This document shows, in pieces, positions 1 to 64,000 of a DNA stretch of 64,000 bases; within the stretch, counting starts at the first letter, position 1; every line of letters starts with the position of its first letter. The stretch comes from Saccharothrix espanaensis DSM 44229 (GTDB lineage: Bacteria; Actinomycetota; Actinomycetes; Mycobacteriales; Pseudonocardiaceae), in contig NC_019673.1 in the NCBI RefSeq assembly GCF_000328705.1, positions 8,071,501-8,135,500 on the forward strand. Reading direction: 5' to 3'. Both the position numbers and the translations under genes were made by a program. The notes below the pieces were generated by a model, which searched no databases, had not been told where the DNA came from, and saw only the letters and a list, made by a program, of their open reading frames with translations.

Positions 1-2263
1 TGTCGGGGGTGGTGGCCCAGGTGGCTTCGCCTGGGGTTGCGGTCAGGGTGTAGGTCAGGTTCGTGCCGCCGGCGAGGGTGTGGTGGTCCACCCAGACCTT
101 CTCGTGGCGGACGTGGTCCAGTTGGGCGGACTCGATGTACTGGAGCGTTCGGGGGTCTGCGCCTTCCGCGGCGATGATGATCGGGTTGCCGTTCTGCTGG
201 TGGATCACCGACTTGGCGAACCTCGGCGCGTGCAGGATGAACTGGCCGGTGCCGGGCACCGCCGGGTAGAGGCCCAGGGCGCTGAACACGTACCAGGCCG
301 ACATCGTGCCCAGGTCGTCGTTGCCCGTCACGCCGTTCGGGCCGTCCACGAACAGGGTTTGGGCGGCGCGGTTGACCGCCGAGGTCTTCCACGGCTGGCC
401 CATCAGGGCGTACATCCACGGGGCGTGCAGGTCCGGTTCGTTGTTCGGGTTGTACCGGAACTGGTTGTAGTAGTCGTACGGGCCGACCACCCACTTCTCG
501 CGGACCGTCTTGGCCGGGTTCGCCACCAGGTCCGGGTAGGCGAAGAAGTCGTCCAGCCGGGCGGTCGCCTTCTCCTTGCCGCCCAGGCGTTCCACCAGGC
601 CGGGGACGTCGTGGTGGGCCAGCCACTGGTACTGCCACGCGGTTCCCTCGTGGAAGCCGTCCTGGCCCTGCGGGGTGAACGGGCTCAGCCACCGGCCGTC
701 GGCCGTCTTCGGGCGCGGGAAGCCGGTGAAGCCCCGGTCGGTGACGGTGTCGTCCCACAGGGTCCGGTAGTTCAGGGCACGGCGGCGGAGGGTGTCGGCG
801 TCTTCGTCGTGGCCCAGGGACTCGGCCATGACGGAGAGCGCGCAGTCGGCCAGCGCGTACTCCAGGGTCGCGGACGCGCCGTGGTGCGGGTCCACGTCCT
901 GGCCCTTCTTCGGGAAGTCCTTGTCGTACTGGACGAAACCGTTCTCCAGGTAGGAGGGGTTGCCCACCCGTCCCTCGAACGGCGACTTCGGGTCGGGGAC
1001 CTGGGTGGCGTTCTGGAGCAGCGCCCGGTACGCCTGGTCCTCCCGGCCTTCCAGGGCACCGAAGCGCCAGAGGTCCACCAGGAACGGGGTGACCGGGTCA
1101 CCGGTCATCGTGTTGGTCTCCTGGTTGGCGTACGCCCACCTCGGCAGCCACCCGCCCTGCTCGTGGATGGTCAGCACGGACCTGGCGACGTCCTTGGCCC
1201 GGTCCGGGCGCAGGAGGGCGAGGAGTTGGTTGTGGGCGCGGTAGGTGTCCCACAGCGAGTAGTACTCGTAGTAGGTCCAGCCCTCGGCGGTGTGGACCTT
1301 GTCGTCGAAACCCCGGTAGCGGCCGTCGACGTCGTTGCCGGTGAGGGGTTGCAGGAGGACGTGGTAGAGCGCGGTGTAGAAGACCGTGCGGTCGGTCGCG
1401 TTGTCCGTCTCGATCTCGATGGAGCCTAGTTCGTCGCGCCACAACGCCTGCGTCGCGGTGCGGAGGTCGTCGAAGGTCTGGTCGCGGGCTTCCGCCAGGT
1501 TCTTCGTCGCGCCCGCGGGGTCCACGTGGGAGATCGCGGTGGCGGCGGTGACCGGGCCCTCGGCGAAGGTGAGCCACTGGCCGCGCAACCCCGCGCCGCC
1601 CTCCGCGCCGCCCCAGTTGCCGGTGGTGGCGAACGGGCGGTCGAACGTCGTGGTGAAGTAGGTCGTGTAGGGCTTGCCGCCGCAGAACGCCTGCGCCGTC
1701 ACGGTTCCCGCCAGGGTCCGGTCGTCCACGACCCGGACGCTGCTGCCGGTGACCGGCTCCTTGTCGTTGGCCTGCCCCACGTTCACCAGCACGTGCGGGG
1801 TGCTGCCGGGCGGGAAGGTGAACCGCTCGACGCCGGTCCGGGTGGTGGCGGTGGACTCCGCGGTGATCCCGGACGCCAGGTCCACCCGGTAGTAGCCGGG
1901 CTTGCCCACCTCGCCCTGGTGGCGGTAGCCGACGCCGTAGCGGCGGTGGTCGAAGGACTGCGGGAGCGCGGTCGTCGGCAGGATCGACACCAGGCCGCCC
2001 TGCTCCCAGCAGCCCGCGCCGGACAGGAAGAAGTGGCCGAACCCGCGGATCACCGGATCGTCGTAACGCCACCCCGCGTAATGCGACCCGATCGGACTCG
2101 AATGGGCCATTCCGAACGGCGCGGACGCGCCCGGGAACGTGTTCCCCTCGTCTTTTGTGCCGATGAACGTGTTCACCGACTCGACCGGGTCCGTCTGCGC
2201 GTTCGCCGTCACGGGTACCACCATAGCGGCCATTGTCAGCAATACCAGGGTTGCCCGTAGCAC
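1..2263 (-). CDS. Secreted GH92 alpha-mannosidase, C-terminus cut by window edge
   Basis: The 754 visible codons encode a glycoside hydrolase family 92 protein, a calcium-dependent exo-alpha-mannosidase family acting on mannans or high-mannose glycans. The chosen GTG start gives a signal peptide (VLRATLVLLTMAAMVVPV then ANAQ), followed by the family N-terminal pattern VNTFIGTKDEGNTFPGA and SGAGCWEQGG. No good Shine-Dalgarno precedes this GTG. A strong GGGAGG lies further upstream but leads into another frame, so the start is uncertain. The reading frame runs off position 1 near the end of the catalytic module. It sits just downstream of a second GH92 gene on the same strand and is probably co-expressed with it. 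Family call is firm; the exact linkage cleaved is not visible. Confidence 0.9.
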   Translation of the reverse strand, partial: MLRATLVLLTMAAMVVPVTANAQTDPVESVNTFIGTKDEGNTFPGASAPFGMAHSSPIGSHYAGWRYDDPVIRGFGHFFLSGAGCWEQGGLVSILPTTALPQSFDHRRYGVGYRHQGEVGKPGYYRVDLASGITAESTATTRTGVERFTFPPGSTPHVLVNVGQANDKEPVTGSSVRVVDDRTLAGTVTAQAFCGGKPYTTYFTTTFDRPFATTGNWGGAEGGAGLRGQWLTFAEGPVTAATAISHVDPAGATKNLAEARDQTFDDLRTATQALWRDELGSIEIETDNATDRTVFYTALYHVLLQPLTGNDVDGRYRGFDDKVHTAEGWTYYEYYSLWDTYRAHNQLLALLRPDRAKDVARSVLTIHEQGGWLPRWAYANQETNTMTGDPVTPFLVDLWRFGALEGREDQAYRALLQNATQVPDPKSPFEGRVGNPSYLENGFVQYDKDFPKKGQDVDPHHGASATLEYALADCALSVMAESLGHDEDADTLRRRALNYRTLWDDTVTDRGFTGFPRPKTADGRWLSPFTPQGQDGFHEGTAWQYQWLAHHDVPGLVERLGGKEKATARLDDFFAYPDLVANPAKTVREKWVVGPYDYYNQFRYNPNNEPDLHAPWMYALMGQPWKTSAVNRAAQTLFVDGPNGVTGNDDLGTMSAWYVFSALGLYPAVPGTGQFILHAPRFAKSVIHQQNGNPIIIAAEGADPRTLQYIESAQLDHVRHEKVWVDHHTLAGGTNLTYTLTATPGEATWATTPD

Positions 2264-2346
2264 GGATTTACCGTACCCCGACGCCCGGCGCGGAGCGTTG
2301 ATTTCACACCTCCCGATCGGGTGGATGAAAGCGCGCGTGAGAATCG

Positions 2347-5300
2347 TCAACCCACGCCTATCGCGAACACGTGGAACGTGCCGCCGGTCACCCCGGAGGG
2401 CAGGGTCACCGAGCGGACCTCCTTGGCCTTCAGGGTGATCGGCGCGGTGGCGAAGAGGAACATCTTGAGCTGCTGGGAGGTTCCGCCGGAGTTGTTCCGG
2501 TACGGCGTGACGGCGACGACCCGGTTGTCGAACGACGGTGGCGTGGTGGCGTTGCCGCCCAGCGCCCAGTCGGAGAACCCGACGTCCTCCACCTGGGTCG
2601 TCCCGTCGGCGTAGGTGATGGTGAGCTTGCCGGACGCCTTGCCGCCGCCCCCGCTGCCGAGCAGGCCCAGCTTCGTGCCGGTGGCGTTGAGCGTCACGGC
2701 CTGGCCGGTGGTGTCGACGTTGTCCGGCTCGCCGACCGGCGACGACGGCCAGGTGTAGGTGATGCCGTCCTGGGTGACCTTCGCGCCGGGGGTCAGGCCC
2801 TTCTCCGCCAAGGCCTCGCGCGAGTAGCTCCAGCCCCCGCCGTCGAAGTTGCCGATGGCCTGGTTGTCGTCCGGTGACGTGCCGACGTTGTTGAACGCCG
2901 CGCGCAGGCTGCCCGGGTCGGCCACCAGCACGGAGATCGTGCTGCGCTGACCGTTGGAGAAGGTCACGGGGATCCGCAGGGTCTGCTCGGCGGTGTCGGG
3001 CGCGACGGTGACCGTGACACTCTGCCCGGCCTTGTCGCCCGGTGGCGCGGTGATCTCGCCCTGGCTCGGGGTGACGGTGATCCCGTTGGGCGGCTGCGCG
3101 CTCCACCCCACCTTGCCGCCCTTGCCGGAGAAGTCCTGCGCGCCGATCGTGACCGTGCCCGAGGCCCCCGGCGGGAGGACCAGCCGGCCGGGCGTGATGA
3201 ACGACTGCTGCCCCACCTCGCCGTCGCGGAACGACGGCGGCGCGTCGGCGGGCCCGGTGCCCCACGTGGTCGGCTCGGCGGTCAGGCCGAACTCCACCGT
3301 GCCGCCGTCGGCCACCAGCGATTCCGGCAGCCAGGTGCGGGTCTGCGGGCGGCCGTTGAGCTTCAGGTCGGCCACGTGCTTGCCCGCGCCGGAGGTCTTG
3401 ACCACGATCGGCTCGCCGTTCGGGCGGGTGATGGTCGCCTCGGTGAACACCGGGCTGTTGACGACGAGTTCGGCGCGGCCGGGGATGACCGGGTACATGC
3501 CGAGCGCGGCCCAGACGTACCACGACGACATCTGGCCGAGGTCGTCGTTGCCCATCAGGCCGTTCGGGCCGGGACCGAACAGCTCGTCGACCGCCTTGCG
3601 CACCACGGCCTGGGTCTTGGCGGGCGCGCCGGCCCAGTTGTAGAGCCACAGGCTGTGCATGATCGGCTCGTTGCCGAGGAACGCGTGCGGCTCGTCGGGT
3701 CCGGCGTTGAGCTTGGTGAAGAAGAAGTCCAGCCGGTCGCGGACCTTCGCGTCGCCGCCCATCGCGGTGAACAGGCCGCGTGCGTTGTAGGGCACCATCC
3801 AGGTGTACTGCGCGGCGTTGCCCTCGACCCAGTTGTCCGGGTTGCCGGGGTCGAACGGCTCCACGAACGACCCGTCGCGGTTGCGGGCCTGGGTGTAGGA
3901 GGTGGCCGGGTTGAACACGTTCTGCCAGTGCTGGGCGCGTTTCATGAACGTCTGCCAGGTCGCGCCGTCGCCGAGCCGGCGGGCGAAGTCGGCGATGGCG
4001 AAGTCGGCGCTGGTGTACTCCAACGTGGTGGCGGGCGCACCCCAGACGCCTTGCGCGCCGACCGGCACGTACCCGAGTTCCTGGTACTCCTTGAGCCCCG
4101 GGCGTTCCTCGTAGCCCTGGGTGGGCTGGGTCGCGCCGCGCAGCATCAGCAGCAACGCCTTGTTGGCGTCGAAGTCCTTGACACCGAAGGCGTACGCGCT
4201 GGCGACCATCACGTGGTACGGGTCGCCGACCATGACCCCGGTGTAGCCGTTGGCGACCGTCCAGCGGTCCCACGAGCCGCCCTGCTCGGCGAAGGCCACC
4301 ATCGAGCGGACCATGTCGGCCGTTTCCTCCGGTGCCAGCAACGAGAGCAGTTGCATCTCCGAGCGGTAGACGTCCCAGCCGGAGAAGTTCGTGTAGATCG
4401 CGTGGCCCTTGTCGGCGGTGTGCAGGCGGCCGTCGAAGCCCGGGTAGCGCCCGTCGACGTCGGAGAACACGTTGGGCTGCAACAGGGAGTGGTACAACGC
4501 CGTGTAGAACGTGGTTCGCTGGGCGTCCGTGCCGCCGGTGACCTTGATCTGCCCGAGCCGGTCGTTCCACGCCTTGCGGGCGGCGGTGTGGATACCGTCG
4601 AACGACTTGGCGACGTTCTCCGCCTTGAGGTTCTTCTTCGCGCCGTCGACCGAGACGAACGACAGGCCGACCCGCATGGTGACCTCCGGGTCGGCGAAGG
4701 TCACGTAGCCGCCGCTGCCCGGTCCGGAGACCGTCGTGTCCAGCGCGCCCACCGAGCGTTGCTCACCCTGCGCGGCAAGGGTCTTGCGGGCATCGCCCAG
4801 GTCGCCCTTGCGCGGCGAGCCACCGCGCTCGGCGGACTTGCCGGGCGTGACCGCGCCGTTCTTCCAGGTGCCGACGGACTCGAACGCCTGGTCGAACTGC
4901 GCGTGGAAGTAGACCCGGTAGCGGTGGTCCGCGCCGCAGAACCGGCCGCTGGTGGCCCACCCGCTGATGGTGTTCGCGCCGATGGTGACCTCGGCGTCGT
5001 CGGTGCCCGCGATCGAGCCGGAGGTGTTGACCAGCAGGGTGGACGTGCTGCCGCCGGGGTAGGCCAGTCGGCCGATGCCGGTGCGCTGGGTGACGCTGAG
5101 CTCGACCTCGGTCCCGCTGTCGAGGGTGACGCCGTAGTAGCCGGGGGTGGCGGACTCGTTGGCGTGCGAGAAGGTCGACACGTACCGGCCGGGGTCGGCG
5201 GCGGGCGACGTCGTCACCTCGCCGACGTACGGCATGATCGGGACGTCCTGGTAGGTCGAGCAGCCGGCACCCGACAGGTGGGTCAGGCTGAAGCCCTTGA

Positions 5301-5556
5301 TCCGGTTGTCGTCGTAGGAGTAGCCGCCGTGCTGGCGGGTCACCGTGTCGGGACTCCACTGCACCATCCCGAACGGGACGTCCGCGCCGGGGAAGTTGTT
5401 GCCCGCGCCGCCGCCGGTGCCGTGGTCGGGACCACCCGGCCGGGTGCCGACGAACGGGTTCACCCAGCGCGCGAGATCGTCCGGTTGGGCGTGGGACACG
5501 ACCGGTTGGACCAACGCGATTGCCACGACTGCCGCTGTCGCCAGTGCCGCCTTCAC
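2347..5556 (-). CDS. Secreted GH92 alpha-mannosidase with C-terminal accessory modules
   Basis: 1069 aa. The GTG start at 5556 has GAGGAGG a few bases upstream and gives a signal peptide ending SHAQ. Residues about 30-760 form the GH92 module: VNPFVGTRPGGPDHGTGG at the start, GGSWDRWTVANGYTGVMVGD in the barrel, GNEPIMHSLWLYNWAG and GNDDLGQMSSWYVWAALG near the end. About 300 C-terminal residues follow. They look like a beta-sandwich linker plus a domain resembling carbohydrate-binding modules seen in secreted actinobacterial GH92 enzymes (an assignment from general appearance). A longer open frame exists upstream but lacks a signal peptide and runs over the operator region. Expected role: release of mannose outside the cell for the transporter encoded on the other strand. 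A LacI-type operator lies just upstream of the ribosome-binding site. Confidence 0.94.
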   Translation of the reverse strand: MKAALATAAVVAIALVQPVVSHAQPDDLARWVNPFVGTRPGGPDHGTGGGAGNNFPGADVPFGMVQWSPDTVTRQHGGYSYDDNRIKGFSLTHLSGAGCSTYQDVPIMPYVGEVTTSPAADPGRYVSTFSHANESATPGYYGVTLDSGTEVELSVTQRTGIGRLAYPGGSTSTLLVNTSGSIAGTDDAEVTIGANTISGWATSGRFCGADHRYRVYFHAQFDQAFESVGTWKNGAVTPGKSAERGGSPRKGDLGDARKTLAAQGEQRSVGALDTTVSGPGSGGYVTFADPEVTMRVGLSFVSVDGAKKNLKAENVAKSFDGIHTAARKAWNDRLGQIKVTGGTDAQRTTFYTALYHSLLQPNVFSDVDGRYPGFDGRLHTADKGHAIYTNFSGWDVYRSEMQLLSLLAPEETADMVRSMVAFAEQGGSWDRWTVANGYTGVMVGDPYHVMVASAYAFGVKDFDANKALLLMLRGATQPTQGYEERPGLKEYQELGYVPVGAQGVWGAPATTLEYTSADFAIADFARRLGDGATWQTFMKRAQHWQNVFNPATSYTQARNRDGSFVEPFDPGNPDNWVEGNAAQYTWMVPYNARGLFTAMGGDAKVRDRLDFFFTKLNAGPDEPHAFLGNEPIMHSLWLYNWAGAPAKTQAVVRKAVDELFGPGPNGLMGNDDLGQMSSWYVWAALGMYPVIPGRAELVVNSPVFTEATITRPNGEPIVVKTSGAGKHVADLKLNGRPQTRTWLPESLVADGGTVEFGLTAEPTTWGTGPADAPPSFRDGEVGQQSFITPGRLVLPPGASGTVTIGAQDFSGKGGKVGWSAQPPNGITVTPSQGEITAPPGDKAGQSVTVTVAPDTAEQTLRIPVTFSNGQRSTISVLVADPGSLRAAFNNVGTSPDDNQAIGNFDGGGWSYSREALAEKGLTPGAKVTQDGITYTWPSSPVGEPDNVDTTGQAVTLNATGTKLGLLGSGGGGKASGKLTITYADGTTQVEDVGFSDWALGGNATTPPSFDNRVVAVTPYRNNSGGTSQQLKMFLFATAPITLKAKEVRSVTLPSGVTGGTFHVFAIGVG

Positions 5557-5570
5557 GAGCCCTCCTCGTT

Positions 5571-5589
5571 GACAACGCTGTCCACGAAC
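5571..5589. promoter_or_regulatory. LacI-type operator before the GH92 gene
   Basis: The palindrome GACAACGCTGTC is followed by CACGAAC. It differs by only two bases from the 19-bp stretch at 5716-5734 over the lacI start. It lies 14 bp upstream of the GH92 start and downstream of its predicted promoter, a position where a bound repressor would block transcription. The match between two divergent promoters is seen directly; the bound protein is inferred to be the neighbouring LacI regulator. Confidence 0.75.
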
Positions 5590-5602
5590 CTTCGGTAATC
5601 GC

Positions 5603-5633
5603 ATAATTGCGGAGGGTGTCGGGGGTGCGTCAA
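5603..5633 (-). promoter_or_regulatory. Predicted promoter of the GH92 genes
   Basis: On the minus strand a TTGACG -35 box (5628-5633) is separated by 18 bp from CAATTA (5604-5609), with an overlapping AATTAT at 19 bp. This is an unusually A/T-rich patch in a very GC-rich region. Transcription would begin about 20 bases before the operator at 5571. Confidence 0.55.
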
Positions 5634-5675
5634 GGCCGTGTCCGAGTGTTGTCCGGTTCGAGACAGCGCGGATCA

Positions 5676-5704
5676 TTGACACGGACCGGGACCGGGTGTG
5701 TGAT
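5676..5704 (+). promoter_or_regulatory. Predicted promoter of lacI and the sugar operon
   Basis: A perfect TTGACA -35 box (5676-5681), a 17-bp spacer and TGTGAT (5699-5704) form a good vegetative promoter. The start site would fall near 5711, almost on the ATG at 5714, so the lacI message is probably leaderless. The operator at 5716 covers the first transcribed bases. Confidence 0.65.
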
Positions 5705-5713
5705 TCGCGGACC

Positions 5714-6748
5714 ATGACAACGTTGTCCGCGAACGGCACCGCCCGGAAGGTCCGGCGCGCCACCATGAACGACGTGGCGCGGCTGGCGGGCGTGAGCATC
5801 AAGACGGTCTCGCGCGTGGTGAACGACGAGGCGGGGGTGCACCCGGCGACCGCGGAACGGGTGCTCGCGGCGATCGACCAGCTCGGCTTCCGGCGCAACC
5901 TCAGCGCGCGCAACCTGCGCCGCGGCTCGTCCACCGGCACCGTCGGCCTGGTGCTGGAGGACGTGGGCAACCCGTTCTACTCCGGCGTGACGCGGGCCGT
6001 GGAGGAGATCTCCCGACTGCGCGGCCGGCAGGTCATCACCGGCTCCTCGGACGAGGACCCGGTGCGGGAGCGCGAACTGGCGCTGGAGTTCTGCTCCCGC
6101 CGGGTGGACGGCCTGCTGATCGTGCCCGCGGGCGTGCAGCACGGGTACCTGGTGCCGGAGATGCACGCGGGCACGCCCGTGGTGTTCCTGGACCGCCCGG
6201 CGGGCGACGTGGTCGCGGACACCGTGCTGGTCGACAACGTCGGCGGCACCGCGGAAGCCGTGGTGCACCTGGCGTCCTTCGGGCACCGCCGGATCGCGTT
6301 CCTGGGCGACTCGCCGGACATCTTCACCGCCAACGAACGCCTGCGCGGCTTCCGCGAGGGCTGCGCGCGGGCGGGCGTCGGGTTCCACGAGTCGCTGGTC
6401 CGGATGGGCCCGCACGACGAGGACTCGGTCCGCACGGCGTTGCACCACTTGCGGAACGCGGCCGACCCGGCGACCGCCGTGGTCACCGGCAACAACCGGA
6501 TCACGGTGCACGCGCTGCGCGCGCTGGCCGGGTCGCCGGTCCGGCCGGCGCTGCTCGGCTTCGACGACTTCGAGCTGGCGGACCTGCTCTCGCCGCCGGT
6601 GAGCGTGATCGCGCACGACGCGAGCGCGCTGGGGAAGGCCGCGGCCGACCTGCTGTACGCCCGCCTGGACGGCGACACGTCACCACCGCGCCGCGTGGTG
6701 CTGCCGGTCCGGTTGGTGGCACGTGGATCAGGGGAGGTTCGTGCGTGA
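5714..6748 (+). CDS. LacI-family transcriptional regulator of the mannoside locus
   Basis: 344 aa. The LacI helix-turn-helix is at residues about 18-40 (MNDVARLAGVSIKTVSRVVN), followed by the hinge (RRGSSTGTVGLV) and a periplasmic-binding-protein-like effector domain with the usual ending RVVLPVRLV. ATG 5714 is preferred because a consensus promoter places the transcript start there; an internal ATG at 5765 is the alternative. The stop overlaps the GTG of the isomerase gene by 4 bp, so the regulator is the first gene of the operon it probably controls. Effector is inferred to be mannose or a derivative, from the neighbours only. Confidence 0.93.
   Translation: MTTLSANGTARKVRRATMNDVARLAGVSIKTVSRVVNDEAGVHPATAERVLAAIDQLGFRRNLSARNLRRGSSTGTVGLVLEDVGNPFYSGVTRAVEEISRLRGRQVITGSSDEDPVRERELALEFCSRRVDGLLIVPAGVQHGYLVPEMHAGTPVVFLDRPAGDVVADTVLVDNVGGTAEAVVHLASFGHRRIAFLGDSPDIFTANERLRGFREGCARAGVGFHESLVRMGPHDEDSVRTALHHLRNAADPATAVVTGNNRITVHALRALAGSPVRPALLGFDDFELADLLSPPVSVIAHDASALGKAAADLLYARLDGDTSPPRRVVLPVRLVARGSGEVRA
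5716..5734. promoter_or_regulatory. LacI-type operator over the lacI start codon
   Basis: GACAACGTTGTC is a perfect 12-bp palindrome, followed by CGCGAAC as at the GH92 operator. It begins on the last base of the lacI ATG, which fits autoregulation of lacI together with the downstream isomerase and transporter genes. Confidence 0.75.
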
Positions 6749-7740
6749 GCAAGCAGCCGATCGCGCTTCCGGCCAACCAGCCGAAGCAGTTCTACCGGGG
6801 CGGGGCGGCGATCGCCACGCTGCGCGGGGAGCCCGGGGCGGACTACGGCCCCGAGGACTGGGTGGCCTCGACCACCACCCTGTTCGGGCAGGACGAGGCG
6901 GGCCTGACCAGGCTGCCGGACGGCCGGTGGCTGCGCGACGCGGTCGCCGCCGACCCGGTGGCGTGGCTCGGCCCCGAGCACGTGGCGGAGTTCGGCGCGG
7001 ACACCGCGCTGCTGGTGAAGCTGCTGGACGCGGGCCAGCGCCTGCCGGTGCACTGCCACCCGTCCAACGCCTTCGCGGCCGAGCACCTGGCCTGCCGGCA
7101 CGGCAAGACCGAGGCGTGGATCGTGATCGGCACGACCGGCGACGACCCCACCGCCTACCTCGGTTTCCGCCAGGACGTCCCCGCGGACGCCATCGCCACC
7201 TGGGTCTCCGCCCAGGACTCGAAGGCGATGCTCGACGCCCTCAACCCGGTGTCGGTCAAGGCGGGTGACACGCTGTTCGTCCCCGCCGGCGTGCCGCACG
7301 CCATCGGCGAGGGCGTGTTCATCGTGGAACTCCAGCAGCCCACCGACTTCTCCGTCACGCTGGAGTGGCAGGGTTTCCTCCCCGACCCGGAGTCCTGGCA
7401 CCTGGGCCTCGGCCAGGACACCGCGCTGGAGTGCGTGGAGCGCCGGGTGCAGCACGTGCAAGACCTGCTGACGCACACCGCGTCCCGCGTCGCCCCCTCG
7501 GTGAACCTGTTGCGCGCCAAGGCCGACCCGTTCTTCCAGGCGGACCGCCTGCACGTCTCCGGCCACCAGTCGCTGGTCCCGTCGTTCGCGGTCCTCGTCG
7601 TCTTGGAGGGCGAAGGCACCGTGGGGGACACCCGCCTGCACAAGGGCAGCACGGTCGTCGTGCCACACGCGGCGGGCGAGGTCGTGCTGACCGGCGACCT
7701 GGTCGCCGTCCGCTGCCGCCCGCCGCGCCTCGGGAGCTGA
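6745..7740 (+). CDS. manA: Mannose-6-phosphate isomerase, class I cupin type
   Basis: 331 aa. Interconverts mannose 6-phosphate and fructose 6-phosphate in the cytoplasm, feeding mannose into glycolysis. Zinc-site motifs of the type I family are visible: LPVHCHPSNAFAAEH (about residues 98-112), GKTEAWIV, and VPAGVPHAIGEG near residue 185. A second, weaker cupin half follows. It is somewhat shorter than many class I isomerases. A GGGAGG ribosome-binding site precedes the GTG start, which overlaps the lacI stop. No sugar kinase that would make the substrate is in the window, so the phosphorylating enzyme must be elsewhere, or the true substrate is a related sugar phosphate. Confidence 0.88.
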   Translation: MSKQPIALPANQPKQFYRGGAAIATLRGEPGADYGPEDWVASTTTLFGQDEAGLTRLPDGRWLRDAVAADPVAWLGPEHVAEFGADTALLVKLLDAGQRLPVHCHPSNAFAAEHLACRHGKTEAWIVIGTTGDDPTAYLGFRQDVPADAIATWVSAQDSKAMLDALNPVSVKAGDTLFVPAGVPHAIGEGVFIVELQQPTDFSVTLEWQGFLPDPESWHLGLGQDTALECVERRVQHVQDLLTHTASRVAPSVNLLRAKADPFFQADRLHVSGHQSLVPSFAVLVVLEGEGTVGDTRLHKGSTVVVPHAAGEVVLTGDLVAVRCRPPRLGS

Positions 7741-7741
7741 C

Positions 7742-8491
7742 ATGGCGGAACCCCTGTTGGAGGCCCGCGACCTGGTGAAGCACTACGGCAGCGTGGAAGC
7801 GCTGCGCGGGGCTTCGTTCACCGCCTACGCGGGCGAAGTGGTGTCCCTCATCGGGGACAACGGCGCGGGCAAGTCGACCCTGGTGAAGTGCCTGTCCGGC
7901 GCGGAACAACCCGACAGCGGCACCATCGCGTTCGACGGTCGCCCGATCACCCTGCCCACCCCCACCACCGCGCGGCACCTGGGCATCGAGACGGTGTACC
8001 AGGACCTCGCCGTCGCGCCGGACCTCGACCCGGCCGCGAACCTGTTCCTGGGTCGTGAGTTGCTCAAACCCGGGCTGCTCGGCCGGCTGGGCGTGCTGGA
8101 CAAGAAGGCGATGCGCCGCAGGGCCACCGAGTCGTTCGCGGAGCTGGGGGTGAGCCTGCAGAGCGTCGACGTACCGATCGGCGCGCTGTCGGGCGGCCAG
8201 CGGCAGAGCGTCGCCGTGGCCCGCAGCGTGGTCTGGGCGGGCAAGCTCGTGTTCATGGACGAACCGACCGCCGCTCTCGGCGTGGTGCAGCGCGAACGCG
8301 TCCTCGAGGTCGTCAAGCGGGTCCGCGACCAGGGCTTGGCGGTCGTGCTGATCAGCCACAACATGCCCGAGGTGCTGGCGGTGTCGGACCGCGTCGAGGT
8401 GCTGCGCCTGGGCCGCCGGGTGGCCCGCTTCACCGCCGCCGACACGACCGTGGAGGAACTGGTGGGTGCGATGACCGGAGCCCTCGGATGA
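7742..8491 (+). CDS. Sugar ABC transporter ATP-binding protein
   Basis: 249 aa, one nucleotide-binding domain. Walker A GDNGAGKST (about 37-45), Q-loop VYQDLAV, signature LSGGQRQSVAVARS and Walker B LVFMDEPTAALG are intact. It is a single-domain ATPase of the kind paired with fructose/ribose-type permeases, unlike the two-domain RbsA/XylG type. It starts one base after the manA stop, and its TGA overlaps the ATG of the permease gene. Substrate is inferred to be mannose or short mannosides from the GH92 and manA neighbours. Confidence 0.93.
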   Translation: MAEPLLEARDLVKHYGSVEALRGASFTAYAGEVVSLIGDNGAGKSTLVKCLSGAEQPDSGTIAFDGRPITLPTPTTARHLGIETVYQDLAVAPDLDPAANLFLGRELLKPGLLGRLGVLDKKAMRRRATESFAELGVSLQSVDVPIGALSGGQRQSVAVARSVVWAGKLVFMDEPTAALGVVQRERVLEVVKRVRDQGLAVVLISHNMPEVLAVSDRVEVLRLGRRVARFTAADTTVEELVGAMTGALG

Positions 8492-9474
8492 GCCTCAAAC
8501 AACGCCTGTTCGGCGCGAACACCCTGTGGATCGCCCTGGTGCTGCTGGTCCTGGTCGCCGTGTTCGGCGCGATCCGCCCCGACGCCGTCCTGACCACGTT
8601 CACCCTCCAGACCACCCTCGTCGAGACGAGCGTGCTCCTGGTGCTCGCGGTCGGCATGACGTTCGTGATCATCACCTCCGGCATCGACCTGTCCGTGGGG
8701 TCGGTGCTGGTCTTCTCCGGCGTCACCTCGGCCATGACGATGAACGCCGTCAACGACGGCAACGCCACAACCGCGGGCTGGGGCACCGTCCTGATAGGAC
8801 TCATCGCGGCCCTTCTCGCCGGCGCGGCCTGGGGCCTGCTGAACGGCCTCCTGGTGGCCAAGACCGGCATCCCGCCGCTCATCGTCACCCTGGGCTCGTT
8901 CGGCGCGGCCCTGGGCGCGGGCCAACTGCTGTCCAACGGGTCCAACGTCAGCGGCGTGCCCGACGTGCTGGGCAACACGCTCGGCACCGGCACCTGGTTC
9001 GGCGTGCCCAACCTGGTCATCCTCGCCGCCGTGGTGACCGCCATCGGCGCGCTGGTCCTGTCCACCACCAGGTTCGGCCGGCACACCTACGCCCTCGGCT
9101 CGAACGAGGAGGCCGCCCGCCGGGTCGGCATCGGCGTCACCGGCCACCTGGTCAAGGTCTACCTGCTGGCGGGCACCCTGGCCGGGCTCGCCGGCTTCAT
9201 GGCGCTGGCGTACTTCCGGGTCGCGTCCATCACCGGGCACGACACGGACAACCTGAACGCCATCGCGGGCGTGGTGCTCGGCGGCACCAGCCTGTTCGGC
9301 GGCGCGGGGTCGGTCGTCGGCACGGTGCTCGGCGTGTTCATCCCCGCCGTGCTGCGCAAGGGATTCGTGATCGTCAGCGTGAACGTGTACTGGCAGCCGG
9401 TCGCGGTGGCCATCGTCCTGGTGGCCGCCGTCTGGTTCGACCAGTCGCGGCGAAGGGCGCGCAACCAACGTTAG
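8488..9474 (+). CDS. Sugar ABC transporter permease
   Basis: 328 aa hydrophobic protein with about nine to ten membrane segments, of the ribose/xylose/fructose permease family. Family signatures include TFVIITSGIDLSVGSVLVFS (residues about 55-75), LLVAKTGIPPLIVTLGSF, and GVVLGGTSLFGGAGSVVGTV near residue 270. Start overlaps the ATPase stop by 4 bp, and the lipoprotein gene follows 19 bases later. Confidence 0.93.
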   Translation: MSLKQRLFGANTLWIALVLLVLVAVFGAIRPDAVLTTFTLQTTLVETSVLLVLAVGMTFVIITSGIDLSVGSVLVFSGVTSAMTMNAVNDGNATTAGWGTVLIGLIAALLAGAAWGLLNGLLVAKTGIPPLIVTLGSFGAALGAGQLLSNGSNVSGVPDVLGNTLGTGTWFGVPNLVILAAVVTAIGALVLSTTRFGRHTYALGSNEEAARRVGIGVTGHLVKVYLLAGTLAGLAGFMALAYFRVASITGHDTDNLNAIAGVVLGGTSLFGGAGSVVGTVLGVFIPAVLRKGFVIVSVNVYWQPVAVAIVLVAAVWFDQSRRRARNQR

Positions 9475-9493
9475 GCGAGAGGTTGGGGAGACC

Positions 9494-10462
9494 ATGTCAA
9501 CGAGGACAGTTGCCCTGCTCGGAGCGGCCCTGCTGCTGACCGCGTGCGGCGGCGGGGGCCAGATCGGCGACACCGGGGGCACCGGCGACGCCAAGAAGAT
9601 GGTGCTGATACCCGGCGTCGCCGCCGAACCGTTCTACATCTCCATGGAGTGCGGTTTCCGCGAGGCGGCGAAGGCCCTGGGCTACGAGGTCGACGTCCAG
9701 GCACCGGCGAAGTTCGACTCCACGCTGCAAACCCCGATCGTGACCGGTGTGCTGGCCAACAAGCCCGGCGCGGTGCTGATCGCCCCGACCGACGACAAGG
9801 CCATGGCCGGCCCCGTGAAGCAGCTCAAGGACGCCGGCATCAAGGTCGTCGAGGTCGACACCAAGCTGGAGGACACCTCGATCGCCGCGTCCACCGTCTC
9901 CTCCGACAACGAGCAGGGCGGCCAACTCGCCGCGCAGACGCTCGCCAAGCTCGCCCAGGACAAGCCGGGCAGCGTCCTGGTCCTCAACACCAAGGCCGGC
10001 ACCTCCACGACGGACGCCCGCGCCAAGGGCTTCGAGGACGAGATCAAGAAGTTCCCGAACCTGAAGTACGTCGGTCAGCAGTACACCGACAACGAGCCGG
10101 ACCAGGCCGCGTCGAAGGTGACCGCGACGCTCGCCGCGAACCCAGACCTGATCGGCGTGTTCGCCACCAACCTCAACACCGGCGAGGGCGCGGCGACCGG
10201 CCTGCGCAACGCGGGCAAGACCGGCGTGGTCAACCTGATCGGCTTCGACGCCAGCCCCAAGCAGGTCGAGGACCTGCGCGGCGGCGCGGTGCAGGCGCTG
10301 ATCGCCCAGGACCCGGCCGCCATCGGCCGGATCGGCGTCGAGCAGGCCGTCGCCGCCATCGAGGGCAAACCCGGCAAGCGCGACATCGAGACCACCCTGC
10401 TCGCGCTCACCAAGGCCGACATGGACGCCAACGAGAAGTACTTCTACAAGCAGAAGTGCTGA
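9494..10462 (+). CDS. Sugar ABC transporter substrate-binding lipoprotein
   Basis: 322 aa. The signal sequence MSTRTVALLGAALLLTACGG ends in a lipobox (LTAC), so the mature protein is anchored outside the membrane. The remainder is a type I periplasmic binding fold of the ribose-binding class: KKMVLIPGVAAEPFYISMEC, a middle region with GSVLVLNTKAGTSTTDARAKG, and VVNLIGFDASPKQVEDLRGG near the end. It is the last gene of the operon, an order (ATPase, permease, binding protein) opposite to many operons of this family. A strong hairpin follows the stop. Confidence 0.93.
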   Translation: MSTRTVALLGAALLLTACGGGGQIGDTGGTGDAKKMVLIPGVAAEPFYISMECGFREAAKALGYEVDVQAPAKFDSTLQTPIVTGVLANKPGAVLIAPTDDKAMAGPVKQLKDAGIKVVEVDTKLEDTSIAASTVSSDNEQGGQLAAQTLAKLAQDKPGSVLVLNTKAGTSTTDARAKGFEDEIKKFPNLKYVGQQYTDNEPDQAASKVTATLAANPDLIGVFATNLNTGEGAATGLRNAGKTGVVNLIGFDASPKQVEDLRGGAVQALIAQDPAAIGRIGVEQAVAAIEGKPGKRDIETTLLALTKADMDANEKYFYKQKC

Positions 10463-10467
10463 CGCCG

Positions 10468-10500
10468 ACGCCTGAGCCGGCCCGAACCCGGCTCAGGCGT
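10468..10500. terminator. Bidirectional hairpin terminator
   Basis: A perfect 13-bp stem (ACGCCTGAGCCGG / CCGGCTCAGGCGT) with a 7-base loop lies between the converging sugar operon and the hypothetical gene at 10493, and includes that gene's stop codon. No U-tract, as is common in actinobacteria. Confidence 0.75.
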
Positions 10501-11497
10501 CCAGGTACTTGTTGGCCAGCTCGGAGTACTCCTTCTCCAGGTCGTCGGCCAGGTACGCCACGTACGCCCAGGGCACGTCGTGCACGTGGTCGCGCATCCC
10601 GATCAGGTGCCGACGGGCCCGCGGCGCGTCGTCGGCCAGCGCGAACGCCGCCGCGAACAGGTTGTGCGCCTGCAACGACCGCGGGTGCGCCCGTCCCGGC
10701 GCGGCCTCCCAGCGGTCCGCCGCCTGCGCGATCTCGTCCCGCACCCGGCTGAAGTAGCGCAGCTTCAACGTGGCGATCTTCAACGCGCTGCGCGCCTGCA
10801 CGGCCTCCTCGAACTGCTCCAGGAAGATCTCGAAGTGCGCCAGCGGCAGCATCGCCACCACCGGGTCGCCCGGCTCCGAGGCGTCGACGCTGCCGTGCGC
10901 GAACGCCATCATCTCCTCCGCCGACCCGCCCCACTTCGCCGCGAGGATCTGCAACCGGGTCCAGTGCGCGGGGTAGAGGGAGGGGCACCGGGCCACGATC
11001 TCCCGCCACACCTCGTCCTTCTGGTCGCGGTCCACCTGGAGGCCCAGCCCGGCGGTCTGCAGCTGCGCCCACGGCACCGCGTCCCGGGGCAGCAGCTTGG
11101 CGGCCTCGTGCAGCGGCCCGACGGCCTTGCGCAACGTGCCGAAGAAGACCTTGAACCGGTCCTTGCCGACGCTGTCGGCGCGCCCGGACCCCCGGATCGC
11201 CCAGGCCTCCCGGATGAACGCCGTGCCCGCGAGCAGCCACAGGTCCGGGTCCGAGTTGGTCTTGGCGAGTTCGAGCAGCTCGTCCGCGTGCCCGATGGCG
11301 TGCTCGCCCAGCACCTCGACCCGCAACGCCCGCCGCTCGGGCTCGTCCCGGCACTCGGCCAGCACGGTCGTGGCCGCGCGCAGGTGCCCCGCGTCCATCT
11401 CCTCGGCCGCGATGTCCAGGATCGCGTCGTCGTAGGTGTGGTCGCGCACCACCTCACGGGCGACCGCCGCGGGCCGCTTCCTCCGGAAAATCCCCAC
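10493..11497 (-). CDS. Hypothetical alpha-helical repeat-like protein
   Basis: 334 aa, cytoplasmic, family not recognised. The start chosen is GTG 11497, giving VGIFRRKRPAAVAREVV. A longer open frame upstream would translate a sequence unlike a protein. The rest is helical with many Ala, Leu and Glu and spaced aromatic residues (AAEEMDAGHLRAATTVLAEC, VPWAYVAYLADDLEKEY), which suggests TPR-like helical repeats. No catalytic motif seen. It stands alone between converging and diverging neighbours. Confidence 0.75.
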   Translation of the reverse strand: MGIFRRKRPAAVAREVVRDHTYDDAILDIAAEEMDAGHLRAATTVLAECRDEPERRALRVEVLGEHAIGHADELLELAKTNSDPDLWLLAGTAFIREAWAIRGSGRADSVGKDRFKVFFGTLRKAVGPLHEAAKLLPRDAVPWAQLQTAGLGLQVDRDQKDEVWREIVARCPSLYPAHWTRLQILAAKWGGSAEEMMAFAHGSVDASEPGDPVVAMLPLAHFEIFLEQFEEAVQARSALKIATLKLRYFSRVRDEIAQAADRWEAAPGRAHPRSLQAHNLFAAAFALADDAPRARRHLIGMRDHVHDVPWAYVAYLADDLEKEYSELANKYLDA

Positions 11498-11626
11498 GCT
11501 TCCGACCTTACTTTCCCCGGGCAGCAACCGGCCTAGTTCTTTCGTAGACCCGAACGCCAGCCTTTCTGCGCTTGTCGTCCACCCCACCACACCGATGAGG
11601 TGGTGGCACGACTGGAGGGGGACTTC

Positions 11627-13138
11627 ATGCGCAAAGCAGTGTTGGCCGTGTCCGCCGTCGCCCTGGTGGCGACGCTCCCGGCGGTGGCACAAGCTCAAGA
11701 GCAGGACCAACGCACCCCGCTGCACGCCCAGAGCATCGCGTGGGCACCGTGCACCGACATTCCCGCACCGAACCTGGAGTGCGGCACGTACAAGGCGCCG
11801 CTGGACTGGCGCAACGTCGGCAACGGCAAGACGATCACCGTCGCCGTCAGCCGCCTCAAGCCCCGATCAGGCAAGGTCAGGGGCAGCGTGCTGACCAACC
11901 CCGGCGGCCCCGGCGGCCCGGGACGCACCCTGCCGCTGCTCTACCAGAGCCGGTCGAAGCTGGTGGACAACTTCGAGATCATCGGCATCGACCCGCGCGG
12001 CACCGGCACCAGCACCAACGTGACCTGCGCCAACGTCGACTTCCTCAGCGTGGCGGACCCGCGTGACCGCAGCCGGGCGAACGTGGAGCTGATCTACGAC
12101 GCGGCCGAGCTCCAAGCCGCCGCGTGCCAGCGCAACTCGGGTGAGTTCGGCAAGGTCGTCAACACCGAGCAGACGGTCAAGGACCTCGACCTGCTGCGCC
12201 ACCTGCTCGGCCGCGACAAGATCAACTGGATCGGCTACTCCGGCGGCACGTGGATGGGCGCGTACTACGCGACCTACTTCCCGCACCGCGTGGACAAGTT
12301 CGTGCTCGACTCGAACACCGAGTTCACCACCACGTTCCAGGACATCTTCGACGAGTTCGGCCGCGGCTTCGAACGCCGGTTCCGGGTCGACTTCCTGCCG
12401 TGGGTGGCGAAGTACGACAGCCTCTACCACCTGGGCACGACGGCCGAGCAGGTGCGCCGGAAGTACGAGGAGACCCGCGCGCGCCTGGCGGACAACCCGA
12501 TCCAGCGCCCCGACGGCACGATCTTCAACGGCGTCACGCTGGACCTCGTGCTCGTGCGGGCGCAGTACAGCAAGACCGAGTTCCCGGACGCGGCGAAGAC
12601 GCTCTCGGAACTGAGCAACCCCACCGTGACCACGGCGGCAGCCGACGTCCGCTACCCGGACGCGACCAACGCGACGCTGTACAGCGTCGCGTGCAACGAC
12701 ACGAAGTTCCAGGGAGGCCGGGACCACCTGGCCAGGGAAGCGAACCGCCTGGGCAAGCAGTACCCGCTGATCGGCTCGTACCAACTGCTCGCCCCGTGCG
12801 CGTTCTGGAACCGCCCACCCCTGCACCTGAAGACGCCGACCGGCAAGGGCGTCCCGCCGATCCTGATGGTCCAATCGGTCCGCGACCCGGCGACCCCCGT
12901 CGAGGGAGCGCAGCGCGCCCACGAGAAGTTCGCGGGCTCCCGCCTGCTCACCGTGACCGACGAGGGCGACCACGGCATCTACGGTTTCGGCAACCAGTGC
13001 GTGGACAACGTGGTGGAATCGTTCATCGTGGACGGGAAAGTCCCCACAAAGGACCTGACCTGCAAGGGAACCCCCCTCCCAGACCCGACAAAGCCCACGA
13101 TCAACACCCGGAACCACCTCCCCTTCAACTGGCTCTGA
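11627..13138 (+). CDS. Secreted alpha/beta hydrolase, tripeptidyl aminopeptidase-like
   Basis: 503 aa. ATG 11627 has GGAGGGG six bases upstream and yields a Sec signal peptide (MRKAVLAVSAVALVATLPAV, cleavage near AQAQ). The mature protein resembles the Streptomyces SlpD/TAP peptidase group: oxyanion region VLTNPGGPGGPG, nucleophile elbow WIGYSGGTW (Ser about residue 206), acid loop VQSVRDPATPVEGA and the final His in DEGDHGIYG. These enzymes remove tripeptides or act on small esters outside the cell. The exact substrate cannot be told from sequence. Confidence 0.88.
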   Translation: MRKAVLAVSAVALVATLPAVAQAQEQDQRTPLHAQSIAWAPCTDIPAPNLECGTYKAPLDWRNVGNGKTITVAVSRLKPRSGKVRGSVLTNPGGPGGPGRTLPLLYQSRSKLVDNFEIIGIDPRGTGTSTNVTCANVDFLSVADPRDRSRANVELIYDAAELQAAACQRNSGEFGKVVNTEQTVKDLDLLRHLLGRDKINWIGYSGGTWMGAYYATYFPHRVDKFVLDSNTEFTTTFQDIFDEFGRGFERRFRVDFLPWVAKYDSLYHLGTTAEQVRRKYEETRARLADNPIQRPDGTIFNGVTLDLVLVRAQYSKTEFPDAAKTLSELSNPTVTTAAADVRYPDATNATLYSVACNDTKFQGGRDHLAREANRLGKQYPLIGSYQLLAPCAFWNRPPLHLKTPTGKGVPPILMVQSVRDPATPVEGAQRAHEKFAGSRLLTVTDEGDHGIYGFGNQCVDNVVESFIVDGKVPTKDLTCKGTPLPDPTKPTINTRNHLPFNWL

Positions 13139-13143
13139 CAAAA

Positions 13144-13169
13144 GCGGCCCGCCGCACCCGGCGGGCCGC
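13144..13169. terminator. Hairpin terminator after the secreted peptidase
   Basis: Perfect 11-bp GC stem (GCGGCCCGCCG / CGGCGGGCCGC) with a CACC loop, five bases after the stop codon of the hydrolase gene. Confidence 0.75.
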
Positions 13170-13192
13170 GATCAAAAAAGACCCCCGCCCGA

Positions 13193-13315
13193 GTGTTCTC
13201 CCCGTATGGCCTGCGCGCAGCGAACCATGGTTTTCCGGGGGGTGCAAGCACGCTTTTCGCTTGCACCCCCCGGAAAACCATGGTTGTCTCCGACCGGGCC
13301 ATACGGGGAGAACAC
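13193..13315. repeat. Structured intergenic element, copy A
   Basis: Nested inverted repeats. The outer stem is 19 bp (13193-13211 with 13297-13315); the inner stem is 27 bp and perfect (13223-13249 with 13259-13285) around a 9-base loop, ACGCTTTTC. Between the stems are the asymmetric unpaired strands TGCGCGCAGCG and GTCTCCGACCG. Copy B at 52173-52306 has the same plan and the same inner conserved segments, but other stem sequences. It lies between two convergent genes. Short open frames inside it are on both strands and are probably not genes. Whether it acts as RNA or DNA is unknown. Confidence 0.9.
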
Positions 13316-13588
13316 GAGGCTCTTCCCTCCCCCGGAGGCCTGCCCAGCGGCGAGCGTCGCTTTTATCTTTTCTTCCCTCCCACCCAGAACACCCACCCAA
13401 TGCCCTGACCTGCCCCAACGCAGGAACTCCCAGCACAGCCGCGATCACAGGCGCGGCCGCCGGCCCCCATCTCAATTATCCCACAGGACACCGACACCAG
13501 GCCGCCGCCAGCTCCCGGCAGCTCGACCACCCCGCCGAAACCGCCCCCACTGCCGCAACCAGATCCCGAAAGCCCCCGACCGCCGCAG
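13316..13588. other. C-rich intergenic stretch after copy A
   Basis: Together with the terminator and copy A this fills the 450-bp gap between the peptidase and devR stops. It holds a pyrimidine-rich patch (13370-13382) and short near-repeats around 13560-13610 ending at the devR stop codon (AGATCCCGAAAGCCCCCGAC and a similar AGATTCCGGAGGCTCCCGAC). No gene is supported. Confidence 0.6.
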
Positions 13589-14242
13589 TCAGATTCCGGA
13601 GGCTCCCGACTGTCGTCGTCGGGCCGCGTACACCCCGGCTTCGGTCCTCCGGTCGAACCCCAGTTTGTGCAGCAACGACGAGACGTAGTTCTTCACCGTC
13701 TTCTCGGCCAGGTACAGCCGGGCCGCGATCTGCCGGTTGGTCAACCCCTCGGCGATCAGATCCAGGATTCGACGCTCCTGAGGGCTCAAGGCGGCGTAGC
13801 GCGGGTCTTCCACCGGCCCGCCCCGCAGCCGCTGCAACACCGTCGCCGTCACCCCGGAGTGCAGCAGCGACCCGCCCCCGGCCAGCGTCCGGATCGCCGA
13901 CACCAGATCATTTCCGGAGACCTGCTTCAGCATGTACCCGGCGGCTCCGGCCATGATCGCGCCGAACAGCGCTTCGTCGTCCGAGTACGACGTCAGCATC
14001 AGGCACGCCGGCGGCGGTTGGACGCTGGACCGGATCTCGCGGCACACCGTGACCCCGTCGCCGTCGGGCAGTCGGACGTCGATCACCGCCACGTCGGGCC
14101 GGTGCAGCGCGGCGGCCGACACCGCCGCGGCGGCGCTCTCCGCCTCCGCCACCACCTCGATGTCGGATTCCACGGCGAGCAGTTGCTGGAGGCCGCGCCG
14201 GACGATCTCGTGATCGTCGACGAGCAGCACCGAGATGGACAT
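13589..14242 (-). CDS. devR: DevR/NarL-type response regulator
   Basis: 217 aa. Receiver domain at the N-terminus with acidic pocket VDDHEIV, phospho-acceptor Asp in VAVIDVRLPDGDG (about residue 54), Thr/Ser in MLTSYSD and Lys in GYMLKQV. The C-terminal LuxR-type helix-turn-helix reads LSPQERRILDLIAEGLTNRQ and ends with KTVKNYVSSLLHKLG, a close match to mycobacterial DevR/DosR. ATG 14242 is preceded by AGGGG. The kinase gene is just upstream on the same strand, 11 bp away, so the two are one operon. By homology it would control a dormancy or hypoxia regulon. Confidence 0.92.
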   Translation of the reverse strand: MSISVLLVDDHEIVRRGLQQLLAVESDIEVVAEAESAAAAVSAAALHRPDVAVIDVRLPDGDGVTVCREIRSSVQPPPACLMLTSYSDDEALFGAIMAGAAGYMLKQVSGNDLVSAIRTLAGGGSLLHSGVTATVLQRLRGGPVEDPRYAALSPQERRILDLIAEGLTNRQIAARLYLAEKTVKNYVSSLLHKLGFDRRTEAGVYAARRRQSGASGI

Positions 14243-14253
14243 GAACCCCTCCC

Positions 14254-15816
14254 CTACCCCGATACCAACGGCACGGACCACGTCACCGTTACGCCCTTGC
14301 CCACTTCCGAGTGCACCTCGCAGGTACCGTCCCACCGCGCCGCCCGCGCGGCCATGTTGACCAGACCGCCGGTGTGCCGGGCCCGGCCGGTCGGCAGACC
14401 GTCGCCGTCGTCGGTCACCACGAGCCGCAGTTCGGTGGCGTCCCGGTCGACCTCCACCTGCACCTGCACCTTGCGCGCCGACGCGTGCCGCGCCGCGTTG
14501 GCCAGCGCCTCGCGCAACGTGGCCAGCAGGTCCGGCCGCACGTGGTCGGGCACCAGGGAGTCGATCGGCCCGTCCGCCGCGAGCGCCGGCTCGAACCCGA
14601 GCAGCCGACTGGAGTCCTGCACCACCCGCATCAGCTGGACCCGCAACGACGCCGACCCGGCCGGCGGCTCCTGCAACGAGAAGATCGTCCGCCGGATCTC
14701 CCGGATCGTCTGGTCGACCTCGCTCACGAAGTCCGCCAGCCGCTCGACCACCAGCGGCTGCTCGACCAGCCCGTTCAACCCCTGCAACCCCAGTCCGAGC
14801 CCGAACAGCCGCTGCACCACCAGGTCGTGCAGGTCGCGGGCGATCCGGTCGCGGTCCTCCAGCACCGCCAACCGCCGGCCGGCCCCGGTCGCCCGGGTGA
14901 ACTCCAGGATCAGCGCGGCCTGCCGGGCGAACGACTCGACCAGCGCCACGTCCGACGCGTCGAACACCCGGTGGTCACGGGCCCGCGCCACCATCAGCAC
15001 GCCGAGGATCCGCTCGCCGGCCGCCAGCGGCACGATCACCACCGGCCCGATCCGGTCGAAGTGGCCGGGCAGGCCGTCCAGCACCTTCGTCCGACCGGTC
15101 GCGTAGACCTCGCGGCTGGCGCTGCCCTCCCGGGACACGGTGAACCCGCGCAGCTCGCCGTCCATCACCCGGACCGCCAGCTCGCCTTGCGCGTCGGGCA
15201 GCGCGAGGACGGCGTTGACGCCGTCCGCCGCCAGCCGTGCCCGGACCGCCACCAGCCGCAGCGAGTCCCGGTCCGGTGTTCCGGTGAGCAGCGCGTTGGT
15301 CACCTCGTTGGACGCCCGCAGCCACACCTCGCGCTGCCGCGACTGCTCGTAGAGCCGGGCGTTCTCGATCGCGATGCCGGCCGCCGCCGCGACGGCCACG
15401 ACGACCTCGTGGTCGGCGCGGGTGAAGTCGGCCCCGTTCTCCTTGTCGGTCAGGTAGAGGTTCCCGAACACCTCGCCGCGCACGTGCACGGGCACGCCCA
15501 GGAACCCCGGCGCGGCCGGGTCGAACGCCATGCCGTCGAACTCCGTGCGGTGCGGCTCGTCGCCGTAGGTGAACTCCAGCAGCTGCCGGTTCGGCCCGAC
15601 GACGGCCAGCGCGCCGTACCGCGCGCCGACCAGTCCGCACGACGACTCCACGATCCGGCGCAGCACGTCCGGCAGGGACAGGTCACTGGCCAGCGACACC
15701 ACGGCACCGAGCAGCCGGTGCATCCGCTCCTGCGAGCCGAGCACTTCGGCGGTCCGGTCGGTCAGCTCGCGCAACAGCCCGTCCAGGCGCGCGTTCGGAT
15801 CCGGGGAACCAGGCAC
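14254..15816 (-). CDS. devS: DevS/DosS-type sensor histidine kinase, shortened first GAF domain
   Basis: 520 aa from GTG 15816 (GGAGGG seven bases upstream; a TTG one codon earlier is the alternative). Order: N-terminal helix, GAF-A (about 45-180), GAF-B (about 200-330), HisKA_3 phospho-acceptor RDRIARDLHDLVVQRLFGLG (His about 347) and an HATPase domain with TDDGDGLPTG. In GAF-A the strand LLEFTYGDEP passes within about 15 residues to FLGVPVHVRGEVFGNLYLTD. Mycobacterial DevS/DosS have several dozen residues there, including the haem-ligating His region. The redox/gas sensing of classical DevS may therefore be absent. Cytoplasmic, no membrane segments. Confidence 0.9.
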   Translation of the reverse strand: MPGSPDPNARLDGLLRELTDRTAEVLGSQERMHRLLGAVVSLASDLSLPDVLRRIVESSCGLVGARYGALAVVGPNRQLLEFTYGDEPHRTEFDGMAFDPAAPGFLGVPVHVRGEVFGNLYLTDKENGADFTRADHEVVVAVAAAAGIAIENARLYEQSRQREVWLRASNEVTNALLTGTPDRDSLRLVAVRARLAADGVNAVLALPDAQGELAVRVMDGELRGFTVSREGSASREVYATGRTKVLDGLPGHFDRIGPVVIVPLAAGERILGVLMVARARDHRVFDASDVALVESFARQAALILEFTRATGAGRRLAVLEDRDRIARDLHDLVVQRLFGLGLGLQGLNGLVEQPLVVERLADFVSEVDQTIREIRRTIFSLQEPPAGSASLRVQLMRVVQDSSRLLGFEPALAADGPIDSLVPDHVRPDLLATLREALANAARHASARKVQVQVEVDRDATELRLVVTDDGDGLPTGRARHTGGLVNMAARAARWDGTCEVHSEVGKGVTVTWSVPLVSG

Positions 15817-15903
15817 CAACCCACCCTCCAGCAGGAAGGTCCCGAGGTTATCCCCTCACCTCACCCACCGCGACGGGCCTCGCCCCTCCCCCACCTCACC
15901 CAG

Positions 15904-15988
15904 CACCCACCCCGGCAACACCCACCCGGCAGCACCCAGCCGGCGGCACCCAGCCGGCGGCACCCACCCGGCAGCACCCACCGAGCAG
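15904..15988. repeat. 14-bp tandem array after a stop codon
   Basis: Six units of consensus CACCCASCCGGCRG (the first unit is 15 bp) stand head to tail, directly downstream of the stop of the minus-strand gene at 15997. The transcript of that gene would carry a G-rich tail with repeated GGG runs. 14 bp is not a multiple of three, so it is not coding. Confidence 0.85.
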
Positions 15989-15996
15989 GACCCACT

Positions 15997-16395
15997 TCAC
16001 GGGATCCGCCGACCGGACAGGACTTCCAGCGCCACCACCAGGTACCGGTCCCGCTGCCCGACCCCGCGCGACGCCAGCGGCAGTTCGCGCAGCCGGGCCA
16101 GCACCACCTCGTCGTCGACCTCGCTGACGTGTCCGACCGCCATCACCGACCACCCCCGCGACAGGTCGGCGGCCACCTCGTCGATCTGGAACGCCACGAT
16201 CGTGTCCCGCGCGACCAGCGTGGAACTGCCCTCGGGGACCCGCAGCACCACCGACTCCCCGTCCACCACGTACACGACGGGGTGCACGACCGGCAGCGCC
16301 TGGTCGGTGTAGACCAACCTCCCGACGGCCATCGTGCCCAGCAGTCTCAGGCACTCCTCGCGGGAGAGCACCTGGAGTCCCACGGAGTCGTACAT
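15997..16395 (-). CDS. Pyridoxamine 5'-phosphate oxidase-like flavin-binding split-barrel protein
   Basis: 132 aa. Small split-barrel protein: CLRLLGTMAVGRLVYTDQALP at the N-terminus, HPVVYVVDGESVVLRVPEGS, DTIVAFQIDEV and GWSVMAVGHVSEV, all typical of the FMN- or F420-binding PPOX-like family common in actinobacteria. Such genes are often members of DevR-type dormancy regulons, and this one lies close to devRS. That link is suggestive only. The enzyme's substrate is unknown. Confidence 0.85.
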   Translation of the reverse strand: MYDSVGLQVLSREECLRLLGTMAVGRLVYTDQALPVVHPVVYVVDGESVVLRVPEGSSTLVARDTIVAFQIDEVAADLSRGWSVMAVGHVSEVDDEVVLARLRELPLASRGVGQRDRYLVVALEVLSGRRIP

Positions 16396-16505
16396 CGCAC
16401 CTCTTCATCCCCCAGTTGCCGGACTAAGACGTTCGGCTCTGTGATCGTCCTTGCCTAGAGTCGGAAGTCCCGGCTTCGACTTCGCACTCGGATGGGGGAT
16501 TTCCG

Positions 16506-17456
16506 GTGACCACTCCGTCACCCACCAACACGACCACTCCCACTCCCGAACCCACTCCGACCACCACTCCGGTATCCCGCGAGACCCTGCTCGCACTCCT
16601 CCGCAGAATCGGCCTGACCAGCGCCGAGCCGCCGAGCGTGGCCGCGCTGACCCGCCTGCACCAGGCGTTCGTGGAACGCGTGCCATACGAGTCGGTCGAG
16701 ATCCAGCTGAACCGCCCGACCTCGATCGACCCAGCCGATTCCCTGGCCCGCATCCTGACCGGTCGCGGCGGCTACTGCTTTCACCTCAACGGGGCGTTCG
16801 GGGCGATCCTGGAAGCGCTCGGATACCACGTGACAAGGCACCTCGGCGGGGTGCGCACGACGCCCGCCTCACCCGCCGTCATCAACCGGCACCACCTCGT
16901 GCTGACGGTCCGCGACCTGCCCGATTCCGCCGACACCTGGCTGGCGGACGTGGGTCTGGGCGACGGCCTGCACTCGCCGCTCCCGCTGCGGGCGGGCGGT
17001 CACCGCCAAGGCCCGTTCACCTTCACCCTCGCGCCGTCCGCGATCGCCCCCGGCGGTTGGCGGCTGGAGCACGACCCGCGCGGCGGCCTGCACGCGATGG
17101 ACTTCGACCCGAACCCCGCCCGCATGGCCGACTTCGCCGAACGCCACCACCACCTGTCGACGTCCCCCGAGTCGGGTTTCGTCAAGACGTTCAGCGTGCA
17201 GCGCACCGACGCCCGCGGCTGGGACACCTTGCGCGCGCTCACGCTGTCCCGGACCGAGGAGACCACCAGCAAGACCGTCCTCGACCGGCGCGCGGACTGG
17301 TTCCAGGCCCTGGCCGACGTCTACGGCCTGACCTTCACCGCACCGGACGCCGAGACCCTGTGGCGCAAGGCGAACGCCCAACACGAAGCCCACCTCGCGT
17401 CCCGCCCTCACCACGACCTCCCCACCACAACCCTCCGCACCACAACCCGACCGTGA
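16506..17456 (+). CDS. nat: Arylamine N-acetyltransferase
   Basis: 316 aa. Transfers acetyl from acetyl-CoA to arylamines or hydrazines. The catalytic triad is visible: Cys in GRGGYCFHLNG (about residue 92), His in INRHHLVLTVR and Asp in LADVGLGDG. The first 22 residues are a run of Thr and Pro (MTTPSPTNTTTPTPEPTPTT) absent from most NAT proteins. It may be a real low-complexity extension, since no ATG or GTG start lies closer to the conserved domain. GTG 16506 follows a GGGGG tract. It diverges from the split-barrel gene. Confidence 0.93.
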   Translation: MTTPSPTNTTTPTPEPTPTTTPVSRETLLALLRRIGLTSAEPPSVAALTRLHQAFVERVPYESVEIQLNRPTSIDPADSLARILTGRGGYCFHLNGAFGAILEALGYHVTRHLGGVRTTPASPAVINRHHLVLTVRDLPDSADTWLADVGLGDGLHSPLPLRAGGHRQGPFTFTLAPSAIAPGGWRLEHDPRGGLHAMDFDPNPARMADFAERHHHLSTSPESGFVKTFSVQRTDARGWDTLRALTLSRTEETTSKTVLDRRADWFQALADVYGLTFTAPDAETLWRKANAQHEAHLASRPHHDLPTTTLRTTTRP

Positions 17457-17564
17457 ACCCCTCGTCTTGAATCCCCGGGTACAAGTGGGGCGCAAACACG
17501 GCGGGTGCGCGGACAGCCAGCACCCCCTTGGTGTCCCGCGTGCCGATGTCGACGACGACCGGTG

Positions 17565-18530
17565 TCACGCGCCCACCCCGTCGACCAACTGGTCGGCAGC
17601 GGCGTAGGGGTCCAGCTCACCCGCCACGACCCGGTCGGCCAAGGCGTCCACGGCCGCGCCGCCGCGCAGGTCGCCGAACCGCGACCGCAGCCGTTCCAGC
17701 GCGATGGCCTCGATCTCGCCCGCCGCCCGCCGCGCCCGCCGCCGGGCCAGTTCGCCGCGCTCGTGCAGCCAGGCGTGGTGCGCGTCGATCGCGTCCAGCA
17801 CGTCGGGCACGCCTTCGCCGCGCGCCGCGACGGTCTTCACCACCGGGGGTCGCCACCGCACGTCGGTGCGCTCCCGCCGGCCCAGCGAGATCATGTGCTT
17901 GAGGTCGCGCGCGGTGGCGTCCGCGCCGTCCCGGTCGGCCTTGTTGACCACGAACACGTCGGCGATCTCCAGGATCCCGGCCTTCGCCGCCTGGATCCCG
18001 TCACCCATGCCGGGCGCGAGCAGCACCACCGTGGTGTCGGCCAGCGACACGACCTCGACCTCGGACTGCCCGACGCCGACGGTCTCGATCAGCACCACGT
18101 CGCACCCCGCCGCGTCGAGCACGCGCAGCGCCTGCGGCGTGGCCCACGACAGCCCGCCCAGGTGGCCGCGGGTCGCCATGGACCGGATGAACACGCCGGG
18201 GTCCGTGGCGTGCTCGCCCATCCGGACCCGGTCGCCCAGCAGCGCACCGCCGGAGAACGGCGAGGTCGGGTCGACCGCCAGCACGCCGACCCGCCGGCCA
18301 CGCTCCCGGTAGGCGCTCACCAGCGCCGACGTCGACGTCGACTTGCCCACGCCCGGAGCCCCGGTCAGACCGACGACCTGCGCGTTCCCGGTGAACGGCG
18401 CGAGCGCGCGGGCGACCTCGCGCAGGTGCGGACTGCCGTCCTCCACCAGTGAGATCAGCCTGGCGACCGCGCGCGGCTGCCCTTCGCGCGCGCGGTCGAC
18501 CAGCTCGGCGACGTCGACAGTCCGGACCAC
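17565..18530 (-). CDS. meaB: MeaB-type GTPase chaperone for acyl-CoA mutases
   Basis: 321 aa. G3E-family P-loop GTPase (ArgK/MeaB) that protects and reloads adenosylcobalamin-dependent mutases. Walker A GLTGAPGVGKSTSTSALVSA (about 54-73), DPTSPFSGGALLGDRVRM, switch region IETVGVGQSE and base-specificity motif NKAD are intact. A C-terminal helical dimerisation arm follows. It starts four bases after the thiolase stop, so the two are co-transcribed. The only visible partner in the window is the ethylmalonyl-CoA mutase at 47-49 kb; methylmalonyl-CoA mutase is not present here. Confidence 0.94.
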   Translation of the reverse strand: MVRTVDVAELVDRAREGQPRAVARLISLVEDGSPHLREVARALAPFTGNAQVVGLTGAPGVGKSTSTSALVSAYRERGRRVGVLAVDPTSPFSGGALLGDRVRMGEHATDPGVFIRSMATRGHLGGLSWATPQALRVLDAAGCDVVLIETVGVGQSEVEVVSLADTTVVLLAPGMGDGIQAAKAGILEIADVFVVNKADRDGADATARDLKHMISLGRRERTDVRWRPPVVKTVAARGEGVPDVLDAIDAHHAWLHERGELARRRARRAAGEIEAIALERLRSRFGDLRGGAAVDALADRVVAGELDPYAAADQLVDGVGA

Positions 18531-18534
18531 ACCA

Positions 18535-19722
18535 CTAGACCTTAGGGACGCGCACGATCAGCGCATCTCCTTGACCGCCGCCGCCGCACAGGGCCGCCGC
18601 GCCCACGCCGCCGCCACGGCGCTTGAGCTCCAGCGCGAGGTGCAGTGCGATCCGGGCGCCCGACATGCCGATCGGGTGGCCCAGCGCGATCGCGCCGCCG
18701 TTGACGTTGACCTTGTCCTCGGGCACGCCGAGTTCGCGCGCGGAGACGACGCCGACCGCGGCGAACGCCTCGTTGATCTCGACCAGGTCGAGGTCGGCCG
18801 GGTCGATGCCCTCCTTGGCGCAGGCCGCCTTGATGGCGTTCGCGGGCTGCTCGTGCAGACTCGCGTCCGGGCCCGCCACGACGCCGTGCGCGCCGATCTC
18901 GGCCAGCCAGGTCAGGCCCAGCTCCTCGGCCTTGGCCTTGCTCATCACGACCACGGCCGCCGCGCCGTCGGAGATCTGCGACGCCGAGCCCGCCGTGATG
19001 GTGCCGTCCGCGGCGAACGCGGGGCGCAGCTTGGCCAGCGTCTCCACGGTGGTGTCGCCGCGCACGCCCTCGTCGGTGCTGAACAGGACCGGCTCGCCCT
19101 TGCGCTGCGGGATCGAGACCGGCGCGATCTCCTCGGCGAACACGCCGTTCTCGATCGCCTTGGCGGCCAGCTGGTGCGAGCGGGCGGAGAACGCGTCCTG
19201 CTCCTCGCGGGTCAGGGCGTACCGGGCGTTGTGCTTCTCCGTCGACGCGCCCATCGCGACCTGGTCGAAGGCGCAGAACAGGCCGTCGAGGGACATGTGG
19301 TCCTGGAGGGTCACGTCGCCGAACTTGTAGCCGCCGCGCGACTTGGGCAGCAGGTGCGGGGCCTGGGTCATGGACTCCTGGCCGCCCGCCACCACGACGT
19401 CGAACTCACCGGCCCGGATGAGCTGGTCGGCCAGCGCGATGGCGTCGATGCCGGACAGGCACACCTTGTTGATGGTCAGCGCCGGCACGGTCATCGGGAT
19501 GCCGGCCGCGACCGCCGCCTGGCGGGCCGGGATCTGACCCGCTCCGGCGGACAGCACCTGACCCATGATCACGTACTGGACCTGCTCGGGCGCGACGCCG
19601 GCCCGCTCCAGCGCCGCCTTGATCGCGACGCCGCCGAGCTGGGCGCCGGAGAAGTCCTTCAACGATCCGAGCAGTCGCCCCATCGGGGTACGGGCCCCGG
19701 CGACGATGACGGAACCGGACAC
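18535..19722 (-). CDS. Acetyl-CoA C-acetyltransferase (thiolase)
   Basis: 395 aa. Condenses two acetyl-CoA into acetoacetyl-CoA or cleaves it. Nucleophile Cys in [14 protein letters not shown] (about residue 90), His in [14 protein letters not shown] and second Cys in [10 protein letters not shown] are all present. GTG 19722 is chosen because GGAGG stands five bases upstream; an ATG 18 bases earlier lacks one. It heads the thiolase-meaB pair and is divergent from the epimerase gene, with the GTTAC-type palindrome at 19776 in between. First step of the ethylmalonyl-CoA pathway or of polyhydroxybutyrate-type metabolism. Confidence 0.94.
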
Positions 19723-19775
19723 ATCGGCCTCCACGAGCATGGGTGAGCGGTTGTTAACTAGCCACGATACCCAGG

Positions 19776-19791
19776 GTTACTCAGGGGTAGC
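19776..19791. promoter_or_regulatory. GTTAC-N6-GTAAC-type site, thiolase/epimerase
   Basis: GTTAC-TCAGGG-GTAGC, one base off a perfect palindrome, lies between the divergent thiolase and epimerase genes. It is one of five such sites in the window, each before an acyl-CoA or aldehyde gene. Confidence 0.6.
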
Positions 19792-19847
19792 CGTGTGAGG
19801 CGCCGCACAGGGCCCGCTGCACCGATTCCGCCACTACTGTGCCTGCC

Positions 19848-20294
19848 ATGCAGCCAGAACTCCGCGGCCTGGTGACCGCCATCGACCACGTCGGCATCGC
19901 CGTGCCGGACCTGGACGCCGCGATCGCGTTCCACCGCGAGAACTTCGGCCTGGAGGTCGCGCACGAGGAGGTCAACGAGGAGCAGGGCGTCCGCGAGGCG
20001 ATGCTGCGCGCCCCCGGCGACGACGGCGCCGGTACCGCGATCCAGCTGCTGGCCCCGTTGACGCCCGAGTCGACCATCGCGAAGTTCATCGGCCGCTCCG
20101 GGCCGGGGCTCCAGCAACTGGCCTACCGGGTGTCCGATGTGGACGCCGTCGCGGCGGCGCTGCGGGCCAGGGGCCTGCGGCTGCTGTTCGAGGAGGCCAA
20201 GCGCGGCACGTCCGGCAGCCGGGTGAACTTCGTGCACCCCAAGGACGCCGGCGGCGTCCTGGTCGAACTGGTCGAACCCGCCGCGCAGCACTGA
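19848..20294 (+). CDS. Methylmalonyl/ethylmalonyl-CoA epimerase
   Basis: 148 aa from ATG 19848. Glyoxalase/VOC fold: AIDHVGIAVPDLDAAIAFHR with metal-ligand His at the start, GTAIQLLAPLTPESTIAKFI, GLQQLAYRVSDVDAVAAALR and VNFVHPKDAGGVLVELVEP with the last ligand Glu. Family members epimerise methylmalonyl-CoA and also ethylmalonyl-CoA. A -10-like TACTGT (19835-19840) seven bases before the ATG suggests a leaderless message; an in-frame GTG at 19839 is less likely. With Ccr and Ecm it makes a coherent set. Confidence 0.92.
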   Translation: MQPELRGLVTAIDHVGIAVPDLDAAIAFHRENFGLEVAHEEVNEEQGVREAMLRAPGDDGAGTAIQLLAPLTPESTIAKFIGRSGPGLQQLAYRVSDVDAVAAALRARGLRLLFEEAKRGTSGSRVNFVHPKDAGGVLVELVEPAAQH

Positions 20295-20299
20295 CCGGA

Positions 20300-20851
20300 T
20301 CACCCGAGGGCGGCGGCCACGAAGGTGAGCTCCTGGTCCATCCGGTCGTCGTCCGGCGCGTGCCGGGCCACCGAGTGCCGGTAGCTCACCGCCAGCGCGA
20401 CCAGCGCCGACGCGCTGTCCACGTCCTTGCCGACCACGGCCGCGCCGCCGGCGGCCAGGATCACCTGCCGGATCTGCGCGACGACGAGCTGGTAGCGGGC
20501 GTGCAGGGCGTCCCGGACGGCGCTGTGCGTGTCCGCCTCCCGCCACAGCAGGTGGCTGAGCAGCGGTGACGCGTCGAGCCGGGCGTCCAGCGCGGCCACC
20601 AGCCTGCGCAGGCTCTCCGCGATGTCGCCGACCACGACGACCCGCCGCGCGTCGACCGCGCCGTCGGGCAGGCGCTGCACGAGCGCGGCCAGCAGGTCCG
20701 GTTTGCGGCGGAAGTAGTAGTGCACCAGCCCTTTGGGCACTCCGGCGCGTTCGGCGACGCGCGAGGTGGGCGTGGCGTCGAACCCCGACTCGGCGAACAA
20801 CTCCTCGGCCGCTCGCAGGATCCGCTCCCGAGCCGACGAGTCCTCGACCAC
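20300..20851 (-). CDS. TetR-family transcriptional regulator
   Basis: 183 aa from GTG 20851, with GGAGAGG eight bases upstream. The N-terminal helix-turn-helix is clear (ERILRAAEELFAESGFDATP, then AERAGVPKGLVHYYFRRKPD). The helical ligand domain is not diagnostic. The gene ends five bases from the converging epimerase stop and lies in the middle of the thiolase/epimerase/ccr group. That makes it a candidate for the factor reading the GTTAC-N6-GTAAC sites, since TetR proteins bind palindromes of this length. No such site was seen before its own start. Confidence 0.9.
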   Translation of the reverse strand: MVEDSSARERILRAAEELFAESGFDATPTSRVAERAGVPKGLVHYYFRRKPDLLAALVQRLPDGAVDARRVVVVGDIAESLRRLVAALDARLDASPLLSHLLWREADTHSAVRDALHARYQLVVAQIRQVILAAGGAAVVGKDVDSASALVALAVSYRHSVARHAPDDDRMDQELTFVAAALG

Positions 20852-20928
20852 GCCGCACACCTCTCCACGATCCGGACAGCGGACAGCGGGCGAGGTCGCC
20901 CGCGCGGACGACCTCGCCCGATCCCACC

Positions 20929-21288
20929 TCAGTGCGAACCGGCGAGCCCCGAGTGGGCCGCGTTCGCGGCGGACAGGGCCGTCGCGCCGGCCGCGACGGT
21001 CAGGACGCCGCCGACCCACGAGACCCACGACGCCGCCATCAGGTCGCTGTAGCCCATCACCCACGGGGAGATGAACAGCAGCGCGCCGAGCACCACCTGG
21101 AACCACTCGCCGTAAACCATGCCGGGCATCGCGAGCGACGCGAGGCCGTCGATGGCGATCAGCGCTCCGAGCACGATCATCGTCCACATGGCGGCGTTCG
21201 ACGTCGTCACCACGAGCGGCGACAGCACCACCAGCACGCCGATGACGACTTCGGCCCAGTCCTGCCACCTGGTCCACGCTCTGGTCAT
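20929..21288 (-). CDS. SPW-repeat membrane protein
   Basis: 119 aa, four membrane segments in two halves, each with the SPW signature (VLSPLVVTTSNAAMWTMIVL and LFISPWVMGYSDLMAASWVS). ATG 21288 has GGAGGT seven bases upstream. Function of the family is unknown; it occurs widely in actinobacteria and proteobacteria. It diverges from ccr and shares the 243-bp intergenic region with it. Confidence 0.85.
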   Translation of the reverse strand: MTRAWTRWQDWAEVVIGVLVVLSPLVVTTSNAAMWTMIVLGALIAIDGLASLAMPGMVYGEWFQVVLGALLFISPWVMGYSDLMAASWVSWVGGVLTVAAGATALSAANAAHSGLAGSH

Positions 21289-21431
21289 GACCTGCACCTC
21301 CGTCCTGGAAGTCGGACACCACCGATCGTGCGCTTGGTTGGCCGCCCGGTCAAGGTCGGCGGGCCGCGAAACGTGGCCGACCGTTCGGGCGAAACACCAG
21401 TGCCATGGCTCACAGCCCTGGTACTGAATCG

Positions 21432-21447
21432 GTTACCCGTGGGTAAC
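21432..21447. promoter_or_regulatory. GTTAC-N6-GTAAC site before ccr
   Basis: GTTAC-CCGTGG-GTAAC; the flanking G and C extend the arms to GGTTACCC / GGGTAACC, the most perfect of the five sites. It lies 85 bp upstream of the ccr start. Confidence 0.7.
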
Positions 21448-21531
21448 CTCCGGCAACCCGCGTGGACCCGCGTCCGACGCCCCGCGTCCGACGCCGAACA
21501 TCCCGAGCACCCCCGACTGGGAGGGAACGCC

Positions 21532-22863
21532 GTGCAGAAGATCCTCGATGCGATCCTCGCCGACGAACTGGACGCCATCGGATCGTTGGACGTGCCCGCG
21601 ACCTACCGGGGCATGACGGTGCACGCCGACGAGGTCGAGCTGTTCCGGGGCCTGGCCACCAAGGACAAGGACCCCCGCAAGTCGCTGCACCTGGACGAGG
21701 TGCCCACGCCCGAACTCGGGCCGGGCGAGGCGGTGGTCGCCGTGATGGCCTCGGCGATCAACTACAACACCGTGTGGACGTCTATCTTCGAGCCGCTGTC
21801 CACGTTCGGGTTCCTCCAGCGGCTGGGCAAGAGCTCGCCCGAGTCCGCCAAGCACGACCTGCCCTACCACGTGGTCGGCTCCGACCTGGCCGGCGTCGTG
21901 CTGCGCACCGGGCCGGGCGTGAACGCGTGGAAGCCCGGCGACCGGGTCGTGGCGCACTGCCTCGACGTCCAGCTGGAGCACCCGGACGGCCACAGCGACA
22001 CCATGCTCGACCCGCAGCAGCGGATCTGGGGCTTCGAGACCAACTTCGGCGGGCTCGCCGAGGTGGCCCTGGTCAAGGCCAACCAGCTGATGCCGATGCC
22101 CCGGCACCTCACCTGGGAGGAGGCGGCGTCCCCCGGTCTGGTGAACTCCACCGCCTACCGCCAGCTCGTGTCGACCAACGGGGCGAACATGAAGCAGGGC
22201 GACACCGTGCTGATCTGGGGCGCCTCCGGCGGACTGGGCTCCTACGCCACCCAGTTCGCGCTCAACGGCGGCGCGACCCCGGTGTGCGTCGTGTCGTCGC
22301 CGGAGAAGGCCGAGATCTGCCGCCGGATGGGCGCGGAGCTGATCATCGACCGGTCGGCCGAGGGTTACCGGTTCTGGAAGGACGAGCACGAGCAGGACCC
22401 GAAGGAGTGGAAGCGGCTCGGCGCGCGGATCCGCGAGCTGACCGGCGGTGACGACCCGGACATCGTGTTCGAGCACCCCGGCCGGGAGACCTTCGGCGCG
22501 TCGGTGTTCGTCGCCAAGCGCGGCGGCACGATCGTCACCTGCGCGTCCACCAGCGGGTTCCTGCACCAGTACGACAACCGCTACCTGTGGATGAACCTCA
22601 AGCGGATCATCGGCTCGCACTTCGCGAACTACCGCGAGGCGTGGGAGGCCAACAGGTTGGTCGCCAAGGGGAAGATCCACCCCACACTGTCCAAGGTGTA
22701 CTCACTGGAGGACACCGGCCAGGCCGCGCACGACGTGCACCGCAACGCGCACCAGGGCAAGGTCGGCGTGCTGTGCCTGGCGCCGGAGGAGGGCCTGGGT
22801 GTCGTCGATCACGAGCTGCGCTCGGCACTCCTGACCGAAATCAACCGCTTTCGCGGCGTGTAA
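21532..22863 (+). CDS. ccr: Crotonyl-CoA carboxylase/reductase
   Basis: 443 aa. NADPH-dependent reductive carboxylation of crotonyl-CoA to ethylmalonyl-CoA, the key step of the ethylmalonyl-CoA pathway and a source of polyketide extender units. GTG 21532 follows GGGAGGG. Features: N-terminal TYRGMTVHADEVELFRGLAT, GroES-like part with SAINYNTVWTSIFEP, nucleotide loop VLIWGASGGLGSYATQFALN, and CASTSGFLHQYDNRYLWMNL and IIGSHFANYREAWEANRLV, which are typical of Ccr and not of ordinary quinone reductases. The 16-bp palindrome at 21432 is the likely control site, and a hairpin follows the gene. Confidence 0.96.
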   Translation: MQKILDAILADELDAIGSLDVPATYRGMTVHADEVELFRGLATKDKDPRKSLHLDEVPTPELGPGEAVVAVMASAINYNTVWTSIFEPLSTFGFLQRLGKSSPESAKHDLPYHVVGSDLAGVVLRTGPGVNAWKPGDRVVAHCLDVQLEHPDGHSDTMLDPQQRIWGFETNFGGLAEVALVKANQLMPMPRHLTWEEAASPGLVNSTAYRQLVSTNGANMKQGDTVLIWGASGGLGSYATQFALNGGATPVCVVSSPEKAEICRRMGAELIIDRSAEGYRFWKDEHEQDPKEWKRLGARIRELTGGDDPDIVFEHPGRETFGASVFVAKRGGTIVTCASTSGFLHQYDNRYLWMNLKRIIGSHFANYREAWEANRLVAKGKIHPTLSKVYSLEDTGQAAHDVHRNAHQGKVGVLCLAPEEGLGVVDHELRSALLTEINRFRGV

Positions 22864-22874
22864 AGCGAAAACGT

Positions 22875-22913
22875 CTGGTGGTGCGGGTGGCGGGGTGCCC
22901 CCCGCACCGCCGG
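22875..22913. terminator. Hairpin terminator after ccr
   Basis: An approximately 13-bp stem (core GGTGCGGG / CCCGCACC, with two G-T pairs in the extension) and a 13-base loop begin 12 bases after the ccr stop. Confidence 0.6.
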
Positions 22914-22932
22914 AACGGGTAGCGTGACCCCC

Positions 22933-24312
22933 ATGGGCCTCGCCGACGACCGTGACCTCGTCCCCCTGGGATCCGGCTTCGACATCGTCAAACGCGGCTA
23001 CGACCGCGCGCAGGTCGAGGACCACCTGGAGCGCCTCGACTCGGACCTGCGGCTGCTCGCGGCCGACCGGGACGCGGCGGTGTCGCAGACCAACGACCTG
23101 AGCCGCCAGCTGGAGGCGGCCCGCTCGGAGATCGCCGAGCTGCGCGGCCAGGTCGAGCGGCTGTCCCTGCCGCCCACCACGTTGGAGGGCCTGAGCGAGC
23201 GGTTGCAGCGGATGCTGCGACTGGCCCAGGACGAGGCCAACGAGATCAAGGCCCGCGCCGAGGCCGAGGGCAGCCACATCCGGGCGAAGTCCGAGTCCGA
23301 CGCGGCCGTGCTGCGCACCCGGTACGAGAACCTGATCGCCGAGCTCGACCAGCGGCGCACCGACATGGAGGCCGAGCACCGCGGCGTGCTGGAGACGGCG
23401 CGCGCCGAGGCGGAGCGCATCGTCGGCGAGTCGCGGGACACCGCGGCGAAGCTCGACGAGGAGTCCCTCCAGCGCCGGACCACGGTCGAGGAGGACTTCG
23501 AGATCGCGATGGCGGCCCGTCGCGTCGAGTCGATGAAGATGCTGGCCGAGCAGGAGGCCTCCAGCAAGGGCGAGGCCGACCGCCGGGTGCGCGAGGCGGC
23601 GGAGGATGCCGCCCGGGTGCGCACCCAGATCGCCCAGGAGCAGGCCGCGTCCAACGCCGAGGCGCAGCGCCTGGTCCGGGAGGCGACCGAGGAGGCCAAC
23701 CGCCGCCGGCACGACTCGATCAGCGAGGCGAACGCCCGCGTCCAGGAGGCCACCGACGAGGCGAACCGCCGCGTCCGCGAGGCCACCGAGGAGTCGAACC
23801 GCCGGGTGACGCAGGCCGCGCAGAAGGTCGACGCGCTCAAGCAGCTGCGCAACCGCCTGTCCCAGCAGCTGCACGCGGTCCGCACCGCGCTGCACGAGGT
23901 CACCCCGCTGCTCGACCCGCTGGAGGAGGAGCGCCCGCGCCCGCCGGCCCAGCCCGCCGCCGAGTCGCCCACCCAGCCGGCCGCCGGCGCCCACCCGGCT
24001 CAGCCCGCGCCGACGCCCGGCACCCCGGCCGCCGCCCGGCCCGCGCAGCAGGACCAGCCCACCACACCCGCTTCCGGGCCCGCTTCTGGGCCCGCTTCCG
24101 CTCAGCCCGCGCAGGCACAGCCGCCCCAGAACCAGCCGGCGCAGGCACAGCCCGCGCAGAACCAACCGGCACAGGGTCAGCCCGCACAAGCACCCGCGCA
24201 GACCGCGAACCCCAAGGCCACGCCGGACGCCAAGCCCCAGAGCGGCCCGGACGGCCCGACCCAGAAGATCACCCGCCCGAACCAGTCCAAGGCCCGGTCC
24301 GGCAAGCGCTGA
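22933..24312 (+). CDS. DivIVA-like long coiled-coil protein with Pro/Ala/Gln tail
   Basis: 459 aa. The N-terminus GSGFDIVKRGYDRAQVEDHL matches the DivIVA lipid-contact region. A long charged coiled coil follows (about 50-320), rich in Ala, Glu and Arg, with quasi-repeats such as REATEEANRR and DEANRRVREATEESNRRV. The last 140 residues are a low-complexity tail (QPAQAQPPQNQPAQAQPAQN) ending basic. It resembles actinobacterial polar-growth cytoskeletal proteins (DivIVA/FilP/Scy type). ATG 22933 lies seven bases after TAGCGT, so a leaderless start is likely; GTG 22924 is the alternative. Role in cell shape or polar growth is inferred from the family. Confidence 0.82.
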   Translation: MGLADDRDLVPLGSGFDIVKRGYDRAQVEDHLERLDSDLRLLAADRDAAVSQTNDLSRQLEAARSEIAELRGQVERLSLPPTTLEGLSERLQRMLRLAQDEANEIKARAEAEGSHIRAKSESDAAVLRTRYENLIAELDQRRTDMEAEHRGVLETARAEAERIVGESRDTAAKLDEESLQRRTTVEEDFEIAMAARRVESMKMLAEQEASSKGEADRRVREAAEDAARVRTQIAQEQAASNAEAQRLVREATEEANRRRHDSISEANARVQEATDEANRRVREATEESNRRVTQAAQKVDALKQLRNRLSQQLHAVRTALHEVTPLLDPLEEERPRPPAQPAAESPTQPAAGAHPAQPAPTPGTPAAARPAQQDQPTTPASGPASGPASAQPAQAQPPQNQPAQAQPAQNQPAQGQPAQAPAQTANPKATPDAKPQSGPDGPTQKITRPNQSKARSGKR

Positions 24313-24331
24313 CCGCCCGGTTCACACCGGC

Positions 24332-24411
24332 CGCACCCACTCACCGGCCGGCGTCGAGCCCACGCTCACCGGCCGACGCGAGCCCCGCTCACCGGCCGAC
24401 GCGGGTTCGCC
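24332..24411. repeat. Tandem repeat spanning a stop codon
   Basis: Three imperfect units of 23-27 bp, each containing CTCACCGGCCGRCG, extend from the gap after the coiled-coil gene into the last codons of the minus-strand hydrolase at 24389. The hydrolase stop codon lies inside a unit. Confidence 0.7.
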
Positions 24412-25096
24412 AGTCGAGGACGGCGGCCGCAAACGCTTCCGGTGCCTCGACCGGCGTCAGGTGCCCGACCCCGGGCAACTCCACGTACTCGGCCCGCAGC
24501 ACGTCCGCCAGGTCGCGGGCGACGGCGGGCGGGGTCAACGCGTCCTCGGACCCGACCAGCACCAACGCCGGCACGTCGACCGCCGCCAGCACGTCGCGCG
24601 AGTCGGGCCGCGCGGCCATCGCCCGCTGCGCCCACGCCACCTCGGCGGCCGGCTGCGCCAGCACCAGCTCCGCCACCCGCTCGACCACCCCGGCCGCCGG
24701 CGACGGTCCGACCAGGCCGGGGGCCAGGCCGTCCGGCAGCCACCCGACGCCCTGCGCGAGCACCCGGTCCGCCATCGCCAGGCGACCGGCCCGCGCCGCG
24801 TCGTCGTCGGCCGTGCAGCGGGTGTCGGCGAGCACCAGCCCGGCGACCCGGTCCGGCGCGCGCCGCAGCAGCGCCATGGCGACGTAGCCGCCCATCGAGC
24901 ACCCGCCGACCACGACCCGCTCCAGGCCCCGCCGGTCCAGGTCGCGCAGCACGTCGTCGGCGAAGGTGCCCAGGTCCGGCTCCCGACCCCGGCCGCGCAG
25001 GTCGGGCGTGATCGGGTCCAGGACGGCCCGCACCCCGTCCCACATCCGCCCGTCGAGCGGGAACGCGTGCAACAACACCAGCGGGAGGGTCTCCAT
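24389..25096 (-). CDS. Alpha/beta-fold hydrolase
   Basis: 235 aa. Compact alpha/beta hydrolase: PLVLLHAFPLDGRMW with the oxyanion region, nucleophile elbow VVGGCSMGGYVA (Ser about 85), acid in VLVGSEDALTPP and His in LPGVGHLTPVEAP. Resembles 3-oxoadipate enol-lactonase or BioH-like esterases; substrate unknown. ATG 25096 lies eight bases after GACAAT, which fits a leaderless start. Divergent from the acetyltransferase gene. Confidence 0.87.
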   Translation of the reverse strand: METLPLVLLHAFPLDGRMWDGVRAVLDPITPDLRGRGREPDLGTFADDVLRDLDRRGLERVVVGGCSMGGYVAMALLRRAPDRVAGLVLADTRCTADDDAARAGRLAMADRVLAQGVGWLPDGLAPGLVGPSPAAGVVERVAELVLAQPAAEVAWAQRAMAARPDSRDVLAAVDVPALVLVGSEDALTPPAVARDLADVLRAEYVELPGVGHLTPVEAPEAFAAAVLDWRTRVGR

Positions 25097-25134
25097 GGGG
25101 CGAAATTGTCGTACGCCGTCGCTACCGTCGTCCC

Positions 25135-25665
25135 ATGAGCTCCGCCCCGGACGAGATCCGCACAGACCGACTCCTGCTCCGGCGGGTCGGCCCGGGTGAC
25201 CTGCGCGCCGCGATCACCATCCTGACCGACCCGGAGACGCACCGGTTCAACCCGGTCGGCCCGCCGTCCCCGGAGGAGACGGCCGACCTGCTGGCGGACT
25301 GGCAGGGCCACTGGGCGCACGACGGCATCGGGTACTGGACGTTGGCGCTGGCGGAGACCGGCGAGGTCATCGGTTTCGGCGGGCTGCGCCACCACAAGCT
25401 CGACGGCCGGCCGACGCTCAACCTGTTCTACCGGATCGGCGCTGGCCACTGGGGTCGCGGCTACGCCCCCGAGATGGCGCGCGCGGCCATCGAGTGGGCG
25501 GACCGGGAGCGGCCCGACCGCCCGGTGGTGATCATCACCGACCTCGACAACACGCCCTCCCAGCGCGTCGCGGAGAAGCTGGGCTTCGCGCACGTGGGCG
25601 ACAGCATCACCGTCGACGGTCCGGTGCTGGTCTACCGGCGTCAGGAGGCGACCCTGGCCGGCTGA
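25135..25665 (+). CDS. GNAT-family N-acetyltransferase, RimJ/RimL-like
   Basis: 176 aa. Opening IRTDRLLLRRVGPGDLRAAI, central strand GEVIGFGGLRHHKL, acetyl-CoA loop GAGHWGRGYAPEMARAAIEW and NTPSQRVAEKLGFAHVG are standard for the RimJ/RimL branch. Target unknown. ATG 25135 follows TACCGT by six bases, so it is probably leaderless. Also called an acetyltransferase by its beta-bulge pattern; no neighbouring substrate gene helps. Confidence 0.88.
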   Translation: MSSAPDEIRTDRLLLRRVGPGDLRAAITILTDPETHRFNPVGPPSPEETADLLADWQGHWAHDGIGYWTLALAETGEVIGFGGLRHHKLDGRPTLNLFYRIGAGHWGRGYAPEMARAAIEWADRERPDRPVVIITDLDNTPSQRVAEKLGFAHVGDSITVDGPVLVYRRQEATLAG

Positions 25666-25741
25666 CCCGCACCCCGCCGCCGCTGGTCTCCCGCCCCCTG
25701 GCCGGCCCACACCCGCCCGGTGCCGGCCGACCTCCTCGGGG

Positions 25742-26494
25742 TCAAGAGGCGACGATGGTGACCTGGCGCTTCTCGCACGGCCCGGACCAGGTGCGCGGCA
25801 ACGGGGTGGGCACCTCGGGCCGGACCGCGGCCACGATCGCGTCCAGCACCTTGTCGGACTGCCCGACCATGAGGTGCCGGGCACCGGGGAAGTCGACCAC
25901 GGTCGCGGTCGGGACGTCCGCGCCGAACCGCCGCCTGGCCTCGTCGGGCGGGAGGTAGTCGTCGAACTCGGGCACCAGGCAGACCACCGGCCTGCCCGTC
26001 CACGGGGCCAGGTGCTCGGCCGTGCTCCAGCGCAGCGGCGGCGAGACCAGCACCGCGCCGACCACTCGCGGGTCGCAGCCGTGCATCAGGGCCAGGTCGG
26101 TGCCGAAGGACCAGCCGACCAGCCAGACGTCGGGCAGCCCGCGCCCGGTGGCGAAGGCCAGGGCGGCGGCCACGTCGAAGCGCTCGCCCACGGCGTTGTC
26201 GAAGCTGCCCTCGCTGCGCCCGGCCTCGCTGACCGTGCCGCGCGTGTTGAACCGCAACACCGCGAGGTCGGCCAGCGCGGGCAGCCGCCACGCCGCCTTG
26301 CGCCACAGGTGGGAGTCCATCATGCCGCCGTGCGTGGGCAGCGGGTGCAACAGCACCAGCGTGGCCCGAGGCGGGCCTCCGGCGGGCAGGGACAGCTCCC
26401 CCACCAGCCGCAAGCCGTCGGCGGTGACCAGCGTGACGTCCTCGCGTCGCGCGGGCAGCACCGTGTTGGCCGTGATCCGGACACCGTCACCCAC
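25742..26494 (-). CDS. Alpha/beta hydrolase of the dienelactone-hydrolase-like group
   Basis: 250 aa from GTG 26494; the start is uncertain because the frame is open further upstream. LVLLHPLPTHGGMMDSHLWR at the N-terminus, LRFNTRGTVSEAGRSEGSFD, nucleophile elbow VGWSFGTDLAL (Ser about 125), acidic loop in CLVPEFDDYLPP and PGARHLMVGQ with the His. Resembles YfhR/esterase-like hydrolases common in actinobacteria. Stands alone; substrate unknown. Confidence 0.83.
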   Translation of the reverse strand: MGDGVRITANTVLPARREDVTLVTADGLRLVGELSLPAGGPPRATLVLLHPLPTHGGMMDSHLWRKAAWRLPALADLAVLRFNTRGTVSEAGRSEGSFDNAVGERFDVAAALAFATGRGLPDVWLVGWSFGTDLALMHGCDPRVVGAVLVSPPLRWSTAEHLAPWTGRPVVCLVPEFDDYLPPDEARRRFGADVPTATVVDFPGARHLMVGQSDKVLDAIVAAVRPEVPTPLPRTWSGPCEKRQVTIVAS

Positions 26495-26574
26495 GCCGCA
26501 GATCCTGCCACCCACCCCGTGCCGCCCGGCAGCCGTGCCCCGTGCCGCCCGCAGCCGCTGCCCGTCCACTCCAA

Positions 26575-26654
26575 CCCGGACTACCGGCGGCCCGGACTGC
26601 CTCCAACCCGGACTACCAGCGGCCCGGACTGCCGGCGGCCCGGACTACCAGCGG
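26575..26654. repeat. 16-bp tandem array including a stop codon
   Basis: Five head-to-tail units of exactly 16 bp, each opening CCCGGACT (e.g. CCCGGACTACCAGCGG). The stop codon of the minus-strand gene at 26645 lies inside the last unit, so the array grows out of the 3' end of that coding sequence. Confidence 0.9.
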
Positions 26655-26938
26655 CGGGAGGTGGGACCGCGGCGGGTGCGGGCGGTCCAGCAGGCCCGGT
26701 GCCAGTGGCGGCGGTCTTCGACCGAGCCGTAGTCGGCCGCCGGCCACGCCACGACGTGCGGGGTGCCCGGTGTGATCTCGTGGTCGCAGCCCGGACAGCG
26801 GTAGGTCTTGGTGGTCGCGGCACCGGACACGGTGCGGACGAGCCACTCGCCGTCCGGCCCGGTCTCGGACCGCGCCCAGCCGTGGCCGCCGACGGGGGGC
26901 GGCTCGTCGGGGCGGTGGGGACGGTTGCGGCGCGGCAC
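26645..26938 (-). CDS. Small zinc-ribbon-like protein
   Basis: 97 aa, Arg- and Pro-rich N-terminus (MPRRNRPHRPDEPPPVGGHG) and a compact core with four likely metal ligands: KTYRCPGCDHEI, then a His in GTPHVVAW and RHWHRACW. Conserved small proteins of this kind are common in actinobacteria; their role is unknown to me. Divergent from the small membrane protein gene at 26991. Confidence 0.7.
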   Translation of the reverse strand: MPRRNRPHRPDEPPPVGGHGWARSETGPDGEWLVRTVSGAATTKTYRCPGCDHEITPGTPHVVAWPAADYGSVEDRRHWHRACWTARTRRGPTSRRW

Positions 26939-26990
26939 GGGTTACCAGGGTAGCTCTGACAGCCGGGCGTGATCGCCTACGGTCCACAGA

Positions 26991-27350
26991 GTGAACAGGT
27001 GGCAGCGGGCTGTGGTCGGGGTGCTGTTGTTACTGGAGATGGGGGTGGTCGCCCAGCCGGCGTTGCGGGCCGGGCTGTCGGACCTCGCCCCTGCCCAGCG
27101 GGCGTTGGGACCGATTCCCGGGATGTTGCTGGCCGCGTGCACCATCCTGCTGGTCACGGCCGGCACGGCGCTGGTGACGATGCTGGTCCGGCCGTTCTCG
27201 CGGACGTGGGTGGCGACGTACGCGGGCGCGCACGCCGCCGCGGCGGGCCTGGGGTGGGCGCACGAGATGCCGTTGCTCACGCTGGTGGCGGTCGTCTGCA
27301 CGCTCGGCGTGCCCGCGCTGGTGCTGCTGCCCGGCAAACCGTCACAATAG
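26991..27350 (+). CDS. Small integral membrane protein
   Basis: 119 aa, four predicted membrane segments (e.g. VVGVLLLLEMGVVAQ, MLLAACTILLVTAGTALVTM, LLTLVAVVCTLGVPALVLL). No recognised family. GTG 26991 lies seven bases after TACGGT (26978-26983), suggesting a leaderless transcript. The FmdB gene follows four bases after the stop. Confidence 0.75.
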   Translation: MNRWQRAVVGVLLLLEMGVVAQPALRAGLSDLAPAQRALGPIPGMLLAACTILLVTAGTALVTMLVRPFSRTWVATYAGAHAAAAGLGWAHEMPLLTLVAVVCTLGVPALVLLPGKPSQ

Positions 27351-27354
27351 GCGC

Positions 27355-27579
27355 GTGCCCACCTACGAGTACCGCTGCAAGGCTTGCGGGTCGACGTTCG
27401 ACGTCAAGCGCCCGATGAGCGAATCCTCCGCACCCGCCGCGTGCCCGCAGGGCCACGACGACACGGTGAAGCTGCTGTCCATGGTCGGGGTGTCGGGCCT
27501 GGCCGGCAACGCCGCCCAGCCCGCCCAGCCCTCCGGCGGTGGCGGCGGCGGGTGTTGCGGCGGCGGCTGCTGCGGCTAG
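27355..27579 (+). CDS. FmdB-family zinc ribbon protein
   Basis: 74 aa. MPTYEYRCKACGSTFDVKRP with the CxxC pair, followed by CPQGHDDTV supplying further ligands. The C-terminus is Gly/Cys-rich (GGGGGGCCGGGCCG), a frequent feature of actinobacterial FmdB proteins. Putative regulatory or zinc-binding role. GTG 27355 lies six bases after CACAAT, so it may have its own leaderless message. Confidence 0.88.
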   Translation: MPTYEYRCKACGSTFDVKRPMSESSAPAACPQGHDDTVKLLSMVGVSGLAGNAAQPAQPSGGGGGGCCGGGCCG

Positions 27580-27620
27580 CCGGCCACGGGACGCCGGGCG
27601 GCCCAGCCAGGGGCGGCCCA

Positions 27621-27710
27621 GCCGGGGACGGTCGGGCCGGGGACGGTCGGGCCGGGGACGGTCGGGCCGGGGACGGTCGGGCTGGGGACGGTCGGGCTGG
27701 GAGCGGTCAG
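27621..27710. repeat. 15-bp tandem array at a stop codon
   Basis: Six units of 15 bp; the first four are identical (GCCGGGGACGGTCGG), the last two diverged. The stop codon of the minus-strand lipoprotein gene (27707-27709) falls in the last unit. Not CRISPR: no spacers. Confidence 0.92.
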
Positions 27711-28282
27711 CCGGTCGGTTCCTTGGCCAGGAGGACCTCGGCGACCTTCTTGCCCTGGTCGCAGATCGCGCCGAACCGCGCCGAACCGTCGATCACGATG
27801 ATGCCGACGCCGCCGCCCGCGTAGTCCATGACCAGCACGCACGACGGCTGCACGGTGGTGTCCGTGGTGCGGTCGAAGTAGGTGACCTTCCGGTCCGCGA
27901 GCTGGAACTCGCCGTTGTTCTGCTCCAGCGTGATCGGCCGCCCGGAGCGGAAGCGCAGCGTGACGCCGACGTCCAGCGAGTCGACCGCGGTCTGCCACTT
28001 GCACGACTGGTCGAACTGCGGGTCGTAGCCGGTGTCGGTCGGGGCGGCGGCCTTGTCCCGCACGTCGTACGGCAGGTCCTTCCAGGACAGCAGCTTGCAC
28101 AGGTCGCTCGCCGGGGCGGCGTCCGGCGAGTCGGACTCCGACGTGGGCTCCGGCGTGCCGGACGAGAACGGCGGCTCGATGTCGAGCACACCGGCCGAGA
28201 CCGGCGTGCCGTTCACCGAGTAAGCGCAGCCCGACGTGAGGCCGAGCGCTGCTACCAGAAGCGAGAGAACGACGCGCCGCAT
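27707..28282 (-). CDS. DUF3558-family lipoprotein
   Basis: 191 aa from ATG 28282. Signal MRRVVLSLLVAALGLTSGCA with lipobox TSGC, then a Ser/Pro/Glu-rich linker and a globular part with conserved Cys (LCKLLSWKDLPYDV, DQSCKWQTA, PSCVLVMDYA, ICDQGKKVAEVLL), the pattern of DUF3558. Surface-anchored in the membrane; function unknown. A second, longer relative is at 34329. Confidence 0.85.
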   Translation of the reverse strand: MRRVVLSLLVAALGLTSGCAYSVNGTPVSAGVLDIEPPFSSGTPEPTSESDSPDAAPASDLCKLLSWKDLPYDVRDKAAAPTDTGYDPQFDQSCKWQTAVDSLDVGVTLRFRSGRPITLEQNNGEFQLADRKVTYFDRTTDTTVQPSCVLVMDYAGGGVGIIVIDGSARFGAICDQGKKVAEVLLAKEPTG

Positions 28283-28475
28283 GGGTCCACCATGCCAAAC
28301 GACCACGCCCCGGCGGAACCCAGGTACGCCCAAGTCCCACCGGCACGTGCGCGGCATCGACCGTGATCGAACTCGCGCCTGACCACCGGACGCACAGCGC
28401 GCCCAACACACGACCCGCCCACGCACTACCCGCCCACGCACGACCGCGCCATGGGCTGCGAGCTGCTGCCCGGGT

Positions 28476-30251
28476 TCAGGTGTAGTCGCGGAAGCCCTTG
28501 CCGGTCTTGCGGCCCAGGCGGCCGGCCGTGACCAGGTGTTCCAGCAGTGGCGCGGGGGCGAAGCCGGCTTCGCGGAACTCCAGGTACAGGGTGCGCTCGA
28601 TGGCCAGCGACACGTCCAGCCCGACCACGTCCAGCAGTTCGAACGGCCCCATCGGCAGCGAGCAGCCGACCTTCATGGCGTTGTCGATGTCGTCGGCCGA
28701 CGCGTAGTGCGCCTCCAGCATCTTCACCGCGTCGTTGAGGTAGGGGAACAGCAGCGCGTTGACGATGAACCCGGCGCGGTCGCCGCAGTGCACCGGCTGC
28801 TTGCCCAGGTCGAGGCAGACCCGGCGGGCGGTGGCGACGACGTCGGCGGAGGTGGCGATGGTCTCCACGACCTCCACCAGCCTCATCACCTGCGCCGGGT
28901 TGAAGAAGTGCAGGCCCACCACGTCACCGGGCCGCGAGGTGGCCGCCGCGCACTCGATGACGGGCAGCGAGGACGTCGTGGTCGCGAGCACCGCGCCCGG
29001 CTTGCACACCTCGTCCAGCGCCTCGAACACCGACTTCTTGATCGCCAGTTCCTCGGCCACCGCCTCGACCACCAGGTCGCAGTCCGCGAGGTCCTCGAAC
29101 CGCACGGCCGGCGTGACGCGGGCCAGCGCGGCGTCCCGGTCGGCCTCGGCGAGCCTACCGCGCGAGACGGCCTTGTCCAGCGACTTGCGGACCTTGCCCA
29201 GCGCCGCCTCGGCCTTGTCCAGCGACCGCGCCCGCAGCACGACGTCGTAGCCGCGCTTGGCGAACACCTCGGCGATCCCGGTGGCCATGGTGCCGGTGCC
29301 GATCACACCGACCCGCTGGATCTCGCGGGTGGCCGCGCCGGTGTCGGCCGCGGCGGGGGTGAGCACGTCGGGCACGACGACCGGCGAGTCCGGGCCGTCG
29401 TAGGTGTAGAAGCCGCGCCCGCTCTTGCGGCCGAGCAGTCCCGCCGTGATCATCTGCTTGAGCAGCGGGGCCGGGGCGTGCAGGCGGTTGCGGGACTGGT
29501 GGTACATCGTGTCGAGGATCTCGTAGGCGGTGTCCAGGCCGATCAGGTCGAGCAGCGCCAGCGGGCCCATCGGGTAGCCGCAGCCGTAGCGCATCGCCGC
29601 GTCGAGGTCTTCCCTTGTGGCGTAACGGGTTTCGTACATCCGCACGGCGTGGTTGAGGTAGCCGAACAGCAGCGCGTTGGCGATGAACCCGGCCCGGTCG
29701 CCGATGACGACGGGGGTCTTGCCCAGCGATTCGGCGAACGCCACGACGTCGGTGACGACCTCGGGCTCGGTGACGACCGTCCGGATCACCTCGACCAGCT
29801 TCAGCACCGGGGTGGGGTTGAAGAAGTGCAGCCCCACGACCTTGCCGGGCCGCCCGGTGTGCACGCCGATCTCGGTGATGGACAGCGAGGAAGTGTTGGA
29901 CGCGAACACGGTGTCCGGGCCGCAGATCCGGTCGAGGGCGGCGAACACCCGGGCCTTGAGCTCGATCCGCTCGGGCACTGCCTCGATCACCAGGTCGACG
30001 CCGGCCAGCGCGTCCAGCGAGGTGCTGTAGCTGATCCGGCCGAGGAGTGCGGCGCGGTCGGCCTCGGTGAGCTTGCCCTTGGCCACCGCGCGGTCGGTGG
30101 AGTGGTCGAGGTGGCCGCGGCCGCGGACCAGTCCCTCGTCGTCCACGTCCACCGCGATGACAGTGCGGCCGGTCCTCGCGAGCACCTCGGCGATACCGGC
30201 GCCCATGGTGCCGAGACCGACGACTCCGACCGTGCTGAACTGGCGCGTCAC
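28476..30251 (-). CDS. 3-hydroxyacyl-CoA dehydrogenase, internally duplicated
   Basis: 591 aa. Two complete 3-hydroxybutyryl-CoA dehydrogenase copies in tandem. The first has VGVVGLGTMGAGIAEVLART, FASNTSSLSITEI and VGLHFFNPTPVLKLVEVI; the second (from about residue 310) has VGVIGTGTMATGIAEVFAKR, LATTTSSLPVIE and VGLHFFNPAQVMRLVEVV. Each half keeps the NAD-binding Gly loop, the catalytic His in HFFNP and the C-terminal domain. In the second NAD loop Gly-Ala is Thr and the usual acidic ribose residue after beta-2 is Arg (VVLRARS), so cofactor preference may differ. GTG 30251 follows GGGAGG; the GTTAC-type site at 30277 is just upstream. Converts acetoacetyl-CoA and 3-hydroxybutyryl-CoA. Confidence 0.94.
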   Translation of the reverse strand: MTRQFSTVGVVGLGTMGAGIAEVLARTGRTVIAVDVDDEGLVRGRGHLDHSTDRAVAKGKLTEADRAALLGRISYSTSLDALAGVDLVIEAVPERIELKARVFAALDRICGPDTVFASNTSSLSITEIGVHTGRPGKVVGLHFFNPTPVLKLVEVIRTVVTEPEVVTDVVAFAESLGKTPVVIGDRAGFIANALLFGYLNHAVRMYETRYATREDLDAAMRYGCGYPMGPLALLDLIGLDTAYEILDTMYHQSRNRLHAPAPLLKQMITAGLLGRKSGRGFYTYDGPDSPVVVPDVLTPAAADTGAATREIQRVGVIGTGTMATGIAEVFAKRGYDVVLRARSLDKAEAALGKVRKSLDKAVSRGRLAEADRDAALARVTPAVRFEDLADCDLVVEAVAEELAIKKSVFEALDEVCKPGAVLATTTSSLPVIECAAATSRPGDVVGLHFFNPAQVMRLVEVVETIATSADVVATARRVCLDLGKQPVHCGDRAGFIVNALLFPYLNDAVKMLEAHYASADDIDNAMKVGCSLPMGPFELLDVVGLDVSLAIERTLYLEFREAGFAPAPLLEHLVTAGRLGRKTGKGFRDYT

Positions 30252-30276
30252 TGGACTACCTCCCACTTCGCGGAGG

Positions 30277-30292
30277 GCTACCGGACGGTAAC
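30277..30292. promoter_or_regulatory. GTTAC-N6-GTAAC-type site, hydroxyacyl-CoA dehydrogenase
   Basis: On the minus strand GTTAC-CGTCCG-GTAGC, 25 bp upstream of the GTG start. Same one-base departure from perfect symmetry as the thiolase site. Confidence 0.6.
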
Positions 30293-30387
30293 TTGCGCCC
30301 GACTATCCCACGGGGCCCGCGTGCCCGACGCGTGAGCTTCACCATCGGGATCGAGCAAGACGCCGGAACGGGACGTGCGCGGCAGGG

Positions 30388-31068
30388 TCACTCGTCGAAG
30401 TCGCGACCGGCCAGTTCGCGCACCCGGCGGACGGCTTCGGCGGCGTCCGGCCCGGTCGCCGACACCTCGACCGTCGCACCGCCCGGCGCGCCCAGCCCCA
30501 TCAGCGCGAGCACGCTGGCGGCGTCCGCCCGCTCGTCGCCGAACCGCACCACGACCTGCGCGTCCAGCCCCGCCAGCGACCGCACGACCAGCGCGGCCGG
30601 CCGGGCGTGCAGGCCGACCTCGTTGGTGAGCACGATCTCCGCCGACTCACCGTCCACAGCGGACTCGGACGACGCCGACCCGTTGTCGGAGCTGTCGCCG
30701 AACTGCCCGACCGCGCCGCGCGCGGCGTCCGCGACCGTCGGCAGGTCCGCACCGCCCTGCGCGGCCACCGCCGCCGCGACGGCCCCTTCGACCAGCGGCG
30801 CGTCCACCACGAGCACGTCGCCGACCGCCTCCTCGGCGGCCATGTCGGCCACCATCCTCGCGCTGCCCAGGTCGTAGAGCACGACGACGCCACCGCCGGA
30901 GTCGGCCGCCGCGATCGCCTCCGAGACGGCCACGAAGTCCGTGCCGAGCCCGCCGGACCCGTCACCCCCGGACGCCACGAGCCGCACGTCCGGCGCCATC
31001 TGGCCGGCCAGTTCGACCACGCCGTCGGCCAGCGTCCGGCTGTGCGAGACCACCACCAGCCCGATCAC
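30388..31068 (-). CDS. dhaM: Dihydroxyacetone kinase phosphotransfer subunit DhaM
   Basis: 226 aa. EIIA-man-like domain at residues 1-125 with phospho-His in IGLVVVSHSRTLADGVVELA (His 9), then a Ser/Asp linker and an HPr-like domain with TNEVGLHARPAALVVRSLAG (phospho-His about 154). No enzyme I domain. It takes phosphate from the PTS and recharges the ADP held by DhaL. Its GTG overlaps the dhaL stop by 4 bp. Last gene of dhaKLM. Confidence 0.93.
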   Translation of the reverse strand: MIGLVVVSHSRTLADGVVELAGQMAPDVRLVASGGDGSGGLGTDFVAVSEAIAAADSGGGVVVLYDLGSARMVADMAAEEAVGDVLVVDAPLVEGAVAAAVAAQGGADLPTVADAARGAVGQFGDSSDNGSASSESAVDGESAEIVLTNEVGLHARPAALVVRSLAGLDAQVVVRFGDERADAASVLALMGLGAPGGATVEVSATGPDAAEAVRRVRELAGRDFDE

Positions 31069-31694
31069 CGCGCACCCCCGGCGAAGCTCCGCAGCAGCAA
31101 CGACGTCGACCGCGCGCCCGGGTCCAGGTGCCCTGCGCTGCGTTCGCCCAGGTAAGAGGCACGACCCTTGCGCGCCACGAGCGGCACGGTCGACTCCGCG
31201 CCCTGCTCGGCGGCCTCGGCGGCGGCGGTCAGCACCCCGGCCACGTCCGCGCCGGTCGACGCCACGGACTCCGCGGCGGCCACGGCGGGCGTCAGCGCGT
31301 CCACCATCGTCTTGTCGCCCACCACGGCCTTGCCGCGCGCCACGACGCCCTCCAGCGCCGCCTGCAACGCCGTGGCCACCAGCGTGCCGTCCAACTCCGC
31401 CGCGTCGCCCACGGAGGTCGCGGCACGCAGGAACGCCGTCCCGTACAGCGGCCCCGCAGCGCCGCCGACGGTCGAGATCAACGTGGTGGCCGCGAGCTTG
31501 AGGACCGCGCCGGGCGTCGACGGCAGGTCACCGTCCAATTTGGACAGCAGCGCGGCGAACCCGCGGTTCAGGTTCTCGCCGTGGTCGCCGTCGCCGATCT
31601 CCCGGTCCAGCCGCACGAGTTCCTCGCGGTGCTCGGCGACCACGCCGGCCACCGCCCGCAACGCCCGCGCGACGTCCGCCGCCGTGCAGCCCAT
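31065..31694 (-). CDS. dhaL: Dihydroxyacetone kinase ADP-binding subunit DhaL
   Basis: 209 aa. All-helical nucleotide subunit. Asp ligands for the two magnesium ions are in LDREIGDGDHGENLNRGF, and ISTVGGAAGPLYGTAFLRAA and VGDKTMVDALTPA are typical. ATG 31694 shares its first base with the last base of the dhaK stop (TGATG), showing tight translational coupling. Forms the kinase with DhaK and is rephosphorylated by DhaM. Confidence 0.95.
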   Translation of the reverse strand: MGCTAADVARALRAVAGVVAEHREELVRLDREIGDGDHGENLNRGFAALLSKLDGDLPSTPGAVLKLAATTLISTVGGAAGPLYGTAFLRAATSVGDAAELDGTLVATALQAALEGVVARGKAVVGDKTMVDALTPAVAAAESVASTGADVAGVLTAAAEAAEQGAESTVPLVARKGRASYLGERSAGHLDPGARSTSLLLRSFAGGAR

Positions 31695-32695
31695 CAGACA
31701 CCCCACCGCAGCGCGGCGGTGTGCACCGGGGCGTCCCACAGCTCGATCAGCTCGTCGTCCACCTTCAGCACGGTCAAGCTCATCCCCTGCATCTCCAGAC
31801 TGGTGATGTACGAGCCGACCAGCCGCCGTTCGACGGTGATCCCGCGCTCGGCGAGCAGCCGTTCGGCGATGCCGTGCGCCAGGTACAGCTCGATCTGCGG
31901 CGTGCCGCCCATGCCGTTGGTGAACAGCAGCACCCGGTCGCCCGCGGCGAAGGGCAGGTCCTCCAGGACCGGGTCCAGCAGCGCGGCCACCAGCTCGTCG
32001 GCCGGGCCGACCCGCACCCGCCGCCGGCCGGGCTCGCCGTGGATGCCGATGCCCAGCTCCATCTCGTCGTCGGCCAGCACGAAGCTCGGCTCGCCGGCGT
32101 GCGGCACGGTGCACGGCGACAGCGCCAGGCCCATCGACCGCACCTGGCCGATCACCTTGCGCGCCAACGCTTCACAGCCGTCGAGGTCGACCCCGCGCTC
32201 GGCCGCGGCACCGACGACCTTCTCCAGCAGCACGGTCCCGCCCACGCCGCGCCGGCCCGCCGTGTACAGCGAGTCCTTCACCGCCACGTCGTCGTCGATC
32301 ACCACGGTCCGCACGTCGACGCCCTCCGCGGCGGCCAGCTCGGCCGCGGTCTCGAAGTTCAGCACGTCACCGGTGTAGTTCTTGACGATCAGCAGCGCGC
32401 CGGCGCCGCCGTCGGTGCGGGTCACGGCCGCCTGCACCTGGTCCGGGGTCGGGGAGGTGAACACCGGGCCCGGACAGGCCGCGTCGAGCATCCCGCGCCC
32501 GACGAACCCGCCGTGCAGCGGCTCGTGGCCCGATCCACCACCGGAGATGATCGCGACCTTGCGCTGCACCGGCGCGTCCGCGCGCACGACGACGGCGGGG
32601 TCGTACTGGACGTCCAGCAGGTCGGCGTGCGCCGCGGCCATGCCCCGCAGCGCGTCCGCCACCACGGTCGCCGGATCGTTGATGATCTTCTTCAC
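31694..32695 (-). CDS. dhaK: Dihydroxyacetone kinase substrate-binding subunit DhaK
   Basis: 333 aa from GTG 32695, with GGAGGT just upstream, giving the usual family start MKKIINDPATVVADALRGM. SGGGSGHEPLHGGFVGRGML binds the substrate; the His that covalently holds dihydroxyacetone is in MELGIGIHGEPG (about residue 217). Phosphorylates dihydroxyacetone to DHAP with DhaL and DhaM. It follows the aldehyde dehydrogenase gene by 56 bp on the same strand, so the four genes may be one transcript. Confidence 0.95.
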   Translation of the reverse strand: MKKIINDPATVVADALRGMAAAHADLLDVQYDPAVVVRADAPVQRKVAIISGGGSGHEPLHGGFVGRGMLDAACPGPVFTSPTPDQVQAAVTRTDGGAGALLIVKNYTGDVLNFETAAELAAAEGVDVRTVVIDDDVAVKDSLYTAGRRGVGGTVLLEKVVGAAAERGVDLDGCEALARKVIGQVRSMGLALSPCTVPHAGEPSFVLADDEMELGIGIHGEPGRRRVRVGPADELVAALLDPVLEDLPFAAGDRVLLFTNGMGGTPQIELYLAHGIAERLLAERGITVERRLVGSYITSLEMQGMSLTVLKVDDELIELWDAPVHTAALRWGV

Positions 32696-32751
32696 GGTGA
32701 CCTCCATCGCCGATGGTCACCCCATTCCTACCCCACCCGGGGAGGACACGC

Positions 32752-34257
32752 TCAGCGCCCGTAGAGCACCTTGACCAGCCGCACGACGTGCCTGATCGTG
32801 CGCGATCCGCGCTCGTAGGTCATCGGGTTCAAGGCCGCCGCGAAACGCTTCCGGGTGACCGCGTGCGCGTAGGTGAACTCACGCAGCCCGTCCTCGCCGT
32901 GGATGCGCCCGAACCCCGAATCGCCCACGCCGCCGAAGGGCAGCCCGGGTACCGAGGCGTAGGCGAGCACCGAGTTCACCGACACCATGCCGCAGCGCAG
33001 CTTGTCCGCCAGCTCCTCGCCGCGGTTGCGGGAGAACACCGTCGCGCCCAGCCCGTAGGGCAGCGAGTTGGCCCGCCGCACGGCCTCGTCCGCGTCGGCC
33101 ACCCTGGTCAGCACCAGCGTGGGCCCGAACGTCTCGTCGGTCACCGCCGTCGAGTCGTCCGGCACGTCCACCAGGACCACCGGCTCGACGTACGGCGGCC
33201 GGATCGACTCCAGCCCTCCCACCACCGCCCGCCCGCCGCGCTCCAACGCGTCGGCCACGTGCGACTTGATGATCTCGACCTGCTTGGGCATGGTGATCGG
33301 CCCGAAGTCCGCGTCCGGCTCGCCGCCGGGCCGCAGCTTCTTCGCCTTCTCCACCACGAGCTTGACGAACTCGTCGTACACCGCGTCCGCGACGTAGACC
33401 CGCTCGACGCCCGCGCACGTCTGGCCGGCGTTGAAGATGCCGCCCCACACGGTCGCCTCGGCCGCGCCGCGCACGTCCGCGTCCTCCGCGACGATCAGCG
33501 GGTCCTTGCCGCCGCACTCGACCAGCACTGGGGTCAGCGTCGCCGCGCAGGAGGCCATGACCTTCCTGCCGGTCGGCGTGGACCCGGTGAACGCCAGCTT
33601 GTCGACCCCGGCCGCGCACAGCGCCGCGCCGGTCTCGCCGAACCCCGTTACCACCTGGAACACCGGGTGCTCCGGGACGACCTCGGCGAACGTGGCACCG
33701 AGGAACACCCCGACGCCGGGGGTGAACTCGCTGGGCTTGAACACCACGGCGTTGCCGGCGGCCAGCGCGTAGGCGATCGAGCCCATCGGGGTGAACGCCG
33801 GGTAGTTCCACGGCCCGATCACGCCGACCACGCCCAGCGGGAGGTACTCCAGCGTCGCCGCGTGGTTGTACATCAGCATGCCGGGCCTGACCTTGCGCTT
33901 GCCCAGCGTCTTGGGCGCCTGCCGGGCCGCCCAGTGCAGGTGGTCGATCACCAGGGCCAGCTCGGTGCGCGCGTCGTCGGCGGACTTGCCGGTCTCCGCG
34001 CTGATCAGGGTCTGGAACTCGTCCAGCCGCTTGACCAGCAGCCGGCGCCAGGCGTCCAGCCGGGTGCGCCGGCCGTCGAACCCGAGGCCGGCCCAGAACA
34101 CCGCCGCCGGCCGCGCCGACTCGACCGCGGCCCGCACGTCGGCCTCGCCGTGCACCGGGTGGTGCGCGATGACCTCGCCCGTGCGCGGGTCGAGCGAGGC
34201 GAACCGCTTCTGCTCGCCGTCGGCCCGCGAGGGCTTGGTGGGGGCGGTCTGGGTCAT
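32752..34257 (-). CDS. NAD(P)-dependent aldehyde dehydrogenase
   Basis: 501 aa. Complete ALDH fold: substrate loop GVVGVIGPWNYPAFTPMGSI (about 150), cofactor Lys-Pro in VVFKPSEFTP, Gly motif FTGSTPTGRKV, catalytic Glu in VLVECGGKDP and catalytic Cys in FNAGQTCAGVERVYV (about residue 300). Ends without the usual tail motif, with a basic stretch RTIRHVVRLVKVLYGR. Substrate not evident; the group includes succinate-semialdehyde and medium-chain aldehyde enzymes. A GTTAC-type palindrome lies 27 bases before the ATG, linking it to the acyl-CoA genes. Confidence 0.93.
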   Translation of the reverse strand: MTQTAPTKPSRADGEQKRFASLDPRTGEVIAHHPVHGEADVRAAVESARPAAVFWAGLGFDGRRTRLDAWRRLLVKRLDEFQTLISAETGKSADDARTELALVIDHLHWAARQAPKTLGKRKVRPGMLMYNHAATLEYLPLGVVGVIGPWNYPAFTPMGSIAYALAAGNAVVFKPSEFTPGVGVFLGATFAEVVPEHPVFQVVTGFGETGAALCAAGVDKLAFTGSTPTGRKVMASCAATLTPVLVECGGKDPLIVAEDADVRGAAEATVWGGIFNAGQTCAGVERVYVADAVYDEFVKLVVEKAKKLRPGGEPDADFGPITMPKQVEIIKSHVADALERGGRAVVGGLESIRPPYVEPVVLVDVPDDSTAVTDETFGPTLVLTRVADADEAVRRANSLPYGLGATVFSRNRGEELADKLRCGMVSVNSVLAYASVPGLPFGGVGDSGFGRIHGEDGLREFTYAHAVTRKRFAAALNPMTYERGSRTIRHVVRLVKVLYGR

Positions 34258-34283
34258 CGGGGGCCCTCCAGGTGCACGAAGGT

Positions 34284-34299
34284 GTTACTCGACAGTAAC
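34284..34299. promoter_or_regulatory. GTTAC-N6-GTAAC site before aldehyde dehydrogenase
   Basis: GTTAC-TCGACA-GTAAC, a perfect 5-bp-arm palindrome. The 15-base string TGTTACTCGWCAGTA containing it is shared with the ethylmalonyl-CoA mutase site. Confidence 0.7.
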
Positions 34300-34328
34300 G
34301 GCTGACCGCAGCAGATGTCAGCCCCCGT

Positions 34329-35321
34329 TCAGCCCTTCGGGACCTTGGGCAGCACGGCCTTCGCGAAGGCCACCGCCATCGCGCACCGGTCGAACTCCGA
34401 CTTCTTGGGCCCGGCCGCCTTCACCTCGACGATCTCGCCCTCCTCGCCGGTGTTGAGCCGCTGGACCCACTTCACCGAGCACGACGGGTACGCGCCGGAG
34501 TTCTCCAGCTGGTAGCCCGTCGTCCCGCCGAGGTCCACCTCGACCTGCTTGGCGTCGAACTTGCGGTCCGCCGGGACGAACGTGGACCGCATGTCCAGCG
34601 TGATCTCCTTGCCGTTGGCCACCCACGAGCAGTTGTGCAGCCCGTACGGGTAGATCCGGTTGTCCGCGCCGACGGCCGCTTCGACCGCGGCCTTGTCCAC
34701 CAGCGCGCACGGGTCGAGCGTGACCAGGGAGTCCTTCGGCGGCGACTTCACGCCCACCCGGTCCTTGAGCAGCTTGACCACCGACTCGGCCACCTTGCGG
34801 CCGGGGGCGCACGCGTCGCCCTCCTTGTAGCCGATCTGCACGGTCAGCCCGAGCGCCGGCTTCTCCTGGGTGATCACCGAGACGAAGCACGCGCTGGTGT
34901 CCAGCGTCTGCTCGTAGCTCTTGAGCCCGGCGAGCTGCTTGTCCGCGTTCTTCAGCTCGGTGGTCATGGTCTGGCCGATCTCCACGGTGACCGCCAGGTC
35001 CTTGCCGTTCTTGTCCTTCATGAAGTTGGAGCACCGGCTGAACCCGGTCGCCGACACCTCGCCGGGCGTGCCCAGCGTCTCCAGCAGCTTGCGGTCCAGC
35101 AGCTTGCACGGGTCGATCAGCCGCAGCTTGTCGGCGGCGAACGCCGGGTCCACCGGCTGCCCGTCCGGCACGTTCGTGGGCTGCGGGCCGGTGGTCTCGG
35201 TGACGTTCTCCGCGGCCGCCTGCACCGTGTGACGCGGGTACGGCTTGTGCTTGGCGAGGTCCGTGCCGGCGCAGGCGGACACGAGCAGGAGCGCGCACAG
35301 GACAGCGACGAGACGGGGCAC
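34329..35321 (-). CDS. Two-repeat DUF3558-like lipoprotein
   Basis: 330 aa. GTG 35321 gives signal MPRLVAVLCALLLVSACAGT with lipobox VSAC. Two similar halves follow, each opened by a Cys in the same context (LRLIDPCKLLDRKLLETLGT about residue 68; LVTLDPCALVDKAAVEAAVG about 205) and each with later paired Cys (FSRCSNFM; HNCSWVA). This is the DUF3558 pattern twice. TACCGT six bases before the start suggests a leaderless message. Membrane-anchored outside; role unknown. Confidence 0.82.
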   Translation of the reverse strand: MPRLVAVLCALLLVSACAGTDLAKHKPYPRHTVQAAAENVTETTGPQPTNVPDGQPVDPAFAADKLRLIDPCKLLDRKLLETLGTPGEVSATGFSRCSNFMKDKNGKDLAVTVEIGQTMTTELKNADKQLAGLKSYEQTLDTSACFVSVITQEKPALGLTVQIGYKEGDACAPGRKVAESVVKLLKDRVGVKSPPKDSLVTLDPCALVDKAAVEAAVGADNRIYPYGLHNCSWVANGKEITLDMRSTFVPADRKFDAKQVEVDLGGTTGYQLENSGAYPSCSVKWVQRLNTGEEGEIVEVKAAGPKKSEFDRCAMAVAFAKAVLPKVPKG

Positions 35322-35451
35322 GCGTGCACGGTAGCGACCGCCCCGCCGATTCGTGGAGGGAACCCTGTGTTCGGGCTCACCACGCCTATCGGGAACGATT
35401 CAGAACATCATCCCGCTACACCTGGTGAACCCCTACGAGAGGAGCACCGAG

Positions 35452-35535
35452 TTGCGCGACCGCATCCGCCGCGCCATCCGCCGTTTCGACGCCTGGACCG
35501 TCGAGGCCTTCAACCCCGTCTACCCGCGCCGTTAG
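35452..35535 (+). CDS. Possible small basic protein
   Basis: 27 aa from TTG 35452, with GAGAGGAG seven bases upstream: LRDRIRRAIRRFDAWTVEAF plus NPVYPRR. It is amphipathic and strongly basic at its start, like a membrane-surface helix. The frame is open upstream (60 aa in all) but only this start has a ribosome-binding site. Weak call: short, no homology known to me. It ends on the stop of the minus-strand membrane protein. Confidence 0.35.
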   Translation: MRDRIRRAIRRFDAWTVEAFNPVYPRR

Positions 35536-35795
35536 GCCCCTTCCGACACGCCCTCCGCCGCGCTCTCCCGCTCGTCCGGCACCACGATCGGCCGCAGGAA
35601 CGTCCAGGTGGCGAACAGGGCCGCCAGCACCACCATCCCGACGCCGGACCACAGGTTGATGTTGAGCCCGTCGGCCTTGGCCAGGTCGGCGTCGTCGGTG
35701 AAGCCGAGCCCGACCACCACCAGCACCACGCCGTAGACCCCGAACAGGACCGCGATCACCAGTCGCAGGTCGAACAGACCGGCCTTGTGCGCCAC
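35532..35795 (-). CDS. Small two-span membrane protein downstream of the symporter
   Basis: 87 aa from GTG 35795 (GGGAGG five bases upstream). Two membrane segments: LRLVIAVLFGVYGVVLVVVG and NLWSGVGMVVLAALFATWTF, with an acidic C-terminus. Follows the symporter stop by 11 bases, so it is co-transcribed and may be an accessory subunit, as small membrane proteins paired with SSS transporters often are (inference). Confidence 0.8.
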   Translation of the reverse strand: MAHKAGLFDLRLVIAVLFGVYGVVLVVVGLGFTDDADLAKADGLNINLWSGVGMVVLAALFATWTFLRPIVVPDERESAAEGVSEGA

Positions 35796-35806
35796 GACGA
35801 CCTCCC

Positions 35807-37492
35807 TCAGCCGAAGATGATGTTGAGCACGGCCGTCAGCACCAGGACACCGATGCCGAGCAGCACGGGCGAGCGGTACCAGCCGGCGTCCGCGCCGGTG
35901 GCCGAGTGCTTGCGGGACTCCTTGGGCGTGAGGCTGTAGACCAGCCCGACCAGGCGTTCCTCCGGTACCGGCCGGGTGAAGGTGGTGACCACGACGCTGA
36001 CCACGATGTCGACCGCGAACGCCGCGCCCGCGCCGACGAAGCTCGCGCCCTGGCCGGGCAGGTCGACCACGCCGGTCTCGGCGAGCACGAACACCGCCAC
36101 CGCCGCGAGCGTGCCGGACACCAGGCCGATCCAGCCCGCCGCCGCCGACATCCGCTTCCAGAACATGGCCAGGATGAACGTGGCGAACAGCGGCGCGTTG
36201 AAGAACGAGAACAGCGCCTGGATGTAGTCCATGATGTTGCCGTAGCCGGCCGCCAGGAACGCGGTGCCGATGGCGATCAGCGTGCCGCCGATGGTGGCCA
36301 GCCGGCCGATCCGCAGGTAGTACTCGTCCGGGCGGTCCTTGCGGACGTAGTCCTGCCACAGGTCGTAGGTGAACACCGTGTTGAACGACGACACGTTCGC
36401 CGCCACGCCCGCCATGAACGAGGCCAGCAGGCCGGTGATGGCGATGCCGAGCATGCCGTTGGGCAGCAGTTCGCCGATCAGCGCGGGCAGCGCGTTGTTG
36501 TAGACGATCCCGGAGCTGCCGTCGCCGGCCTTCAGCGCCTGCATCTCGGGCACGACCAGCGCCGCGATGATGCCCGGGATGATGATCACGAACGGGATCA
36601 GCGCCTTGGGGTACGCGCCGATGATCGGCGTGCGCCGGGCGGCCGACATGCTCTTGGCCGACAGCGCGCGCTGCACCTCGGCGAAGTTCGTCGTCCAGTA
36701 GCCGAACGAGAGCACGAACCCGAGCCCGAACACGATGCCGATGACGCTGAGCACCGGGTTCTGGATGCCGGTCAGCTCGGTCGCGGGCCACGCGGAGAGC
36801 TGCTCGGAGCCACCGGGGCCGGCGGTGACCTTGTCCACCAGGCCCTGCCAGCCGCCGACCTTGTGCAGGCCGACGATGGTCAGCGGGAGCAGCGCGGCGA
36901 CGATCACGAAGAACTGGAGCACCTCGTTGTAGATCGCCGCCGACAGGCCGCCGAGCGTGGTGTAGGTGAGCACGATCAGCGCGGCGATGACCACCGACAG
37001 CGGGATCGGCCAGCCGAGCATCAGGTTGAGCAGGAACGCCAGCGCGTAGAGGTTCACGCCCGCGATGAGCACCTGCGCGACGGCGAAGCTGATGGCGTTG
37101 ACCAGGTGCGCGCCCTTGCCGAACCGGCGGCGCAGGAACTCCGGGACGCTGCGGACCTTGGAGCCGTAGTAGAACGGCATCATCACCAGGCCGAGGAACA
37201 CCATGGCCGGGATCGCGCCGATCCAGTAGTAGTGCACGGTCGCCATGCCGTACTGGGCGCCGTTGGCGGCCATGCCCAGCAGCTCGATCGCGCCGAGGTT
37301 CGCGGAGATGAACGCCAGGCCGGTCACCCAGGCGGGCAGCGAGCGGCCGGAGAGCAGGAAGTCCAGGCTCGACGACACCGACCGGCGGGCCAGGAAACCG
37401 ATACCGAGCACGAACGCGAAGTAGATCGCCAGCAACGCGTAGTCCAGCGGTCCGGCGTCCAGCCGGAGGTCCGCCTCGGCGAGCACGGGCAC
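35807..37492 (-). CDS. Sodium/solute symporter (SSS family)
   Basis: 561 aa, about 13-14 membrane segments, LeuT-fold SSS transporter. Family features: YFAFVLGIGFLARRSVSSSL with RSLPAWVTGLAFISANLGAI near the N-terminus, LTYTTLGGLSAAIYNEVLQF (sodium-site region), GYWTTNFAEVQRALSAKSMS and TGLLASFMAGVAANVSSFNT. Closer to the sugar/inositol SGLT branch than to PutP or ActP by these motifs; substrate unproven. Start GTG 37492. Confidence 0.9.
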   Translation of the reverse strand: MPVLAEADLRLDAGPLDYALLAIYFAFVLGIGFLARRSVSSSLDFLLSGRSLPAWVTGLAFISANLGAIELLGMAANGAQYGMATVHYYWIGAIPAMVFLGLVMMPFYYGSKVRSVPEFLRRRFGKGAHLVNAISFAVAQVLIAGVNLYALAFLLNLMLGWPIPLSVVIAALIVLTYTTLGGLSAAIYNEVLQFFVIVAALLPLTIVGLHKVGGWQGLVDKVTAGPGGSEQLSAWPATELTGIQNPVLSVIGIVFGLGFVLSFGYWTTNFAEVQRALSAKSMSAARRTPIIGAYPKALIPFVIIIPGIIAALVVPEMQALKAGDGSSGIVYNNALPALIGELLPNGMLGIAITGLLASFMAGVAANVSSFNTVFTYDLWQDYVRKDRPDEYYLRIGRLATIGGTLIAIGTAFLAAGYGNIMDYIQALFSFFNAPLFATFILAMFWKRMSAAAGWIGLVSGTLAAVAVFVLAETGVVDLPGQGASFVGAGAAFAVDIVVSVVVTTFTRPVPEERLVGLVYSLTPKESRKHSATGADAGWYRSPVLLGIGVLVLTAVLNIIFG

Positions 37493-37626
37493 CGTCGCCC
37501 ACCTCCCTGTTCAACAAGGTCGAACAACAACAGACATTAACCCACAGCCGATCATGCCGACCGTAGTGCAATCGGGCGGTCTTCGCCGATCTGAACTACC
37601 CGCGGCCACACCGCGTACTCCCGGGC

Positions 37627-38322
37627 GTGATCCCCGATCCCGACAGCCCCGACCAGACGCCCGTAGTCAGCGCGTACGGCGTCGAGTACACGGCCCGCGA
37701 GCTCAAGCCGTGGCTGCTGGACGACTACACCCGAACCGGTGGTTACGAACTGCGGTTCCTGATCCGGCACATCGGCTACCCGGACGACCCCCGGTGCGTC
37801 AGCCACCGGCCGGGCGCGCTGACCGCGCACCGCGCGGCGGGCCGCCTGGTGCTGCTCTACCACCAGGTCGGCGACGAGGACTACGCCGGCGGTGCCGCCG
37901 CCGGGCGCGCACACGCGACGGCCGCGCTCACCGACGCGCGCGGGCAGGACTACCCGGAGCACCTGCCGTTCCTGTTCGTCCCGGCGACGCGGCCGGGCGC
38001 ACGGCGACCGGAGGCCGCGGCCTACCTGGCGGGCGCGGCGGAGGTGGTCGGGCCGTCACGCACGTGGTGCGCCGGCCCGGTCGACCTGGTGCACGGCCTC
38101 CAGGACCGCGCGGCGGCGGCCGGGTACGTGCTCTCCGGCGAGGAGGACGACGTCCGCGCGGGCATCGCGTTCTACCGCTGGAACCACGGCCGCATCTACC
38201 CCGGCCGGATCGACGCCGGGCTGGTCAAGTCCTACGTCGACCTCTCGGTGTTCGACGACCCGGCACCGGCCGATCACCCCCGGGACGATCAGCGGGTGAT
38301 CACGAACGGCGTCTCGGCGTAG
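37627..38322 (+). CDS. Hypothetical protein, possibly DUF1906-like
   Basis: 231 aa, cytoplasmic (no signal). TGGYELRFLIRHIGYPDDPR and RLVLLYHQVGDEDYAGGAAA followed by GRAHATAALTDARG recall the DUF1906 glycoside-hydrolase-like fold (a barrel with a dA..A..A helix after the second strand), but catalytic residues cannot be confirmed. Its last 34 bases overlap the converging lipoprotein gene. Confidence 0.65.
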   Translation: MIPDPDSPDQTPVVSAYGVEYTARELKPWLLDDYTRTGGYELRFLIRHIGYPDDPRCVSHRPGALTAHRAAGRLVLLYHQVGDEDYAGGAAAGRAHATAALTDARGQDYPEHLPFLFVPATRPGARRPEAAAYLAGAAEVVGPSRTWCAGPVDLVHGLQDRAAAAGYVLSGEEDDVRAGIAFYRWNHGRIYPGRIDAGLVKSYVDLSVFDDPAPADHPRDDQRVITNGVSA

Positions 38323-38690
38323 TACGGCCCCGATGTCGCGCCGATGACGAATTGGGTACCGGGAGCGGAAGTCTGGAAGGAATCCGGCACCTTCACCAAC
38401 ACCCCGGCGAACCGGCCCGCGCCATCCGTCGCCGCATCACCGACCCGCTGCCCGTGAAAGGTGAACACGACTCGGCTGTTGGCGGGATATCCCTCACCGC
38501 TGAGCCGGACCTCGTCACCGGCTTTGGCGGACTTCGGCTGGGTCACCAGCCGGGCCGCCGCCGGGGAAGCCGTGGAACTGCCCGCCGCCACCGGCACCGG
38601 GCTCATCGCCGGCTCGGATTCGCAGGCCACCGTCAGGCCGAGCAGCACGGCGATCAGCGCGAGGAGTGGCCGGGGTCTTCGTCCAGGCAC
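38289..38690 (-). CDS. Small lipoprotein with an Ig-like domain
   Basis: 133 aa. GTG 38690 gives signal MPGRRPRPLLALIAVLLGLT with lipobox TVAC. A Ser/Ala linker and one beta-sandwich-like module follow (AKAGDEVRLSGEGYPANSRV, VGDAATDGAGRFAGVLVKVP, GATSGPYYAETPFVITR). No enzyme motif. Overlaps the 3' end of the converging gene at 37627 by 34 bases. Confidence 0.75.
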   Translation of the reverse strand: MPGRRPRPLLALIAVLLGLTVACESEPAMSPVPVAAGSSTASPAAARLVTQPKSAKAGDEVRLSGEGYPANSRVVFTFHGQRVGDAATDGAGRFAGVLVKVPDSFQTSAPGTQFVIGATSGPYYAETPFVITR

Positions 38691-38900
38691 GGTGCCTCCC
38701 CAAGTCGATTCGCCGGGCCGTCAGCGTATATCGCGAATTGCGCGCTGCCACGCGGCCGAACGGCGTACTCGCCCCGGACCACCGCCGACCGGCCGCGCCC
38801 GTAGCGCAGAACTTTTCGCGAGCCCCTCTCGAATAGCTTCCGGTGTAAGGTCGGAGCGCATCCGACTGGGGGTTTTTCGACAGGTCGACCCGGAGGCTTC

Positions 38901-39725
38901 GTGGACATCTGGCGACCCGTGCACATCACCCACCTGCGACCGGCCGGGATCGTTTCCTGGATCGTGGTCGAACCCCGAAAGCAGTCGCTCGAACTGCGCA
39001 TAGCCCGGATGGACCCGATAACGCTGTACCCGGCGGGGTTGGGCTGCCTGGTCGTCTACTCGCCATTGACCGCATTATTAGGGCTTCCGGGCATTGTGCT
39101 GATGTTGATGCTCAGCGTCGCCACACCGCCGGCGGTCCACCAGCACATGAAGCGGCAGGCGCTGGTCAGGTTCGGCCCGAGCTGGCGGATCTCGCAGGTC
39201 ACCACCGCCCACTTCCGCCACCTGCCGGGCTCCTACCGCAGACTAGGCCGCGAGCTGGCCGAGCACCTCGACGGGATGTGGAACAGCCTGGCCGCCCGCA
39301 CCGGCTGGCTGACCGCCGACAAGCTGCACGACGCCCACGGCGCCGTCTGGCGGGCGGCGCTGCTGCTGCTGGGCACGGCCGCCGACCACGCCCTGCTGCG
39401 CGAGTCGGCCCGCTACACCGAACTCGGCCACCTCGTCGAAGCCCGGACCGCCGAACTGGCGGGCGTGGAGACGGTCGTCGCCACCGTCGCCGCCCAACTG
39501 CGCGAGGCGCACGAGAAGGTCGTCCAGCTCGACGCCGTGATCGCCGCCGAGCAGGACCGCCTCTACCGCGAGCAGCACGTGGCCTACCTGGAGAGCAGGC
39601 TCACCAGCGGCACGACCGCACTGCACCCGCAAACGATGCCGCCCGCGTGGCAGGACGACCTCGACGCCATCAACGCCTGCCTCGAAGGGGCGCTGACCGT
39701 GCTGTCGCCGGACTGGCGCGGCTGA
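38901..39725 (+). CDS. Hypothetical membrane-anchored protein
   Basis: 274 aa from GTG 38901 (GGAGG four bases upstream). A hydrophobic hairpin near residues 45-75 (LYPAGLGCLVVYSPLTALLG then IVLMLMLSVATPPAV) is followed by a helical cytoplasmic part with a likely coiled coil (TAELAGVETVVATVAAQLRE and the following KVVQLDAVIAAEQDRLYREQ). Family not recognised. Stop lies four bases from the converging nucS stop. Confidence 0.7.
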   Translation: MDIWRPVHITHLRPAGIVSWIVVEPRKQSLELRIARMDPITLYPAGLGCLVVYSPLTALLGLPGIVLMLMLSVATPPAVHQHMKRQALVRFGPSWRISQVTTAHFRHLPGSYRRLGRELAEHLDGMWNSLAARTGWLTADKLHDAHGAVWRAALLLLGTAADHALLRESARYTELGHLVEARTAELAGVETVVATVAAQLREAHEKVVQLDAVIAAEQDRLYREQHVAYLESRLTSGTTALHPQTMPPAWQDDLDAINACLEGALTVLSPDWRG

Positions 39726-39729
39726 GCCG

Positions 39730-40389
39730 TCAGAACAGCCGGAACTCGGCGGACTCGATGCCGCGCAACGCGTCGTAGTCCAGCACCACGCACCGGATGC
39801 CGCGGTCCTCGGCCAGCGTCCGGGCCTGGGGCTTGATCTGCTGCGCGGCGAACACGCCCCGGACCGGCGCGAGCAGCGGGTCCCGGTTGAGCAGTTCGAG
39901 GTAGCGGGTGAGCTGCTCGACGCCGTCGATCTCGCCGCGGCGCTTGATCTCCACCGCCACCGAACCGCCGGTCGCGTCCCGGCACATCAGGTCGACCGGG
40001 CCGATCGGGGTCGGGAACTCGCGGCGCACCAGCGTCCAGCCGTCACCGAGCGTGGTCACGTGCTCGGCCAGCAGCTTCTGCAGGTCCGACTCGACGCCGT
40101 CCTTCACCAGGCCCGGCTCGGGACCCAGCTCGTGCTTCGAGTCGTGCAGCACCTCGACCAAGGTGATGATCAGCTTCTCGCCCGCCTTGTTCTGCACCAC
40201 CCACAGGTCCGGGTCCTCGATGAGCCAGCACGGCGGGCTCATCCAGTTCAACGGCTTGAACGCCCGGTCGTCGGAGTGGATGGACACCGAGCCGTCCGCC
40301 TTGATCAGCAGCAGGCGCTGGGCCATCGGGAGATGGGCCGTGAGGCGTCCGACGTAGTCGACCTGACAGCGAGCGATGACGAGGCGCAC
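39730..40389 (-). CDS. nucS: Mismatch-specific endonuclease NucS/EndoMS
   Basis: 219 aa from GTG 40389 (TAGCCT seven bases upstream; probably leaderless). The N-terminal DNA-binding domain has [20 protein letters not shown] and [19 protein letters not shown]. The C-terminal nuclease domain has [20 protein letters not shown] with the active-site Asp and ExK, then [12 protein letters not shown]. In actinobacteria this enzyme replaces MutS/MutL mismatch repair, cutting both strands at mismatches. The C-terminal ESAEFRLF ending suits the clamp-binding tail of the family. Confidence 0.94.
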
Positions 40390-40445
40390 GGCCGACAGGC
40401 TACGGGGTGCGAGCGGGGTGCCACCGGCAGGTACCGTCGAGCGCC

Positions 40446-41828
40446 GTGTCACTCCTGCGCACCAAGCCCGTCGACCAGCTCACCGGCGACGGCGACCACA
40501 CCCCGCTGCACCGCTCGCTCGGCCTGGTCCCGCTGATCGCGCTGTCGGTCGGCGCGACGCTGGGCACCGGCATCTTCGTCGTCCTCGGCCAGGCCGCCCC
40601 GGTCGCCGGGCCGGCGGTGGCGGTGTCGTTCGTGGTCGCCGCGCTGGCCGCGCTGTTCTCCGCGCTGTCCTACGCCGAGCTCGCGGGCGCGGTGCCGGTC
40701 GCCGGGTCGGCCTACTCCTACACCTACGCCACGCTCGGTGAGTTGGTCGCGTGGGTGTGCGGGTGGTGCCTGCTGCTGGAGTACGGGGTGTCCGTCGCGG
40801 CCGTGGCGGTGGGGTGGAGCGGGTACCTCAACGCCTTCCTGGACGCCACACTGGGCGTCCAGCTGCCGGCCGCGCTGTCCGGCGAGGTGGTCAACCTGCC
40901 CGCCGCGGTCGTCGTGCTGCTGGCGATGGGCGTGCTGCTGGGCGGGGTCAAGGAGAGCGCGGCGGTCACCACCGTGACGACCGCGCTCAAGGTCCTGGTG
41001 CTGCTGTTCTTCGTGGTGGTGGCGGTGTTCGGGTTCCAGACCCGGAACCTCACCCCGTTCGCGCCGGCCGGGGTCGCGGGCATCACCGGGGCCGCGTCGC
41101 TGGTGTTCTTCTCGTTCATCGGGTTCGACGCGGCGTCCACGGCGGGCGAGGAGGCCAAGAACCCCCAGCGGGACCTGCCGCGCGCCATCGTGATCTCGCT
41201 GGCGATCGTGACCGTGGTCTACGTGCTGGTCGCGCTGACCGCCGTGGGCGCGGCCGGCGTCGACGTGCTCACCGGCTCGGACGCGTCGCTGGCCGCGGTG
41301 CTGCGGCAGCTCACCGACCAGGCGTGGCCCGCCACGATCCTGTCCGCCGGCGCGGTGGTCGCGATCGCCTCGGTGGTGCTGACCGTCCTCTACGGACAGA
41401 CGCGGGTGCTGGTGGCGATGTCCCGCGACGGCCTGGTGCCGAAGGTGTTCTCCCGGGTCGGCGTGCGCCGGGTGCCCACCGCCAACACGGTGATCGTCGG
41501 CGTGGTCGTCGCGGTGCCGGCCGCGCTGGTGCCGCTCGGCCAGCTCGCGGAAGCCACCAGCATCGGAACCCTGGTCGCGTTCGGGCTGGTCAACGTGGGT
41601 GTGGTTGTGCTGCGGAGGTCACGGCCGGACCTGCCGCGCGGGTTCCGCACGCCGTGGGTGCCGGTGGTGCCGCTGCTCGGGCTCGCCCTGTGCGTGCTGC
41701 TGGTCGCCGGGCTCGCGCCCGTGACGTGGTTGGCGTTCGGGATCTGGTCCGTGGTGGGGTTGGTGGTGTACTTCGCCTACGGACGCCGCCACTCGAAGCT
41801 GGCCCCATCGCCGGCACAGGGAGAATGA
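40446..41828 (+). CDS. APC-family cationic/basic amino acid permease
   Basis: 460 aa, about 12 membrane segments. [20 protein letters not shown] (about 36) carries the APC substrate loop, and [20 protein letters not shown] (about 225) is the typical CAT/YfnA signature. GTG 40446 follows TACCGT by eight bases. Stop overlaps the Nudix gene start (ATGA), starting a three-gene run permease-Nudix-GNAT. Confidence 0.92.
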
Positions 41829-42367
41829 ACGTGGAAACCCTCGGATCGCGTGAGGTGTACGCGAACCCTTGGATGACGGTCCGCGAGGACCCGATCCGAC
41901 GTGCCGACGGCACGACCGGCATCTACGGCGTGGTCGACAAGCCCGACTACGCGCTGGTCATCCCGCTGGACGGGGAACGCCTGCGGCTGGTCGAGCAGTA
42001 CCGCTACCCGCTGGGCATGAGGCGCTGGGAGTTCCCCCAGGGCACCGCGCCGGAGGGGGAGGACGAGGAGCCGCTCGCGCTCGCCGCGCGCGAGCTGCGC
42101 GAGGAGACCGGCCTGCGCGCCGGGGAGCTGGTCGAGCTGGGCCTGCTCGACGTCGCGGCCGGCATGTCCAGCCAGCGCGGCCGGGTGTTCCTGGCGACCC
42201 GGCTCACCGAGGGCTTCCACGAGCGGGAGCACGAGGAGCAGGACATGCGCTCGGCGTGGTTCCCGCGCGCGGAGTTCGAGGCGATGGTGGCGCGCGGCGA
42301 CATCACCGACGCCCAGTCGATCGCCGCCTACACCCTGCTCCTGCTGCACGAGAACGCGCAGCCGTGA
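41825..42367 (+). CDS. Nudix hydrolase, ADP-ribose pyrophosphatase-like
   Basis: 180 aa. Opening REVYANPWMTVREDPIRRAD, then KPDYALVIPLDGERLRLVEQ and the Nudix box region EFPQGTAPEGEDEEPLALAA followed by RELREETGL. Spacing between the first Gly and the REL-REETG core is one or two residues longer than the strict motif, but the metal-binding REXXEE core is intact. Likely removes nucleoside diphosphate sugars. Overlaps the permease stop and the GNAT start by 4 bp each. Confidence 0.9.
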   Translation: MNVETLGSREVYANPWMTVREDPIRRADGTTGIYGVVDKPDYALVIPLDGERLRLVEQYRYPLGMRRWEFPQGTAPEGEDEEPLALAARELREETGLRAGELVELGLLDVAAGMSSQRGRVFLATRLTEGFHEREHEEQDMRSAWFPRAEFEAMVARGDITDAQSIAAYTLLLLHENAQP

Positions 42368-42879
42368 GGGACGTCGTGGAGTTGCTGTCCGCCGACGTGC
42401 TGGCGGACGCGGGCGAGCTCGCGGACCTGCTCACCGACGCCGTGGCCGACGGCGCGTCGGTCGGTTTCCTGGCCCCGCTGCCCCGGCCGCACGCCGTGTC
42501 GTGGTGGCGGGCCCGCGCGGCGGCCGTGGCCAACGGCGTGCTGTCGGTGTGGGTGGCCCGGGTCGACGGGCGCGTCGAGGGCACCGTCCAGGTCCGGTTC
42601 ACCACCACGCTCAACGGCACGCACCGCGCGAAGATCATCAAGCTGATCGTGCTGCGGCGGGCCCGCCGCGCCGGGCTGGGCCGGGAACTGCTGGCGGCGG
42701 CCGAGAAGTGCGCGGCGGACCGGGGCGCGAGCCTGCTCACCCTGGCCACCAAGACCGGGTCGCCCGCCGAGGCGCTGTTCCGGTCGGCGGGCTGGACCGA
42801 GGTGGGCGTGATCCCGGACTACGCGGCCGACCCGACCGGCGAGCTGCGGCCGACCACGATGTACTACAAGCGGGTCTAG
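42364..42879 (+). CDS. GNAT-family N-acetyltransferase
   Basis: 171 aa. GVLSVWVARVDGRVEGTVQV, IIKLIVLRRARRAGLGRELL (acetyl-CoA loop with RRAGLGRE) and SLLTLATKTGSPAEALFRSA then GWTEVGVIPDYA are clear. GTG 42364 overlaps the Nudix stop. The stop codon overlaps that of the converging crotonase-like gene. Substrate unknown. Confidence 0.87.
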   Translation: MRDVVELLSADVLADAGELADLLTDAVADGASVGFLAPLPRPHAVSWWRARAAAVANGVLSVWVARVDGRVEGTVQVRFTTTLNGTHRAKIIKLIVLRRARRAGLGRELLAAAEKCAADRGASLLTLATKTGSPAEALFRSAGWTEVGVIPDYAADPTGELRPTTMYYKRV

Positions 42880-43649
42880 TCGGTCCACTCCGCCGGGCGC
42901 TTCTCCAGGAACGACACCATGCCCTCCTTCGCGGCGGGCGTCTGGGACGCGGCGGCCATCACCTCGACGGCGATGGCGTACGCGTCGGCCTCGGGCCGGT
43001 CCAGCTGGGCGTAGAGGGTCTGCTTGCCCAACGCCTTGCTCGCCCGGCTGCCGCGGGTGGCCCGGCCCAGCAGGTCGGCGACGGCGTCGTCCAGCTCGGC
43101 GGCCGGCACCACCTTGTTGACCAGCCCCCACTGCTCGGCGGTCCGCGCGTCGATCACGTCGCCGGTCAGCGCGAGCTCCATCAGCCGCTTGCGCCCGACG
43201 GCCCGCGCCACCGGCACCGCCGGCGTGTGGCAGAACCAGCCGGCCTTGCCGCCCGGCAGGGCGAACCCGGCGTCCTCGGACGCCACCGCCAGGTCGCAGG
43301 ACGCGACGAGCTGGCAGCCGGCGGCCGTGGCCAGGCCGTGCACCCGCGCGATGACGACCTGCGGCACGGATTCGATGGTGCGCATCAGGTCCGTGCACAG
43401 GGTCAGCAGGTCGCGCACGCCCTCCAGGTCGCGGGCGGCGACGTCGGCGAAGTCGTGGCCGGCCGAGAACACCGGGCCCTCACCGGCCAGGACGACCCCG
43501 GCCGCGTCGGTCGCCGCGATCGCGCGGAACGCCGAGAGCAGCTCCGCCAGGTGCTCGGCGGACAGCGAGTTCCGCTTGCGGGCCCGGTCCATCGTGACGC
43601 GCACGACGCCGTCCGCCGGTTCGACGCGAATGTGCTGGTATTCGGCCAT
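42876..43649 (-). CDS. Enoyl-CoA hydratase/isomerase family protein (ECHDC3-like)
   Basis: 257 aa from ATG 43649, which lies six bases after TACGGT. Crotonase fold: VVRVTMDRARKRNSLSAEHL, oxyanion loop FSAGHDFADV and second oxyanion loop GLATAAGCQLVASCDLAVAS, then FALPGGKAGWFCHTPAVPVA. The two catalytic Glu of classical enoyl-CoA hydratase (after GGG.E and in QPE) are not at their usual places (Cys-Gln and Pro-Gly-Gly instead), so simple hydratase activity is doubtful. Closest in pattern to the ECHDC3 subgroup. Could act on a C4-C5 CoA ester but that is unproven. Confidence 0.87.
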   Translation of the reverse strand: MAEYQHIRVEPADGVVRVTMDRARKRNSLSAEHLAELLSAFRAIAATDAAGVVLAGEGPVFSAGHDFADVAARDLEGVRDLLTLCTDLMRTIESVPQVVIARVHGLATAAGCQLVASCDLAVASEDAGFALPGGKAGWFCHTPAVPVARAVGRKRLMELALTGDVIDARTAEQWGLVNKVVPAAELDDAVADLLGRATRGSRASKALGKQTLYAQLDRPEADAYAIAVEVMAAASQTPAAKEGMVSFLEKRPAEWTD

Positions 43650-43670
43650 GTCCCGACCGTAGTCGGCGGT

Positions 43671-43698
43671 GCAACCGGCCGCGCGGCGCACTCCGTCC
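43671..43698 (+). promoter_or_regulatory. ECF-sigma-like promoter of the first lipoprotein
   Basis: GCAACC (43671-43676), 17-base spacer, CGTCC (43694-43698), seven bases before the ATG. The same two boxes at the same spacing recur before the paralogue at 44522, while the spacer sequences differ. -35 AAC and -10 CGTC are typical of ECF sigma factors. Confidence 0.6.
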
Positions 43699-43705
43699 TG
43701 AGGCC

Positions 43706-44479
43706 ATGAGACCGCTCGTGCTCGCCCTGGCCGTGCTGCTCGCCGGCTGCACGGCCGGCGAACCCGCCGCCGTGACGACGCCCGCCGGCGGCCCGCCGGT
43801 CGACTTCCCGGTGGACGCCGCGCCGCGCCCGGTCGTGCTGATCGGCGAGGCCCTGAACGCCGAGGACGGACTGCGCGACGGCGACCGGCTCGACGCCGCG
43901 TTCGAGTTCGCCGGGCAGCACCCGCCGACCCCCGCGCCCGCCGAAGTCGCCCTGCCGGGCCGAATACCGGCCACCATGCCGATGATCGGCTCCGCCGACG
44001 CCGTGCGGGCCATGAGCCGCGGCACCGGCGACCCGGTCCGGCTGGTCTCCGCCGAGTTCGGCATGTCCGGGTACGCGACCGACCGCGGCCTGCGATCGCT
44101 GCCCGCGTGGAGGTTCACCACCGAGGCGGGCAGCGTGCCGGCGTGGCCGGCGCTGGAGCCCGGCACGTTCTGGAAGCTCGGGGAGGTGCGCCCGGCGACG
44201 GTGCGCGAACCGGCGCGCGTCGTCGGCGAACGCCTGTCCGTGACCACGCAGGCCCCACCGGCGGCGTGCCGCGGCGACTCACCCGCCCGCCACGTGCCCG
44301 TCATCCGGGAAACCGACAGCACCATCACAGTGGGCCTGCACCCGAGGGGTCACGTCGGCGACTGCCGGCGCAACCTGGCCATCCTCACCGAGGTGCACGA
44401 GGTGACGCTCAAGAAGCCGCTGGGCAACCGCCTGCTCCTGGACGGCGACGGCGGCGTCATCGCGGCCACACGCATGTAG
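43706..44479 (+). CDS. Lipoprotein, first of a duplicated pair
   Basis: 257 aa. Signal MRPLVLALAVLLAGCTAGEP with lipobox LAGC. The mature part has no known family: PRPVVLIGEALNAEDGLRDG, LPAWRFTTEAGSVPAWPALE, TITVGLHPRGHVGDCRRNLA and a C-terminal KPLGNRLLLDGDGGVIAATR. The gene behind it encodes a clear paralogue of identical length. Surface-exposed; probably a beta-rich domain. Likely leaderless from an ECF-type promoter. Confidence 0.82.
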   Translation: MRPLVLALAVLLAGCTAGEPAAVTTPAGGPPVDFPVDAAPRPVVLIGEALNAEDGLRDGDRLDAAFEFAGQHPPTPAPAEVALPGRIPATMPMIGSADAVRAMSRGTGDPVRLVSAEFGMSGYATDRGLRSLPAWRFTTEAGSVPAWPALEPGTFWKLGEVRPATVREPARVVGERLSVTTQAPPAACRGDSPARHVPVIRETDSTITVGLHPRGHVGDCRRNLAILTEVHEVTLKKPLGNRLLLDGDGGVIAATRM

Positions 44480-44486
44480 CCGACGT

Positions 44487-44514
44487 GCAACCGCTCTCCC
44501 CGCACGTTCCGTCC
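44487..44514 (+). promoter_or_regulatory. ECF-sigma-like promoter of the second lipoprotein
   Basis: GCAACC (44487-44492), 17-base spacer, CGTCC (44510-44514), seven bases before the ATG; an exact positional match to the promoter at 43671. Confidence 0.6.
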
Positions 44515-44521
44515 TCCGGTC

Positions 44522-45295
44522 ATGAGACTGCGAGTGTTGGCCTTGGCCGTGCTGCTCACCGGCTGCGCGTCCGGCGGCAACACCGCCGCCCCGCTCAGCA
44601 CCACACCGGACGACTTCCCGGCGACCACCGCCCCACGCCCGATCGTCCTGATCGGCGACCTGCTCCAAGTCGTGGACGGCCTGCGCGGTGACGACAAGGT
44701 CGACAGCGGCCTCAACTTCACCGCACAACACCCTCCAACACCCCAACCGGCCCCCGTGGCCCTCCCCGACGGCACCCGCCCCACCCTCCCCCTGATCGGC
44801 TCGTCCGACGCCCTGAACCGCATGCCCCGAAGAACCGCTCCCACCACCACGTCGACCCTGGTCAGCGTCGAGTTCGGCACCGCCGAGTTCCCCACCGACC
44901 GGGGCCCGTGGACGCTGCCCGCGTGGCGGTTCACCAGTGAGGCGGGCAGCGTGCTCGCGTGGCCCGCGCTGGAGCCCGGGGCATTCTGGAAGCCCGGCGA
45001 GGTGCGCCCGGCGATCTCCACCGACCAGGCGACCGCGACGGACCGCGAGCTGACGGTGTCGATGCCCGCCGCGCCGGCACCGTGCCCCGGCGACGCCCCC
45101 GCCCGCAACGAGGCCGTGGTCCAGGAGACCGCCGGCACCGTCACGGTGGGCGTGCGGACGATCGGCGAGGTCGGGAACTGCGCGCGCACGCTCGCCGTGA
45201 CCACCCAGCCCTACCGGGTGCCGCTGGCCGCGCCGCTGGGCAACCGCCTGCTGGTGGACGAGCAGGGCGGGGTCATCGTCGTCACGAGGCCGTAG
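44522..45295 (+). CDS. Lipoprotein, second of a duplicated pair
   Basis: 257 aa. Signal MRLRVLALAVLLTGCASGGN with lipobox LTGC. Aligns along its whole length with the preceding gene (PRPIVLIGDLLQVVDGLRGD, LPAWRFTSEAGSVLAWPALE, APLGNRLLVDEQGGVIVVTR), with the same two conserved Cys in the second half. Its stop overlaps the 3' end of the converging GlxA-type gene by 14 bases. Confidence 0.82.
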   Translation: MRLRVLALAVLLTGCASGGNTAAPLSTTPDDFPATTAPRPIVLIGDLLQVVDGLRGDDKVDSGLNFTAQHPPTPQPAPVALPDGTRPTLPLIGSSDALNRMPRRTAPTTTSTLVSVEFGTAEFPTDRGPWTLPAWRFTSEAGSVLAWPALEPGAFWKPGEVRPAISTDQATATDRELTVSMPAAPAPCPGDAPARNEAVVQETAGTVTVGVRTIGEVGNCARTLAVTTQPYRVPLAAPLGNRLLVDEQGGVIVVTRP

Positions 45296-46232
45296 GCACC
45301 CGGAACGTGCGGCGGTAGGCGTCGGGCGCGACACCGAGTTCGGCCCGCAGCCGCCGCCGCAGGTTCGCGGCGGTGCCCAGCCCGGACCGCTCGGCCACCC
45401 GGTGCACGGTCAGGTCCGTGGTCTCCAGCAACCGTTGCGCCAGCAGCACCCGCTGGGTCTGCAACCACCGCCCCGGCGTGCTGCCGGTGGCGGCCAGGAA
45501 CACCCGGTGGAACGTCCGCTCGCTCAGCCCCGCGTGCACCGCGAGGTCGCCGACGCCGATCGGCTCGGCCAGCCTGCCCACCGCCCAGTCGACCGTGGCC
45601 GACAGCCCGCCGCGCTCGGTCCGGTGCGGCAGCGGCGGGTCCACGTACTGCCGCTGCCCGCCCTCCCGGGTCGGCGGCATCACCAGCCGGCGGGCCAGCG
45701 CGGCGGCCACGTCCGCGCCGTGCACCCGCCGCACCAGGTGCAGGCACAGGTCCAGCCCGCCGACCACGCCCGCCGAGGTCAGCACGTCACCCTCGTCGGC
45801 GAACAGCACGTCCCGCAACACCGTCGCCGCAGGTGCCTTGTGCTCCAACGCATCCAGCAAGCGCCAGTGCGTGGTCGCCGCGCGCCCGTCGAGCATCCCG
45901 GCCGCGGCCAGCGTGAAGGCCCCGGAGCACAGCGCCGCGACCGTGCCGTCGAACGCCCGCAGCGCCCGGACCACCGATCGGGGCACCTCCGCGAACGGGT
46001 CCACCCGCCCCGGCACGACGACGAGGTCGCACCCCCTCAGCCCGGACAGCCCGTGCGTCGCGGGCATGACGCCCACCGGGTGCGTCGGCGTGGCGACCCG
46101 TCCCGGCGCGCACACCCGGACCTCGGACGGCGGCACGCCGGAGTCGACCCGGGGCACCGCCCAGACCTCGCCGACCACCGAGATGTCGAACGTCCGACTG
46201 CCCGGCAACACCAGCACGCCGATCGTGAGCAT
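45282..46232 (-). CDS. GlxA-type AraC-family transcriptional regulator
   Basis: 316 aa from ATG 46232 (TACTTT six bases upstream, probably leaderless). Residues 1-170 are a DJ-1/PfpI-like domain (LTIGVLVLPGSRTFDISVVG, VAALCSGAFTLAAAGMLDGR with the Cys, ATTHWRLLDAL, VLTSAGVVGGLDLCLHLVRR). An AraC DNA-binding domain follows (GVGDLAVHAGLSERTFHRVF and a C-terminal HTH near LGTAANLRRRLRAELGVAPD). It diverges from a cysteine hydrolase gene, a pairing common for this regulator type, which suggests control of that enzyme. Confidence 0.92.
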   Translation of the reverse strand: MLTIGVLVLPGSRTFDISVVGEVWAVPRVDSGVPPSEVRVCAPGRVATPTHPVGVMPATHGLSGLRGCDLVVVPGRVDPFAEVPRSVVRALRAFDGTVAALCSGAFTLAAAGMLDGRAATTHWRLLDALEHKAPAATVLRDVLFADEGDVLTSAGVVGGLDLCLHLVRRVHGADVAAALARRLVMPPTREGGQRQYVDPPLPHRTERGGLSATVDWAVGRLAEPIGVGDLAVHAGLSERTFHRVFLAATGSTPGRWLQTQRVLLAQRLLETTDLTVHRVAERSGLGTAANLRRRLRAELGVAPDAYRRTFRVPTAS

Positions 46233-46305
46233 GGCAGGAAAGTACCGGATCGCGCAGGTTCCGCCACTCCCCCCACCGGCCCCGGACCCAGCACGATCTA
46301 CAGCC

Positions 46306-46821
46306 ATGACGAACAAGGTGCTGATCCTGATCGACGTCCAGCGCGGCTTCGACTCCCCGGCCTGGGGCACCCGCAACAACCCCGACGCGGAGGCCAACAT
46401 CGCCGCCCTCCTCGCCGCGTGGACCGGCCCGCTCGTGCTGGTGCGCCACGACTCCAGCAAGGGCTCGCTGAGCCCCGGCCAGGACGGCAACCGGTTCAAG
46501 CCGGAACTGGCCGACGCCGCGCCCGACCTGATGTTCGCGAAGAAGGTGAACTCGGCGTTCCACGGCGAGGTCGACCTGCACGCGTGGCTGACCAACCGCG
46601 GCATCACCGAGATCGTGCTGGCCGGCATCCAGACCAACATGTGCGTCGAGACGACCGCCCGCGTGGCCGGGAACCTGGGCTACGACGTCAAGGTCGTCCT
46701 GGACGCGACCTTCACCTTCGGCATCGAGGACCTCACCGCCGACCAGCTCTACCAGGCCACCGCCACCAACCTCCGCAGCGGCGGCTTCGCCGAAATCAAG
46801 TCCACAAAGGACTACCTCTGA
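46306..46821 (+). CDS. Isochorismatase-family cysteine hydrolase
   Basis: 171 aa. Triad visible: Asp in VLILIDVQRGFDSPAW (10), Lys in MFAKKVNSAFHG (about 79) and Cys in AGIQTNMCVETTARVAGNLG (about 111). These enzymes hydrolyse amides such as nicotinamide, N-carbamoyl compounds or ureas. Substrate not evident. Divergent from the GlxA-type regulator. Confidence 0.92.
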   Translation: MTNKVLILIDVQRGFDSPAWGTRNNPDAEANIAALLAAWTGPLVLVRHDSSKGSLSPGQDGNRFKPELADAAPDLMFAKKVNSAFHGEVDLHAWLTNRGITEIVLAGIQTNMCVETTARVAGNLGYDVKVVLDATFTFGIEDLTADQLYQATATNLRSGGFAEIKSTKDYL

Positions 46822-46848
46822 CCCCCGACACCCCTCACAACCCCCACA

Positions 46849-46930
46849 CCCCTCAAGGGCCCCACACCCCACCCTTCAGGGCCCCACACCCCACCCCTTC
46901 GGGCCCCCACACCCTTCCCCTCAGCCCTCA
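46849..46930. repeat. C-rich imperfect tandem repeat after a stop codon
   Basis: Three imperfect units of about 22-24 bp (around GGGCCCCACACCCCACCC and variants) fill most of the gap between the converging hydrolase and ethylmalonyl-CoA mutase genes. No gene is supported in this gap. Confidence 0.65.
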
Positions 46931-46992
46931 TCCCCTCCGGGTCCTAGCGACCCCTCCGGACCCGGTGGCAGCCCCCCTCCCCCACCCACTCC

Positions 46993-48984
46993 CTACAACC
47001 CATTCGCCTCACGAATCACCGACACGATCTCGTCCATGATCTGCGTCAACTCGTAGTCCTTGGGCGTGAACACTCGGGCGATTCCCCGATCCCGGAGCTT
47101 GTCGGCGTCGTCGGGCGGCACGATGCCCCCGACGATGACCGGCACGTCACCGGCCCCGGCCGCGCGCAGCCCGTCCACCACCGCCGGCACGACCTCCAGG
47201 TGCGAGCCGGACAGGATCGACAGCCCGACCACGTGCACGTCCTCCTGCACCGCCGCCGCGACGATCTGCGCGGGCGTGAGCCGGATCCCCTGGTAGACCA
47301 CCTCGAACCCGACGTCACGGGCCCGGACGGCGACCTGCTCCGCGCCGTTGGAGTGCCCGTCCAGCCCCGGCTTGCCGACCAGGATCCGCAGCCGCTCGCC
47401 CAGTTCCTCGCCGGTGGCCCGCACCCGCTCGCGCACCCGCGCGATCTCCGCTCCCGCCTCACCGGACGCCGAAGCCGCCGAAACCCCGGTGGGAGCGCGG
47501 TACTCGCCGAACGTCCCGCGCAAAGCGGAGGCCCACTCGCCGGTCGTGACGCCGGCCTTGGCGCACGCGATGGTCGACTCGACCAGGTTCCGGTCGGTCT
47601 TCGCCGCCGCCCGCAGATCGTCCAAAGTGGACGCCACCAGCGTCTCGTCCCGCCCGTCCCGCCACTGCCGGATGGCTTCCACGGCGTGCTGCTCGACGAT
47701 CGGGTCGATGGTCTCGATGGCGTTCGCGCCCTCGGCCTGCAACGGCGAGGGTTCGGTGGTGGCGAACTTGTTCACGCCCACGACCACGTCTTCGCCGGAC
47801 TCGACCCGCCGGCGCCGATCGGCCAACGACGACACGAGCGCCGACTTCATGTACCCGGACTCGACGGCCGCGACCGCGCCGCCCATCGCCTGCACCCGGT
47901 CGATCTCGGCCCGCGCGCCCGTCACGATCTCCTCGACCTTGGCCTCCACCACCTTGGAGCCCTCGAACAGGTCGTCGTACTCCAGCAGGTCCGTCTCGTA
48001 GGCCAGCACCTGCTGCATCCGCAACGCCCACTGCTGGTCCCACGGCCGGGGCAGGCCGAGCGCCTCGTTCCACGCCGGCAGCTGGATCGCCCGCGCACGC
48101 GCGTCGCGCGACAGGGAGACGGCCAGCATCTCCAGCACGATCCGCTGCACGTTGTTCTCCGGCTGGGCTTCGGTCAACCCCAGCGAGTTGACCTGCACGC
48201 CGTAGCGGAAGCGCCGGTGCTTGGGGTTCTCGATGCCGTAGCGGTCGCGGGTGATCTCGTCCCAGATGCGGACGAACGCCCGCATCTTGCACATCTCCTC
48301 GATGAACCGCACCCCGGCGTTGACGAAGAACGAGATGCGCGCGACCACCTCGCCGCGCCGTTCCTCGGGCACCTGGCCGGAGTCGAACACCGAGTCGAGC
48401 ACGGCGATCGCCGTCGACATCGAGTACGCGATCTCCTGCGCCGGCGTCGCACCGACCTCCTGGAGGTGGTACGAGCAGATGTTGATCGGGTTCCACTTCG
48501 GCACGTTCGACACGGTCCACGCGACCATGTCGGTGATCAGCCGCAGGCTGGGGCCGGGCGGGAACACGTAGGTGCCCCGGGAGAGGTACTCCTTGATGAT
48601 GTCGTTCTGCGTCGTGCCGGACAGCGCGGCCCGGTCCGCGCCCTGCTCCTCGGCCACGCTGACGTAGAGCGCGAGCAGCCACATGGCCGTCGCGTTGATC
48701 GTCATCGAGGTGTTCGCCTCGCCGAGCGGGATCCGGTCGAACAACCGGCGCATGTCGCCGAGGTGGCTGATCGGCACGCCGACCTTGCCGACCTCGCCCC
48801 GGGCGAGTTCGTCGTCGGGGTCGTAGCCGGTCTGCGTGGGCAGGTCGAACGCCACGGAGAGGCCGGTCTGCCCCTTGTCCAGGTTGCGGCGGTAGAGCTC
48901 GTTCGAGGCGGTGGCGCTGGAGTGTCCCGCGTAAGTGCGCATCACCCACGGGCGGTCGCGCTCGCGGTCGGCCGGGTACGGCAC
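46993..48984 (-). CDS. ecm: Ethylmalonyl-CoA mutase (MeaA type)
   Basis: 663 aa. Adenosylcobalamin-dependent rearrangement of (2R)-ethylmalonyl-CoA to methylsuccinyl-CoA. The N-terminal barrel has RPWVMRTYAGHSSATASNEL and GQTGLSVAFDLPTQTGYDPD, typical of MeaA/Ecm, with substrate residues in TSMTINATAMWLLALYVSVA. The C-terminal B12 domain has the DxHxxG motif KPGLDGHSNGAEQVAVRARD (His the lower cobalt ligand) and GLSILSGSHL. Single chain with fused B12 domain, unlike two-subunit methylmalonyl-CoA mutase. GTG 48984 follows GGAGG. A GTTAC-type palindrome lies at 49015. Partners in the window: Ccr, epimerase, MeaB and the adenosyltransferase. Confidence 0.94.
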   Translation of the reverse strand: MPYPADRERDRPWVMRTYAGHSSATASNELYRRNLDKGQTGLSVAFDLPTQTGYDPDDELARGEVGKVGVPISHLGDMRRLFDRIPLGEANTSMTINATAMWLLALYVSVAEEQGADRAALSGTTQNDIIKEYLSRGTYVFPPGPSLRLITDMVAWTVSNVPKWNPINICSYHLQEVGATPAQEIAYSMSTAIAVLDSVFDSGQVPEERRGEVVARISFFVNAGVRFIEEMCKMRAFVRIWDEITRDRYGIENPKHRRFRYGVQVNSLGLTEAQPENNVQRIVLEMLAVSLSRDARARAIQLPAWNEALGLPRPWDQQWALRMQQVLAYETDLLEYDDLFEGSKVVEAKVEEIVTGARAEIDRVQAMGGAVAAVESGYMKSALVSSLADRRRRVESGEDVVVGVNKFATTEPSPLQAEGANAIETIDPIVEQHAVEAIRQWRDGRDETLVASTLDDLRAAAKTDRNLVESTIACAKAGVTTGEWASALRGTFGEYRAPTGVSAASASGEAGAEIARVRERVRATGEELGERLRILVGKPGLDGHSNGAEQVAVRARDVGFEVVYQGIRLTPAQIVAAAVQEDVHVVGLSILSGSHLEVVPAVVDGLRAAGAGDVPVIVGGIVPPDDADKLRDRGIARVFTPKDYELTQIMDEIVSVIREANGL

Positions 48985-49014
48985 GGCAACCTCCTACGAC
49001 GTTGTTCCCCGTAG

Positions 49015-49030
49015 CGTACTGACGAGTAAC
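49015..49030. promoter_or_regulatory. GTTAC-N6-GTAAC-type site before ecm
   Basis: On the minus strand GTTAC-TCGTCA-GTACG, 31 bp before the ecm start and 47 bp before the divergent small gene. Shares TGTTACTCGWCAGTA with the aldehyde dehydrogenase site. Confidence 0.6.
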
Positions 49031-49076
49031 ACAGCCGCCGGCGTGCCGTTGCTCACTGAATCGGTGCTGGAGGAGC

Positions 49077-49373
49077 ATGGACACCGTGACCGCGCTCATC
49101 CAGATCCTGCTCGTGGCCGTGGTCCTCGGTGCCCTGGCGCTCCTGCTGCGCTGGGCGTTCGGCAACGACCGGCGTGCCGTACCCGATTACACCGGAGAAG
49201 ACTTCGGCCTGCTCACCGAAGTGGCCGTGGTGCCCACCCCGGAGGCGGCCCGGGTCCTGGCGGAACGCCTGCGCGCGGCGGGCATCAAGACCACCATCGC
49301 GACCCGTGGCGACCTGCACCGCCTGCTGGTCTTCCCCGCCGACGCGGCGAACGCGAAACTCCTGCTCCGCTGA
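49077..49373 (+). CDS. Small membrane-anchored protein, DUF2007-like
   Basis: 98 aa. One membrane segment (LIQILLVAVVLGALALLLRW), then a cytoplasmic domain with VAVVPTPEAARVLAERLRAA and GIKTTIATRGDLHRLLVFPA, similar to the DUF2007 putative signal-transducing fold (a switch of substrate-facing residues between neighbours cannot be judged). GGAGGAG precedes the ATG. Divergent from ecm across 92 bp. Confidence 0.75.
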   Translation: MDTVTALIQILLVAVVLGALALLLRWAFGNDRRAVPDYTGEDFGLLTEVAVVPTPEAARVLAERLRAAGIKTTIATRGDLHRLLVFPADAANAKLLLR

Positions 49374-49377
49374 CCGC

Positions 49378-49470
49378 GAAGACCCCCGCCACCCTTCCGC
49401 GACGGCCAGCGTCAGCCCCCGCCATCCTTCCGCGACGACAGTGTCGTACCCCCCTGCCATCCTTGATCCC
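49378..49470. repeat. About 32-bp direct repeats after a stop codon
   Basis: CCCCCGCCAYCCTTCCGCGAC occurs twice 32 bp apart (near 49384 and 49416), with a third, weaker CCCCCCTGCCATCCTTG copy near 49449. They fill the short gap between the small membrane protein stop and the DinB gene. Confidence 0.7.
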
Positions 49471-50052
49471 ATGACCACGAAGTCACACCTGCACCACTAC
49501 CTGAAACAGGCCCGGGAAGCCATAGTCTGGAAACTCGACGGCCTGTCCGAGTACGACATCCGCCGTCCGCTCACCCCGACCGGAACCAACCTGCTGGGCC
49601 TGGTCAAGCACCTGGCGTCAGTGGAGAGCGGCTACCTGGGCAACGTCTTCGGCCGCCCGTTCCCGGAGGACGTCCCGGCCCTGCGCGACGACGCGGAGCA
49701 GAACGCGGACATGTGGGCGACAGCCGACGAATCCCGAGCGGACGTCATCGCCTTCTACCGCCGCGTCTGGACCCACTCGGACGCCACGGTCGAGTCCCTG
49801 GACACCGACGCGACCGGCAAGGTCCCCTGGTGGCCGGAAGAACGCCGCACGGTGACCCTCGACCAGATCATGATCCACATGATCGCGGAGACCAACCGCC
49901 ACGCGGGCCACGCGGACATCGTCCGAGAACTGGTCGACGGCCAAGCGGGCCACCGCGCGGAAGTGGACAACATGGCCGAAGGCGACCGCACCTGGTGGCA
50001 CGACTACCACGCCCGACTAGAAGCCACCGCCCGCCACTTCCAGGCCACCTGA
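49471..50052 (+). CDS. DinB-family (DUF664) protein
   Basis: 193 aa. Four-helix-bundle DinB/DUF664 protein with three likely metal His: KHLASVESGYLGNVFG (His about 49), HMIAETNRHAGHADIVRELV with two. Related proteins are mycothiol- or bacillithiol-dependent transferases; the specific reaction is unknown. ATG 49471. Confidence 0.87.
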   Translation: MTTKSHLHHYLKQAREAIVWKLDGLSEYDIRRPLTPTGTNLLGLVKHLASVESGYLGNVFGRPFPEDVPALRDDAEQNADMWATADESRADVIAFYRRVWTHSDATVESLDTDATGKVPWWPEERRTVTLDQIMIHMIAETNRHAGHADIVRELVDGQAGHRAEVDNMAEGDRTWWHDYHARLEATARHFQAT

Positions 50053-50059
50053 CCCCACC

Positions 50060-50142
50060 ACCGCCCTACGGCGCCCCTCTACGGCACACCTCTGCGACAC
50101 ACCTCTACGGTGCCTCTCCGGAGCCGCCTCTACGGTGCGACG
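50060..50142. repeat. Imperfect repeat overlapping the murA stop codon
   Basis: About four to five degenerate units built on CCTCTACGGTGC occupy the gap between the converging DinB and murA genes; the last one includes the murA stop codon. Confidence 0.65.
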
Positions 50143-51407
50143 CGCTCGACCGTAGCGCCGAGCTTGCGCAGGTTCTCCACAAAGCCCGGGTACCCGCGCT
50201 CGATGTGGAAGATCTCGTACACCTCGGTGGCGCCGTCCGCGCACAGACCGGCCAGGACCAGGCCGGCCCCCGCCCGGATGTCCGACGCCCACACCGGCGC
50301 GCTCGACAACCGCTCCACCCCGCGCACCACCGCGTGGTGGCCGTCCGTCCGGGCGTCCGCGCTCATCCGCACCATCTCCTCGATGAACCGGAACCGCGCT
50401 TCGAACAGGTTCTCGGTGATCATCGAGGTGCCCTCGGACACGCTCGACAGCGCGATCGCGAACGGCTGGAGGTCGGTGGCGAAGCCGGGGTAGGGCAGCG
50501 TCACGAAGTCCACCGACTGCGGACGCCCGTCCTGCACCACCCGGAACCCCTGGACCCCGGACCCGTCCGAGCCGTCGAACGTGGTGACCTCCGCGCCGGC
50601 CATCCGCAGCTTCTCCAGCACCAGGTCCAGGTGGTGCGGGTTCACGCCGCGCACGGTGATGTCACCCCGCGTCATCGTGGCCGCGAACGCCCACGTGGCA
50701 CCGACGATCCGGTCACCGATCACGCGGTGTTCGGTGGGGCGCAACGACTCCACCCCGTGGACCGTGAGCGTCGACGTGCCCGCGCCTTCGATCTTCGCGC
50801 CCATCTCCTGGAGCATCACGCAGATGTCCACGATCTCGGGCTCGCGCGCGGCGTTGTCGATGACCGTGGTGCCGTTCGCCAGCACGGCGGCCATCAGGAT
50901 GTTCTCGGTGGCCCCCACGCTCGGGAAGTCCAGCCAGATCTGCGCGCCGTGCAGCCCTTCGGCCTCGGCGACGACGCACCCGTGCTCGATCTCGCTGTGC
51001 GCGCCGAGCTTGCGCAGCCCGTTCTGGTGCATGTCCAGCGGCCGGGAGCCGATCGCGTCACCACCCGGCAACGCCACGACGGCCCTCCGGCACCGACCCA
51101 CCAGCGGGCCCAGCACGCACACCGAGGCGCGCAGCTTGCCCATCGCCTCGGAGTCGGCGCGGTGGTTGAGCTCGGCGGGCGTGGTGATGGTCGCCACGTC
51201 GCCGGACAACGTCACCTCACAACCGAGGCTGCGCAGGACGTCCGCCATCAGCGGCACGTCCAGGATCTCCGGGCAGTTGGTGATGGTGGTCGTGCCCTCC
51301 GCCAGCAGCGCGGCGGCCATCAGCTTCAGCACGCTGTTCTTCGCGCCGACGACCTCGACCTCGCCGACCAGCCGCGCACCGCCCTGAACCCGGAAGTGCT
51401 CGCTCAC
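50130..51407 (-). CDS. murA: UDP-N-acetylglucosamine 1-carboxyvinyltransferase, Cys-to-Asp form
   Basis: 425 aa from GTG 51407 (AGGAG eight bases upstream; a TTG one codon earlier is possible). First committed step of peptidoglycan synthesis. [40 protein letters not shown] and the active loop [20 protein letters not shown] are clear. The loop residue that is Cys in Escherichia coli MurA (Cys115) is Asp here (about residue 115), as in Mycobacterium tuberculosis, which makes the enzyme insensitive to fosfomycin. Divergent from the adenosyltransferase gene, an order also found in mycobacteria. Confidence 0.96.
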
Positions 51408-51494
51408 CAAGGAAACTCCTCAAGTCGGTTCTGGGCGCAATCGTACGGACGCACTGAATCAAGCCAGTGCCCGGAGCCCCCTACAGTGCTCGGC

Positions 51495-52067
51495 ATGGCG
51501 GTTCACCTCACCAGGATCTACACCCGGGTAGGCGACGACGGCACCACGGGCCTCGGCGACTTCACCCGCGTCCCGAAAACGTCCCCCCGGATCACCGCGT
51601 ACGCGGACGTGGACGAAACCAACGCGTCCTTGGGCGTCGCCCTGGCCCTGGGAGCCCTCGCGGACGACGTACGCGAGGTCGTCCGCAAGGTGCAGAACGA
51701 CCTCTTCGACGTGGGCGCGGACCTCTGCACCCCGGTAGCCCCGAACCCCGAACACCCGCCGCTGCGGATCACCCAGCCCTACGTGGACCGCTTGGAAGCC
51801 TGGTGTGACGAGTACAACACCAGGGTGGGCAAGCTGGATTCGTTCATCCTCAACGGCGGCACCCCCGGCGCGGCCCTGCTCCACCAGGCCCGCACGATCG
51901 CCCGGAGGGCGGAACGCAGCACCTGGACCCTGCTGGAAGCCGAGCCGGACACGACCAACACCCTCCCGGCCAAGTACCTGAACCGCCTGTCGGACCTGCT
52001 GTTCATCCTCGCGAGGGTTGCGAACCCGGACGGCGACGTCCTCTGGCAGCCAGGCGGCAACGCCTAA
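51495..52067 (+). CDS. Cob(I)alamin adenosyltransferase, PduO type
   Basis: 190 aa. RIYTRVGDDGTTGLGDFTRV at the N-terminus is the ATP-binding PduO/MMAB signature; NGGTPGAALLHQARTIARRA (with RRAE) and NRLSDLLFILARVAN close the active site. Makes adenosylcobalamin for Ecm and other mutases. ATG 51495 lies seven bases after TACAGT, so it is probably leaderless. Confidence 0.95.
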   Translation: MAVHLTRIYTRVGDDGTTGLGDFTRVPKTSPRITAYADVDETNASLGVALALGALADDVREVVRKVQNDLFDVGADLCTPVAPNPEHPPLRITQPYVDRLEAWCDEYNTRVGKLDSFILNGGTPGAALLHQARTIARRAERSTWTLLEAEPDTTNTLPAKYLNRLSDLLFILARVANPDGDVLWQPGGNA

Positions 52068-52172
52068 CCACAACGCACGGCCTCACCACAGCCTCGACCG
52101 AGAACCTGGGTCCATGGTGCTCAACCGCGCAAGCCGCACCACCCAGTGCGCGCAGCGCACAATCCACCTACC
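52068..52172. other. Intergenic lead-in to copy B
   Basis: With copy B and the terminator at 52454 this makes the 424-bp gap between the adenosyltransferase and DUF2550 genes. The stretch holds a small G/C hairpin (TGCGCGCAGCGCA at 52147-52159) and nothing gene-like. Confidence 0.6.
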
Positions 52173-52306
52173 GCGTCGTGTCATCCCCGTATGGCCCGCG
52201 CGCCAGCGAACCGCGCTTGAGCAGGTAGTGCAAGCACGCCCTTCGCTTGCACTACCTGCTCAAGGGTGGTTGTCTCCGACCGGGCCATACGGGGATGACA
52301 CGACGC
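52173..52306. repeat. Structured intergenic element, copy B
   Basis: Outer stem 24 bp (52173-52196 with 52283-52306); inner stem 20 bp and perfect (52216-52235 with 52245-52264) around loop ACGCCCTTC. Relative to copy A the outer stem has two changed positions, each matched on the other arm, and most of the inner stem is replaced by unrelated but fully paired sequence. GTGCAAGC / GCTTGCAC around the loop, CAGCGAACC and GGTTGTCTCCGACCGGGCC are unchanged. It again lies between convergent genes. Confidence 0.9.
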
Positions 52307-52453
52307 CCACCGCACCACTCATCCTTGGCGGCTCGCCCGTCCGGCGAGGACTCTTTTCAGCATTTCCGCAGGTCGACGCGCCTTGACCGGACCAACCAAC
52401 GGCAAGCGATGACCGGCCGATCAGCCAGGCCAAACAGCACCAACGACCCAAAA

Positions 52454-52488
52454 CACCGCCGCCCGGTCACGAGGACCGGGCGGCGGTG
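52454..52488 (-). terminator. Intrinsic terminator of the DUF2550 gene
   Basis: Perfect 15-bp stem (CACCGCCGCCCGGTC / GACCGGGCGGCGGTG), loop ACGAG, followed on the minus strand by TTTTGGG. It starts four bases after the stop. Confidence 0.85.
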
Positions 52489-52491
52489 GGT

Positions 52492-52926
52492 TCAGGATGC
52501 CCAGGGGATGGAGCGGCCCGGGGGGGCCGATTCCAGCCAGGACAGGAAGCCGGTCAGCGCGTCCGGGCCCATGGCGATCTCCACGGATTCGCCCTTGGCC
52601 CCGCTGCACTTCAGCACCACCGCGCCCGTCGGCATCGCGTACGTCTCCGACGCCGTCGGCTCGCGGCGGTCGTCGATCTCGAAGCCGTCCCGGTCGATCA
52701 CCCGGTCCGGGCCGGTGCGCAGGCTCAGCACCCGCGACCACACGAACGTATCCCCGCGGTAGTGCCCGACGCCGAGATGCCATCCCCGACCGCTCACGTC
52801 GAGCCTCGACCGCAGGGCGACATGCACCCCTCCAGCACGAAGCAGGCGGATCCGGCGCCACGCGAAGTACGCGAGGAGCACCACCGCCACGAACAGGACC
52901 ACCCCGACGACTTCGGCGATCCCCAC
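52492..52926 (-). CDS. DUF2550 membrane protein
   Basis: 144 aa. One N-terminal membrane segment (VVGVVLFVAVVLLAYFAWRR), then a globular part with GGVHVALRSRLDVSGRGWHL, TFVWSRVLSLRTGPDRVIDR and PTGAVVLKCSGAKGESVEIA. This family lies directly after atpC in most actinobacteria, as here (22-base gap). Function unknown. Confidence 0.9.
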   Translation of the reverse strand: MGIAEVVGVVLFVAVVLLAYFAWRRIRLLRAGGVHVALRSRLDVSGRGWHLGVGHYRGDTFVWSRVLSLRTGPDRVIDRDGFEIDDRREPTASETYAMPTGAVVLKCSGAKGESVEIAMGPDALTGFLSWLESAPPGRSIPWAS

Positions 52927-52948
52927 GGCGTTTGTCCGCTCGTCCGCG

Positions 52949-53314
52949 TCAGGCCGAGTGTCCCGCGGCGCGGAGCCGCGCGATGGCCCTGGCGCGCTCC
53001 ACGTCGTCGGCGTTCGTGAGCGCCGACCTGGCCTCGTCCACGTCGATCTCGTTGGCCAGTTCGGCCGCCTCGGCGAGGATGCTCACTCCCTCACCCGTCA
53101 CCGACAGGAACCCGCCGTGGACGGCCGCGGTCACCAGTTCGTTGTCCACCGTGCGGATCCGGACCACGCCACCCTCGACCAGCTGGCCCAGCACGGGCTC
53201 GTGGCCGGGCAGGATGCCGATCTCGCCCTCGGTCGTCTGCGCGACCACCGAAGTGGCCGTTCCTGACCACAGGCGGCGTTCCACCGCGACGAGCTGGACG
53301 GTCATGTCGGCCAC
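52949..53314 (-). CDS. atpC: ATP synthase F1 epsilon subunit
   Basis: 121 aa from GTG 53314 (GGGAG six bases upstream), giving the usual start [20 protein letters not shown]. Beta-sandwich with [20 protein letters not shown] and [20 protein letters not shown], then a short two-helix C-terminus. Subunit of the rotor stalk. Unlike the standard order it does not follow atpD: 1.6 kb with an opposite-strand iclR gene lies between, so it needs its own promoter (possible -10 TAGACT at 53350-53355). Confidence 0.93.
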
Positions 53315-54014
53315 GCGCATCTCCCTTGTCTCACGGTGGAGTCATGTGCAGTCTAAACGGTCGCCCGAAGCACGCGCCGCCCCAGCCACCCTCAGCCGCG
53401 TTCGGCCTGGGGTACCACTCACCTGGCGGTCGCTCCAACGGTCGCCACCGCCACCGCCCCGATCGCGGCGACCACGGTGAACGCGCAGCAGCCCCAAGGA
53501 TAGGCGATACCCGCAGTAAGCACGGCCCCACCCGGAAGTGGACCACAGATCGCACCCATCCAGCCAATCCCAACCGCCCCGGCGCCGACCAGACCCCGAC
53601 CTCGTCAGCCACTCCCCGACCTCGCCGGCCACTCCCACGACCACCAACCCCGAGCACAGCACCGAGGTCGAGCGTCAAGAACACCCCGACCAGCACCCCG
53701 CCGAACGCTCCGAGCCGATACCGGACACAGCGCCGACATCAGACACCGAGCCAACCGCGCGCCGACCACCATGCCCAGCAACAACCCCACTGTGGACACG
53801 GCGCTCGCGCTTCCGGCGTGACACCTCCGAGTGTCCGGAGTGGACCGACATGCGAACTCCAGCGCACAGGGTGAGGTCCACCACACGACCAACCACACGA
53901 TCCGCCACACCATCCGCCACACCATCCGCCGCACGATCCGTCGCACGCACCCCCGGACGGGCTGTTTCCGTTCAGCGGAAGGCCGGGAGCGGGCCGGCCT
54001 GCCAGACTGGCCGG
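53315..54014. other. 700-bp intergenic region between atpC and iclR
   Basis: No convincing gene; open frames on both strands translate to low-complexity Pro/Arg/Thr-rich sequence. Contents: a possible atpC -10 (minus strand TAGACT, 53350-53355), a 20-bp direct repeat (53594-53613 and 53614-53633, CCCCGACCTCGYCRGCCACT), and four 12-bp tandem units (53897-53944, core CACSATCCGCCA). Just before iclR, CCGGCCTGCCAGACTGGCCGG is an imperfect palindrome (53994-54014) that could be an IclR site. C-rich on the + strand. Confidence 0.6.
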
Positions 54015-54770
54015 GTGTCAGTCCCCAAGTCCATCCTCGGCCGGGCGTTCACGCTGCTCGCCGTGTTCACCGCGGAACGCCCGTCGGCCACGCTCTCCGA
54101 GCTGAGCCGCCACTCCGGCCTCCCGCTGAGCACCACGCACCGCCTGGTCCGGGAACTCGTCGCGTGGCGCGCGCTGGAACGCGACGCCGACGGCCGCTTC
54201 ACGATCGGCCTGCGGCTGTGGGAGCTGGGCGTGCTCTCCCCCGGCGCGCTGGACCTGAGGGACCGCGCCCTGCCCTACCTGGAGGACCTCTTCGAGGTCA
54301 CCCACCACAACGTGCAACTGGCCATCCGGGACGAGCTGGAGGTCGTCTACGTGGAGCGCCTGGCCGCCAAGGACGCGGTCAGCGTGCTGACCCGGATGGG
54401 CTCCCGGATGCCGCTGCACGCCACCGGAGTCGGCCTCGTGCTGCTCGCGCACGCCCCGCACGACGTGCAGGAGCAGGCGATCCAGACCCCGCTCAAGCGG
54501 TTCACCAAGCACACCATCGGCACGCCCAAGGCCCTGCGCGAAACCCTGGCCGCCGTCCGCCGCGACGGCTACGCCATCTCCGACCGCCAGATCGAGCCGA
54601 TCACCTACTCCGTCGCCGCCCCGGTCCGGGGTCCGGACGGCGACGTCGTGGCCGCGGTCTCCGTCGTCGTCCCGCTCGACACCCGCACCGACACCGTGCT
54701 GCCCGCCGTACGCGCCTGTGGCCGCGCCATCTCCCGTTCCCTGGGCTGGCAAACACCACCCCACACCTGA
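54015..54770 (+). CDS. IclR-family transcriptional regulator
   Basis: 251 aa from GTG 54015. N-terminal winged helix (GRAFTLLAVFTAERPSATLS then HSGLPLSTTHRLVRELVAWR), followed by the IclR effector domain (THHNVQLAIRDELEVVYVER, MGSRMPLHATGVGLVLLAHA, DRQIEPITYSVAAPVRGPDG). The frame stays open upstream but that part is low-complexity and unlike IclR. It is inserted in the ATP synthase gene cluster on the opposite strand, convergent with atpD and divergent from atpC. Target genes unknown. Confidence 0.92.
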   Translation: MSVPKSILGRAFTLLAVFTAERPSATLSELSRHSGLPLSTTHRLVRELVAWRALERDADGRFTIGLRLWELGVLSPGALDLRDRALPYLEDLFEVTHHNVQLAIRDELEVVYVERLAAKDAVSVLTRMGSRMPLHATGVGLVLLAHAPHDVQEQAIQTPLKRFTKHTIGTPKALRETLAAVRRDGYAISDRQIEPITYSVAAPVRGPDGDVVAAVSVVVPLDTRTDTVLPAVRACGRAISRSLGWQTPPHT

Positions 54771-54876
54771 CGCCCCCCGCCCCACCACACCCCAGCACCC
54801 CGACACCTCAGCACCAGCGCACCCCCGCACCCCCGCACCCCAACGCGCACCAACAGCCAGCGCCCACAAACGAAAA

Positions 54877-54905
54877 ACCCGCCCGACCACATAGGTCGAG
54901 CGGGT
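54877..54905 (-). terminator. Intrinsic terminator of atpD
   Basis: Stem ACCCGC-C-CGACC / GGTCG-A-GCGGGT (one mismatch), loop ACATA, followed on the minus strand by TTTTTCG. It ends the atp operon 20 bases after atpD, which confirms that atpC is transcribed separately. 54771-54870 upstream is C-rich, repetitive and without a gene. Confidence 0.85.
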
Positions 54906-54924
54906 CTCGCGGATCAGCCGGAAC

Positions 54925-57265
<2,341 letters not shown>

Positions 57266-57272
57266 GCCTACG

Positions 57273-58919
57273 TCACTTCTCGGTCGGAGCGGGTCGGTTG
57301 ACCTTGACCGACTCGTGTCCGACCTTGTCGGCGTCCATCGCGTCCGCCGGGGCCTCGTTCACGACCGTGGCGCCGTTGGAAGCGGTGAACTGCTGCTTGA
57401 ACGCGTTGACAGCGTCCACGATGCCCTTTTCGGTGTCTTCCGACAACTTCTTGGACTCGCGGATGCTCGACAGGATCACGTCGTGGCTGCGGCGCACGTG
57501 GTCGAGGAAGTCAGCCTCGAACCGGCGCACGTCGGCGACCGGGACGGAGTCGTAGTGCCCGTTGGTGCCCAGGTAGATGGAGACGACCTGCTCCTCCATC
57601 GGGACCGGCGAGTACTGCGCCTGCTTGAGCAGCTCGACGAGCCGCGCACCCCGGTCGAGCTGGGCCCGCGAGGCGGCGTCCAGGTCCGAGGCGAAGGCGG
57701 AGAACGCCTCCAGCTCGCGGAACTGGGACAGGTCCAGGCGCAGCGAGCCGGCGACCGTCTTCATCGCCTTGGTCTGCGCGGCACCACCGACGCGGGACAC
57801 CGAGATGCCCACGTTGACGGCCGGCCGCACACCGGCGTTGAACAGGTCCGACTCCAGGAAGCACTGGCCGTCGGTGATCGAGATGACGTTGGTCGGGATG
57901 TAGGCCGACACGTCGTTGGCCTTGGTCTCGATGATCGGCAGGCCGGTCATCGAGCCCGCGCCCATCTCGTCCGACAGCTTCGCGCAGCGCTCCAGCAGGC
58001 GCGAGTGCAAGTAGAAGACGTCGCCGGGGTAGGCCTCGCGGCCCGGCGGGCGGCGCAGCAGCAGCGAGATGGCGCGGTACGCCTCGGCCTGCTTGGTCAG
58101 GTCGTCGAAGATGATCAGGACGTGCTTGCCCTGGTACATCCAGTGCTGGCCGATGGCCGAGCCGGTGTAGGGGGCGAGCCACTTGAAGCCGGCCGAGTCG
58201 GACGCCGGGGCGGCCACGATGGTGGTGTACTCCAGCGCGCCCGCCTCCTCCAGCGCGGTCTTGACGCCCGCGATGGTGGAGCCCTTCTGACCGATGGCGA
58301 CGTACACGCAGCGGACCTGCTGCTGCGGGTCGCCCGACTCCCAGGCCTTCTTCTGGTTGATGATCGTGTCGATGCAGACCGCGGTCTTGCCGGTCTTGCG
58401 GTCGCCGATGATCAGCTGGCGCTGGCCGCGACCGATCGGGGTCATCGAGTCGATGGCCTTGATGCCGGTCTGCATCGGCTCGCTCACCGGCTGGCGCTGA
58501 AGGACCGACGCCGCCTGCAGCTCCAGGGCGCGGTTGTCGTCGGCCACGACGTCGCCCAGGCCGTCGATCGGCTGGCCGAGCGGGTTCACCACGCGGCCCA
58601 GGAAGCCGTCGCCGACCGGCACGGAGAGCACCTGGCCGGTCCGCTTGACCTCCTGGCCCTCTTCGATCTTGTCGAAGTCACCCAGGATGACCGCGCCGAT
58701 CTCGCGCACTTCCAGGTTCAGGGCCACGCCGAGCACGCCGCCGGGGAACTCCAGCAGCTCGTTGGTCATGGTGCCGGGCAGACCCTCGACGATGGCGATG
58801 CCGTCGTAGGTCTCCGCGACGACGCCGACCTCTTCCCGGCTGACTTCCGGGGAGTAGGTCGAGACGTACTTCTCGATCGCACTGCGGATCTCGTCCGACG
58901 AGATCGTCAGCTCCGCCAT
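57273..58919 (-). CDS. atpA: ATP synthase F1 alpha subunit
   Basis: 548 aa. Non-catalytic nucleotide subunit with Walker [21 protein letters not shown] (about 170), [20 protein letters not shown], arginine finger region [20 protein letters not shown] and the C-terminal helical domain. The C-terminus carries a 30-residue tail ([20 protein letters not shown]) like other actinobacterial AtpA proteins, where the tail restrains ATP hydrolysis in mycobacteria. Sits 62 bases after atpH. Confidence 0.98.
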
Positions 58920-58981
58920 GTCGTTCCTGCTCTCACTTCGTTTATGAGGAAAGGGGCTGGTGGGCCGCGGTTCCGGGGTGG

Positions 58982-59809
58982 TCAGCCGGCGAGGTCGCGG
59001 CGCAGTGCCGCCAGCCGACCGGCAACGCTTCCGTCGATGACCTCGTCGCCGATCTTGATCAGCAGACCGCCGCGCAGCGTGGGGTCGACCTCCACGTGCA
59101 GCGCGACCGGCCGGGAGTAGATCCGGGTCAACGTCGCCTCCAGGCGGTCCAACTGCGCCGCGTCGAGCTCGACCGCGGAGCGGATGTAGGCCACCGAGCG
59201 CTCCCGGCGCTTCGCCGCGAGCGACGCCAGGTCGGACAGGCCGTTCACGACGCCCTGGCCGCGCGGTTCGCGCACGAGCTGGTCGACCAGGACCTTGGTC
59301 GTCTCGTCCACCTTGCCCGCGACGAGGCCGTCGATCAGCGCGACCTTGCCGTCGGCCTCGGCCGCCGGGTCGGTCAGCGCCAGCTCCAGCTCGTAGTTCC
59401 CGGCGATGATGCGACCGAGTCGGAACAGCTCGTCCTCGACCGCGTCGAGCTTGCCGTCCCGCTCGGCCCGCACCAGCAGCGTGGTGCGGGCCAGTGACTC
59501 GACGCCGTCGACCAGCTCACGCGGGCTGGACCAGCGGGCGGTGACGACCGTGGCCAGCACCTGGACCGTGTCGCCGGAGACCTGGCCGCCGAGCAGGCCC
59601 CGCAGGAGCTGCTCCCGGCTCGCGGGCTCGGTCGACGACTCGGCCAGCGCCTGGCGCAGTGAGCGCTGCTTGGACAGCAGGCCGACGACCGCGAACAGCT
59701 CCGCACCCAGCTTGCCCAGGGCGGCGCTGTCCTCGGCGCCGTCGACAATCTCCAGCAGCCGCAGTTCGGCGGCGGCCAGCGCGTCGCGACTGGCGGCGTG
59801 CAGCGTCAT
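58982..59809 (-). CDS. atpH: ATP synthase delta subunit
   Basis: 275 aa from ATG 59809. Peripheral stalk subunit on top of the F1 head. Full length about 90 residues more than Escherichia coli delta, but not the 440-residue b-delta fusion of mycobacteria. Features: [40 protein letters not shown] and C-terminal [20 protein letters not shown]. Ten bases after atpF. Confidence 0.95.
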
Positions 59810-59819
59810 CGGCGTTCCC

Positions 59820-60368
59820 TCACTTGGCGGCCGGAGCCGACGTGTTGTCCAGCTCGGAGAGGAACCGGTCGACGGTGCCCCGACGGCGCACCTCGTCCTC
59901 CAGCGACTCGCCGACGACCCGGTCGGCCAGGTCGATCGCGAGCTTGCCGAGCTCGCCGCGCAGTTCCGCGACGATCTGCGCGCGCTGGGTCTCCAGCTGG
60001 GTCTGGCCCTGCGCGACGATCCGCGCGGACTCCTCCTGCGCCTTGGCACGCAGCTCGCTGATGATCTGCTCGCCCTCGATGCGGGCGTCGTCACGGATGC
60101 GAGCGGCTTCGGCCCGCGCGTCGGCGAGCTGTGCCTTGTACTCCTCGAGCTTCTGCTGGGCTTCCGCCTGCGCCTGCTCGGCCTTCTCGATCCCGCCCTC
60201 GATCTTGGCGGCACGTTCTGCGTACAACGTCTCGAAGCGCGGGGTGACGAACTTCTTGATGACGAAGAAGAGCAGCAGGAACGCGATCAGGCCGACGATG
60301 ATCTCAGTCGTGTGGGGGAGGACGGGGTTGATGGCCTCGCCCTCCGCCGCCAGGATGAGGGTCTTCAT
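59820..60368 (-). CDS. atpF: ATP synthase F0 b subunit
   Basis: 182 aa from ATG 60368 (GGAG five bases upstream). One membrane segment (TEIIVGLIAFLLLFFVIKKF), then a long charged coiled coil (IEKAEQAQAEAQQKLEEYKA) and a C-terminal delta-binding part (ELGKLAIDLADRVVGESLED). Peripheral stalk. Confidence 0.96.
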   Translation of the reverse strand: MKTLILAAEGEAINPVLPHTTEIIVGLIAFLLLFFVIKKFVTPRFETLYAERAAKIEGGIEKAEQAQAEAQQKLEEYKAQLADARAEAARIRDDARIEGEQIISELRAKAQEESARIVAQGQTQLETQRAQIVAELRGELGKLAIDLADRVVGESLEDEVRRRGTVDRFLSELDNTSAPAAK

Positions 60369-60396
60369 CACGACTCCTAATGCGCTGGACGGACGA

Positions 60397-60666
<270 letters not shown>

Positions 60667-60709
60667 TCACTTCGGTCCGCGAACGCTCGCGGATCGGAGG
60701 CTTGTTTTC

Positions 60710-61489
60710 TCAGTGCTCTTCCGCCAGCGCCGCGCCGATGTAGTTCGCGGACAACAGGGCGAAGATGTAGGCCTGGAGGACCATGATCAGCGCTTCCAGG
60801 AACGTCAGCGCGATGGCGAAGAGGAAGGCGATCGGGGCGACCACGACCGTGAAGCCACCGTTGAGCAGCAGGAACTCACCGGCGAGGGTGAAGACCAGCA
60901 GCAGCAGGTGCCCTGCGAACATCGCCGCGAAAACTCGGATGGCGAGCGTGAGCGGGTTCAGCAGGAACTTCTGGAAGAACTCGATCGGGATCAGCAGGAT
61001 GAGCACGAACCACGGCGCACCGGGCGGCATGGTGGCGTGCTTCAGGTAACCGACGAAACCGTGGCGCTTGAACCCGACGTAGTGGTAGACCGGGTAGATC
61101 ACCAGCACCGAGACGGCCAGCGGGAAGCCGATGTGCGACATCGTCGGGAACTGGATGAACGGGATGAGCCCGTACAGGTTGTTCACCAGGATGAAGGTGA
61201 ACACCGTGAGGATCAGCGGGACGAACGGCTTGAAGTCCTTGCCGCCGATCTGCTCACGGGCGATGGAGTTGCGGCCGATGTCGTAGACCGACTCGGCGGC
61301 GAACTGGAACTTGCCCGGAACGAGCTTCAGGTTGCGGGTCGCGACGATGAAGAACGTCCCGATGATGATGACCGACAGCACCAGCAGGACCATGGGCTTG
61401 TCGACCGACCCGAAGATCGCCGGGGGGAAGAAGTCCTTCACACCGGGCGCGACGAACTCGCCGCCCGAGGCCAGCACCAACGAGGTCAC
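60710..61489 (-). CDS. atpB: ATP synthase F0 a subunit
   Basis: 259 aa, five to six membrane segments. The conserved proton-channel helix has FLLNPLTLAIRVFAAMFAGH with the essential Arg, and the last helix EALIMVLQAYIFALLSANYI. First long subunit of the operon, 59 bases before atpE. Confidence 0.97.
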   Translation of the reverse strand: MTSLVLASGGEFVAPGVKDFFPPAIFGSVDKPMVLLVLSVIIIGTFFIVATRNLKLVPGKFQFAAESVYDIGRNSIAREQIGGKDFKPFVPLILTVFTFILVNNLYGLIPFIQFPTMSHIGFPLAVSVLVIYPVYHYVGFKRHGFVGYLKHATMPPGAPWFVLILLIPIEFFQKFLLNPLTLAIRVFAAMFAGHLLLLVFTLAGEFLLLNGGFTVVVAPIAFLFAIALTFLEALIMVLQAYIFALLSANYIGAALAEEH

Positions 61490-61641
61490 TGTGTTCCTTC
61501 CGGTTCTCCCGGCCGGCGTTCACTCCGCCGGGGGAATCGTCACGATCGGGACAAACGTACCTTACGTACCGCACGCGCCCGCGAGAGGCACCCCTACCTA
61601 GCTGGGGCGTCCCGTCTGCGCGCACCGTACCAGCCGGTAGA

Positions 61642-62079
61642 TCAGGTGCCGTCGGGGGTGGGGATGATCACCTGACTGCGACTGCGCTTGGAAGCGCGGA
61701 CCTCCATGAAGGTCGCCACGACGATGGTCGCGGCCATGGTCAGCGCGAGGGCGTTCACGTGCAGCACCGGGAACTTCTGCAGCAGCACCATGACCACCAC
61801 CAGCAGGATCAGCTTCCCGAGGAAGCCGCCGAACGCGGCGATCATGATGAACTGCACGGGCAGCGCGGCGGTGCGGTGCATCAGCCAGAGCGTGATCAAC
61901 GAGCACGCGATGGCGAGCGCGCCGCCGATGAGCGCCGCGACGAGGCCGGGCACGCCGGCCAGCACGGTCCAGATCACCGCACCGATGGCGGCGGTCGCGA
62001 GGGCTGCCCAGATCAGGCCGCGGAACATCTCGCCCGCGAGCCGCTGGACGACCTTCTCGTGAGTCCACTCCTGGCTCAT
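61642..62079 (-). CDS. AtpI-like membrane protein upstream of the ATP synthase operon
   Basis: 145 aa from ATG 62079 (AAGGGG upstream). Four membrane segments (e.g. IWAALATAAIGAVIWTVLAG, VAALIGGALAIACSLITLWL, MIAAFGGFLGKLILLVVVMV). Position and topology match the AtpI-like protein that heads the actinobacterial atp operon (Rv1303 in Mycobacterium tuberculosis), thought to help c-ring assembly. Confidence 0.88.
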   Translation of the reverse strand: MSQEWTHEKVVQRLAGEMFRGLIWAALATAAIGAVIWTVLAGVPGLVAALIGGALAIACSLITLWLMHRTAALPVQFIMIAAFGGFLGKLILLVVVMVLLQKFPVLHVNALALTMAATIVVATFMEVRASKRSRSQVIIPTPDGT

Positions 62080-62433
62080 GTCACCCCTTCCCACAAGTCG
62101 CAACCGAGTGTAAGCGGCGCTCAGGTCACGCCTCGCGGTCGGGGTGGGGAAAGCCTTGCTACGCCCGGACCGGGACCGCCACCCGGCGGCGGGATCGCCG
62201 CCGTTCAGGTCACCGAGCGTGACAACCCGGCCGCCGACGGCACAGCCCGTGTTCCGACGACCGGCCGTGCCGCGCGGGGGCGGTCGGCGGTACGCGCGGC
62301 ACCCGGCCGGAGTCAATTCTTGAGTGATTCTCACTACTCTTTGCAGTCACGCCCTGCACAACGCGAGTTCACCCTCGACACAACCACGCCCTGTCGCCCC
62401 GCACACGGCACGCCCAACGCGAGACGCGGGTGA
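62080..62433. other. Leader region of the ATP synthase operon
   Basis: 354 bp between the atpI-like start and the wecA stop. On the minus strand TACACT (62107-62112) is a plausible -10 box about 28 bases before the atpI-like ATG; no clear -35. The half nearest wecA (62310-62370) is relatively A/T-rich (e.g. TCAATTCTTGAGTGATTCTC). No gene is supported. Confidence 0.5.
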
Positions 62434-63600
62434 TCAGGTCCGGCGCAGCTCACGCAGCCGCGGCACGGCGGAGACCAGCAGCGCGAGCAGCAGGCCGGCG
62501 GCCAGGCACCACATGACGACGGTCGCGTCGAACAGGGTCAGCGACACCGTGCCGAACGCCAGCACGCCCGCCCACAGGTAGATCAGCAGCACCGCGCGGC
62601 GCTGGGAGTGGCCGATCTCCAGCAGGCGGTGGTGCAGGTGCATCTTGTCCGCGGAGAACGGGCTCTCGCCGCGCCGGGTGCGCCGGACGACCGCCATCAG
62701 CAGGTCGAGCATCGGCACGAACAGCACGGCCGCGACCACCAGCAGCGGGGACAGCAGGCCGAGCAGGTCAACGGTCTCGATCGACTGGAGGGAGCCGTAG
62801 TTGAGCTTGCCGGAGGCCGAGGTGACGGCGGCCGCGAGCATCAGCCCGATCAGCATCGAGCCGGAGTCGCCCATGAAGATCCGGGCCGGGTTGAAGTTGT
62901 GCGGCAGGAAGCCCAGGCACGCGCCGGCCAGCGTGGCGGCGATCAGCGCGGGCGGGTAGGAGCCGACGTCCCCGCCGTTCTTGGCCAGCACGCCGATGCA
63001 GAACGCGCAGGTGGCCACGGCGGCGATCAGGCCGATGCCGGCGGCCAGGCCGTCCAGGCCGTCCACGAAGTTCATCGCGTTGACCATCGTCACGGCGAGC
63101 AGCACGGTCAGCAGCGCGCCCTGGTTCTGGTCGAGCACCAGCAGCGAGCCCTGGCCTTCGTTGTCACCCCACGGCACCCAGAACACCAGCCACTGGAGGC
63201 CGAACAGGACCAGGATGCCCGCCGAGGTGACCTGGCCGGCCAGTTTCGTCAGGGAGTCCAGTTCGAACCGGTCGTCCAGCACGCCGACCAGGACGATGAC
63301 GCCGCCGCCGGCGATCACCGCCCACGGGTCGTAGGAGAAGTCGAAGGCGGCGCGCAGCACGGGCAGCTGGTGGGCGAGCATCATGCCGCCCAGGACGCCG
63401 CCGTACATGGCGAGGCCGCCCATCCGCGGCATGGGCTTGACGTGCACGTCCCGCTGGCGCGGGTAGGCGACGGCACCGATCCGGAACGCGAGCGCCCGGA
63501 CCAGGCCGACCAGCAGGAACGTGACCACGGCGGCGGTCAGCGCGACGAGCAGGTACTCCCGGACCGGGAGGACGGAAGAGGTGTCGGGCAACGGGCCCAC
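62434..63600 (-). CDS. wecA: Undecaprenyl-phosphate GlcNAc-1-phosphate transferase
   Basis: 388 aa, about eleven membrane segments, polyprenyl-phosphate sugar-1-phosphate transferase family. RDVHVKPMPRMGGLAMYGGV, catalytic Asp pair in VLVGVLDDRFELDSLTKLAG, substrate Asp in VNAMNFVDGLDGLAAGIGLI, FMGDSGSMLIGLMLAA, and the cytoplasmic His-rich loop KMHLHHRLLEIGHSQRRAVL. In mycobacteria this enzyme starts arabinogalactan linker synthesis. GTG 63600. Confidence 0.94.
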   Translation of the reverse strand: MGPLPDTSSVLPVREYLLVALTAAVVTFLLVGLVRALAFRIGAVAYPRQRDVHVKPMPRMGGLAMYGGVLGGMMLAHQLPVLRAAFDFSYDPWAVIAGGGVIVLVGVLDDRFELDSLTKLAGQVTSAGILVLFGLQWLVFWVPWGDNEGQGSLLVLDQNQGALLTVLLAVTMVNAMNFVDGLDGLAAGIGLIAAVATCAFCIGVLAKNGGDVGSYPPALIAATLAGACLGFLPHNFNPARIFMGDSGSMLIGLMLAAAVTSASGKLNYGSLQSIETVDLLGLLSPLLVVAAVLFVPMLDLLMAVVRRTRRGESPFSADKMHLHHRLLEIGHSQRRAVLLIYLWAGVLAFGTVSLTLFDATVVMWCLAAGLLLALLVSAVPRLRELRRT

Positions 63601-63670
63601 TGGTGCTAGCCCCTCGGGGATGGGGTTTCGGACACTGCGGGTGCCACGCTACTCCGACCGGGAAGATCCA

Positions 63671-64000
63671 CTAGCCGGCGACCTCGACTTCGATCCCGAG
63701 CACCTCGCGCACGTCGGCCAGCGGCACCGCGCCCTCGCGCAGCACCAGCGGGTCGGGCCCGGTGAGGTCGACGATGGTGGACGCCACGTTGTCCGTGCAC
63801 GGCCCGCCGTCGAGGTAGACGCCGACGTCCTCGCCGAGCTGGTCCCACGCCTCCTGCGCGGTGCCGGCGGGCGGGAACCCGGACTTGTTGGCGCTGGACA
63901 CGGCCATCGGGCCGACGTCGCGCAGCAGTTCCAGGGCGACCGGGTGCAGCGGCATCCGCAGCATCACCGTGCCCCGGGTGTGCCCGAGGTCCCAGGCCAG
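63671..64000 (-). CDS. sua5: L-threonylcarbamoyladenylate synthase (Sua5/YrdC), C-terminal part
   Basis: The last 109 codons are visible; the N-terminus lies beyond the window. VALELLRDVGPMAVSSANKS, GEDVGVYLDGGPCTDNVAST and IVDLTGPDPLVLREGAVPLA are YrdC-fold signatures. It makes the intermediate for the t6A modification of tRNAs reading ANN codons. Short C-terminus indicates the single-domain type. Confidence 0.93.
   Translation of the reverse strand: MAWDLGHTRGTVMLRMPLHPVALELLRDVGPMAVSSANKSGFPPAGTAQEAWDQLGEDVGVYLDGGPCTDNVASTIVDLTGPDPLVLREGAVPLADVREVLGIEVEVAG

Follow-up and report, generated by a model that had tools for sequence, protein, structure and literature searches.

A dispersed palindromic repeat family of Saccharothrix with an inner stem that changes mostly in paired steps

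How can two hairpins in one genome keep paired stems when the sequences of those stems differ? The question arises from a 64,000-nt stretch of contig NC_019673.1 of Saccharothrix espanaensis DSM 44229 (the window, whose numbering gives all positions of copies A and B), in which a sequence-only reading had described a two-copy element and had offered selection on structure, or copying of one arm from the other, as the explanation. We found both copies at the places given, A at 13193-13315 and B at 52173-52306. The outer stem is perfect in each (19 bp in A, 13193-13211 paired with 13297-13315; 26 bp in B, 52173-52198 paired with 52281-52306). The inner stem runs without a mismatch for 27 bp in A and for 20 bp in B and has the apex GCAAGC-ACGCYYTTC-GCTTGC, and the two compensated outer-stem changes are present (TTCT/AGAA in A, TCAT/ATGA in B). 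The parts of the two copies are as follows.

13193..13213, + strand: copy A, 5' arm of the outer stem (GTGTTCTCCCCGTATGGCCTG), DNA minimum fold
13214..13222, + strand: copy A, left mini-hairpin CGC-GCA-GCG with a GNA-type triloop, formed in the minimum fold and open in the centroid
13223..13249, + strand: copy A, 5' arm of the inner stem, 27 bp, perfect, DNA fold
13250..13258, + strand: copy A, apical loop ACGCTTTTC, DNA fold
13259..13285, + strand: copy A, 3' arm of the inner stem, DNA fold
13286..13294, + strand: copy A, right mini-hairpin GTC-TCC-GAC, DNA minimum fold
13295..13315, + strand: copy A, 3' arm of the outer stem, DNA fold
13332..13371, + strand: copy A, 3' module, a terminator-like GGCCTGCCC-AGCGGCGAGCGTCGCT hairpin with a T-rich tail (stem 13346-13361 and tail TTTATCTTTT in a simple terminator scan); like modules follow other copies
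13452..13484, + strand: optional downstream block GGCCGCCGGCCCCC..ATTATCCCAC, found after part of the copies
52146..52160, + strand: copy B, mini-hairpin GTGCGC-GCA-GCGCAC on the 5' side of the core, from sequence and RNA fold
52173..52198, + strand: copy B, 5' arm of the outer stem, 26 bp, DNA fold
52199..52208, + strand: copy B, left mini-hairpin CGC-GCCA-GCG, DNA fold
52209..52235, + strand: copy B, 5' arm of the inner stem (6 bp, one G.G mismatch, 20 bp)
52236..52244, + strand: copy B, apical loop ACGCCCTTC, DNA fold
52245..52271, + strand: copy B, 3' arm of the inner stem, DNA fold
52272..52280, + strand: copy B, right mini-hairpin GTC-TCC-GAC, DNA fold
52281..52306, + strand: copy B, 3' arm of the outer stem, DNA fold
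52325..52358, + strand: copy B, terminator-like 3' module TTGGCGG-CTCGCCCGTCCGGCGAG-GACTCTTTTC (stem 52332-52348 and tail GACTCTTTTC in the simple terminator scan)

The element consists of a core of ~130 nt with flanking modules, roughly 200-250 bp overall. Around the core there is a 5' mini-hairpin in some copies (the GTGCGC-GCA-GCGCAC type seen at copy B also precedes several others), then a short linker and, on the 3' side, a hairpin that ends in a T-rich tail. There are two main versions, with ATGAC or AGAAC flanks, that are distinct in the outer stem and the 3' module, and copies are arranged either singly or as face-to-face pairs. A downstream block, GGCCGCCGGCCCCC..ATTATCCCACGCMCCACCGACA, is also present at 11 further loci of the S. 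espanaensis genome (37 scanned) and lies 86-162 bp past the core in nine measured copies; the ATTATCCCAC motif occurs once in the window.

The copy number of two did not survive a search of the genome. The S. espanaensis chromosome is a single contig of 9,360,653 bp with dnaA at 526-1011, and is circular according to the main text of the genome paper (PMC3469384). The motif CCCCGTATGGCC occurs 29 times per strand of this genome, as compared to 0 times for a reversed-pattern control, mostly in inverted pairs 97-98 bp apart. With a covariance model built from 28 intact copies (R1), we found 77 matches over both strands, which collapse to 39 loci that include A and B. When R1 was run on a set of 40 genomes of relatives, nine were positive and all nine belong to the genus. 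A broader search (R2) matched 44 of 390 genomes of the family, in 8 of 46 genera, and 18 of 25 genomes in the genus, under strict filters and with at most eight candidates scored per genome, so that its copy numbers and absences are not firm. Named relatives among the matches listed are S. tamanrassetensis, S. algeriensis, S. obliqua and one Lentzea species, whose element keeps the apex but differs in the outer stem; isolated matches listed for other phyla look like chance. The element was not matched in plasmids or phages at blastn sensitivity, and a single match in viral_contigs does not have the element around it. There were 294 non-overlapping matches, 283 of them long, and after Lentzea, locus-end-cut and duplicate fetches were dropped we had a working set of 237 distinct copies with 204 distinct cores from nine genomes of the genus.

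The two strands between the outer and inner stems had been described as fixed and unpaired. Folding predicts otherwise: in the single-stranded DNA minimum folds of the canonical strands of A and B, each strand forms a 3-bp mini-hairpin, which gives a four-way junction (a cross). With RNA rules, neither B nor a further copy, L017, has mini-arms in its minimum fold, and the two strands pair across instead. The RNAalifold consensus of 28 copies is a single long stem in which the two strands are paired with each other, and the cross-strand pairs of this rival fold show no two-sided change. In the DNA centroid of A, the mini-arms are open. On the complementary strand, DNA rules give a less stable cross for B and a minimum fold that is not a cross for A. 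The DNA folding z-scores are –14.4 for A and –15.1 for B, and 0/200 shuffles are equally stable.

We wrote a junction model by hand with an outer stem of 24 bp, a left arm of 3 bp, an inner stem of 27 bp and a right arm of 3 bp. Tested on 38 copies drawn from nine genomes, the model has 97.7% of its 2140 cells paired; both sides have changed in 35 of the 57 pairs (284 such cells) and 0/500 shuffles reach the observed level, which is very strong covariation; when the partner is shifted by 1-3 columns, pairing falls to about 35-42%. All three pairs of the left arm are formed in 204/204 distinct cores, with switches of pair type at two of the three (156 CG/48 GC and 123 GC/81 CG), and the right arm, whose loop is made of pyrimidines, has a compensated change (UA/CG). 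In the left arm the loop is, with few exceptions, G-N-A (GCA, GGA, GAA, GTA) or GCCA; GNA triloops are unusually stable in DNA. Because the alignment of the 237 copies drops insertions (keeplength), gaps in the right arm are misplaced, and pairs 101-110 and 103-108 seem open in 48 and 43 of the 204 cores, where inspection by eye shows a GCC-TCC-GGC arm. Over all 57 pairs, 10718 cells are Watson-Crick, 338 are G.T, 43 are A.C and 436 are other, with 93 gaps. Twenty cores of other lineages, which have outer stems unrelated in sequence, were folded under RNA rules; a full cross forms in five of them (G234, G232, G017, G004 and G011) and the remaining 15 form a long stem with the arms across or open.

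The description of arms that always pair is nearly, not strictly, correct. Over 20 bp of the inner stem, the 204 distinct cores have 103 different 5' arms; 179 cores are perfect and 25 have at least one non-Watson-Crick pair. Over 22 bp of the outer stem, 74 of the same cores are perfect and 130 have at least one non-Watson-Crick pair. When we compared nearest copies within species and counted each pair once, we found 93 two-sided and 39 one-sided changes in the inner stem as compared to 12 two-sided and 99 one-sided changes in the outer stem (counted from each copy, inner 107 and 47, outer 15 and 129); all counts of one- and two-sided events come from comparing related copies, with no tree, and nearest-neighbor and identity counts omit 15 copies that have no neighbor within 12 differences. 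Runs of two-sided change are one pair long in 86/95. In copies with the rest of the core identical, the unique events are five two-sided and one one-sided in the inner stem and 0 two-sided and 11 one-sided in the outer stem (Fisher p=0.00097). Two of the five inner two-sided events are flips (AT-TA, CG-GC), which a G.T step cannot bridge, and one further near-identical pair differs at two unpaired inner sites. Among 91 two-sided inner changes, 47 are G.T-bridgeable, 28 are transversions and 16 are flips; this bridgeable share is only slightly below the 61.0% given for two-sided changes in rRNA in section 8 of PMC8794818, so that the measure alone is no proof of arm copying. Taken together, these data favor a process in which one inner arm is often copied from the other, its partner across a loop of 9 nt. 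Template switching might also leave inverted loops behind; we saw no inverted loop among the 237 apical loops (229 forward, 2 forward with a chance reverse match, 6 with another apex).

The mismatches that remain are not symmetric between strands. One-sided events comprise 55 G.T, 19 A.C and 42 other mismatches, and among rare mismatches there are 42 G.T and 18 A.C (p=0.0027), in counts that omit outer pairs 2 and 3 and inner pairs 37 and 43 (poorly paired ends, common G.G) as well as the mini-arms; the same pairs and arms are left out of the counts for nearest copies and for otherwise identical copies. This asymmetry points to selection on the canonical strand on top of arm copying, and strand-specific mutation during transcription could add to it. 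Each of the two explanations that had been offered at the outset, selection on structure and copying of one arm from the other, has support.

Sites were compared across genomes with two readable flanks, of which there are 21 for the L058 site, 21 for site A and 19 for site B. The element is present in some genomes and absent from others at all three orthologous sites, with flanks too diverged to read target duplication. At the L058 site, the element is found in G000 and G015 in the same orientation, G016 has one that has diverged (28.8 bits with nhmmer, with a better match on the reverse strand), no further element match appears at E 0.1 with nhmmer, and gaps are shorter than 60 bp in G010, G006, G023, G009, G004, G011 and G013. 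A hairpin of G010 at this site resembles the outer stem (17/20 by eye) and may be a collapsed copy. At site A, the element is present in G000 and as face-to-face pairs in G015 and G010, and diverged forms were read by eye in G004 and G011. At site B, it is present in G000, in G006 (opposite orientation) and in G023, and as a pair in G016; G015 has only a simple hairpin and the 3' module (by eye). Simple perfect hairpins lie at element-free orthologous sites at L264 (G010), L265 (G006) and site B of G015.

Orientation agrees in 10/13 pairs of single copies with a common neighbor gene (p=0.09), in 10/14 (p=0.18) when one pair whose common neighbor is taken for an IS transposase is included, and in 6/7 (p=0.125) where both neighbors are common, which is suggestive of vertical inheritance and is not proof of it. 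Mean core identity is 0.78-0.87 within species and 0.70-0.83 between species. Of seven orthologous pairs, three fall below the mean similarity of paralogues in both species and one (L034/L128) lies above it in both; concerted evolution of the copies is uneven. L015 and L039, which are 2.6 Mb apart on the circle, carry the same two insertions inside the element, one of IS30 and next to it one of IS4, and are 98.3% identical over 2.9 kb, from ~30 bp before the core motif to ~80 bp past it; gene conversion or a joint move would produce such a pattern.

We found no dedicated transposase. Among proteins that neighbor the copies in the S. espanaensis genome (68 listed, 49 scanned), we found no family in two neighbors and no transposase among 25 of 74 families, and the IS30-like and IS4-like elements are insertions into the repeat. 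Four S. espanaensis copies (L015, L024, L025 and L039) contain IS30-like elements, always at GGGTGG/TTGTC, a point two bases away from the predicted junction; the one that was scanned has rve and HTH_38 domains, and this IS is apparently site-specific for the repeat. IS4-like insertions lie at CCGTATGG in the outer stem of L036 (2006-3530), L026, L015 and L039 of the same genome, with a duplication of ~8-10 bp by eye. The IS4-like element has six copies in the genome, and the four that were examined are inside repeats.

Where do the copies lie with respect to genes? Copy A has a TAP-like hydrolase gene and, on the other strand, a response-regulator gene as neighbors; copy B has a cobalamin adenosyltransferase gene and, on the other strand, a DUF2550 gene. 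Among 117 units with both neighbors within 800 bp, 62 are between convergent, 48 between tandem and 7 between divergent genes, as compared to 28, 91 and 61 of 180 element-free gaps in the same loci (chi-square p=2e-13), and units are thus depleted between divergent genes. This count dropped 24 units with a gene more than 800 bp away and 6 that overlap a predicted gene, and neighbor genes were taken from a GC-frame rule that is mis-set at least for the left neighbor of copy B. All two-element units that were counted (58/58) face each other. None of the 39 loci lies between 3.51 and 6.785 Mb, which is 35% of the chromosome on the terminus side; the main text of the genome paper describes core genes clustered around oriC and species-specific genes farther off (PMC3469384), so that the element family follows old, conserved DNA. 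The canonical strand is on the leading-strand template at 26/39 loci (p=0.053), a weak trend that is not convincing as a replication-strand preference.

We regard it as somewhat more probable than its negation that the element is a dispersed non-coding palindromic repeat family of the mobile, REPIN/MITE-like kind with copying between its inner arms. Transposition is inferred from copy number and patchiness, since no empty site with a target duplication has been seen. Because the fold is kept while stem sequences are unrelated between genera, the unit that is retained would be the folded canonical strand, as single-stranded DNA or as RNA. A point mutation in one arm of the inner stem would soon be copied into the other arm, by replication template switching or by repair inside the extruded hairpin, and such copying would make the inner stem change by whole base pairs. 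Copies within a genome would exchange sequence, so that the core would be partly species-specific even at shared sites. Insertion or survival would occur mostly at gene ends, and an effect on the host, if any, would be at transcript 3' ends. A stronger version, which we hold to be doubtful, is a selfish element defined by its fold: the cross with its GNA-loop arm and the 3' hairpin would persist across about eight genera while copying between arms rewrites the stems pair by pair, and the junction, by mimicking a recombination intermediate, would drive spread and homogenization through host junction processing without a transposase.

Compensatory changes are normally taken as proof of selection on RNA structure, and the element could instead be a structured RNA at gene 3' ends (terminator, stabilizer or small RNA) in which ordinary compensatory mutations keep the pairing. 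The terminator-like 3' module on the canonical strand, the preference for G.T over A.C on that strand, the location at gene ends and the RNA folding z-scores (–13.4 for B with flanks and –11.5 for L017) all fit with such an RNA. However, single copies between tandem genes are 13 sense and 13 antisense, which means that the gene next to the element can do without the canonical transcript; among the 91 two-sided inner changes, 44 are not passable via G.T; paired steps are seen in the inner stem and not in the outer stem; and no Rfam family is matched. At gathering score there are 0 Rfam matches in the whole window, and a search of eight loci with E up to 5 gave 12 miRNA/sRNA matches that are all below gathering (best 54.7 bits vs. 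a cut-off of 124). On this balance we consider a structured RNA unlikely, though a serious contender. A promoter scan near A or B found none, and none is expected by chance either. Spread of a structured RNA by reverse transcription would account for the strand preference and the RNA-like fold, and reverse transcriptase genes are present in five of the nine R1-positive genomes (G009, G010, G016, G019 and G023); RVT_1 is, however, unmatched in the other four (G000, G006, G015 and G021), which speaks against a reverse transcriptase as common partner; we rate this route as extremely improbable.

Recognition as folded DNA would explain the same strand preference. Integron attC sites and IS200/IS605 ends, which are recognized as folded single strands whose structure is conserved and whose paired parts vary, offer an analogy to the element. 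If it were a recombination site of this kind, a recombinase would read the cross and pairs of copies would carry cargo. The conserved structure with variable sequence fits, as does a gene of the creatininase family enclosed by paired copies in S. obliqua; against this, no recombinase is linked to it as yet, no cleavage site was identified, wide-gap face-to-face pairs number only three among the fetched loci, and plasmids and phages gave no match, so we judge a recombination site to be improbable. A REPIN proper, moved by a Y1 (RAYT, IS200/IS605-type) transposase that acts on single-stranded hairpins, would share with the element a kept length and hairpin capacity, a paired variable spacer, inverted pairs and intergenic position, as far as the available text of PMC3116915 and PMC3733652 goes. 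Y1 genes (PF01797, six-frame search of 24 genomes) are present in G012, G014 and G029, and in both G012 and G014 the R2 search finds a single match, a diverged one. The R1-positive genomes among those 24 (G000, G006, G009 and G010), however, all lack PF01797, which contradicts a Y1/RAYT transposase as the mover in these four, and the copy profiles show, by eye, no unpaired GTAG or CGTC end tag; we therefore rate a REPIN proper as very improbable. A search for Y2 transposases gave no match, and its control also matched nowhere.

The mobile, REPIN/MITE-like reading nevertheless has its closest known kind in these palindromic repeats, and the view that no known family has this plan needs to be qualified. 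In REPINs, according to the available text of PMC3116915, the length and hairpin capacity of the spacer matter and compensatory changes are common. Like the element, REPs and REPINs are described as dispersed, intergenic and palindromic with a compensated hairpin spacer and as dimers (often heterodimers), and the element is a multi-copy intergenic palindrome with a paired variable spacer, as the REPIN definition asks. It differs from REPINs in several respects: its core measures ~130 nt and may form a four-way junction, a terminator-like module follows on the 3' side, Y1 transposases are missing from the four R1-positive genomes that were checked, a conserved unpaired end tag is not visible by eye, and its hosts belong to the Pseudonocardiaceae. 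Its junction and 3' module, together with the absence of a Y1 gene in those four genomes and of an end tag, place it outside the REPIN family as defined; it works like a REPIN population, which is a likeness and not membership. S. espanaensis copies do have a CGTC, but this continues into the stem and is not conserved in the other species (by eye). For CGTC-type REPs, the available text of PMC3733652 reports no dedicated transposase, and the words "Actinobacteria" and "Saccharo" do not occur in it.

MITEs and ERIC-like long palindromic repeats are non-coding, multi-copy, patchy between species and located near gene ends. The element is the same in these features, in a comparison with the general description of such repeats and not with a consensus; as compared to a MITE, no terminal repeats in common with a transposon were found, and IS4- and IS30-like elements were seen only as insertions into copies (four of six IS4 copies examined). 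Template switching produces compensatory mutations in rRNA hairpins in which both arms change together, according to the available text of PMC8794818, and this mutational route resembles the joint arm change seen here; that case concerns rRNA genes, whereas the element is a dispersed repeat with 103 different inner arms.

Since the inner stem changes in paired steps and the outer stem mostly does not, the element has a built-in control, and its hundreds of natural copies offer a way to test how far paired changes stem from the DNA hairpin itself. The element may also give rise to spurious open reading frames and to false structured-RNA calls. In the main text of the genome paper (PMC3469384), "repeat" and "palindrom" have 0 occurrences, and this abundant repeat seems to be unmentioned there; we found no description of the element in the literature searched, a claim that goes no further than that search.

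Three wide face-to-face pairs contain no autonomous relative that could be a parent of the element. In S. obliqua, the two copies at L130 (1370-2523) are ~0.9 kb apart and enclose the creatininase-family gene; in S. algeriensis, the two copies at L200 (184-1332), also ~0.9 kb apart, enclose a transposon remnant and an ORF (by eye); and the S. espanaensis pair, 4.6 kb, has ordinary-looking genes between its copies (by eye). A sub-lineage has the same outer stem and arms with a different inner stem and apex, GTGTCAAGGG..ACCCGG..CCCTTGACAC, and its copies, in locus coordinates, are as follows.

L156, 1680-1822: sub-lineage copy, S. algeriensis
L213, 1682-1824: sub-lineage copy, S. algeriensis
L257, 4946-5088: sub-lineage copy, S. 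algeriensis
L191, 7004-7146: sub-lineage copy, S. algeriensis
L198, 5979-6120: sub-lineage copy, S. tamanrassetensis
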